NCBI GenBank assembly: GCA_937922155.1
Contig: CAKZVL010000043.1
Location: forward strand, 1 to 43,159
From: an uncultured Paracoccaceae bacterium
GTDB lineage: Bacteria; Pseudomonadota; Alphaproteobacteria; Rhodobacterales; Rhodobacteraceae
DNA: 43,159 nt
Direction: 5' to 3'
How positions within the stretch are numbered: position 1 is the stretch's first letter; every line of letters starts with the position of its first letter. Positions 1-43,159 of this stretch are shown in pieces. A program made the translations under genes and the position numbers. The notes under the pieces are model-generated. The model ran no database searches. It was not told the origin of the DNA and worked only from the letters and a program-made list of their open reading frames with translations.

Positions 1-1
1 T

Positions 2-103
2 GTGATGTTTGACGGGCAGATTATGGGCGAACGAATGCCCAATGACACAAACGAAGGTGAACTTGGCCTGCTTATGGCTGGTGTCACGAAAGGGGCTGCG
101 TAA
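2..103 (+). CDS. C-terminal fragment of sugar/nucleoside ABC transporter ATP-binding protein (truncated by window start)
   Basis: Open frame from base 2 gives VMFDGQIMGERMPNDTNEGELGLLMAGVTKGAA*, typical of the C-terminus of BmpA-associated ABC ATPases; its stop overlaps the start of the permease gene. Confidence 0.7.
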   Translation: MMFDGQIMGERMPNDTNEGELGLLMAGVTKGAA

Positions 104-1206
104 TGGATGCGATGCCGAAATGGGCCGAGGTCACGTTGGTCCCACTGATCAGCTTGCTATTGGCCGCGATCTTATCCGCCATCGTCATTTTCGCCATCGG
201 GGAAAACCCGTGGGAGGCGTTAAAGCTGATGGTCGATGGCGCCTTGGGCAGCACTTATGGCTGGGGTTACACGCTTTATTACGCGACCAATTTCATCTTT
301 ACCGGCCTTGCCGTCGCCATCGCCTTTCATGCGCGGATGTTCAACATCGGTGGTGAGGGGCAAGCCGCACTAGGCGGGCTTGGTGTCGCGCTTGTCTGTC
401 TTTACATCCCATGGCCGCATTGGTCGCTGGCCCTGCTCGGCGCAAGCGTTGGTGCCGCGCTGTTTGGCGCTGCTTGGGCGCTGATCCCCGCATTCCTGCA
501 GGCCAAGCGTGGCAGCCATATCGTGATCACCACGATCATGTTCAACTTTATCGCCGCCAGCTTGCTGAACTATCTGCTGATCGGCGCACTCAAACCACGC
601 GGCTCTATGGAACCCGCCACTGGCAAGTTCCCAGAGGCCACGCATCTGCCCTCTTTCCAAGATATGTTTTCCACCGCCGACACCGCATTGTTCCGCGGCG
701 CACCCGCCAACGTCAGCTTTTTCGTCGCAGTTGCGGCCTGTTTCCTTGTCTGGCTGTTCATCTGGCGCACGCGCCTTGGGTATGAGCTGCGCGCCTTTGG
801 ACACTCTGAAACTGCGGCGAAATACGCAGGCATCAGCCCGACCAAGATCATCATGGTGTCGATGCTGATCTCAGGCGCGCTGGCGGGCATGATGGCAATC
901 AACAACGTCCAAGGCGAGGCAGAACGCCTCGTGCTGAACGCCGTCGAAGGGGCCGGGTTCATTGGGATTGCTGTCGCGTTGATGGGGCGCAGTCATCCGC
1001 TGGGCGTGTTCATCGCCGCGATCTTGTTTGGCTTTCTGTACCAAGGCGGCGCAGAACTGGCCCTGTGGACCAGCATCCCCCGCGAATTGATCGTGGTCAT
1101 CCAAGCCTTGGTGATCCTGTTCACCGGCGCGCTTGATCACATGGTGCGTAGCCCCTTGGAAAAGTTGTTCTTGGCCCTGCGGCGCAAACCGCAGGCGGAG
1201 GCGTAA
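103..1206 (+). CDS. ABC transporter permease (simple sugar/nucleoside, YufP-like)
   Basis: 367 aa multi-TM protein; FNIGGEGQAALGG motif typical of the BPD_transp_2 permease family. Confidence 0.88.
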   Translation: MDAMPKWAEVTLVPLISLLLAAILSAIVIFAIGENPWEALKLMVDGALGSTYGWGYTLYYATNFIFTGLAVAIAFHARMFNIGGEGQAALGGLGVALVCLYIPWPHWSLALLGASVGAALFGAAWALIPAFLQAKRGSHIVITTIMFNFIAASLLNYLLIGALKPRGSMEPATGKFPEATHLPSFQDMFSTADTALFRGAPANVSFFVAVAACFLVWLFIWRTRLGYELRAFGHSETAAKYAGISPTKIIMVSMLISGALAGMMAINNVQGEAERLVLNAVEGAGFIGIAVALMGRSHPLGVFIAAILFGFLYQGGAELALWTSIPRELIVVIQALVILFTGALDHMVRSPLEKLFLALRRKPQAEA

Positions 1207-1209
1207 ATC

Positions 1210-2178
1210 ATGGATCTGGTCACCATCATCCAAATTTTGGACTCCACACTGCGGGCCGCGACACCGTTGCTGCTGGCCTGCCTTGCCGGGCTATTCTCCG
1301 AACGCGCAGGAATTTTTGACATCGGGTTAGAAGGCAAAATGCTCGCCGCCGCCTTTATGGGCGCTGCGATGGCCTATGTGTCTGGCAATGCTTGGATAGG
1401 TCTCTTGTGCGGCATCGGCGCGTCGCTGCTCTTGTCGGGCGTTCATGGACTCGCCTCGATCACGTTCCGGGGCAATCAATTGATTTCCGGCGTCGCCATC
1501 AACTTCCTCGCCGCGGGCCTCACCGTTGTTATGGCGCAAAGCTGGTTTGGCCAAGGGGGACGCACCCCGCAGCTGGTCGAAGGGGCACGTTTTGAACCCG
1601 TCACCCTGCCCTTTGCCGAGGCATTGTCAGGCGTGCCTGTCCTTGGGCCGATCTACGCGGACCTCATCTCTGGCCATACGATCCTTGTCTATATCGCCTT
1701 TGCCTGCGTCCCGCTCACGTGGTGGGTCTTGTATCGAACCCGCTTTGGGCTGCGCCTTCGGGCGGTTGGGGAAAATCCGGCGGCAGTTGATACCGCTGGC
1801 ATCAGCGTCGTTGGCCTGCGCTTTGCCGCTGTGGGCATCTGCGGCGTGCTTTGCGGTATCGCGGGCGTCTACCTTGCGACAGCGCTGCAAGCAGGCTTTG
1901 TCAAAGACATGAGCGCGGGACGAGGCTTCATCGCGCTCGCCGCGTTAATCTTTGCGAAATGGCGGCCATGGTACGCAATGATCGCCTGCTTGTTGTTCGG
2001 CTTCTTACAAGCGATCCCGCTGCGTCCCGATCTGTTGGAAAAGTTCGTCGGCATGCGCATCAACGGACAATTGTTAGAGGCGCTACCCTACATCCTCACA
2101 GTTGTGATCCTCGCTGGGTTCGTTGGTAAGGCGATCCCGCCCCGCGCGGGCGGTGAACCTTATGTTAAGGAACGTTAA
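1210..2178 (+). CDS. ABC transporter permease (simple sugar/nucleoside, YufQ-like)
   Basis: 322 aa multi-TM protein; FDIGLEGKMLAAAF motif; directly follows the first permease. Confidence 0.88.
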   Translation: MDLVTIIQILDSTLRAATPLLLACLAGLFSERAGIFDIGLEGKMLAAAFMGAAMAYVSGNAWIGLLCGIGASLLLSGVHGLASITFRGNQLISGVAINFLAAGLTVVMAQSWFGQGGRTPQLVEGARFEPVTLPFAEALSGVPVLGPIYADLISGHTILVYIAFACVPLTWWVLYRTRFGLRLRAVGENPAAVDTAGISVVGLRFAAVGICGVLCGIAGVYLATALQAGFVKDMSAGRGFIALAALIFAKWRPWYAMIACLLFGFLQAIPLRPDLLEKFVGMRINGQLLEALPYILTVVILAGFVGKAIPPRAGGEPYVKER

Positions 2179-2328
2179 TCGCGCCCAAGATTGGTGAGTC
2201 CAATTCAGCAGTGGCTATAAGTCCACGTGGCGACAAATGCTGCAAGTGCAGCAAAAAACCGTCCCAAGGGTTTGACACGCCCCCCGTTAAGGTTTTTTGT
2301 GGAACCACGGCCCATACGCGCCGTCGGA

Positions 2329-3255
2329 ATGTCCATGCTTGTATATCTTCCCATCGCCGAGGTTTCGGTGAACGCCTTCCTGCTTTTGGGTCTAGGCGGA
2401 ATTGTGGGCGTTTTGTCGGGCATGTTTGGCGTCGGCGGCGGGTTTTTGATGACGCCGCTCTTGTTCTTTATTGGCATCCCGCCCGCCGTTGCGGTCGCGA
2501 CTGAAGCCAACCAAATCGTCGCCTCCTCGTTTTCCGGTGTGTTGGCACACCTCAAACGCAAAACCGTTGACCTCAAAATGGGCACGGTCCTGCTGATCGG
2601 CGGATTGATCGGTGCCGCGCTTGGCGTGGTCGTGTTCAACTATCTGCGCTCGCTTGGCCAAGTCGATCTGCTGGTCAAGCTTTGCTATGTTGTCTTTCTT
2701 GGTGTAATTGGCGCGCTGATGTTTGTGGAAAGCCTACGTGCCATCCGCCGCACAGCCAGCACAGGCGGCGCGCGTGGCCCACGCAAAAAACATACATGGC
2801 TGCATAACCTACCGTTCAAAATGAAGTTCCGGGTATCAGGGCTTTATATCTCGGTCATCCCACCGCTTGTCGTGGGGGTGGTCGTCGGGATTTTGGCTGC
2901 GATCATGGGTGTTGGCGGCGGGTTCATCATGGTGCCTGCGATGATTTACCTGCTCGGCATGCCGACCAAGGTCGTTGTTGGAACCTCGCTGTTTCAGATC
3001 ATCTTTGTCACCGCCTTCACCACGATGCTGCATGCCACGACCAACTTTACTGTCGATATTGTTCTCGCCGTCCTTCTGCTGATCGGCGGCGTGATTGGCG
3101 CGCAAATCGGCACAAGGATCGGCGTGAATATGAAGGCGGAACAATTGCGCATCCTGCTCGCTATCATGGTGCTGGCAGTTTGCGGAAAGCTGGCGCTTGA
3201 TCTTCTGCTGACCCCGGCTGAGCTTTACAGCCTCGGCACAGACGGGGGGCATTGA
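2329..3255 (+). CDS. Sulfite exporter TauE/SafE family protein
   Basis: Two G-x-G-G-G-F repeats (MFGVGGGFLMTPLLFF, IMGVGGGFIMVPAMIY); start chosen at the internal ATG 2329 in the 2227..3255 ORF. Confidence 0.85.
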   Translation: MSMLVYLPIAEVSVNAFLLLGLGGIVGVLSGMFGVGGGFLMTPLLFFIGIPPAVAVATEANQIVASSFSGVLAHLKRKTVDLKMGTVLLIGGLIGAALGVVVFNYLRSLGQVDLLVKLCYVVFLGVIGALMFVESLRAIRRTASTGGARGPRKKHTWLHNLPFKMKFRVSGLYISVIPPLVVGVVVGILAAIMGVGGGFIMVPAMIYLLGMPTKVVVGTSLFQIIFVTAFTTMLHATTNFTVDIVLAVLLLIGGVIGAQIGTRIGVNMKAEQLRILLAIMVLAVCGKLALDLLLTPAELYSLGTDGGH

Positions 3256-4001
3256 TGATCCGCCTTCTTGCCCTTTTGCTGATCCTTGCGATGCCCGCAA
3301 AGGCCGAGGAAATCGTTCTGGGCCTGTCCCGCAATGAGGTCGCGATCACCGCCACCTTTGAAGGGTCCGACATTCTGATCTTTGGCGCCATCAAACGCGA
3401 CGCCCCCGCCCCCGACGGGGACGCTGCCATCATCATAACGGTGGCAGGCCCCGATGAACCTGTGACCGTGCGGCGCAAATCACGGCGGCTTGGCATTTGG
3501 GTCAACACCGACGAAGTACAAGTCGACGCAGCCCCGTCATTTTATGCCGTCGCAACCTCTGACCCGCTGGATGAAGTGCTGCGCGCCTCCCAAGATTTGC
3601 GCCACCGCATTTCGCCGCCCACAGTCATCCGATCTGTCGGCGCGAACGTGATGGACAGTCACAGCTTTTCCCTCGCCATCATGCGCATCCGAGAGGCATC
3701 GGGCCTATATCAAATGCACGAAAACGCAGTGGATTTCGAGGAAGGCACGCTCTTTCGCACCTCTGTCGAATTGCCCGCAAACCTGACAGAAGGCGAATAC
3801 ACCGCCCGCATTTTCCTAACCCGTGGCGGGGATGTTGTGGACGTTTATGAAACGACAATCCCGGTGAAAAAGGTCGGGCTGGAACGCTGGCTTTACAACC
3901 TCGCCCATGAACACGCTGTGCTTTACGGATTGATGTCGCTGGCCATCGCAATCGCCGCAGGCTGGGGCGCGTCGGCAGTGTTCACGCTGCTGCGGCGTTA
4001 G
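3252..4001 (+). CDS. TIGR02186-type membrane-anchored protein
   Basis: Signal peptide, FEGSDILIFGAIKRD segment and C-terminal TM; start overlaps the TauE/SafE stop. Confidence 0.75.
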   Translation: MMIRLLALLLILAMPAKAEEIVLGLSRNEVAITATFEGSDILIFGAIKRDAPAPDGDAAIIITVAGPDEPVTVRRKSRRLGIWVNTDEVQVDAAPSFYAVATSDPLDEVLRASQDLRHRISPPTVIRSVGANVMDSHSFSLAIMRIREASGLYQMHENAVDFEEGTLFRTSVELPANLTEGEYTARIFLTRGGDVVDVYETTIPVKKVGLERWLYNLAHEHAVLYGLMSLAIAIAAGWGASAVFTLLRR

Positions 4002-5530
4002 GCATCGTCGCTTTCCACTTCCAATGACAGCGGTGCGGCGGGTGCTTTTAGGTCATCGACCCGCAACAGCCCTTCGGGCCGGCCAAGGCGATTGCGCACG
4101 ACCCAGCGCAGTTGCGTTTCCGCCCGTGTGATCGCCACATAGGCCAGCCGTTTCCACAAAGGCTGCCCCGCCTCCACCCTGCCCATGCGGGAGGCGGCGT
4201 AAATGTCGGGGGCGAACACTTGGACGGTGTCCCACTGTGAGCCCTGCGCCTTGTGAATTGTCACCGCCGCCCCGTGCAGGAACGTCGCCCCCATCCGTGC
4301 GGCGAAGGGGATAAAGGGTTCTTCTTCGCCTTCCATCTCGATCTTAACGATCGAGGCGGCGCTGACCTGCGGTTCCTCTGCGCCGATCACATGCAGGCGG
4401 GAAAATCCGGGCTTGCGACCGGGTCCTAGATAGACAATTTGCGCGCCTTTGATTAAACCGCGCGCCTCTAGGTCCAGCCGTTTTTTGCGGTGTTTGGCGG
4501 GCAGTTCGATCCCGTCGCAGATTAGCGGTTCCCCTTCCAACAGTTCATCCTTGGGCGCGCCAAAGGCGGATCGGAAGGCATGGATCAACCGGATCCGCGT
4601 GGCATTCCGCCATACCAAAACGGGGGAGCGTGACATCAAATCCGCCTCAACCCGCTGCGCCATGACGACACGTTCATCCCGCTGCGCTGCGTCTTCGACC
4701 ATCTTTTCAAAGGCATAAAAATCAAGCTGCGGATCAGCCAACGCATGCGCCAGATCAAGGATCGGGTTATCCGCTTCTTGCCTATGCACCCTGCTAAGCG
4801 TCAGCACGCGGTTTTCGGGCAAGGTTTCAAACACCATACCGCCGCTGGATTGCACCGGCGGTAATTGCGCCGGATCGCCGAACAACAGCAGCGTTGGGAA
4901 AATTTCGGCGAGGTCTTCAAATTGTTTGGAATCCAGCATCGAACTTTCATCAACAAACCCGATGTCGAGCGGTTCCTCGCGCCGTTTCCAGCCGGTAATG
5001 AAATCCGACCCGCGCAAACCTGCCGCGGCGAGGGCGGCGGGAACTGATTTGTTGATTAGATAAGAGGCCGATGCACGATCAAGGGCCACATCCGTCAGTC
5101 CCTCCACCTCTGGCCGATCGCCCTGCCCGGCCAGCCATTCCGCAATCTTTTCATATTCCGGATCATAGACCGGCGTGTATAAAATCCGGTGGATCGTCGT
5201 CGCAGGCACACCGCGGTTGCGCAGAACGCTGGCCGCCTTGTTGGTGGGTGCAAGGATCGCAAGCGTGCGGCGATCCTTTTTCTTGCGCCCTTCCCAATCG
5301 CCTGAAACGATATCAACGCCTGCAGATTCCAGCGTCTTATAAAGCTCAGCCAGCAACAGCGTTTTGCCTGACCCCGCCTTTCCAATCACCGCCATAACGG
5401 ATGATTTGTCAGAGGCAGGCGGCGACAACAGATCGTCGGCCAAATTGACACCGGACTGGGCCAAAGCCTCGGCTATTTTGTCCCAAGCGTCTGCTTGGTC
5501 TTCGGAAAAGGTGACTGCGGGGATCGACAT
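3998..5530 (-). CDS. ATP-dependent RecD-like DNA helicase / AAA family ATPase
   Basis: Walker A GKAGSGKTLL, DExx-like FVDESSML, C-terminal UvrD-like VTIHKAQGSQWDTV and YVAITRAE. Confidence 0.85.
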   Translation of the reverse strand: MSIPAVTFSEDQADAWDKIAEALAQSGVNLADDLLSPPASDKSSVMAVIGKAGSGKTLLLAELYKTLESAGVDIVSGDWEGRKKKDRRTLAILAPTNKAASVLRNRGVPATTIHRILYTPVYDPEYEKIAEWLAGQGDRPEVEGLTDVALDRASASYLINKSVPAALAAAGLRGSDFITGWKRREEPLDIGFVDESSMLDSKQFEDLAEIFPTLLLFGDPAQLPPVQSSGGMVFETLPENRVLTLSRVHRQEADNPILDLAHALADPQLDFYAFEKMVEDAAQRDERVVMAQRVEADLMSRSPVLVWRNATRIRLIHAFRSAFGAPKDELLEGEPLICDGIELPAKHRKKRLDLEARGLIKGAQIVYLGPGRKPGFSRLHVIGAEEPQVSAASIVKIEMEGEEEPFIPFAARMGATFLHGAAVTIHKAQGSQWDTVQVFAPDIYAASRMGRVEAGQPLWKRLAYVAITRAETQLRWVVRNRLGRPEGLLRVDDLKAPAAPLSLEVESDDA

Positions 5531-5569
5531 GGCGCGACACTAGCCGCCCCAGCCGAAAGGGGCCAGAGG

Positions 5570-6196
5570 TCAGGCGGCAATCCGGGCGATTGATTTGCCA
5601 AAAGATCGGTTAAACCACGCCTCCGAAATCTCTGACGACAGACCTGCCCGGCGCAATACCTTTTGGCGGTCTTCATCGCGATAGGCCCAAAGGCCGACGC
5701 TGATTTTATCACGTCCCGCTCCAGCACTGCCAAGCACTTCGGGGGCGGCGCCGATCATATTGTAAATCCGGATCATACGCGCATCAAAGACGCCCAACAA
5801 ATGTGTCAAATGAAACGCGCGCATCAGCTCGCCCCCTGCCAGCATCAGCGCGCCTGCAACACGGGCGTCAGCACCGGGGGCAAGGCAAAATCGGGTACAT
5901 TCCCAGATGAGCGGGCTAGAAATTTGCGTATCCGCCAAATCGGCAAAATGATCATTGACCATCGTGCGCCCCGTGGTCGGCAAAAATCGCATGGATCCGC
6001 CATGGCTGCCATCCCGGTTTTCCCAAATGACATAAAGCGGGTTGAGGGCGTCATATTCATCCCGCTCCCAACCGCGATCATCGACCTCGACCTCCCACTT
6101 CAATCTGTCCTTGAATTGATACGCCCGGTCGCGGTGCATCGTATCTTGAAGTGTCGCAAGCTGGCCCAAGTCGTTGGCATAGATATAGCGTAACAT
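5570..6196 (-). CDS. luxI: Acyl-homoserine-lactone synthase (LuxI family)
   Basis: MLRYIYANDL...RDRAYQFKDRLKWEV...DEYDALNPLYVIWE...GGSMRFLPTTGRTMVNDHF; LuxI-family fold. Start set at the MLRYIY ATG (6196); the ORF track extends to 6238. Confidence 0.9.
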   Translation of the reverse strand: MLRYIYANDLGQLATLQDTMHRDRAYQFKDRLKWEVEVDDRGWERDEYDALNPLYVIWENRDGSHGGSMRFLPTTGRTMVNDHFADLADTQISSPLIWECTRFCLAPGADARVAGALMLAGGELMRAFHLTHLLGVFDARMIRIYNMIGAAPEVLGSAGAGRDKISVGLWAYRDEDRQKVLRRAGLSSEISEAWFNRSFGKSIARIAA

Positions 6197-6229
6197 GTTG
6201 ATCCCATCTGAATATCCGATGGGATCAAC
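6197..6229 (-). promoter_or_regulatory. 12-bp perfect stem-loop in the luxI leader
   Basis: Minus strand GTTGATCCCATC-GGATATTCA-GATGGGATCAAC then ATG (6196..6194) of luxI. Confidence 0.65.
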
Positions 6230-6295
6230 TTTGGTCATCTTGGTTAACGAGGTCTGATAGCACCGTGACGGTGGGTGTTGCGCCTTGCCCTGAGC

Positions 6296-7156
6296 CTAGG
6301 CGCGCGCTGCGTGGTCATCGGCGTCTTTTCCGGGCCAATCGCCCTCCGCGGCGCGCGCTGCCCCGCCCAAAACGATCATGCCTTCCGCCAACGCACGCGC
6401 AACAGCATGTGTGGTATTTGCCGCCCCCAGTTTAAATCGCGCGCTTTCGATATAGGCCCGCAACGTATGTTCAGAGATTGAAAGAAGCTCTGCGATTTGC
6501 CCACGACCATATCCCATCGCAAGATAAGTAAGCGTGTCGATTTCCCGCGGACTTAGGGGCCGGACAGGATCAGGATGCCGCCGCCCTTCAAGTTCGAGCG
6601 CCTTTTGGTTCAGGAAATGAGATGCCAGTAAAATGTCACGCTGGTTATCGGTTGTGAACTTGTCCCAAACCGCATCCTCACAGGTATGGGACAATGTGAA
6701 CAAAGCAAACTGCCCGTTTGGCCCGCGAATTGGGACAGAATATCCCTGATTTCCAACGCCGTGTTCCACTGCATCAAGCCGGAACGCACGCGCGGATTTG
6801 GAGGTCCAATCCAACGATTTCCAATTCACGGGATGGAACCGCTGAAAACAACCAATGATGACCGGATCAACCCGCAGATAGTCCTTGTCGACATAGCGCT
6901 GGACCCAAACCGGATCATAGGTGCCAAAACCGTATTGTTCACCATCCGAACTAACCCAATGGTAAACAACGTGATCAATCTTCAGATCGTCACGCATTTG
7001 AATGATCAGATCCTGAATCTGATCAAGTTCGGTTGCCTGATCCAAGTTGCGAATGAGCGTATCCAACGCTTTCTTCATTGCCACTAGCCGCTGATGGCGG
7101 CTCCCCTGTGGAAACTGATGCGATTTCTGCTGCTGCCACGTTTGTGGTTCGTTCAA
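6296..7156 (-). CDS. luxR: LuxR family autoinducer-binding transcriptional regulator
   Basis: N-terminal autoinducer-binding-like domain plus HTH LSPREIDTLTYLAMGYGRGQIAELLSISEHTLRAYIESARFKLGA; start may be the internal Met at 7078. Confidence 0.9.
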   Translation of the reverse strand: MNEPQTWQQQKSHQFPQGSRHQRLVAMKKALDTLIRNLDQATELDQIQDLIIQMRDDLKIDHVVYHWVSSDGEQYGFGTYDPVWVQRYVDKDYLRVDPVIIGCFQRFHPVNWKSLDWTSKSARAFRLDAVEHGVGNQGYSVPIRGPNGQFALFTLSHTCEDAVWDKFTTDNQRDILLASHFLNQKALELEGRRHPDPVRPLSPREIDTLTYLAMGYGRGQIAELLSISEHTLRAYIESARFKLGAANTTHAVARALAEGMIVLGGAARAAEGDWPGKDADDHAARA

Positions 7157-7241
7157 GGTCGGCCGCTAATCGGACCAAGTCATTTTCCTGAGCGAAGGAC
7201 TTCAAGTCAGCCAGCACATCAATTATCCATTTATGTCCCAC
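7023..7241 (-). CDS. Small conserved-looking hypothetical protein overlapping the luxR 5' end
   Basis: 72 aa ORF MGHKWIIDVLADLKSFAQENDLVRLAADLERTTNVAAAEIAS with a helical, gene-like composition, directly upstream of luxR. Confidence 0.4.
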   Translation of the reverse strand: MGHKWIIDVLADLKSFAQENDLVRLAADLERTTNVAAAEIASVSTGEPPSAASGNEESVGYAHSQLGSGNRT

Positions 7242-7434
7242 GAGTAAATTCCTCCAACAAGGTTAAGGGGTCGTTAATAACCAACCCTAACAGGCATTCT
7301 TTCCGTGAATACACTCGCCGGTTCACCCCCACTAAAAATGGGGAGAGGCGTTTTTTCCAACCCAAAGTTCCAAAAAGGAACAAAGGAAGGGATCGCCCAG
7401 AAACCACAATCCCTTCATCGTCGTTTTTGGCTTC

Positions 7435-8724
7435 TCAGGTCAGGGATTCAATGACCGCATCTTCAAACGTGCGAATCCCGGTTTTTGGTGATTGAATCAA
7501 AACGGACATATTGCCGGGCTTATGTTCATTCTTGCGCATTTTCGTATGCGCCGCTGGAATATCTGCCCAAGGGAAAACCTCAGACATGCAAGGGTCAAGA
7601 CGGCGTTCAACCATCAGGTTATTGGCCGCTGAGGCCTGTTTCAGATGGGCAAAGTGGCTCCCCTGAAGACGCTTTTGGTGCATCCACATATAGCGCACAT
7701 CAAAGGTACAATTGTACCCGCTTGTTCCGGCGCAGATGACAACCATCCCGCCCTTTTTGCAGACCAATGACGACACCGGAAAGGTCGATTCACCGGGGTG
7801 TTCAAACACCATGTCGACGTTGTTGCCTTTACCGGTGATGTCCCAAATGGCTTTGCCGAATTTACGCGCCTCTTTCAGCCAGGTGTTGTATTCAGGGGTG
7901 TTGACCGTGGGCAGTTGCCCCCAGCAGTCAAAATCTTTGCGGTTGATCACGCCTTTGGCGCCCAGCCCCATGACAAAGTCGCGCTTGTCTTCATCACTGA
8001 TGACCCCAATCGCATTGGCCCCAGCCGTATTGATCAACTGGATCGCATAGGAGCCAAGACCACCAGACGCGCCCCAGACAAGCACATTTTGCCCCGGCTT
8101 CAAATCATGCGGCTCATGCCCGAACAACATCCGATAGGCAGTGGCGAGGGTCAGTGTGTAGCACGCTGCCTCTTCCCACGTCAGGTGCTGCGGACGCGGC
8201 ATCAGCTGCTGTGACTGCACACAGGTGAACTGTGCAAAAGACCCGTCGGGTGTTTCATAGCCCCAAATCCGCTGGCTTTCGGAAAACATCGGATCGCCAC
8301 CGTTGCAGTGTTCATCATCGCCATCGTCTTGGTTGCAGTGGATCACCACCTCATCCCCGACTTTCCAGCGTTTTACCTTGTCGCCCACGGCCCAAACGAT
8401 GCCAGAGGCGTCAGAACCTGCGATATGGAAATCAGCCTTGTGAACGTCAAACGGGCTCAGCGGGATACCAAGTCCGGCCCAAACGCCGTTATAGTTTACG
8501 CCAGCGGCCATCACCATAACCAGCACTTCGTTGCTGTCAGGCTTGGGGCAATCGACCACTTCGATTTCAAACGCTTTGTCAGGTTCGCCATGGCGTTCAC
8601 GGCGGATTGTCCATGCGTACATCTTTTCTGGAACATGCCCGAGGGGCGGCATCTCAGCGACCTCATAAAGATCCTTCTTGGGCGCTGTATAGACATAAGT
8701 CTCAAGTTTTTGATCGAGGGGCAT
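7435..8724 (-). CDS. ccr: Crotonyl-CoA carboxylase/reductase
   Basis: MDR-type protein with MYAWTIRRERHGEPDKAFEIEVV, VNYNGVWAGLGIP, CNQDDGDDEHCNGGDPMFSESQRIWGYETPDGSFAQF; start chosen at ATG 8724 preceded by GGAG. Confidence 0.93.
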   Translation of the reverse strand: MPLDQKLETYVYTAPKKDLYEVAEMPPLGHVPEKMYAWTIRRERHGEPDKAFEIEVVDCPKPDSNEVLVMVMAAGVNYNGVWAGLGIPLSPFDVHKADFHIAGSDASGIVWAVGDKVKRWKVGDEVVIHCNQDDGDDEHCNGGDPMFSESQRIWGYETPDGSFAQFTCVQSQQLMPRPQHLTWEEAACYTLTLATAYRMLFGHEPHDLKPGQNVLVWGASGGLGSYAIQLINTAGANAIGVISDEDKRDFVMGLGAKGVINRKDFDCWGQLPTVNTPEYNTWLKEARKFGKAIWDITGKGNNVDMVFEHPGESTFPVSSLVCKKGGMVVICAGTSGYNCTFDVRYMWMHQKRLQGSHFAHLKQASAANNLMVERRLDPCMSEVFPWADIPAAHTKMRKNEHKPGNMSVLIQSPKTGIRTFEDAVIESLT

Positions 8725-8785
8725 CGCATTCTCCATCTGCATATCCATGGTGCTGCGGCGCAGAATCGGCACCGCTTCAATGAAC

Positions 8786-8813
8786 ACTATGCAATTGCAG
8801 CGTAACTATGCAA
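8786..8813. promoter_or_regulatory. Direct repeats ACTATGCAA (19-bp period) upstream of ccr
   Basis: ACTATGCAA at 8786..8794 and 8805..8813, with TGCAATTGCA palindrome at 8790..8799. Confidence 0.5.
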
Positions 8814-8841
8814 CTATTTTTGACACAATTTTGTAATTTAA

Positions 8842-10200
8842 TTACTCAGTCGATTTTGTGATCGCCCCCAACTGATGCGCAACGCTTTGCGCGTAGTAGG
8901 TCAAAATGTCCTGACCTTCTGCGGTCAAAACCAAACGATCATCGCTCTTCTTGAGGAACCCGCGGCGTTCGAACTTGGCTATGGCGCTTTTAGCAACACT
9001 GTGTGGATCCCGCCGAGGTATCGGCAAATCAAGGTCGTCCAAGGTTTTCATATGTGCCGCCACCCGCCGTTCAACTGCGGCGGCTGATGTCACCCCCGAA
9101 CACAAAACATGCGCAACCATCGGCTGGGCCAGCACCGGGATGACCGTCTGAATGCGCGACATGAGTTCGTTGGCGAGGCTGTTCACCTCCCCGTCAAACT
9201 CAGAAAGCCGCAATGGCGTGCCGAACCCTACCGACGCTGTGCCAAGAACGCCGGTTTGACGCGTGATGCGTTGCCACAGGTATTTCCCGCCGCCCCGTAA
9301 AATCGTCATCAGCGGCGGGCGAAACTTACGCTCGCCCTTCTTATGCGCAGACACGAGGAACCGATCTTCAACAACCTGATCGTAATTCACACCAACAGGA
9401 ACAAAGATGACATCGCGCTGTTCGGGATCAAAATCTTCTGCGATGTAACTGATCAACCCATGCTTTGGTGGAAATATGGCCCCCGTCAGGCTAAGCCCCC
9501 CTTCCGGGAATAGAGCCTGCGTGACGCCGCCCTTGGTGGCCATTTGAACGTAGCGGGCAAGAACTTTTCGATAAAGCGCACCGCGCGACTTGCGCCGAAT
9601 AAAGTAGGCTCCAAGCATTTTGATGATCGACGAAAGCGGCCAAACCCGCGCCCATTCTCCCACCGCATAAGACATCGCACCCGCTTGGCTGACCAAATAC
9701 GTCACCAGCACATAATCCATGTTGCTGCGGTGATTGATCACAAAAATCACCGTCGCGTCATCGTCAATTGTCGACAGCGTATCCCGGTCAAAATTCCCGA
9801 CCCGCATTTGATACAACGACTGACCCAACCATTTCGCCAGACGCATCCCGACGGAAAAATAGGCGGTCGCCGAAAACCCTGGAACGATCTCACGCGCGTA
9901 TCGCTGCGCTTTTTCAAAGGCGACGTTTTCGGGGACCTTTTCTTTGCGGGCATATTCAACGATCGCCTTGGTGACCTCGGGGTCATAGCTTAACCGCTGG
10001 ATCATGTCGTATCGGCGCGCCAGCTTGAATGGTTCAATCGGGCGGGCAAGTCGTGTGTTCAATTGCGCGATGACCCGTTCCGCCCGCCTGCGGAAAAACC
10101 AACGCACTGATGGAAACAGGAAATGCGACGCGAACGTCACCGCCGCAAAGAGCAAGATCAAGACAAAAGCCCAAAGCGGCAGAGAGACTGGTTGCAGCAT
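8842..10200 (-). CDS. Glycerol-3-phosphate acyltransferase (PlsB-like, 1-acyltransferase)
   Basis: VINHRSNMDYVLV (HX4D), LFPEGGLSLTGAIFPPKHGL and VPVGVNYDQV acyltransferase motifs. Confidence 0.85.
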   Translation of the reverse strand: MLQPVSLPLWAFVLILLFAAVTFASHFLFPSVRWFFRRRAERVIAQLNTRLARPIEPFKLARRYDMIQRLSYDPEVTKAIVEYARKEKVPENVAFEKAQRYAREIVPGFSATAYFSVGMRLAKWLGQSLYQMRVGNFDRDTLSTIDDDATVIFVINHRSNMDYVLVTYLVSQAGAMSYAVGEWARVWPLSSIIKMLGAYFIRRKSRGALYRKVLARYVQMATKGGVTQALFPEGGLSLTGAIFPPKHGLISYIAEDFDPEQRDVIFVPVGVNYDQVVEDRFLVSAHKKGERKFRPPLMTILRGGGKYLWQRITRQTGVLGTASVGFGTPLRLSEFDGEVNSLANELMSRIQTVIPVLAQPMVAHVLCSGVTSAAAVERRVAAHMKTLDDLDLPIPRRDPHSVAKSAIAKFERRGFLKKSDDRLVLTAEGQDILTYYAQSVAHQLGAITKSTE

Positions 10201-10276
10201 AACGGGACACTGACAGGATTAGACCGTGGCGTAAATCCTGCCATGCCGCGACGCAGCGAATTGACAGGGTGCATTT

Positions 10277-10304
10277 ATTTCGCGTAAATACCCTTACACG
10301 AAAT
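10277..10304. promoter_or_regulatory. Imperfect dyad upstream of ecm, abutting a TATAAT -10-like box (10304..10309)
   Basis: ATTTCGCGTAA-ATACCC-TTACACGAAAT, 11-bp arms with one mismatch; TATAAT follows immediately. Confidence 0.5.
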
Positions 10305-10336
10305 ATAATTACTCCACCAAGATTCGGAGCGCCGAG

Positions 10337-12304
10337 ATGTCGCAATCCACCAAAGACCGCCCATGGTTGTTTCGCACCTATGCCGGACATTCCACCGCCG
10401 CCGCGTCGAACGCGCTTTACCGTGGCAATCTGGCCAAAGGGCAAACCGGGCTTTCGGTGGCTTTCGATCTGCCGACCCAAACCGGATATGATAGCGACCA
10501 TCAGCTGGCCAAGGGTGAGGTCGGCAAAGTTGGCGTGCCCGTGTCCCATCTGGGCGATATGCGGGCGCTGTTTAATGACATCCCACTGGATCAAATGAAC
10601 ACATCAATGACGATCAACGCGACGGCGCCTTGGCTGCTGTCGCTTTATATCGCCGCGGCAGAGGAACAGGGCGCCGACATATCCGCCCTGCAAGGCACCG
10701 TGCAGAACGACATCATCAAAGAATACCTGTCCCGCGGCACCTACATCTGCCCGCCTGAACCCTCCCTGCGGATGATCACCGATGTTGCGGCCTATACCCG
10801 CGAACATCTGCCCAAATGGAACCCGATGAACGTCTGCTCCTATCACCTGCAAGAGGCAGGCGCGACACCAGAGGAAGAATTGGCCTTTGCGCTCGCTACC
10901 GCCACCGCTGTGCTTGATGATCTCAAAACCAAAGTCCCGTCAGAGCATTTCCCAGCGATGGTCGGGCGCATTTCGTTTTTCGTGAATGCCGGGATCCGCT
11001 TTGTAACCGAACTCTGTAAAATGCGCGCCTTTGTCGAACTCTGGGATGAGATTTGCCAAGACCGCTACGGCGTGACCGATCCCAAATTTCGCAGGTTCCG
11101 CTATGGGGTTCAGGTCAACTCCCTTGGTCTGACCGAACAGCAGCCCGAAAATAACGTCTACCGCATCTTGATTGAAATGCTGGCTGTGACGCTTTCTAAA
11201 AATGCGCGCGCTCGCGCTGTGCAATTGCCTGCTTGGAACGAGGCACTTGGCCTGCCGCGCCCCTGGGACCAGCAATGGTCGCTTCGTATGCAGCAAATTC
11301 TGGCCTATGAAACCGATCTGTTGGAATACGAAGACCTTTTTGACGGAAACCCCGCGATTGAACGAAAAGTCGATGAATTAAAAACCAACGCCCGCGCCGA
11401 ATTGGCACAGATTGATAAAATGGGCGGCGCGGTGAATGCGATTGCCTATATGAAATCGCGCTTGGTGGACTCCAATTCAACCCGCATTGGCGGAATTGAA
11501 ACCGGAAATACAACGGTTGTCGGTGTCAACAAATGGCAAGGCGGCGAAGCATCCCCACTAACCGCTGGCGATGACGCGATCATGGTGTCGGATGAAAAGG
11601 CGGAAACGGACCAGCTGCACCGCTTGGGCAAATGGAAATCTGACCGCGATAATGATGCTGTTGCTGACGCCTTGAACATGCTGCGCACCGCAGCCAAAGA
11701 CGGCAGCAACATCATGCCCCCATCCATCGCCTGTGCCAAAGCAGGTGTGACAACGGGTGAATGGGGCGACGTCATTCGCGCCGTATTCGGCCAATACCGC
11801 GCCCCAACCGGGGTCAGCGCCAATCCGTCAAACCGGACCGAAGGGCTGGATGACTTGCGCGATCAGGTTGCGACGGTCAGTCAAAAGCTGGGGCGGCGAC
11901 TGAAATTCCTCGTCGGAAAACCGGGGCTTGATGGACATTCCAATGGCGCGGAACAAATCGCGGCGCGGGCCCGTGATTGCGGGATGGATATTTCATATGC
12001 CGGTATTCGACTGACGCCCGAAGAATTAATTTCCGCCGCAAAGGAAGACAAAGCCCACGTAATCGGCCTTTCCATTCTGTCAGGGTCTCACATTCCATTA
12101 ATCAAGACCTTTATGGAACAATTGCGCGAAAATGGTTTGGGCCATATTCCAGTGATCGCAGGCGGGATTATTCCGGACGATGACGCGATCACATTGAAAC
12201 GTATTGGCGTGGCCAAAATCTATACGCCTAAAGACTTTGAATTAAACAAAATTATGGAAGATATCGTGACATTAGTTGACCCAAGTTCTGTCGCAGCGGA
12301 ATAA
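10337..12304 (+). CDS. ecm: Ethylmalonyl-CoA mutase (B12-dependent, methylmalonyl-CoA mutase family)
   Basis: 655 aa with N-terminal mutase domain (RTYAGHSTAAASNALYRGNLAKGQTGLSVAFDLPTQTGYDSDH) and C-terminal B12-binding domain (KPGLDGHSNGAEQIA); beside ccr. Confidence 0.92.
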   Translation: MSQSTKDRPWLFRTYAGHSTAAASNALYRGNLAKGQTGLSVAFDLPTQTGYDSDHQLAKGEVGKVGVPVSHLGDMRALFNDIPLDQMNTSMTINATAPWLLSLYIAAAEEQGADISALQGTVQNDIIKEYLSRGTYICPPEPSLRMITDVAAYTREHLPKWNPMNVCSYHLQEAGATPEEELAFALATATAVLDDLKTKVPSEHFPAMVGRISFFVNAGIRFVTELCKMRAFVELWDEICQDRYGVTDPKFRRFRYGVQVNSLGLTEQQPENNVYRILIEMLAVTLSKNARARAVQLPAWNEALGLPRPWDQQWSLRMQQILAYETDLLEYEDLFDGNPAIERKVDELKTNARAELAQIDKMGGAVNAIAYMKSRLVDSNSTRIGGIETGNTTVVGVNKWQGGEASPLTAGDDAIMVSDEKAETDQLHRLGKWKSDRDNDAVADALNMLRTAAKDGSNIMPPSIACAKAGVTTGEWGDVIRAVFGQYRAPTGVSANPSNRTEGLDDLRDQVATVSQKLGRRLKFLVGKPGLDGHSNGAEQIAARARDCGMDISYAGIRLTPEELISAAKEDKAHVIGLSILSGSHIPLIKTFMEQLRENGLGHIPVIAGGIIPDDDAITLKRIGVAKIYTPKDFELNKIMEDIVTLVDPSSVAAE

Positions 12305-12380
12305 TTGCAAACTTAATTTATTGGGTTTAAAGGCCATATCTTATCGCGACCACTCACAGCGCGACTAGATGGAGATTGAG

Positions 12381-12722
12381 ATGAAAATCAAACTAAAAGG
12401 GATGTCCCGAAAAGAACTTGAAAAGCTGCAAAAGGACATTGTTGTTGCATTGAAGCGTTTGAAAAAAGACGATCTAAAGGCCGCACGTCAAGCAGCTGAA
12501 AAAGCCGCCGCCGCGCATGGTTTTTCGCTATCAGAAATTGCTGGCACAATACCAGCAAAGCGCGGACCAAAGCCGGGTGCGAAAAAAGCAAAAGTCGCTG
12601 GAAAGCCAAAGTATCGAAATCCAGACGATGCGTCCCAAACCTGGACAGGCAAGGGTCGCCAACCAACGTGGTTCAAGGCCGCAACAGAAGCGGGGATGAA
12701 CCCAGAATCGCTGGCCATTTAA
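12381..12722 (+). CDS. H-NS/HvrA-type histone-like nucleoid-associated protein
   Basis: C-terminal KYRNPDDASQTWTGKGRQPTWF H-NS DNA-binding signature; start at internal ATG. Confidence 0.85.
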   Translation: MKIKLKGMSRKELEKLQKDIVVALKRLKKDDLKAARQAAEKAAAAHGFSLSEIAGTIPAKRGPKPGAKKAKVAGKPKYRNPDDASQTWTGKGRQPTWFKAATEAGMNPESLAI

Positions 12723-13249
12723 TCTCCCAGCTTTTGGATCAATTCCGAATAAGAATAGCTTTCGAAAATTGCCCCGTCTGACCCACGAACGAAAAGTGGA
12801 TCAGACGGCAGGCACCCCAACCCACAAAGCTGAACAATCACTTCTGCCGCGCTGTCGTGGTACCAAAACCGACCGCCGGGCGTCGCAATATAGCCATCAA
12901 TCCCATCCGCTTGATCCCCCTCGATATCATCGACGCTTGGCACTTCGTTCACATAGTCGGGCGAATACCCACCGTGCGTGTGATACGATGCAGTTTCCAC
13001 CGCGATATTGCTGGGCGTATAGCTTTCGCAATATCCTTCCTCGCCGCGCGTGGGGCGGGATGCAACCAAAACACCCGCATGGTTCAATCCAATCACACCG
13101 CAGTATTCGACGTTTTCCGCAATCGACTTGGGCTGGATAGCCGCCAGAACAGTCCGGGCCAACGCCGCTTCTTCTTCCGTCGAAACCGCTTGGGCCTGCG
13201 CGCCGCCTGCTGCGATGCAAACCAATATCACCGTTCTCCAAAATCGCAT
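12719..13249 (-). CDS. Secreted DUF4329-like protein with HTH-x(n)-SxxD motif
   Basis: Signal peptide MRFWRTVILVCIAAGGAQA; CESYTPSNIAVETASYHTHGGYSPDYVNEVPSVDD. Confidence 0.65.
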   Translation of the reverse strand: MRFWRTVILVCIAAGGAQAQAVSTEEEAALARTVLAAIQPKSIAENVEYCGVIGLNHAGVLVASRPTRGEEGYCESYTPSNIAVETASYHTHGGYSPDYVNEVPSVDDIEGDQADGIDGYIATPGGRFWYHDSAAEVIVQLCGLGCLPSDPLFVRGSDGAIFESYSYSELIQKLGD

Positions 13250-13319
13250 ATCGTCGCCCCTGCCATTGTCATAATCCCCGTGCTACAATTTCATTGAAAC
13301 CTATCGGGGGAGCATTCAC

Positions 13320-14024
13320 ATGACCATCCATATTGGGGCAAAGCCGGGCGAAATTGCCGAAACGGTCTTGATGCCCGGCGATCCGTATCGCGCAAAATGG
13401 GCCGCTGAAACGTTTTTGGAAAATCCGGTTCTGGTAAACGAAGTGCGCGGAATGCTGGGTTTCACAGGCACGTGGAAAGGCCACAAGGTCACGATCCAAG
13501 GGTCCGGCATGGGCATGCCCTCCCTTTCAATTTACGCCAATGAATTGATCAAGGATTACGACGTCAAAACGCTCATCCGCATCGGGTCCTGCGGCGGCAT
13601 GCAGGAAAGCGTCGGCATACGCGATGTGATCTTGGCGATGACGGCATCCACCGTCAGCACGCCGTCGCTGGGGATTTTCAAAGAATTGAACTTTGCACCC
13701 TGCGCTGATTACGGGTTATTGGCGGCGGCCCATTCGGCGGCCATGGCCAAAGGCACCAAAACCCATGTTGGCGGGATCTATTCATCAGATGTGTTCTACG
13801 ACGAACGTCCCGACCTTAACGAACAAATGGTCCGCCACGGCATTCTTGGCGTCGAAATGGAAGCGGCAGAGCTTTACACCCTCGCCGCCCGCTATGGCCG
13901 CCGCGCCCTCGCCGTGCTGACCGTCAGCGATCACCTGATCACGCATGAGGCCCTCCCGTCCGAGGATCGCGAACGTAGCTTTGGCGACATGGTCGAAATC
14001 GCGCTAGAGGCGGCATTCGCATGA
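13320..14024 (+). CDS. deoD: Purine-nucleoside phosphorylase
   Basis: [76 protein letters not shown]. Confidence 0.95.
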
Positions 14025-15004
14025 TAATGCGAGAGCTCGGCCAAGACGGCCCACAAACATCGACCCTTGGATACGGTTGCATGTCGCTTGGCGGTGGCAC
14101 GGGGGCCACGGATGAGGGCACAGGTCACGCAGCATTGGATGCGGCGTGGGATATTGGCATCAATTTTCTGGACACCGCCAACGTCTATGGCCCGCATATT
14201 TCCGAACAGGTTATCGGCACATGGCTCAAATCACGCGGCCACAAACCAGTGATCGCGACCAAAGCAGGCATCCTGCGCGACCCTGAAAATCCAACGACCA
14301 ATGACCCCGCCTATCTGGAGGCAGAACTTGAAGGATCGCTCAACCGGATGGGGGTGGATCACGTCGATCTGTTCTACATCCACCGCCGCAACCCCGCGAC
14401 CCCGATTGCGGATGTGGCAGGTTTCATGCAGCGTATGATCGACAAAGGCAAAATCGGCGGCTGGGGCCTGTCAGAGGTGTCACCAACAACACTACGCGCC
14501 GCCCACGCGGAAACCCCTGTTACCGCAGTTCAAAACGAATACTCGCTTTGGACCCGCCAGCCAGAGCTGGGCTTGATCCAAGACTGCGCAAAGCTTGGCG
14601 TCGCCTTCGTCCCCTTTTCACCCATTGCACGCGGCGTATTGGGTAGCACACCCTTTGATGTCACCAGCCCCGACCTTGGCCCGTTTCGCGAACAAATGCC
14701 TCGCTTCCAAGAGCCGCATTGGTCGGCCAATCAGGCAAAGGCAAACGCGTTTCGCACGCTCGCCGCAGACAACAGCGTGACCGCCCCAGCCTTAGCGCTG
14801 GCGTGGATCTTGGCAAAAGGCGATCACATGTTCCCGATCCCCGGTGCGCGCACAACGAGCCACGTGCGCGAATGGACGGGTGCGCATGAACTGGCGACAC
14901 GGGCCGACTTATTGGCACAAGTGGATAATCTGCTGCCCGTCGGCTGGGCCTTTGGCGATCGCTATTCTGTCAAACAATCCAGCACCGCTGAACGCTACTG
15001 CTAA
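14021..15004 (+). CDS. Aldo/keto reductase
   Basis: [58 protein letters not shown]; overlaps the deoD stop. Confidence 0.9.
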
Positions 15005-15861
15005 ACACCATGGCTGCGGTCATAGCCGTTCACCGGCGGCTGTGACCACTCGGGCATCGGACCGGGATCAAGAACCTCCATCCGCAAGGGATAACAGGCG
15101 GCAACGTCGCTGGAATGCTCTGCGCTGCAATCCCCACCGGGACAGGCGGACAGAACAGCCAAAAGGTCAATTTCTGCGAACAATTCCAAATAATCACCGG
15201 GGCGCACGGGGCTTGCCTTCATAAAATACTGCCCCGTGTCGCGGGTAAACCCCGTGCACATGAACACGTTCAACACGTCATGCACATGAGCCTCAGCCTC
15301 ACACATCGTGAGCCCTGATTCCCGTGACAACGCACGGGTCAGGTTGGAATGACAGCAATGATGATACTGCGACCCCTGCAACAGGTTTCCGGTGTACGGA
15401 TCGCACCGCGTACCAATCACATCATGGACAGAACCGCCAAATGCATCCATCCCATACCAGCCTAGCGTGTCATGGGTCAGCGTCGCCATCGGACGCAGAT
15501 TGGGGAACGACGACCACATTTGATCCCCCGTCGTGATATGCGTGCCATGCAGCGCTCGCGTCTTGCCCGAATAGAACCGTTCAGACAGATCATCGGCATT
15601 GAACAGGTTCAAATCCCCAACCTGCGGCCCCTCCACCGAATGAATGCGCAGAAATTGCCCTGCAGGTACGCGAATTGATGCCGCATCACGCGGGGCGACT
15701 GTTATCTCTGCGACAGGTGTCGCCCGGCCCCGCGCCGTTTCATACATCGCCATATCCGGCTGCGGTAAAGTATCGGTTGGATAACAAATAACGGGCGCAA
15801 TTGCGCGACGTGCTGCGGCATCTTTGGGTTCATGGGTCATCCGCAAAGTTAACCAAACCAA
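15001..15861 (-). CDS. Urea carboxylase-associated (DUF1989) family protein
   Basis: GQFLRIHSVEGPQVGDLNLFNADDLSERFYSGKTRALHGTHITTGDQMWS and C-terminal CPGGDCS, typical of DUF1989. Confidence 0.82.
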   Translation of the reverse strand: MVWLTLRMTHEPKDAAARRAIAPVICYPTDTLPQPDMAMYETARGRATPVAEITVAPRDAASIRVPAGQFLRIHSVEGPQVGDLNLFNADDLSERFYSGKTRALHGTHITTGDQMWSSFPNLRPMATLTHDTLGWYGMDAFGGSVHDVIGTRCDPYTGNLLQGSQYHHCCHSNLTRALSRESGLTMCEAEAHVHDVLNVFMCTGFTRDTGQYFMKASPVRPGDYLELFAEIDLLAVLSACPGGDCSAEHSSDVAACYPLRMEVLDPGPMPEWSQPPVNGYDRSHGV

Positions 15862-15979
15862 AGCCCGCAGCGAAAGGGGGCGTGATCAAATTGCCCCGAC
15901 CCATCGCCGAATTTCGCACGCCCCTTTCGGGAATCGCCGAAAATTGGCAGATTACTGAAAAAGAAATGAGAGCAGGCAG

Positions 15980-16558
15980 ATGAAACATTACGCATATAGC
16001 GCAGTCGCGCTCACAATTTTGGCCGCGTGTGATAGTGGCACAAACGTTCCGCAGTTCCAAAGCGATGGTTTGCAAGAAGTCCTAACGCAAGAACAGGCCA
16101 GCAGCAGTCGGGAGTCCGAAGTTGCCGGTGTCAGTTATGTCTTTCAGGTCGGTGCCATCGACGAAGGCAACGGACTATTGGCAGAGGCCGATTTAAGCGG
16201 CGTCAGCAATCTGCCAGACCCACCGCTTGACGGCACTGCCACCATGCATGGAACACTGGAATTGCGCGCCTACTTTGATCCAACGGCTCTTATCGGTGTG
16301 TCTCGCAACCGCGATGACTTTGAACTCAAAGTCGATTTCGTAGATCAGACCTTTGCCGCAGACACCGACCCCGGCGCAGAAGCCAACCTTAGCCTGCGCG
16401 GCGACTTCGCAAATGACGGCACGATTTCAGGGACAGCCCAATACCTTGGGATGACGGGTGCAATGGCGGGTGACATCTCCGGCGACGATGCAATTGGCGT
16501 CTTTAACGGCGAAGGCGCGATATCAGCCTTTGCAGGTGGATTTGTGGTGGAAAAATGA
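15980..16558 (+). CDS. Putative lipoprotein, TbpB-like beta-barrel type
   Basis: Lipobox ILAAC; C-terminal AIGVFNGEGAISAFAGGFVVEK resembles transferrin-binding-protein-like barrels. Confidence 0.65.
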   Translation: MKHYAYSAVALTILAACDSGTNVPQFQSDGLQEVLTQEQASSSRESEVAGVSYVFQVGAIDEGNGLLAEADLSGVSNLPDPPLDGTATMHGTLELRAYFDPTALIGVSRNRDDFELKVDFVDQTFAADTDPGAEANLSLRGDFANDGTISGTAQYLGMTGAMAGDISGDDAIGVFNGEGAISAFAGGFVVEK

Positions 16559-17178
16559 AACATCTTGTCTTGATCGGCCTCTCTGCGACCCTCTTGTTAA
16601 GCGGATGCGAGGAAACAACCCTGTTTGATGATCAGAATGTCGTCTTGTTGGCGCCGGTATCTGGCGATGCATTGGTCACCGACGCGGGCGAGGTGGATGC
16701 AATCTTGGTCAACACCAACGTTGGGAATGAAATTGATGCAGACGGCAATGGCTACGCTTTCGTCGTTGGCCTAGACCCCGACGATCCCCGTGCAGCCGGT
16801 TTTGCCGGAATTACTGAAACAACCGATCTTGGCACGCTACCCACCGTGGATAGCGCCACAATGACAGGAACCTACCGCTTGACCCAGCTTGACGGTCTGA
16901 CGCTAAACGCCAATGATCGACCATCGGCAGCCTCAACCCGGTCTGAAAGCAACCAAATCACCCTCACTGCAGATTTCGAAGCAGCGACCCTCACCGGGAC
17001 GCAGGGCGATCTGTCGATTGATGGCACGATGGAAGCAGGGGCTTTGTCAGGAACAGTCACGTTTGACGGCCTAGAAGGCGACTTGCGCGGCGCGGTTGGT
17101 CCGACACAAGCCGTTGGGGCCTTTGATGGGGCCGACGATGATACCGTCTATGCGGGCGGTTTCTTCGTGCGGGAATGA
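16555..17178 (+). CDS. Putative lipoprotein, TbpB-like beta-barrel type, paralogous to upstream gene
   Basis: Lipobox LLSGC; C-terminal AVGAFDGADDDTVYAGGFFVRE; 4-bp start/stop overlap with upstream gene. Confidence 0.7.
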   Translation: MKHLVLIGLSATLLLSGCEETTLFDDQNVVLLAPVSGDALVTDAGEVDAILVNTNVGNEIDADGNGYAFVVGLDPDDPRAAGFAGITETTDLGTLPTVDSATMTGTYRLTQLDGLTLNANDRPSAASTRSESNQITLTADFEAATLTGTQGDLSIDGTMEAGALSGTVTFDGLEGDLRGAVGPTQAVGAFDGADDDTVYAGGFFVRE

Positions 17179-17213
17179 ACAAAGCCGGATCTACGAAAGC
17201 CGCGATCAGCCGG

Positions 17214-17349
17214 TCTGACAGCCGACCCGTGGGGTGACGATTAGACCATTTATTTCTGGACGCTTTATGGTGGCCAAGTTATAGCTAAGGTCCGACCGCT
17301 TGTGCGGGACGCCAAACATCCGCCCCGCCGGGACGGGTCGGCTGTCAGA
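17214..17349. mobile_element. MITE-like intergenic element with 17-bp perfect terminal inverted repeats
   Basis: TCTGACAGCCGACCCGT (17214..17230) and its exact reverse complement ACGGGTCGGCTGTCAGA (17333..17349); 136 bp, no ORF of note. Confidence 0.55.
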
Positions 17350-17431
17350 TAGACGCTCAACGCGCTGCTTCGATCTAGATCAGCAATGCCCTAAGAATCC
17401 TAGCCAGTTCGATTGAATGGTTCGCGCTGAC

Positions 17432-18211
17432 TTAAACCAGCCGCTCCACCATCATCTTCTTAATATCCGCAATTGCCGCCGCTGGGTTCAACCCCTTGGG
17501 ACAGGTCTTGGCGCAGTTCATGATGGTGTGACAACGGTACAGCTTGAACGGATCTTCCAGATCATCCAAACGCTCCCCCGTCGCTTCGTCCCGGCTATCC
17601 ACCAACCAACGGTGCGCCGCCAAAAGGGCCGCTGGCCCAAGGTAGCGGTCGCCGTTCCACCAGTATGATGGGCAGGATGTGGAACAGCAGGCGCACATGA
17701 TGCATTCATAATGCCCGTCCAGCTTTTCACGATCCTCGATAGACTGCTTCCATTCTTTCGCAGGCGTGTTTGTCTTTGTCTCCAACCACGGCATGATCGA
17801 CGCATGCTGCGCATAGAAATGGGTCAGATCAGGGATCAAATCCTTGACCACCGGCATATGCGGCAGCGGATAGATTTTCACATCCCCCTGAATTTCATCC
17901 ATGCCATAGATACAGGCCAGCGTGTTGATCCCGTCGATGTTCATCGCACAAGACCCGCAAATCCCCTCACGGCACGACCGGCGGAAGGTCAGCGTTGGAT
18001 CAATTTCATTCTTGATCTTGATCAACGCATCCAAAACCATCGGGCCGCAGGTATCCATATCGACGAAATAAGTATCCAGCGACGGGTTTTTCCCATCATC
18101 GGGGTTCCAGCGGTAAATCTGCACTTTGCGCAGGTTCGTCGCACCCTCAGGCTTGGGCCACGACTTGCCCGATACCATGCGGGAATTCTTGGGGAGGGTC
18201 AGTTGTACCAT
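17432..18211 (-). CDS. sdhB: Succinate dehydrogenase iron-sulfur subunit
   Basis: [57 protein letters not shown]. Confidence 0.97.
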
Positions 18212-18225
18212 GTTCTGTCCTTCGA

Positions 18226-18516
18226 TTATCTGATGTCGCGCAGCACTGGCGGACGTATGGGCAATGCGCCCGTCTTTTGGAAAACACAGGATTCATATAG
18301 TGCCACGGGGTCAGACCCACGCAGGAAATCGCTGCTGATACCGACCGAGGCGCTGGCAAACGGGCCAGTGTTGTTGTTGGCACCTAGGGTGAGTGTGCCT
18401 TGCGGCCCCTGCGCTGCACGGGCGCGCGCTTCGCAGTCATCTGCAGCATGGGCCGGGTCGACAGGGATATCACAAGCGACCAGCACAATAGGCAAAACAA
18501 GGCTAAGGTGCTTCAT
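18226..18516 (-). CDS. Small putative lipoprotein
   Basis: Lipobox LVAC; 96 aa; lies between sdhA and sdhB on the same strand. Confidence 0.6.
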
Positions 18517-18543
18517 GATCGCACCTGATCCGGTTGCGCCTTA

Positions 18544-18963
18544 CTAACGGCGGCCCACACAATAGCCGGACGCGCCGTAAAGGACCGATGCGTTTGGCGG
18601 GCAGTAAACCGGGCGCATTGGCGCAAGCCGCTTAAGGCGCGGTGCATTGCTCTGCCCTTGGCGTGCCGCGGTCTCGAATGCATCGGTATCTGTGACACCC
18701 ACGCTGGACAAGCAGGCGCGATAGCGTCCATCGGCCACGTCGCTTGATGTTGTTTGGCTGGCAAACGCGCTGAACAAAGCCTCAATCGCATCGGCAAACG
18801 TCTTGGTCTCGCGCGGGACACCGAGGCCGCGTTCCTGAAACCAAATCGCTCGGCATTCATCCGGGGTCGTTGGGACCTCACGCTGGACCTGCTGGACAGA
18901 GCAGCCGGACAAAACAAGGACACCGCAAAGCGCACCGACCAGCGCAGATTTTGATCGTAGCAT
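18544..18963 (-). CDS. Putative lipoprotein
   Basis: Lipobox VLSGC; 139 aa; between sdhA and sdhB. Confidence 0.65.
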   Translation of the reverse strand: MLRSKSALVGALCGVLVLSGCSVQQVQREVPTTPDECRAIWFQERGLGVPRETKTFADAIEALFSAFASQTTSSDVADGRYRACLSSVGVTDTDAFETAARQGQSNAPRLKRLAPMRPVYCPPNASVLYGASGYCVGRR

Positions 18964-19066
18964 GACAGCCCCCCCAGGCCATTCTGCGCCAAAGTCAGCG
19001 CAATCACACAGTCCTCAGCCCGCCGGGCAAAGTCAAGACTGCGTTCAGGCAAAGGGGAACGATCCA

Positions 19067-20872
19067 TTAATAAACTCGTGCTTTCGGCGCGATCTTCTTG
19101 AGATCAATTCCGCCCTCAGCCTCGGTCGTCAGCGGATCAACATGAACAGGACGCGTGGACAATGTCGTTTTTGCGCCGTCCACCACTGCGAGCGAATGGA
19201 CCCGCCAGTTTTCATCGTCGCGATCGGGATAATCCTCATGGGCATGGGCACCACGGCTTTCCTTGCGCGCCTCAGCGGCAACGATGGTGGCCAGCGCGTT
19301 TGGCATCAGGTTGCCCAGTTCCAGCGTTTCCATAAGGTCGGAATTCCACACAAGGCTGCGATCGGTGACTTTAATGTCGTCCATCTTTCCGGCGATGTTC
19401 TGCATCGCCTTCACACCTTCGCCAAGCGTTTTGTCGGTGCGGAACACAGCCGCATCCGCCTGCATCGCCTTTTGCATCTTCAGCCGAAGCTCTGCGGTTG
19501 GGGTACCACCATCGGCATGACGGGCGTTGTCAAACCGATCAAACGCCGCATCAACGGAAGCTTGGTTCAACACGGGATTTGGCGCATTCGCATCCACTAC
19601 CTGCCCCGCCTTCATCGCCGCAGCGCGGCCAAAGACCACAAGGTCGATCAGGCTGTTTGATCCAAGACGGTTCGCCCCGTGAACAGAGGCACAGCCCGCT
19701 TCACCCACTGCCATCAGGCCGGGGACAACCGCATCGGGATTGTCCTTGGTTGGGTTCAAAACTTCGCCCCAATAATTCGTCGGAATACCACCCATGTTAT
19801 AGTGAACCGTCGGCAAAACCGGGATCGGTTCTTTGGTCAGGTCCACGCCAGCAAAGATGCGCGCGCTTTCCGAAATACCAGGCAAGCGCAGGTCCAGCGT
19901 TTCAGGCGGCAGGTGGTTTAGGTGCAAGTGGATATGATCGCCCTGCTCACCCACGCCGCGCCCTTCGCGGATTTCCATCGTCATACAACGCGACACAACA
20001 TCACGCGAGGCGAGGTCTTTGTAGGTCGGCGCATAGCGTTCCATAAAACGCTCACCCTCGGAATTGGTCAGATAGCCGCCTTCACCGCGTGCGCCTTCGG
20101 TAATCAAACACCCAGCACCGTAAATGCCAGTTGGGTGAAACTGCACAAACTCCATGTCCTGAAGCGGCAAACCCTGACGGGCCACCATTCCACCGCCATC
20201 ACCCGTGCAAGTATGTGCAGAGGTGGCAGAGAAATACGCACGGCCATAACCGCCTGTGGCCAAAACCGTCGTCTTGGCGTTGAAAACGTGCATCGTGCCG
20301 TCATCAAGCTTCCACGCGACAACGCCCTGACATTGCCCGTCTTCGGACATGATCAGATCGGTTGCGAAATACTCGATATAAAACTCAGCCTTTTGCTTGA
20401 TCGACTGACCATATAGCGAATGCAGGATCGCGTGACCGGTTCGGTCCGCCGCCGCACAGGTGCGCTGCACGGGGGGCCCTTCGCCAAATTCGGTGGTATG
20501 GCCGCCAAAGGGACGTTGGTAAATGTTACCCTCTTCCGTGCGGCTAAAGGGCACGCCGTAATGTTCCAGCTCATACACCGCTTTGGGCGCTTCACGGGCG
20601 AGGTATTCCATCGCATCCGTATCACCCAACCAGTCTGACCCTTTGACGGTGTCATACATGTGCCACTGCCAGCTATCGGGGCCCATGTTCCCAAGGGACG
20701 CCGCAATGCCGCCTTGGGCCGCAACGGTGTGGGAACGTGTTGGGAAAACCTTGGTGATACAAGCGGTCTTTAGCCCCTGTTCAGCAAGCCCGAGCGTTGC
20801 GCGCAAACCGGCGCCGCCAGCCCCCACAACAATCGCGTCGAAGGTATGGGTTTCGTATTCATAAGCAGCCAT
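19067..20872 (-). CDS. sdhA: Succinate dehydrogenase flavoprotein subunit
   Basis: [61 protein letters not shown]. Confidence 0.97.
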
Positions 20873-20894
20873 GCGTATGCTCCGCCGTGTGGGA

Positions 20895-21266
20895 TTAAAG
20901 GGCCATGCGGATCACGGCGAAAACGCCGAACGCCGCAAGCGTATAGGACAGACAAATCACACCAATGACCAACGCCTTGCGGGTGGTGCCATGGGTGTAG
21001 TCTTCGATCAGTGTTTGTGCGCCCTTGGAAAAGTGGAAAAAGCCAACAAGGAACGTCAGCGCGGCGATCACAGCCGGCCAAGGTTTCGCGTAATAGGCCA
21101 ACACCTCCTCGTAAGGTTTGCCCAGCGCAGAGCCGAAGGTGAAAATAAACAACGGGACCAGAACCAGCAGCGCGACAGAGGTCACCATCATCAACCAGTG
21201 ATGCTGCGTTCCGGATTTGGCAGACCCAAGGCCCGCAGCGCGTTTGCGATCAGTTTGAAAAGCCAT
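20895..21266 (-). CDS. sdhD: Succinate dehydrogenase membrane anchor subunit
   Basis: [42 protein letters not shown]...[14 protein letters not shown]; start at internal Met. Confidence 0.92.
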
Positions 21267-21277
21267 GGCGCGGTTCC

Positions 21278-21661
21278 CTAAACAACTATTGCGGTGAAGA
21301 TGGTCAGCAGGACAGAGGCGAGGATCATCGCCAAACCAAAGGTCTCTGACCGTTTGACGTCCAGCATGTGACCACTGTCCCAGATCAAATGGCGCAACCC
21401 GCCCAGCAGGTGATACCACATCGCCCAAGTGGACAAGAACAGAACCAAATCGCCAAACCAGCTGCGGACAAATCCGTCAGCGGTGGCAAATGCATCCGGC
21501 CCAGACGCGGCCGCCGCAAACCACCAAACGATCATCAAGGCGGCGACAATGACGGCATTGCCTGTCAATCGCACAAAGATAGATGTCATTGACGTTAATT
21601 GCGGACGATAGATCGTCAGATGCGGTGAAAGCGGGCGATTGCCCCGGTTCACGTCAGCCAT
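21278..21661 (-). CDS. sdhC: Succinate dehydrogenase cytochrome b556 subunit
   Basis: MADVNRGNRPLSPHLTIYRPQLTSMTSIFVRLTG...WYHLLGGLRHLIWDSGH. Confidence 0.93.
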   Translation of the reverse strand: MADVNRGNRPLSPHLTIYRPQLTSMTSIFVRLTGNAVIVAALMIVWWFAAAASGPDAFATADGFVRSWFGDLVLFLSTWAMWYHLLGGLRHLIWDSGHMLDVKRSETFGLAMILASVLLTIFTAIVV

Positions 21662-21797
21662 ATCAATTCCCTTTTCGGCGGCACCGCAGCGCGGCAACCA
21701 AGCTTTGCCTGTTTTGCACTATGATTTGGGATAAGTCACGCACGACAACCTAAAGAAGTCGTGAAAAATTGTCGCGTCTGGGCGGTTATCGTCATTC

Positions 21798-21828
21798 CGT
21801 GATCACATGATCAAAACGTGTGATCACA
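21798..21828. promoter_or_regulatory. Tandem GTGATCAC / TGTGATCACA palindromes upstream of sdhC
   Basis: cGTGATCACA at 21798..21807 and TGTGATCACA at 21819..21828, centres 21 bp apart. Confidence 0.65.
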
Positions 21829-21902
21829 AAACTGCTCAATTCTGGCAACGCATTCCCGGCGTTAAAGAATTTTCGCCGTTTCCCAGAACGTCAGTCCAGT
21901 GG

Positions 21903-22928
21903 CTAAGTTGGCATCAATGCCCAATAATCCAGATCAAGCAGGACAGTGGGATCGTATGTTCCATTCTTCCCCTTCAACACGCCCGCGCCGCCCTTGGTCG
22001 CCACCAGCCGCAGCCGGATCGCTCCGACACCGGGGCTGGATGTTTCGGCCTTATCCAAAACCTCGCTCCACGCGCGTACGGTGTCACCAGCGAAACAGGG
22101 GTTCGCATGCGCGCCACCATTCAGGCCAACGATCATCTGCGCATTGGCCAAACCATTGAATGACAAGGCCCGCGCAAGACTGATGACATGACCGCCATAG
22201 ATCAGTCGCTTACCATCCTCGCGGTTGGTCGCATCAAAATGCACCTTGGCGGTGTTCTGCCATAGCCGCGTGGCCAGCATGTGTTCGGCTTCTTCGATCG
22301 TTACGCCATCAACGTGATCAATCACTTCGCCGACTTCGTAATCGCCCCAACGATGCGGCTCTCCGGCGAGGGTGAAATCGTAAGTCGAAAAATCAAGGCC
22401 GCGCGGGATCACCAGATCATTGGCATCAACCACAGCCTTCAATTCAGGTATCACAGGATCAGGCGCACCCGCGTCAGAGCGTTTGCGCACCATGACCCAG
22501 CGCACATAAGTCAACAGGTCTTCACCATGCTGATTGCGCCCGGTGGTGCGTACCCAAACAACACCGCTTTTGCCGTTTGAATTCTGCTTCAGCCCGATCA
22601 CTTCACTTTCAGAGGTGATTGTATCGCCGGGCCATAGAGAATTAAGCCAGCGCCCTTCTGCATAGCCAAGATTAGCGACTGCGTTCAACGAAACATCCGG
22701 CACGGTTTTGCCAAATACCGTATGAAACGTGATCAAATCGTCCAGCGGGCTAAACGGCAGACCGCAGCTTTGCGCAAAAGCGTCAGAGGAATGCAAAGCA
22801 TGCCGCGCGGGGTAAAGCGCGTGATAAAGCGCGCGCTCGCCCATCTTAATGGTACGCGGGACAGCGTGACGAATAACCTCGCCCAGCGCGTAATCCTCAA
22901 AAAAGCGGCCAGCGTTGGTTTTGTTCAT
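21903..22928 (-). CDS. mch: Mesaconyl-CoA hydratase (beta-methylmalyl-CoA dehydratase)
   Basis: Double MaoC-like protein: GRFFEDYALGEVIRHAVPRTIKMGERALYHALYPARHALHSSDAFAQSCGLPFSPLDDLITFHTVFGKTVPDVSLNAVANLGYAEGRW. Confidence 0.88.
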   Translation of the reverse strand: MNKTNAGRFFEDYALGEVIRHAVPRTIKMGERALYHALYPARHALHSSDAFAQSCGLPFSPLDDLITFHTVFGKTVPDVSLNAVANLGYAEGRWLNSLWPGDTITSESEVIGLKQNSNGKSGVVWVRTTGRNQHGEDLLTYVRWVMVRKRSDAGAPDPVIPELKAVVDANDLVIPRGLDFSTYDFTLAGEPHRWGDYEVGEVIDHVDGVTIEEAEHMLATRLWQNTAKVHFDATNREDGKRLIYGGHVISLARALSFNGLANAQMIVGLNGGAHANPCFAGDTVRAWSEVLDKAETSSPGVGAIRLRLVATKGGAGVLKGKNGTYDPTVLLDLDYWALMPT

Positions 22929-23128
22929 TGCTGACCAAGCTTCATGTCAGGCGAATAGGGTGTATCGACATCCTTCACCACGGCTTGGGCACAGCGCATC
23001 ACGCCATTTGCCTGATCAAAGGCATATTGCGGGCTGCCATAAAGGGTCCACCCCTTGGCCAAGGCATCAGACACCTTATGGCAAAAGGCGGATGTGTCGT
23101 CTTCGGTCAAAAGGCGGTAAATCTGCAT
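22925..23128 (-). CDS. DUF1737 domain protein
   Basis: MQIYRLLTEDDTSAFCHKVSDALAKGWTLYGSPQYAFD; 4-bp overlap with mch start. Confidence 0.8.
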   Translation of the reverse strand: MQIYRLLTEDDTSAFCHKVSDALAKGWTLYGSPQYAFDQANGVMRCAQAVVKDVDTPYSPDMKLGQQ

Positions 23129-23132
23129 CTAT

Positions 23133-23678
23133 CTATCCAAACGGGTTGTAGCCAAGCAAAACGTGGATCGTTGCAACAACGGCAAACACGACCACAGTTG
23201 CCACAACGGCTGTGATCTCTTTCTTGACGGGCACTGCGTGATAAGGGCCGGGCGTGACCCCTGCGCGTTTGAGAACGATCACCTCAGCAACCGCCCAGAG
23301 GAGCATACCACCAAACAAGATGATCGAAGGCATATCCCCATTCACCAACAAATGCGCGACAGCCCAGACCTTTACGGCCGTCAGTTGCGGGTTCTTGATG
23401 ATGGAAGTGATCCAAACCTTGGCACCACTTGCGGCGAACAAGTAAAACGCAAACAACATCAGCAGGTTGTTCACCCCGGTCAACGCAGTGGTCGGCCCCC
23501 AGAACACAGCGCCCTCCGCTCCACGATAGCCGACAACCATCAAAATGATCGCGATGACGGATCCCGCGGCCACGATCCCCTTGCCAGCGTCACCAAATTT
23601 GGCGCGATGGTCCGGCGCGATACGCTTCCAAAAATGCACGGCCGACCAAAGGATAAGTCCGATTAAGATGAGGATCAT
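23133..23678 (-). CDS. NnrU family membrane protein
   Basis: 181 aa; LILWSAVHFWKRIAPDHR and NPQLTAVKVWAVAHLLVNGDMPSIILFGGMLLWAV, typical NnrU. Confidence 0.85.
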   Translation of the reverse strand: MILILIGLILWSAVHFWKRIAPDHRAKFGDAGKGIVAAGSVIAIILMVVGYRGAEGAVFWGPTTALTGVNNLLMLFAFYLFAASGAKVWITSIIKNPQLTAVKVWAVAHLLVNGDMPSIILFGGMLLWAVAEVIVLKRAGVTPGPYHAVPVKKEITAVVATVVVFAVVATIHVLLGYNPFG

Positions 23679-24511
23679 TGGCTTTCAAGCTCCGCGATTG
23701 CTGCTGCTTTGGCCAACGTCGCCTGCGCGGTAACGATATGCAAGTTTTCAACGATCTTGCCATCCACAACTGCCACGCCTTTGCCCTCGCCCGCAGCGAC
23801 CTCAAACGCCTCAATTTGGCGCTTTGCCAGTTCTAACTCCGCCTCTGACGGGCCAAAAGCCGCATTGCAAATCGCAACCTGCGCGGGATGGATCAGGGTT
23901 TTGCCGTCAAATCCCATGTCGCGACCGTCTTCACATTCCGCGCGCAAGCCATCATCGTCCTTAAACGCGTTATAAACGCCATCCAGCGCGACAATCCCTT
24001 TGGCCCGCGCTGCCAGCACGCAAAGCTGTAAGGACACGCGCATCGCGTCGCGTGTTCTGGCACCCAAATCCTTTGCCAAATCATTGGTGCCCAGCACAAA
24101 CCCCGCGATTCGATCATGGGCGGCAATGGCATTCACATTCAAAATCCCAGCCGGCGTTTCCATCATCGCCCAGATCGGCAGGTCTGGGATCAGGTCCGCA
24201 ACAGCGCTTACATCCTCAGGCCCGTCCACCTTTGGCACCAAGACCGCGTCGCAGTCCATCGCCGCGATTGCCTTGGCATCTTCGTGACCCCATTCCGTGT
24301 CGAGCGCATTCATGCGCACCACGGTCAACCGGGGGCCATAGCCAGCGGCCAAAGAATCCGCCAACGTCCGGCGCGCATTGACCTTTTCATCCGGCGCAAC
24401 CGCGTCCTCCAGATCAAACAGGATCACATCCACTGGCAATCCGCGTGCCTTTTCCAGCGCGCGCGCGTTCGAACCGGGGATATAAAGTGCAGAACGATGC
24501 GGGCGCATATC
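23675..24511 (-). CDS. mcl2: CoA ester lyase / (3S)-malyl-CoA thioesterase (mcl2-like)
   Basis: CitE/HpcH family: RSALYIPGSNARALEKARGLPVDVILFDLEDAVAPDEK, ETPAGILN, GFDGKTLIHPAQV; co-directional with mch. Start uncertain (24541, 24511 or 24505). Confidence 0.82.
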   Translation of the reverse strand, partial: DMRPHRSALYIPGSNARALEKARGLPVDVILFDLEDAVAPDEKVNARRTLADSLAAGYGPRLTVVRMNALDTEWGHEDAKAIAAMDCDAVLVPKVDGPEDVSAVADLIPDLPIWAMMETPAGILNVNAIAAHDRIAGFVLGTNDLAKDLGARTRDAMRVSLQLCVLAARAKGIVALDGVYNAFKDDDGLRAECEDGRDMGFDGKTLIHPAQVAICNAAFGPSEAELELAKRQIEAFEVAAGEGKGVAVVDGKIVENLHIVTAQATLAKAAAIAELESQ

Positions 24512-24711
24512 CATAATCCTTTGCGTAATTTTATTGCGCATGAATGCCTCACATCGAACTTATCATACAAGGGGAAATTGCGGCGTTGCAGCATTTATTT
24601 GCCCCGTCACGGTCGATTAACACTTATTCTTTAGGTTCGCTCCCACTGTTCCTCGACGTCCGGCGGTCGGCACTTTGGCCCCCTCCCAAGCCCACAGAAA
24701 GGCGAGATGCG

Positions 24712-25026
24712 ATGAAAATGCGAAATTGGAAGACAATGATTGGTGTATTCTGCCTCACGTTGGTGGCCAGTCAGGCAAGCGCGCAGAACCGACAATGTGC
24801 CGCGCATGACGCGCTGACAGAACGGTTGGCCAGCGGCTACGGCGAAAGCCGTCAGGCGATTGCAATGAACGCAGATAACAGCGTGCTTGAGGTATTTGCC
24901 TCCGCCGAAACCGGCACCTGGACTATCACAATCACCAAAGCGGGCGGTTTGACCTGCATCGTTGCAGCGGGCCAACACTATCAACACTTGGCCGAAGCGA
25001 TGCCCGTGGACGACAGCGGCGCCTAA
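24712..25026 (+). CDS. Small secreted hypothetical protein
   Basis: Signal peptide MKMRNWKTMIGVFCLTLVASQASAQ; start at internal ATG of ORF 24544..25026. Confidence 0.6.
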   Translation: MKMRNWKTMIGVFCLTLVASQASAQNRQCAAHDALTERLASGYGESRQAIAMNADNSVLEVFASAETGTWTITITKAGGLTCIVAAGQHYQHLAEAMPVDDSGA

Positions 25027-25031
25027 CGACG

Positions 25032-25787
25032 CTAATTCAGCCCAACCCACATCAGACGCAGGCCGGTCAGGGTGAGCAAGACATAGGTTATCGCAAAGAA
25101 CTGGCGTTCACTGACCCAACGATGTGCCCGAACGCCAAGCCATGTGCCAATCAGTGCAAACGGCGATAGCATCAGCGCCAATAGCAGCGTCTCTTTGGTG
25201 AACAGGCCAAGGGCGGCATAGGGCGGAAATTTCAGCAGATTGATAACCCAGAACACGAATACCGTCGTGGCCTGATATTGCAGCTTACTTATCCCCTGCC
25301 CCAGCAAGAACACCGCAACCGGCGGCCCGCCCGCATGACTGATGAACGAGGTAAAGCCAGCCGTTGCACCTGTGCCCAAAGCCGCAGGCGTGGAATAGGC
25401 CCAGTTGGCAACGTTCAACCAGCCGCGACCTTTGCTGAATTGATAGGCGACAAAAGCCAAACAAATCAGCCCAATCAGAATGCGAAAGACATCCGCAGGC
25501 ACAAAACTGATGATCAAGGCGGCAATCACGACACCCGGAACCGCACCAAGCGACAAATCGCGGACCGCGCGCGCGTCCCATTTGCCCCAATAGGCAGGTA
25601 AGGCCGCGACATCGACCAACATCAACAGTGGCAACATCACCGCCAAAGCGATTCCCGGCGGCAACACCAACGCAAGAATCGCCGACCCCGCAAATGCGGC
25701 CCCGGACCCAAAACCCCCTTTAGAAATCCCTGCAAAAAGGACAGCAGGGATGGCAAGAGCAAATAAGTTTAGGTCAAACGGGATCAC
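25032..25787 (-). CDS. Sulfite exporter TauE/SafE family protein
   Basis: 251 aa multi-TM; FAGISKGGFGSGAAFAGSAILALVLPPGIALAVMLPLLMLVDV. Confidence 0.88.
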   Translation of the reverse strand: MIPFDLNLFALAIPAVLFAGISKGGFGSGAAFAGSAILALVLPPGIALAVMLPLLMLVDVAALPAYWGKWDARAVRDLSLGAVPGVVIAALIISFVPADVFRILIGLICLAFVAYQFSKGRGWLNVANWAYSTPAALGTGATAGFTSFISHAGGPPVAVFLLGQGISKLQYQATTVFVFWVINLLKFPPYAALGLFTKETLLLALMLSPFALIGTWLGVRAHRWVSERQFFAITYVLLTLTGLRLMWVGLN

Positions 25788-25848
25788 AACGTTCTCTGTT
25801 TAGAAATGATTAGTTCTAAAGGGCTTTACAGGCCCCAAAGCCTCATGA

Positions 25849-26916
<1,068 letters not shown>

Positions 26917-26942
26917 GGACCTGATTTTCTGGAATTTCTAAT

Positions 26943-26969
26943 GGGCGTCCCAAGCGGGGCGCCCTTTTT
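26943..26969 (+). terminator. Rho-independent terminator after mdh
   Basis: GGGCGTCCC-AAGC-GGGGCGCCC (one G-U pair) followed by TTTTT. Confidence 0.8.
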
Positions 26970-27029
26970 GCTTGCATAATACAATTTATGAACTATGTTC
27001 ATGAACAATGATCAAAAATGGAGATTCTT

Positions 27030-28238
27030 ATGAAAACGCCTGCCCTTTTCTTTTCAATAACCTTTCTGGCCAGCGCTGCTGCGGCTGATGGCCATTACAG
27101 CGACTTATTCGCGGACCTTGGCCCCAGCGGAACCGCACAAACGCTGGCTATGATCGAAAACCCGACCCCATCGGATCAATTCGCCCTTGGCGGTGCACAC
27201 TTCCTGTCCGCACTCGAAGGGGCGATGCAAACGCGCTACGACTACGGGCTTGATGACATTGAAATGGCCCGCGACGTAGGAATACCGTTCCTGGGCCTAG
27301 GCATCGCGCCCAACCCAAAGCCCAAACCTTTTGACCCGACCGTTTTCGAAATGATCTTTGTCGACGCCTTGGCTGATTTAACGCTGGCCCACCAAACACT
27401 TGACCAGATCACTGATAGCGACGCCGTCGCTGTCCCTATTGACGTGAACACCTTATGGCTGGACATAAACCGCAACGCCCAACGGGACCCAGGCGAAGGA
27501 TTGGTTGAGGTCGCAGGCACGCAATTGTTCGCGATGGACGCAAGCGAGGACATCGCCTTACCCTCACTGCGCTTTGACACCGCCGACGCCGCGTGGCTTT
27601 CGGCCTATGCACATGTCCTTTCCGGGGTTTCCAACCTTATCCTCGCAACAGACGTGACAGAGGCGGTCAGCAAAACCCTGAGCGGCGGCGCGACTATGGA
27701 CGCCCTGCGCGGGCAAAGGGTAAATTTCGCAGGTTTCATCAGCGACAATGAATTACCGTGGATTGACGCCCTTGCCGCCTACATCGTCGCCATCGAAGGA
27801 CAGCCAGATCCGGCACGCACCCAAGCCGCACATGCAAACTTTCTAAACGCGATCGAAGACAACAAAACGTTCTGGGCTCGGCTGGACCAAGAAACCGACA
27901 ATGACGGCGAATTCATCCCCAATGAGCGCCAACAAAGCGCGACAGGCATCCCGTTCCCCGAAGGGATCGGTGACAGTTGGCAAGCGGTCCTTGCCGATGC
28001 CGAAGCCGTGTTAAAGGGCGATCTTTTGCTGCCGCATTGGCGCTTGGGCGACGGGGCTGGCCTGAACTATGCCAAGCTGATGCAAGACCCACCCGAAATC
28101 GACATCATCGGGCTCTTTCAAGGCTACACATTGGCGCCGTATGCGCAAAAGGGTCCCGTTGTCTCTTTCGACAGCCTTGATGCCTTTGATGAACTGACCC
28201 AAGGGAACAGCCCACTTTTCGCTGTAATCCTGAATTAA
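27030..28238 (+). CDS. Exported hypothetical protein with EF-hand-like acidic loops
   Basis: Signal peptide MKTPALFFSITFLASAAAADG; DINRNAQRDPGE and DQETDNDGEF segments; start at internal ATG of ORF 27018..28238. Confidence 0.65.
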   Translation: MKTPALFFSITFLASAAAADGHYSDLFADLGPSGTAQTLAMIENPTPSDQFALGGAHFLSALEGAMQTRYDYGLDDIEMARDVGIPFLGLGIAPNPKPKPFDPTVFEMIFVDALADLTLAHQTLDQITDSDAVAVPIDVNTLWLDINRNAQRDPGEGLVEVAGTQLFAMDASEDIALPSLRFDTADAAWLSAYAHVLSGVSNLILATDVTEAVSKTLSGGATMDALRGQRVNFAGFISDNELPWIDALAAYIVAIEGQPDPARTQAAHANFLNAIEDNKTFWARLDQETDNDGEFIPNERQQSATGIPFPEGIGDSWQAVLADAEAVLKGDLLLPHWRLGDGAGLNYAKLMQDPPEIDIIGLFQGYTLAPYAQKGPVVSFDSLDAFDELTQGNSPLFAVILN

Positions 28239-28265
28239 CCCCGATTCTCAGGCCTTCAACATGAG

Positions 28266-28299
28266 TTTGTGATCACACATTTTCGCGTGTGATCACAAA
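28266..28299. promoter_or_regulatory. 34-bp perfect dyad made of two TGTGATCACA palindromes upstream of sucC
   Basis: TTTGTGATCACAC-attttcgc-GTGTGATCACAAA; palindrome centres 20 bp apart. Confidence 0.7.
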
Positions 28300-28396
28300 T
28301 GTCGGAATTTCGAAGACCTCACGCAAATAAAAGTTTTTTGTTAGCGGTTTCTGTGCTTTGAAAGACTCAAATCTTTCCATTCTAAGGAACGCGATC

Positions 28397-29590
28397 ATGA
28401 ACATCCACGAATATCAGGCCAAAGCCCTTCTCGCCAGCTACGGCGCTCCAGTCAGTGACGGTCGTGCCGTCCTGAAAGCGGAAGACGCCAAAACAGCAGC
28501 AGGCGAAATGGATGGCCCGCTTTGGGTGGTCAAAGCACAGATCCACGCAGGTGGTCGCGGCAAAGGCAAATTCAAAGAAACCGACGCAGGCGATGCAGGC
28601 GGCGTGCGCCTGACAAAATCCGTCGAAGAAGCCGCAAGCGAAGCGAAAAAAATGCTGGGCCGCACATTGGTCACGCATCAAACAGGACCTGCGGGCAAGC
28701 AAGTGAACCGCGTCTATATCGAAGACGGCTCCGGCATCGAAACCGAAATGTACCTCGCCTTATTGGTGGATCGCCAAACAAGCCGCGTTGGTTTTGTGGT
28801 CTCTACCGAAGGCGGGATGGACATCGAAGAAGTCGCCGAAAAGACACCAGAAAAAATCCTGAACTTCACCGTCGATCCGGCAACAGGGTACCAACCTTAC
28901 CACGGCCGCCGCGTCGCCTTTGCCCTCGGACTTGAAGGGCAGCAGGTCAAACAATGCGTCAAACTGATGGGCCAATTGTTCAAAGCCTTCATGGAAAAAG
29001 ACATGGAGATGCTGGAAATTAACCCGCTGATCGTCACCGACAAAGGCGACCTCAAGGTGTTGGACGCCAAAGTCAGCTTTGATGGCAACGCGGTCTACCG
29101 CCACGCCGACATTGCCGCCCTGCGCGACGAAACCGAAGAAGACCCAAAAGAGCTTGCCGCGTCCAAATTCGATTTGAACTACATCGCGCTGGACGGTGAA
29201 ATCGGCTGCATGGTCAACGGTGCTGGCCTCGCCATGGCGACAATGGACATCATCAAGCTTTATGGCGCTGAACCTGCCAACTTCCTTGACGTGGGCGGCG
29301 GTGCAACAACGGAAAAAGTGACCGAAGCGTTCAAGATCATCACCTCTGACCCGCAGGTCAAAGGCATCTTGGTCAACATCTTTGGCGGCATCATGCGCTG
29401 CGACGTCATCGCCGAAGGTGTGATCGCCGCGGTGAAAGAAGTCGGCCTCAAGGTCCCATTGGTTGTGCGCCTCGAAGGAACGAATGTCGAAAAAGGCAAA
29501 GACATCATCAATAACTCCGACGTCGATGTGATCGCCGCTGACGATCTCAAAGATGGCGCAGAAAAAATCGTGAAAGCCGTAAAAGGCTAA
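28397..29590 (+). CDS. sucC: Succinyl-CoA ligase (ADP-forming) beta subunit
   Basis: [80 protein letters not shown]. Confidence 0.97.
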
Positions 29591-29599
29591 TGTCCAAGC

Positions 29600-29620
29600 G
29601 GGGCCGAAAAGCCCCCTTTT
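29600..29620 (+). terminator. Terminator-like hairpin after sucC
   Basis: GGGGC-cgaaaa-GCCCC followed by CTTTT. Confidence 0.6.
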
Positions 29621-29784
29621 ACCCTTACAATCCCGCCGCAAACGCAATGAAAACACGCAAAAACAGCCGACACCAAAAAAACACAGTATGAACATACCTA
29701 ATCTCAACTTATCCGCCATACGAATGGACGAATGCAGTGCGCAGCTGGCGCCACTGTCGGTTTTGTCCGTTCAACGGAAGGAGT

Positions 29785-29985
29785 ATGAAGATGAAATATG
29801 GTCTATCACTGATTGCGGCACTCAGCTTGTCGGCTTGCCTGGGATCAAGCAACGGTGCAGAGGTTTCACGCGCCGCGAGCGGGATCAACACTTGCGCACA
29901 TTTGGGCGGAATGGCGGGCGACTACATGCAGGGCACCAACCTGCGTTGCGGCCCACAAGCGGAACTGCCTTACACCCTCAAGTAA
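29785..29985 (+). CDS. Very small putative lipoprotein (66 aa)
   Basis: MKMKYGLSLIAALSLSACLGSSNGAEVSRAASGINTCAHLGGMAGDYMQGTNLRCGPQAELPYTLK; lipobox LSAC; GGAG-like RBS upstream. Confidence 0.6.
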   Translation: MKMKYGLSLIAALSLSACLGSSNGAEVSRAASGINTCAHLGGMAGDYMQGTNLRCGPQAELPYTLK

Positions 29986-30016
29986 GCCGCGACCCACTCA
30001 ATAACCTAATTCATAA

Positions 30017-30051
30017 AAGCCGCCCGTTTGCATCAAACGGGGCGGCTTTTT
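30017..30051 (+). terminator. Rho-independent terminator after the small lipoprotein
   Basis: AAGCCGCCCGTTT-GCATC-AAACGGGGCGGCTTTTT (one bulged base). Confidence 0.85.
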
Positions 30052-30094
30052 GCGATCTTGGAACGAAAGCTCTCAAATCAAAAGGAGCCTCGAA

Positions 30095-30586
30095 ATGCGG
30101 TTGATACCGAGCCTCGCAATCTGTGCCACCGCGGCATTGTCCGCTTGCGCCACGACCACAACAGGGCCAGCAACACCTACAATTTTTGCGCAAATGCCTG
30201 CATCCAATCCCTCCGCTGGACCCGGCCCAGAGGAACCCACGCCCGCAATTGCTGGCGAAACCTTTGGGAAAGCTTGCCTTGCAGCTCAGCCAACATACCA
30301 AAACACACCCACTGCACTGGCCCGTCTCGGCTTTGTCCAAAACACAAGCACAGCCGCATATCACAGCGCGCGCTACAATATGACCGTCAAACTTGTTGAT
30401 CGCCCAAACAACATCGAATGTTCCGTCATTTTTGCTGGCGACGATTCCGACCGCGAAGCGCTGGGTCGCGCCTTTGGCGAAGCGGCCGCAGCAAACGGAA
30501 ATGGAAACAGCGTCGACGTTGGACTGCGCTTTCAGCCGTTTGGCAACTTTACCTATATCAACGCACGTATCGTATCACCGAAGTAA
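30095..30586 (+). CDS. Putative lipoprotein
   Basis: MRLIPSLAICATAALSACATTTT lipobox LSAC; AAGGAG-like RBS upstream; start at internal ATG. Confidence 0.7.
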   Translation: MRLIPSLAICATAALSACATTTTGPATPTIFAQMPASNPSAGPGPEEPTPAIAGETFGKACLAAQPTYQNTPTALARLGFVQNTSTAAYHSARYNMTVKLVDRPNNIECSVIFAGDDSDREALGRAFGEAAAANGNGNSVDVGLRFQPFGNFTYINARIVSPK

Positions 30587-30597
30587 GGACCTGAAAC

Positions 30598-31479
30598 ATG
30601 GCAATTCTTGTCGACGAAACCACCAAAGTTATCTGCCAAGGCCTTACCGGCTCACAAGGCACCTTCCACTCGGAACAGGCGATTGCCTATGGCACGAAAA
30701 TGGTTGGCGGGGTCACCCCCGGCAAAGGCGGGCAAGTGCATCTTGATCTGCCGATCTTCAACTCTGTTCACGAAGCAAAAGCCAAGACCGAGGCAAACGC
30801 CTCTGTCATTTATGTCCCGCCACCCTTTGCCGCGGATTCCATCCTCGAAGCGATTGACGCTGAAATGGAATTGATCATCTGCATCACCGAAGGCATCCCG
30901 GTGCTAGATATGATGTCGGTCAAACGTGCATTGGAAGGGTCCGCCTCGCGGCTCATTGGCCCGAACTGCCCCGGTATCATCACGCCCGACGCCTGCAAAA
31001 TCGGCATCATGCCCGGACACATTCACAAACGCGGGAGCGTGGGTGTCGTTTCCCGCTCTGGCACATTAACCTATGAAGCTGTGAAACAGACGTCTGACAG
31101 CGGCCTCGGCCAATCCACCGCCGTGGGTATCGGCGGCGACCCGATCAAGGGGACAGAACACATCGACGTGCTGGATATGTTTTTGGACGACGACGAAACG
31201 CATTCCATCATCATGATCGGCGAAATCGGCGGATCCGCCGAAGAAGAAGCCGCAGAATTCCTTGCTGAACAAAAGAAAAAGGGCCGTTGGAAGCCCGTCG
31301 CCGGTTTCATCGCCGGACGCACCGCCCCTCCCGGCCGCCGCATGGGCCACGCTGGTGCCATCGTCGCTGGTGGGAAAGGCGACGCAGAAAGCAAGATCGA
31401 AGCGATGAAATCCGCAGGGATCATCGTCGCCGACAGCCCCGCGACGCTTGGCGAAGCTGTGCTGAAAGCGATCGGGTAA
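30598..31479 (+). CDS. sucD: Succinyl-CoA ligase (ADP-forming) alpha subunit
   Basis: [72 protein letters not shown]. Confidence 0.97.
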
Positions 31480-31608
31480 GAAATATAATCAGCCAGCACG
31501 TGGGGGCATGCATAAGGATCGAACAATGAAAGTTCTACTTTCCAAACGACATGCGACATTGACCAAAACTTTGGCGTCCCCACTTATGGCACAGAAGGGC
31601 ACACACTC

Positions 31609-32529
31609 ATGAAACACGTTATGATCGTGGGCACGGGCCGTTCCGGATCAAACCGGCTTTTGGATATTTTGGACGTTCACGAAACGACCAATTGCCGAAA
31701 CGAAATCCACCGCTTTGATACCCCCGTTGGCAAATTGTCACGTGTTGAAAAAGCAGACGCGGATCAGATCACGCCGGACGTCTGGAATGACGCGGTTGCA
31801 CAAGCAGAATTGCGCCAATCCATCGACGATCGCAAAACCCTTGTGGGCAAGTCTTTTACCAACAGCTTGGCCCCAGTCGCCTATCGTTTGGTGCACCACA
31901 CAAAACTACGTCACCTGTTGTGGAGCCGTCAGGAAGAATGGGACATTCCCGGTTTTGCCTTGGCGAAAGACGCAAAAGCCCTCCCCGTCTTTAAGGTGTT
32001 GGGCCGCCACGATTCATTGGTCGCTATTCACAAGCACCTGCCAGAACAATCTATCCTGCACGTTATTCGTGATCCGCGTGCCTATCTCAAATCTTGGTGG
32101 AACCGTCTCGTCCTACAACAGGACGGCGCAGAGGGCATTTATCCAAAGGTCAAGGAAATCATCAGCGATACGCTTCGCGAACATGACCAGCCGCCAATGG
32201 CAGACGACTTTGATCTGGCCGAACTCTTGCGCGGCGAACTTTGGATATTGCGCGAACGCCACGCCTATCTGAACACAGCGTTTAGAGAGTCAAACCGTTA
32301 CGACATTTTCCCGTATGAGGACACCAGCGCCAATCCCGTCGCAGATGGCGAACGCGCCTTTGCGTTGGCCGGTCTCACCATGACGGATACCCATCGTGAT
32401 CGGATCGCGCAGCAAAAGAACACGCTTTTTGCCAAAGCCCATTCAGACACCTTGGACAAAGACCTTGTTGAAAAACAAGTGAAAGCGGTCCTGCACGATA
32501 GCCCCGTTTTTGAACGATATCTGGCCTGA
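31609..32529 (+). CDS. Sulfotransferase family protein
   Basis: N-terminal PAPS-binding-like GTGRSGSNRLLDILD; VIRDPRAYLKSWWNR 3'-phosphate-type motif. Confidence 0.75.
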   Translation: MKHVMIVGTGRSGSNRLLDILDVHETTNCRNEIHRFDTPVGKLSRVEKADADQITPDVWNDAVAQAELRQSIDDRKTLVGKSFTNSLAPVAYRLVHHTKLRHLLWSRQEEWDIPGFALAKDAKALPVFKVLGRHDSLVAIHKHLPEQSILHVIRDPRAYLKSWWNRLVLQQDGAEGIYPKVKEIISDTLREHDQPPMADDFDLAELLRGELWILRERHAYLNTAFRESNRYDIFPYEDTSANPVADGERAFALAGLTMTDTHRDRIAQQKNTLFAKAHSDTLDKDLVEKQVKAVLHDSPVFERYLA

Positions 32530-32662
32530 GCAAACCCAAAAGCCGATGAAACCTACAATGCAAAAGTCACATTAGGAAACAACGAACAGGATGGGAGCGA
32601 TCCAAAACATTAGCGTCACGACCTCTCCGGTCACCGGGCAGCGGCCCTGCGTTTGGCAGGAC

Positions 32663-33571
32663 TCATTCGCCGCGCGCCAGACGCCAATGTTCAGTGGAAA
32701 TGTCGGGGTGCGCCTCACAGGCCGCAATCTCGTCCGCCAAAAGGTCGCGCACCATGGTCAGTTCCCCTTGAGTGGCCGTGTAGGACGTTTGGTTCGCCTT
32801 GCTCGCCACGTTCCAGATCATCGGGCGCAACGCTTTGGGCACAACCACCCGCAGCGCGGATTTCAAACGCTCAGATTTCAACATACTGGACAAAACCGTA
32901 CTCCGCGGAACGTGGCTCTTGTTCAGATGCGCCGCCGGTTCAGCAATATCCATGGAGGGCAGTCCGATGAAGTCTGTGATTTTATCGACACCCGCACCGT
33001 CCTGATGCAGCGTATGGAAATCCAAAACCAGAAAATCATCGCCGAACAGCGCCCGGTACTTGCTGATTTGCGCCGCATAGGTACTCCGCTTGATATGGCG
33101 GAACAGCGGATGCATGGATTTGGCGGTGCGCTCTGCCTCGGCGGCAAGCGATTGTTCCAAACTGCCCGACTGCATGCCATCGCGCAGCGTATGCTGAAAT
33201 TCAGAAACGATGCGGGCAACGGGATCGCGCAGAATGGCCACGACCTTAACCGTGTGCTCCTTGGCAAAGTCAGCAATCAACTGCGGCGAGGCATCGCAAG
33301 ACAGATAATCGGTGGACGCATCCAAACGCCACGGCGTTGTTGGCTTGTAATCAAACGATCGGTCATAGGCCGCAAAATCGCTTTGATGTTGCTCCTTCAA
33401 ACCATCACACACCGGGCCCGTCCAATCCTCTTTGCGATAGTCCGTGAAAAACAGCGGCTCTTTGGTGCTGGACATCGTGATCTGATCAGACCGGTTAAGC
33501 CTGTTGGCAATGCTCGTGGTCCCGGCCTTCGGCGCACCAATAATGAACAGATAGCTTGGCTTGGTCGTCAT
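32663..33571 (-). CDS. Sulfotransferase domain protein
   Basis: FIIGAPKAGTTSIANRLN (5'-PSB) and VVAILRDPVARIVSEFQH (3'-PB). Confidence 0.85.
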   Translation of the reverse strand: MTTKPSYLFIIGAPKAGTTSIANRLNRSDQITMSSTKEPLFFTDYRKEDWTGPVCDGLKEQHQSDFAAYDRSFDYKPTTPWRLDASTDYLSCDASPQLIADFAKEHTVKVVAILRDPVARIVSEFQHTLRDGMQSGSLEQSLAAEAERTAKSMHPLFRHIKRSTYAAQISKYRALFGDDFLVLDFHTLHQDGAGVDKITDFIGLPSMDIAEPAAHLNKSHVPRSTVLSSMLKSERLKSALRVVVPKALRPMIWNVASKANQTSYTATQGELTMVRDLLADEIAACEAHPDISTEHWRLARGE

Positions 33572-33738
33572 GAATCATTCCCTAGTGCTTGGCGCAAAAT
33601 CGAACAATTGACGACAGATTGCAACGAGATAGCAAAAGCTCACGCAACGTCGCCCCCAGTAATGCTCAAACACGCAAAGCCCGGCCAAATTTTAGTCAAA
33701 CCTCAAATCCACCAGCGAACACAGTGTCAGGAAGCCTC

Positions 33739-36702
33739 ATGACAGACCAATCCCCCAACGACGTCTTCCACGCCTCCTCTTTTCTGCAGGGGCACAATGC
33801 CGAATATGTAGAACAGCTTTACGCTCGCTACGCCGACAATCCGGGCGCCGTCGATGAAAGCTGGCAAGCCTTCTTTAAATCCCTCGGTGACGCTCCCACG
33901 GACGCCAAGGCAGAGGCAACAGGCCCATCATGGTCCCGTGGGGATTGGCCACCCATGCCAAATGATGATCTGACCGCAGCCCTAGACGGGCAATGGCCCG
34001 CAGAGCCTGAGGCCGCAGGCAAAAAGATAAAGGAAAAAGCCGCCGAAAAAGGCGTCGCACTGGATGAAACCCAAATCCGCGCTGCGGTGCTCGACAGCAT
34101 CCGCGCGCTGATGATCATTCGCGCCTACCGCATCCGTGGCCATCTGATCGCAGACCTAGATCCATTGGGGATGAAGGAAAACACCCCTCATCCAGAACTT
34201 GATCCCGTATCTTACGGCTTTTCTTCCGCCGACATGGACCGCCCGATTTTCATCGACAACGTCCTCGGTCTCGAAGTCGCGACAATGAACGAGATTATCG
34301 CCATCGTGCGGCGCACATATTGCGGCACGTTTGCGCTGCAATACATGCACATCTCCAATCCCGAAGAGGCAGGTTGGCTCAAAGAACGCATCGAAGGATA
34401 CGGCAAGGAAATCAGCTTTACCAAAGAAGGGCGCAAGGCGATCTTGAACTCGCTGGTCGAGGCGGAAGGCTTTGAAAAATTCCTGCACGTCAAATACATG
34501 GGAACCAAGCGTTTCGGCCTTGATGGCGGCGAAAGCCTGATCCCAGCGATGGAACAAATCATCAAACGCGGCGGCCAGCTCGGACTAGAGGACATCGTGA
34601 TCGGCATGCCCCACCGGGGCCGCCTATCCGTGCTCGCCAACGTGATGGAAAAACCCTACCGCGCGATCTTCAACGAATTTCAGGGCGGCTCATTCAAACC
34701 CGAAGACGTCGATGGGTCAGGTGATGTGAAATACCACCTTGGCGCCTCCAGCGACCGCAGCTTTGATGACAATACAGTCCACCTTTCGCTAACGGCGAAC
34801 CCCAGCCACCTTGAGGCTGTGAACCCTGTTGTTCTGGGCAAAGTCCGCGCCAAGCAAGACCAAAAGAACGACAAAGACCGCACGAAAGTCATGGGTATTC
34901 TCTTGCACGGGGATGCCGCCTTTGCGGGTCAAGGCGTCGTCGCCGAAGGGTTCGGCCTTTCCGGGCTGAAAGGACACCAAACCGGCGGCACCATGCACAT
35001 CGTGGTGAATAACCAGATCGGGTTTACAACCGCACCGCATTTCTCTCGCTCCTCGCCCTATCCCACTGACATCGCGCTGATGGTCGAAGCACCGATTTTC
35101 CACGTCAACGGCGACGATCCAGAGGCGGTGGTCCACGCCGCACGCGTCGCAACCGAATTCCGCCAGAAATTCCACAAAGACGTCGTGCTCGACATCATCT
35201 GCTACCGCCGCTTTGGTCACAACGAAGGCGATGAGCCAATGTTCACCAATCCCGTGATGTACAAAAAGATCAAAAAGCAAAAGACGACCCTCACGCTCTA
35301 TACAGAGCGGCTCGTCCAAGACGGATTGATCCCCGAGGGCGAGATCGAGGATATGAAGGCGGCTTTCCAGGCGCACCTGAATGAGGAATTTGAAGCCGGT
35401 AAGAACTTCAAACCCAACAAGGCCGATTGGCTGGATGGACGCTGGTCACACCTCGACCGCCGGGATGAGGCCGATTACCAACGCGGCCAAACCGCAATCA
35501 AACCCGAAACCCTAGAGGAAGTGGGCAAATCACTGGTCAAAGCGCCAGACGATTTCGCCACCCACCGCACCATTGATCGCCTGCTCAAAAGCAAGGCAGA
35601 AATGTTTGAAACCGGCGAAGGCTTCGACTGGGCTACGGGTGAGGCGCTGGCCTTTGGCTCACTGCTCTCCGAAGGCTTCCCGGTCCGCCTATCTGGTCAA
35701 GATTGTACACGCGGCACGTTCAGCCACCGCCACTCTGCCTTTATCAGTCAGGAAAACGAAGATCGCTACTACCCGCTCAACAATATCCGCGAGGGCCAAG
35801 CGCAGTACGAAGTCATCGACAGCATGCTGTCCGAATACGCGGTCCTTGGCTTTGAATACGGCTATTCACTAGCCGAACCCAACGCGCTGACCCTGTGGGA
35901 AGCGCAGTTTGGCGATTTCGCCAACGGCGCGCAGATCATGTTCGACCAATTCATCAGCTCAGGAGAAAGCAAATGGCTACGCATGTCCGGCCTCGTCTGC
36001 CTTCTTCCCCACGGCTACGAAGGGCAAGGGCCCGAACACTCTTCTGCCCGCCTTGAACGGTTCTTGCAGATGTGCGGCGGCGACAACTGGATCGTGGCCA
36101 ACGTCACGACGCCTGCCAACTACTTCCACCTGTTGCGGCGCCAAATCCACCGCGATTTCCGCAAACCGCTGATCATCATGACGCCCAAATCCCTGCTGCG
36201 TCACAAAATGGCTGTGTCAAAGGCGGATGAATTCACCACCGGATCATCCTTCCACCGCGTGTTGTGGGACGATGCACAGCACGGGAATTCGGACACCAAA
36301 CTGGTCGCCGACAGCAAGATCAAGCGCGTGGTGATGTGTTCGGGCAAAGTCTACTTTGACCTGCTCGAAGAACGCGACGCCCGCGGGATCAAAGACATCT
36401 ACCTGATGCGGATCGAACAATTCTATCCGTTCCCGGCGCAATCGGTTCTCAAGGAACTGGACCGTTTCAAGAACGCCGAAATGGTCTGGTGCCAAGAAGA
36501 ACCACGCAACCAAGGCGCGTGGTCCTTTATCGAACCCAACATCGAATGGGTCCTCACCCGTCTCAAGGCGAAACACACCCGCCCCGTTTACGCCGGTCGC
36601 GCCGCTGCGGCCTCTCCCGCAACCGGCCTTGCCAGTCAACACAAAGCCCAACAAGCAGCCCTCGTTAACGACGCGCTGACACTCGAAGGATCAAAGAAAT
36701 GA
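33739..36702 (+). CDS. sucA: 2-oxoglutarate dehydrogenase E1 component
   Basis: [81 protein letters not shown]; start at internal ATG 33739. Confidence 0.96.
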
Positions 36703-37886
36703 GCACTGAAGTTCGCGTTCCAACACTAGGCGAATCCGTCACCGAAGCGACCGTCGCCACATGGTTCAAACAACCCGGCGACTCCGTGGCCGTTGATGAA
36801 ATGCTGTGTGAGCTTGAAACAGACAAAGTCACCGTCGAAGTGCCCAGCCCCGTGGCAGGCACCCTGTCTGAAATCGTGGCCGCCGAAGGCGAAACCGTCG
36901 GCGTGGATGCCCTGCTCGCCCAAATCAGCGAAGGCGACGCAGCCCCGGCGCCGAAGGCCGAGAAGGAAGAGCCCAAAGCCGAAGCCGCGCCCGCACCCGC
37001 CGCCGCAGGTAAAGACGTCGAAGATGCGCCTAGCGCGAAAAAGCTGATGGCAGAAAACAACCTGACGGACGTGAAGGGCACCGGCAAAGATGGCCGCGTG
37101 ATGAAGGAAGACGTGCTGAACGCGCTCGCCTCACCTGCCCCGGCCCCCGCCGCCGCACCACGCGCGCCCGTGACCGCAGCACAGGCCGAACGCGAAGAGC
37201 GGATCAAAATGACCCGCCTGCGCCAAACCATCGCGCGCCGCCTGAAAGACAGCCAAAACACCGCCGCCATGCTGACCACCTACAATGAGGTCGACATGAC
37301 AGAGGTGATGGCCCTGCGCAGCGAGTACAAAGAGCTGTTCCTCAAGAAACACGGCGTCAAGCTCGGCTTTATGTCCTTCTTCACCAAGGCCTGCGTGCAC
37401 GCCCTGCGCGAAGTGCCAGAGGTCAACGCAGAAATCGACGGCACCGATGTTGTCTATAAGAACTACGTCAACATGGGCATCGCCGCGGGCACGCCCACGA
37501 GCCTTGTCGTGCCAGTGATCAACGACGCCGACCAAATGGGCTTTGCCGATATCGAAAAAGCGATTGGCGTCATGGGCGCCAAGGCACGCGACGGCAAATT
37601 GTCCATGGCCGAAATGCAAGGCGGCACGTTCACGATCTCAAACGGGGGCGTCTACGGCTCACTCATGTCCTCCCCCATCCTGAACCCGCCGCAATCCGGC
37701 ATCCTTGGCATGCACAAAATCCAAGACCGCCCGATGGCGATCAATGGTGAAGTCGTCATTCGCCCGATGATGTATCTGGCCCTGTCCTACGACCACCGGA
37801 TCGTGGATGGTAAGGGTGCTGTTACCTTCCTCGTGCGCGTGAAAGAAGCGCTAGAGGATCCACGCCGGTTGTTGATGGATTTGTAA
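36699..37886 (+). CDS. sucB: 2-oxoglutarate dehydrogenase E2 (dihydrolipoyl succinyltransferase)
   Basis: Lipoyl domain [19 protein letters not shown]; catalytic [34 protein letters not shown]. Confidence 0.96.
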
Positions 37887-37937
37887 ACCAAGAACAGGGC
37901 TTTGGGTTTTCCTAGCAGCCCTTTCTCCACCCTGCTC

Positions 37938-37966
37938 GTCATCCTCGGGCTTGACCCGAGGAACTC
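37938..37966 (+). repeat. REP-like palindromic element, copy 1
   Basis: GTCATCCTCGGGCTTGACCCGAGGAACTC with perfect hairpin CCTCGGG-CTTGA-CCCGAGG. Confidence 0.75.
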
Positions 37967-37985
37967 CAAAATCAAGTGCAACGCG

Positions 37986-38300
37986 ATGTTCGTTTATATG
38001 ATGACCAACAAACCAGACGGAACACTTTATACGGGCGTCACAAATGACCTTGTGAGGCGGGCTTACGAACATCGCACTCATGCGATCAAGGGGTTCACCA
38101 GTCGCTACAACCTTGAAAAGCTCGTCTGGTTCGAGCAGCACGCAGAGCCCATCACCGCAATTCAGCGCGAAAAGAACATCAAACGTTGGAGCCGCGCTTG
38201 GAAGGTTGACCTCATTGAACATGAGAACCCTGATTGGCAAGACCTCTGGCTAGAGATCGTCGGATCAAGCCCGACGATGACACAGCAGCACACATCATGA
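37986..38300 (+). CDS. GIY-YIG endonuclease superfamily small protein
   Basis: MFVYMMTNKPDGTLYTGVTNDLVRRAYEHRTHAIKGFTSRYNLEKLVWFEQHAEPITAIQREKNIKRWSRAWK; start at internal ATG. Confidence 0.9.
   Translation: MFVYMMTNKPDGTLYTGVTNDLVRRAYEHRTHAIKGFTSRYNLEKLVWFEQHAEPITAIQREKNIKRWSRAWKVDLIEHENPDWQDLWLEIVGSSPTMTQQHTS
38253..38281 (-). repeat. REP-like palindromic element, copy 2 (inverted)
   Basis: Reverse complement GTCATCGTCGGGCTTGATCCGACGATCTC aligns over all 29 positions with copy 1, 4 differences. Confidence 0.75.
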
Positions 38301-38707
38301 CCACCGAACTCACAATCCTCACCTACGCAGCCCTGCTCCAAGTCATCCAATTCGCCTTGATGAGCATCCCTGCAAACCTCGAACTCGGCCCCGGCAAAAC
38401 CCTCGGGCCAAGGGATCGCCCGCGGCTTGGTGGGCCGCTTGAGGATCAACTCTCCATCAAAACCGCCCGGCTACTGCGCGCGCTCAATAACCATTTCGAA
38501 GCGCTGATCCTGTTCACCATCGCCGTCACCGTCATCAGCCTCGCGGACAAAAACACCACCTTCTCCGGCCTCTGCGCGTGGACCTATCTGATCGCGCGCA
38601 TCCTCTACATCCCGGCCTACTATTTCGGCCTGACCCCATGGCGGTCGCTGATCTGGGCCGTTGGCCTTCTGGCCACAATCCTCATGCTGTTATCCGTTTT
38701 CATCTAA
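38297..38707 (+). CDS. MAPEG family membrane protein
   Basis: LGPRDRPRLGGPLEDQLSIKTARLLRALNNHFEALILFTIAV, RILYIPAYYFGLTPWRSLIW; ATG overlaps GIY-YIG stop. Confidence 0.85.
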   Translation: MTTELTILTYAALLQVIQFALMSIPANLELGPGKTLGPRDRPRLGGPLEDQLSIKTARLLRALNNHFEALILFTIAVTVISLADKNTTFSGLCAWTYLIARILYIPAYYFGLTPWRSLIWAVGLLATILMLLSVFI

Positions 38708-38711
38708 TCCC

Positions 38712-38750
38712 GTGTACCGGGTGTGTACAGCTTGTGTACGCCCTGTGACT
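38712..38750. repeat. Short 11-bp-period direct repeats upstream of lpd
   Basis: GTGTAC at 38712, 38723 and 38734, then GTGACT at 38745, all 11 bp apart. Confidence 0.55.
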
Positions 38751-38775
38751 CCTCCAAACGACAAGGAAAAACCCC

Positions 38776-40164
38776 ATGTCCAGCTACGACGTCATCATCA
38801 TCGGTTCCGGCCCCGGCGGCTATGTCTGCGCAATTCGCTGCGCCCAACTGGGCCTGAAAACCGCCGTTGTCGAAGGCCGCGAAACGCTCGGCGGCACCTG
38901 CCTGAACGTCGGCTGTATTCCATCCAAAGCCTTGCTGCACGCCACCGAAATGCTGCATGAGGCGGAACATAATTTCGCCGACATGGGCCTCAAAGGCAAA
39001 GCGCCCTCCGTGGATTGGAAACAGATGTTGGCCTACAAGGACACCACCATCAGCCAAAATACCGGCGGCATCGAATTCCTGTTCAAAAAGAACAAGATCG
39101 ACTGGCTCAAAGGCTGGGGATCAATCCCCGAAGCGGGCAAGGTTAAGGTCGGCGACGATGTGCATGACGCCAAAAACATCATCATCGCCACCGGGTCTGA
39201 GGCGTCCCCCCTCCCCGGGGTTGAGGTCGATGAAAAGGTAATCGTCACCTCCACCGGCGCGCTGGAATTGGGCAAAATCCCCAAATCCCTCGTCGTCATC
39301 GGCGCAGGCGTGATCGGCCTCGAACTCGGCTCAGTTTATGCACGTCTGGGGTCCGATGTGACCGTGGTCGAATACCTTGACGCAATCACACCCGGCCAGG
39401 ATGGCGAAATCGCCCGCCAGTTCCAAAAAATGCTTGGAAAACAGGGCATTAAATTCGTCCTCGGCGCCGCCGTCCAATCGGCAACGGCCAAGGGAAACAA
39501 GGCCAACATCACCTACAAACTGCGCAAAGACGACAGCGAACATAAACTGCAAGCCGACACCGTCCTGCTTGCCACAGGTCGCCGCCCCTTCACCGACGGG
39601 CTTGGCTTGGCGGACCTCGGGGTTGAGCTGTCAGAGCGTGGCCAGATCAAAACCGACGGCATCTACAAAACTAACGTCGCAGGCATCTACGCCATCGGTG
39701 ACGCCATCGAAGGCCCCATGCTCGCCCACAAAGCCGAAGACGAAGGCATGGCCTGCGCCGAAGGCATCGCCGGGCAAAAGCCGCACGTGAACTACGGCGT
39801 GATCCCCGGCGTGATTTATACCCATCCAGAGGTGTCCAGCGTCGGCGAGACCGAAGAAACCCTCAAACAACAGGGCCGCGCCTACAAGGTCGGCAAATTC
39901 AGCTTCATGGGCAACGCCCGGGCCAAAGCGAACTTTAGCGGCGACGGCTTTGTGAAAATCCTCGCAGACAAGGCAACGGATCGTATCCTGGGCGCGCATA
40001 TCATCGGCCCCATGGCGGGCGATTTGATCCATGAGATTTGCGTCGCGATGGAATTTGGCGCCGCCGCCGAAGACCTCGCGCGCACCTGCCACGCCCACCC
40101 AACCTATTCAGAGGCCGTGCGTGAGGCCGCACTCGCCTGCGGCGATGGCGCAATCCACATGTAA
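38776..40164 (+). CDS. lpdA: Dihydrolipoyl dehydrogenase
   Basis: [51 protein letters not shown]-terminal [19 protein letters not shown]. Confidence 0.97.
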
Positions 40165-40238
40165 AATTCTTAGTTCTGCCCGGAAAAGACAACGGTTCAA
40201 CGAAAGGTTGCATTAACCAATTTTTTTCGGGCAGCATT

Positions 40239-41129
40239 ATGAAACATCTTATTCTAATTTTCGGCCTCGCTCTGGCCTTCCTCTCCGTCTCCACCAGCCA
40301 AGCAGAGGCACGACGCGGCGTCGGAACCGTTGAAACGCTGGTCTATGTTGCCGATTTCGGATCAACTGGGCTATCGCTTTGCCATCGCATCGAAAACATC
40401 GCCTTCAAACAGGTGCCGCTCACAACCGAAAGCCTCGGCTACGTTATAGCAGGCAACAAATGTGAAACAGAATATTACACCCCAATCTCCGCGCAAGACG
40501 TGCAACAAGCCCAAGCCAACGGCTTGCTTGATCCTGCTCTGCCCTTGACACCAAAAATCAGCAAAGCTCAACTTTTCATGAATGTCGCCATTTTTGGCAG
40601 CGTCGGCATCGCTATTCTCATCGCCCTCTGCGTCAATTTCGGCCTGTTCCGCCGCCAGACGCGCAAGGTAGAAAAATCGTCGCTTCTCGCTGGCGGGCTG
40701 AACAGCATCCGCGGTAGTAAAAAACCCAAGAAACTATCAAAGGCAAGCGCCACCAAGGCGATGGCCGCGATGTGTTATGTCGCCAAATGCGACGGTTCCG
40801 TCGAAGGGGATGAGGTGATGACAATCGCACGCACCATGAAATCGCTCACCGGTGAAACCGTCCCTGTGGCACAGGTCGTCAACATGCTTGGCCAAACGCC
40901 AGATCAGGCCGATGTCGATGACTACCTATTTGTTTCAGATGGCGTAAAACCCGCAGAACGCCACTCCATTCTCGAAGCTGCCCTTGCTGTGGCCGTAGCA
41001 GACGGGGAAATCGCACCAGAGGAATTTTCAGTTGTGTCAAACCTCGCAAACTATCTGGACATCAAAGCAGATGATTTCCGCGCAGCCCTTGGGCGCGCCA
41101 CAGCACATCTTGCCCCCCAGCCCGCGTAA
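40239..41129 (+). CDS. TerB-like tellurite-resistance-family domain membrane protein
   Basis: Signal peptide, TM segment, then TerB-like AAMCYVAKCDGSVEGDEVMTIARTM...AALAVAVADGEIAPEEFSVV. Confidence 0.75.
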   Translation: MKHLILIFGLALAFLSVSTSQAEARRGVGTVETLVYVADFGSTGLSLCHRIENIAFKQVPLTTESLGYVIAGNKCETEYYTPISAQDVQQAQANGLLDPALPLTPKISKAQLFMNVAIFGSVGIAILIALCVNFGLFRRQTRKVEKSSLLAGGLNSIRGSKKPKKLSKASATKAMAAMCYVAKCDGSVEGDEVMTIARTMKSLTGETVPVAQVVNMLGQTPDQADVDDYLFVSDGVKPAERHSILEAALAVAVADGEIAPEEFSVVSNLANYLDIKADDFRAALGRATAHLAPQPA

Positions 41130-41170
41130 TATCATCTTGCCCAAAACACTCCGGGGGGCAGCGCCCCCTC

Positions 41171-41818
41171 TTAGGCTTTCAGCATGCGCAACCCTTGCGT
41201 GGCATCCGCCCGCACCGCCAACCGCAATCCCGGTTCGTCCCCAGCCTTCAGCGCGGCAAGGATCCGACGATGATGTTGGGGCGGCTCTGTGCGGTTCAGA
41301 CGGCCATATAACGCCCGCATCGTCGGCCCCAGCTGCAACCAAACCGTTTCGGTCAGCGCAAGGATCGCAGGCGCCTGCGCGCGCAAATACAGCGTACGAT
41401 GAAACTCTAGGTTCATGCGAATATAGCCGCTGGCGTCATGTCGGGTGACCATTTGGCTCACACCTTCATTGATCGCCTCCAACCGCTCAATCAGCGCAAA
41501 ATGCGCCCGCGGCAACGCGCGACTGGCCAATTCAGGCTCTAAAAGGGCGCGGATTGATGCCAGTTCTTCGATCCGTTCATTGGACAATTCTGGCGTTGAC
41601 ACGCGCCCCGATGACGACATCGACAGCGCGCCCTCGGCCACCAACCGGCGCACCGCTTCGCGCGCGGGTGTCATCGACACACCAAAATCACTACCAATCC
41701 CGCGCAGCGTCATAGGCTCTGCCGGGGCGACCTCACCATGCAAAATCTTGGTGCGTAACGTGCGATACAGCCAGTCATGGGCAGCGCCGGTTTGGTCAGC
41801 GGGGCGATTTTTAATCAT
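41171..41818 (-). CDS. GntR family transcriptional regulator with FCD domain
   Basis: wHTH LYRTLRTKILHGEVAPAEPMTLRGIGSDFGVSMTPAREAVRRLVAEGAL and FCD-like helical C-terminal domain. Confidence 0.9.
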   Translation of the reverse strand: MIKNRPADQTGAAHDWLYRTLRTKILHGEVAPAEPMTLRGIGSDFGVSMTPAREAVRRLVAEGALSMSSSGRVSTPELSNERIEELASIRALLEPELASRALPRAHFALIERLEAINEGVSQMVTRHDASGYIRMNLEFHRTLYLRAQAPAILALTETVWLQLGPTMRALYGRLNRTEPPQHHRRILAALKAGDEPGLRLAVRADATQGLRMLKA

Positions 41819-41825
41819 GGGCTGA

Positions 41826-41837
41826 TTGTGATCACAA
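41826..41837. promoter_or_regulatory. TTGTGATCACAA palindrome 8 bp upstream of gntR start codon
   Basis: 12-bp perfect palindrome; same core as the pairs upstream of sdhC and sucC. Confidence 0.7.
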
Positions 41838-41849
41838 AACCCAAAGGCG

Positions 41850-42542
41850 TCAATCTTCGAAACGCACCTGATGCAACTTCGCCCCCTCTTGGCGCAGCCA
41901 CCGACGGTGAACGGAATAATCCTGCATCAACCCTTCAACCACATCCCAAAAGGCGGGGCTGTGGTTCATCTCCACCAGATGCGACACCTCATGCGCGGCC
42001 ACGTAATCAAGCACATCAGGCGGCGCCATGATCAAGCGCCAAGAATACATCAATACACCCTCATGCGAACACGACCCCCACCGGGATCGCGTATCGCGCA
42101 ACGACATGCGGGAATAACTGCGCCCCACCTCTGCGGCATAGCGATCTGATGCCTGTGCCAAGGCATCCCGCGCCGCCAATTTGAAAAAGGCCTTGATCTT
42201 GGTCGCCGTTGCCTTGCCATCCGCGGGCACGACAATGGCCCCATCGCGCAGAACCGCTCGCTTTACCGCTCCCCCAACGATCGGCACATCCTGGCCCCCA
42301 AAGGGCACCACAGATCCAATCACGGGCAGCGCAGCGGGCACCACATTTTCCACGTGCTTGCGCAGCCAGTTTTCCCGTTCCTGCAAAAACGCCATCGCCT
42401 GTTTATCGCTGGCGAATTTGGGCATCGTCAGACTGGCGCGGCCATCAAGGCGCGACACGCGCAGGCTCAACCGACGCGCCCGAGCGGATTGGCGCAGCTC
42501 CACTTCAATCGGGGGGTTGCCAAGCGTAATATGACGGCCCAT
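41850..42542 (-). CDS. M48/SprT-like metal-dependent hydrolase (YgjP family)
   Basis: RSYSRMSLRDTRSRWGSCSHEGVLMYSWRLIMAPPDVLDYVAAHEVSHLVEMNHSPAFW (HExxH-like HEVSH). Confidence 0.9.
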   Translation of the reverse strand: MGRHITLGNPPIEVELRQSARARRLSLRVSRLDGRASLTMPKFASDKQAMAFLQERENWLRKHVENVVPAALPVIGSVVPFGGQDVPIVGGAVKRAVLRDGAIVVPADGKATATKIKAFFKLAARDALAQASDRYAAEVGRSYSRMSLRDTRSRWGSCSHEGVLMYSWRLIMAPPDVLDYVAAHEVSHLVEMNHSPAFWDVVEGLMQDYSVHRRWLRQEGAKLHQVRFED

Positions 42543-42653
42543 ATCATCCTCTGGATTGATCCGGTGCCAAAGCCTTTGACACCACCTTTTGCTTATGGCA
42601 GGTGGCAGTGATCCGCCGCAAGTGCCTGCCCGAGTTATGAGAAGGAATTACCA

Positions 42654-42995
42654 ATGCCGAAGGATGAATGGGGTACAAAACGCCTGTGCCCAGAAACCGG
42701 CAAACGGTTTTACGACCTGAACCAAACGCCGATTGTCAGCCCTTACACGGGTAACGAGGTGCCGATTGAAACGGGCAAGACCCGCACAATGGTTGCCGAC
42801 GCTGAGGACGTACAATCCAAAAAGGTCGATGAAGAGACGGAATCAGATGAAGAATTGGTTCTTGACGATGACGACGAGGACGATGTCGATGTCGATGTTG
42901 ACGTCGATCTGGGCGATGATGTCCTAGAGGACGAGGACGACGACACCGTCTCTTTGGACGAACTGGCCGACGTGCCGACCAACGACGACGAATAA
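42654..42995 (+). CDS. TIGR02300 (FYDLN acid) family protein
   Basis: MPKDEWGTKRLCPETGKRFYDLNQTPIVSPYTG followed by a highly acidic tail. Confidence 0.93.
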   Translation: MPKDEWGTKRLCPETGKRFYDLNQTPIVSPYTGNEVPIETGKTRTMVADAEDVQSKKVDEETESDEELVLDDDDEDDVDVDVDVDLGDDVLEDEDDDTVSLDELADVPTNDDE

Positions 42996-43061
42996 CAAAC
43001 GCTGGGGGCGATCTTTTCACTTGATCCCGCCCCCATCGCTGCCTAGAACGCAGCACGGTTA

Positions 43062-43137
43062 GGGGCCTTAGCTCAGCTGGGAGAGCGCCTGCATGGCATG
43101 CAGGAGGTCAGCGGTTCGATCCCGCTAGGCTCCACCA
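43062..43137 (+). tRNA. tRNA-Ala (anticodon GGC), CCA encoded
   Basis: GGGGCCT acceptor, TTAGCTCAGCTGGGAGAGC D-arm, CCTGC-ATGGCAT-GCAGG anticodon arm, GGTTCGATCCC T-loop, AGGCTCCACCA 3' end. Confidence 0.95.
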
Positions 43138-43159
43138 AACCGCCCCTGGAAAATTCGGC

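Follow-up and report, generated by a model that had tools for sequence, protein, structure and literature searches.

Transcripts that reach the IS10/Tn10 transposase gene from outside fold such that the transposase start is hidden, whereas the native transcript does not. In phage T4, read-through hairpins are described for gene e and also for soc, 49 and I-TevI (PMC3014915, PMC2988022). The late promoter of gene e lies within the DNA of the 5' arm of the hairpin, and translation of the long RNA is lower by a factor of about 100 (PMC3014915); the same arrangement has been shown for I-TevI (PMC2988022). In S. meliloti, RNase E and the sRNA RcsR1 both target the leader of the luxI-type gene sinI, with RcsR1 binding in the vicinity of the SD (PMC5977203, PMC7143759). 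The accounts of sinI in these two papers contain no SD hairpin that straddles a transcription start site. The Roseobacter luxRI arrangement known as topology B is described in a review as the order crotonyl-CoA reductase, luxR, luxI, helicase, and no leader hairpin was found there under the terms looked for (PMC3824088).

The 43,159-nucleotide stretch of DNA analysed here (hereafter, the window), from a marine bacterium, has the ccr-luxR-luxI-helicase gene order of topology B. The luxI gene, which encodes an acyl-homoserine-lactone synthase (PF00765), occupies 5570..6196 on the minus strand with an ATG at 6196, and is preceded by a co-directional luxR gene (PF03472 and PF00196; 6296..7156, minus strand) whose stop codon lies some 100 nt before luxI. 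The luxR-luxI interval of the window yielded no terminator-like site. Translation of luxI, to judge from its homologs, starts at 6196, because the relatives share this Met as the first aligned residue (MLRYIY/MIRYIY) and all have an SD 5-10 nt ahead of it, and 55 of the 183 contain an in-frame stop within the 42 nt by which a start at 6238 would extend the gene. The luxI ortholog of locus L003 (genome G002, same genus) contains an in-frame TAA in the middle of the gene, after ...MIGTAP, and might be a pseudogene or reflect a sequencing error.

Directly 5' of the luxI ATG (6196-6194, minus strand), there is a perfect 12-bp inverted repeat with a 9-nt loop (6197-6229), which consists of the 5' arm GTTGATCCCATC (6218..6229), the loop GGATATTCA (6209..6217) and the 3' arm GATGGGATCAAC (6197..6208), all on the minus strand; the outer part of the 5' arm lies upstream of the predicted luxI transcription start site. 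This repeat was first noticed in the initial annotation, and its length, loop and position next to the ATG are confirmed (minus strand 6229-6218 / 6208-6197); the span given at that time, 6194-6229, covers the repeat itself along with the start codon. The SD-like sequence GATGGGATC is part of the 3' arm, and its GGGA core is weak (-4.0 kcal/mol with the anti-SD). The predicted leader RNA forms the 12-bp stem with a fold energy of -20.8 kcal/mol, and opening of the SD costs 17.4 kcal/mol vs 6.2 in shuffled sequences, with none of the 200 shuffles as high, in agreement with the earlier suggestion that folding hides the SD-like stretch. Thus, a stable hairpin holds the SD within its 3' arm, the arrangement characteristic of gene e. 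The window contains only three perfect inverted repeats with arms of 10 bp or more and a loop of 3-20 nt, and the full dyad occurs once (expected 0). The Rfam scan of the window yielded tRNA only, with no match of the hairpin to a known riboswitch or leader family at the gathering score.

Relatives of luxI were found in 258 of the 397 genomes of the family, in addition to 79 loci of named genomes. With 100 further leaders added, 209 leaders were available, and 184 remained after those at least 80% alike were dropped. The luxR gene is co-directional and upstream of luxI in 179 of these 184. The mean cost of SD opening is 8.9 kcal/mol vs 5.4 in shuffles of the 5' part, and SD-sequestering structure is detected in 47% of the leaders at p<0.05 and in 91% at p<0.5, with p-values that ignore the shared ancestry of the leaders (no phylogenetic correction). 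The trend is present in the subset with one leader per genus (z=1.69; 124 leaders from distinct genera). Leaders of other genes from the same loci, used as a control (n=184), gave z=0.13, with 8.7% at p<0.05. The longest perfect stem overlapping the SD among the 184 leaders is that of the window, which ranks third highest in SD opening cost. The expectation that pairing is conserved in close relatives holds in part: pairing is kept in the nearest relatives of the window, but the arms are shorter and the structures weaker, mostly without individual significance (p=0.45 for L002, 0.50 for L033, 0.47 for L034 and 0.02 for L035). Taken across the leader comparisons, a hairpin that hides the SD precedes luxI in most of the relatives, and that of the window is evidently not a chance occurrence. 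In the five loci of the family set that have no luxR match upstream, the hairpin is not clearly missing (mean z 1.4), a sample too small to be informative.

The arms themselves vary by genus, with pairs such as CTACCC/GGGTAG, CCCTT/AAGGG and CCTCC/GGAGG, in addition to the GTTGATCCCATC/GATGGGATCAAC pair of the window, and complementarity is kept. This is the compensatory pattern that alignment of Rhodobacteraceae leaders had been proposed to reveal. Because loop lengths differ in an alignment of 15 leaders, a partner swap was used in place of a formal count of compensated pairs. When the SD part of a leader was joined to the 5' part from another species, the opening cost dropped from 8.9 to 5.8 kcal/mol (Wilcoxon 1.6e-24), and in a version of the test that does not depend on an energy model, stem length was 4.70 for native and 4.07 for swapped pairs (p=5e-8). 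The swap lowers both the opening cost and the stem length, which argues that the arms co-evolve beyond the common C-rich/G-rich motif. Mismatches are asymmetric as well: of 72 opposite a G of the SD arm, 42 have T as the partner, whereas of 32 opposite an A, only 7 have C (Fisher p=6e-4). Tolerance of G-U but not A-C is as expected for a structure formed by the sense-strand RNA and would not mark a DNA dyad.

With either TTAAC or the CGYRCG dyad as the anchor, alignment of the leaders reveals one shared promoter module: TTAACC lies 22 nt from the dyad, or a helical turn earlier, and a [T/A]A-nnn-T element, the predicted -10, lies at about 37 nt from the dyad, with a mild preference for A at the expected +1. 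TTAAC is found at -85 to -35 in 124 of the 184 leaders, against a background of approximately 3% per such stretch. The TTAACC(AT) sequence fits the CtrA half-site, for which the consensus TTAACCAT is quoted (PMC3692519). The conserved module suggests that CtrA acts directly at luxI throughout the family; work on D. shibae reports predicted CtrA sites at luxR2I2 only. The counterpart of the conserved dyad in the window, CACCGTCACGGTG, is a putative LuxR-type box (6261..6273, minus strand), followed on the same strand by TTAACC (6242..6247), a CtrA-type half-site by consensus match, and by the predicted -10 hexamer AAAGTT (6227..6232), which is placed by family spacing and fits nAnnnT weakly. 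The predicted luxI transcription start is the A of CCC-A-TCGG at 6220 (minus strand), located by hand from family spacing, 47 nt from the dyad center. The module, both in the window (6242-6273) and in the leaders of the family set, includes a 24-nt palindrome around CGYRCG with the CtrA half-site 22 nt on. In addition, CATC(G) recurs in these leaders at about -30 to -21 from the ATG, at or near the predicted start (CCCATCGG in the window), and may be an initiator. The TTAACC sequence was also considered as a -10 element and rejected, given that in the module profiles it is in the wrong register, with T at the -11 position.

Both the dyad and the -10 could be called in only 58 of the 184 leaders, which comprise the set for the start-site test. 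In these 58 leaders, 87% of the pairing partners of the SD lie upstream of the predicted +1. RNA beginning at the predicted +1 shows no structure in excess (z=-0.02), as opposed to RNA beginning 20 nt further up (z=1.74), and shifting the 5' end from -20 to +1 lowers the mean opening cost smoothly, from 8.5 to 2.5 kcal/mol. In the window, the corresponding values are 17.6 kcal/mol for the read-through RNA vs 2.4 for RNA from about A6220. Because the 5' arm and the predicted -10 and +1 region overlap, RNA that reads through from luxR is most likely the only RNA on which the hairpin forms, and this would make the hairpin a static insulator and not a switch released by a trans-acting factor. The initial annotation had regarded a transcription start inside the repeat as evidence against a role of the hairpin. 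By promoter prediction, the start probably is there, and this does not make the structure meaningless.

With luxR co-directional in 179 of the 184 leaders and no terminator found in the window, we therefore read the hairpin as a block to read-through; that it acts at luxI in the manner of the T4 gene e hairpin is, in our judgment, probable. On RNA initiated upstream, the hairpin would hide the luxI SD and thereby hinder translation. Transcription from the luxI promoter itself (dyad, CtrA-type TTAACC and TAnnnT -10) would begin near A6220, where the 5' arm has its inner end, so that the resulting mRNA would lack this arm, leaving the SD free for translation. LuxI synthesis would thus be tied to firing of the luxI promoter, and leakage from luxR transcription would be kept from starting the autoinduction loop. 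With positive feedback through LuxI, quorum sensing responds sensitively to leaky expression of the synthase, and the tandem luxR-luxI arrangement invites leakage by read-through. Several observations count against this reading: four of six luxI genes with a divergent luxR carry a significant hairpin; the promoter module with a -10 could be called in only 58 of the 184 leaders, with the window -10, AAAGTT, being weak; the pairing is weaker in the nearest relatives; and the five family loci with no luxR match upstream give no clear loss of the hairpin. Of the translational control originally proposed for the synthase, a layer at the RNA level that sequesters the SD, beyond LuxR-dependent transcription, is supported by the fold and by the co-evolution of the arms, but release by a trans-acting factor is not, with the 5' arm located at the predicted start.

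The chief rival explanation places the hairpin within the main luxI mRNA, which would start upstream of 6229 and always carry the hairpin, to be opened or stabilized by an sRNA, an RNase or a protein as a translational switch. A conserved, co-evolving hairpin is compatible with such a regulated leader, as are the hairpins of some divergent luxI genes and the precedent of sinI, but the overlap of the 5' arm with the predicted -10/+1, the lack of excess structure in RNA from +1 and the difficulty of opening a 12-bp stem of -20.8 kcal/mol render it rather unlikely. The arms and loop also appear too variable for a common trans-acting partner; specifically, a conserved sRNA partner is unlikely because both vary between species. 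Temperature control of luxI by an RNA thermometer, another of the mechanisms initially envisaged, would share with known thermometers the location of the SD in a stem. However, the perfect stem contains none of the weak internal pairs on which thermometers rely, and melting prediction does not bear out the idea: the mean unpaired probability of the SD is below 0.0001 at 20 C and 0.0003 at 42 C, that is, the SD is more than 99.9% paired at the higher temperature. We consider this reading extremely improbable.

A DNA operator, in which the dyad would be the binding site of a regulator, had likewise been raised, and a perfect palindrome within a promoter region is what such a site might look like. 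Nevertheless, the genome search for the dyad half-site detected no second dyad and only one further exact single half, so that other targets in the genome do not repeat the dyad; arm sequence and spacing differ between species, with only complementarity to the SD retained; and G-T but not A-C mismatches are tolerated. The upstream CGYRCG dyad is the likelier operator, and the hairpin is very unlikely to be one. Finally, the repeat could be a chance palindrome, or the coding sequence of a longer LuxI translated from 6238, where the reading frame is indeed open from an ATG. The enrichment of the hairpin across the 184 leaders speaks against the former, and the shared Met at 6196 and the in-frame stops in relatives against the latter, a possibility mentioned at the outset that finds no support here; either one seems exceedingly remote.

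As at T4 gene e and the other T4 genes, where the SD and/or AUG lies in the 3' arm, the proposed block at luxI would combine an SD in the 3' arm with a predicted proximal promoter in the DNA of the 5' arm, such that the long RNA would be blocked and the short one translated. The T4 case differs in being experimentally demonstrated temporal control in a phage, whereas the luxI hairpin belongs to a chromosomal quorum-sensing synthase, is found in many genera, and has start sites that are predicted only. The parallel with IS10/Tn10 is that RNA from outside would hide the start and the native RNA leave it free, but that system is a mobile element and not a signalling operon. With sinI, the locus would have in common that a luxI-type gene is controlled post-transcriptionally through its 5' leader, in sinI by an sRNA and RNase mechanism (PMC5977203, PMC7143759), and with topology B, it shares the gene order. 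The principle is known from phage T4; in the literature searched, with most subscription journals outside its scope, we found no earlier report of an SD hairpin at luxI, or of the use of the principle there in many genera with free sequence change, and no mapped start site for any Rhodobacteraceae luxI. If the reading holds, a leak-cutting RNA element would explain the clean off-state of tandem luxR-luxI operons, its effect would be invisible to transcript-level readouts of luxI (RNA-seq, qPCR), and a mechanism of phage genes would extend to chromosomal signalling.

Class- and phylum-level searches provided 111 luxI-type genes from other alphaproteobacteria and other proteobacteria, along with some luxI paralogues from the home family. 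The same hairpin trend is seen in tandem luxR-luxI pairs (z=2.01, 53% at p<0.05; n=74), which are mostly from Alphaproteobacteria, and is weaker for luxI without a nearby luxR (z=0.87; n=31) or with a divergent luxR (z=1.34; n=6); the difference between tandem pairs and all others is significant (p=1.8e-4). Whether a co-evolving hairpin across the luxI start site silences read-through in the tandem luxR-luxI pairs of Alphaproteobacteria as a whole, so that the signal would strictly need the LuxR/CtrA-gated promoter of luxI, appears to us evenly balanced. If it does, the autoinduction loop would contain a translational insulator that recurs in the form of unrelated sequences. Because divergent-luxR luxI genes carry hairpins, in some lineages the hairpin may be located in the main mRNA and be a regulated leader there. 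The divergent-luxR luxI genes with a significant SD hairpin, which luxR read-through does not explain, are those of L227, L236, L260 and L344.

Elsewhere in the window, a perfect 13-bp inverted repeat, TTTGTGATCACAC-N8-GTGTGATCACAAA, is located at 28266-28299; it lacks a T-tract and is operator-like. The GC-rich hairpin at 30015-30050, flanked by an A-tract 5' and a T-tract 3' (AAAAGCCGCCCGTTTG...CAAACGGGGCGGCTTTTT), is an intrinsic terminator.
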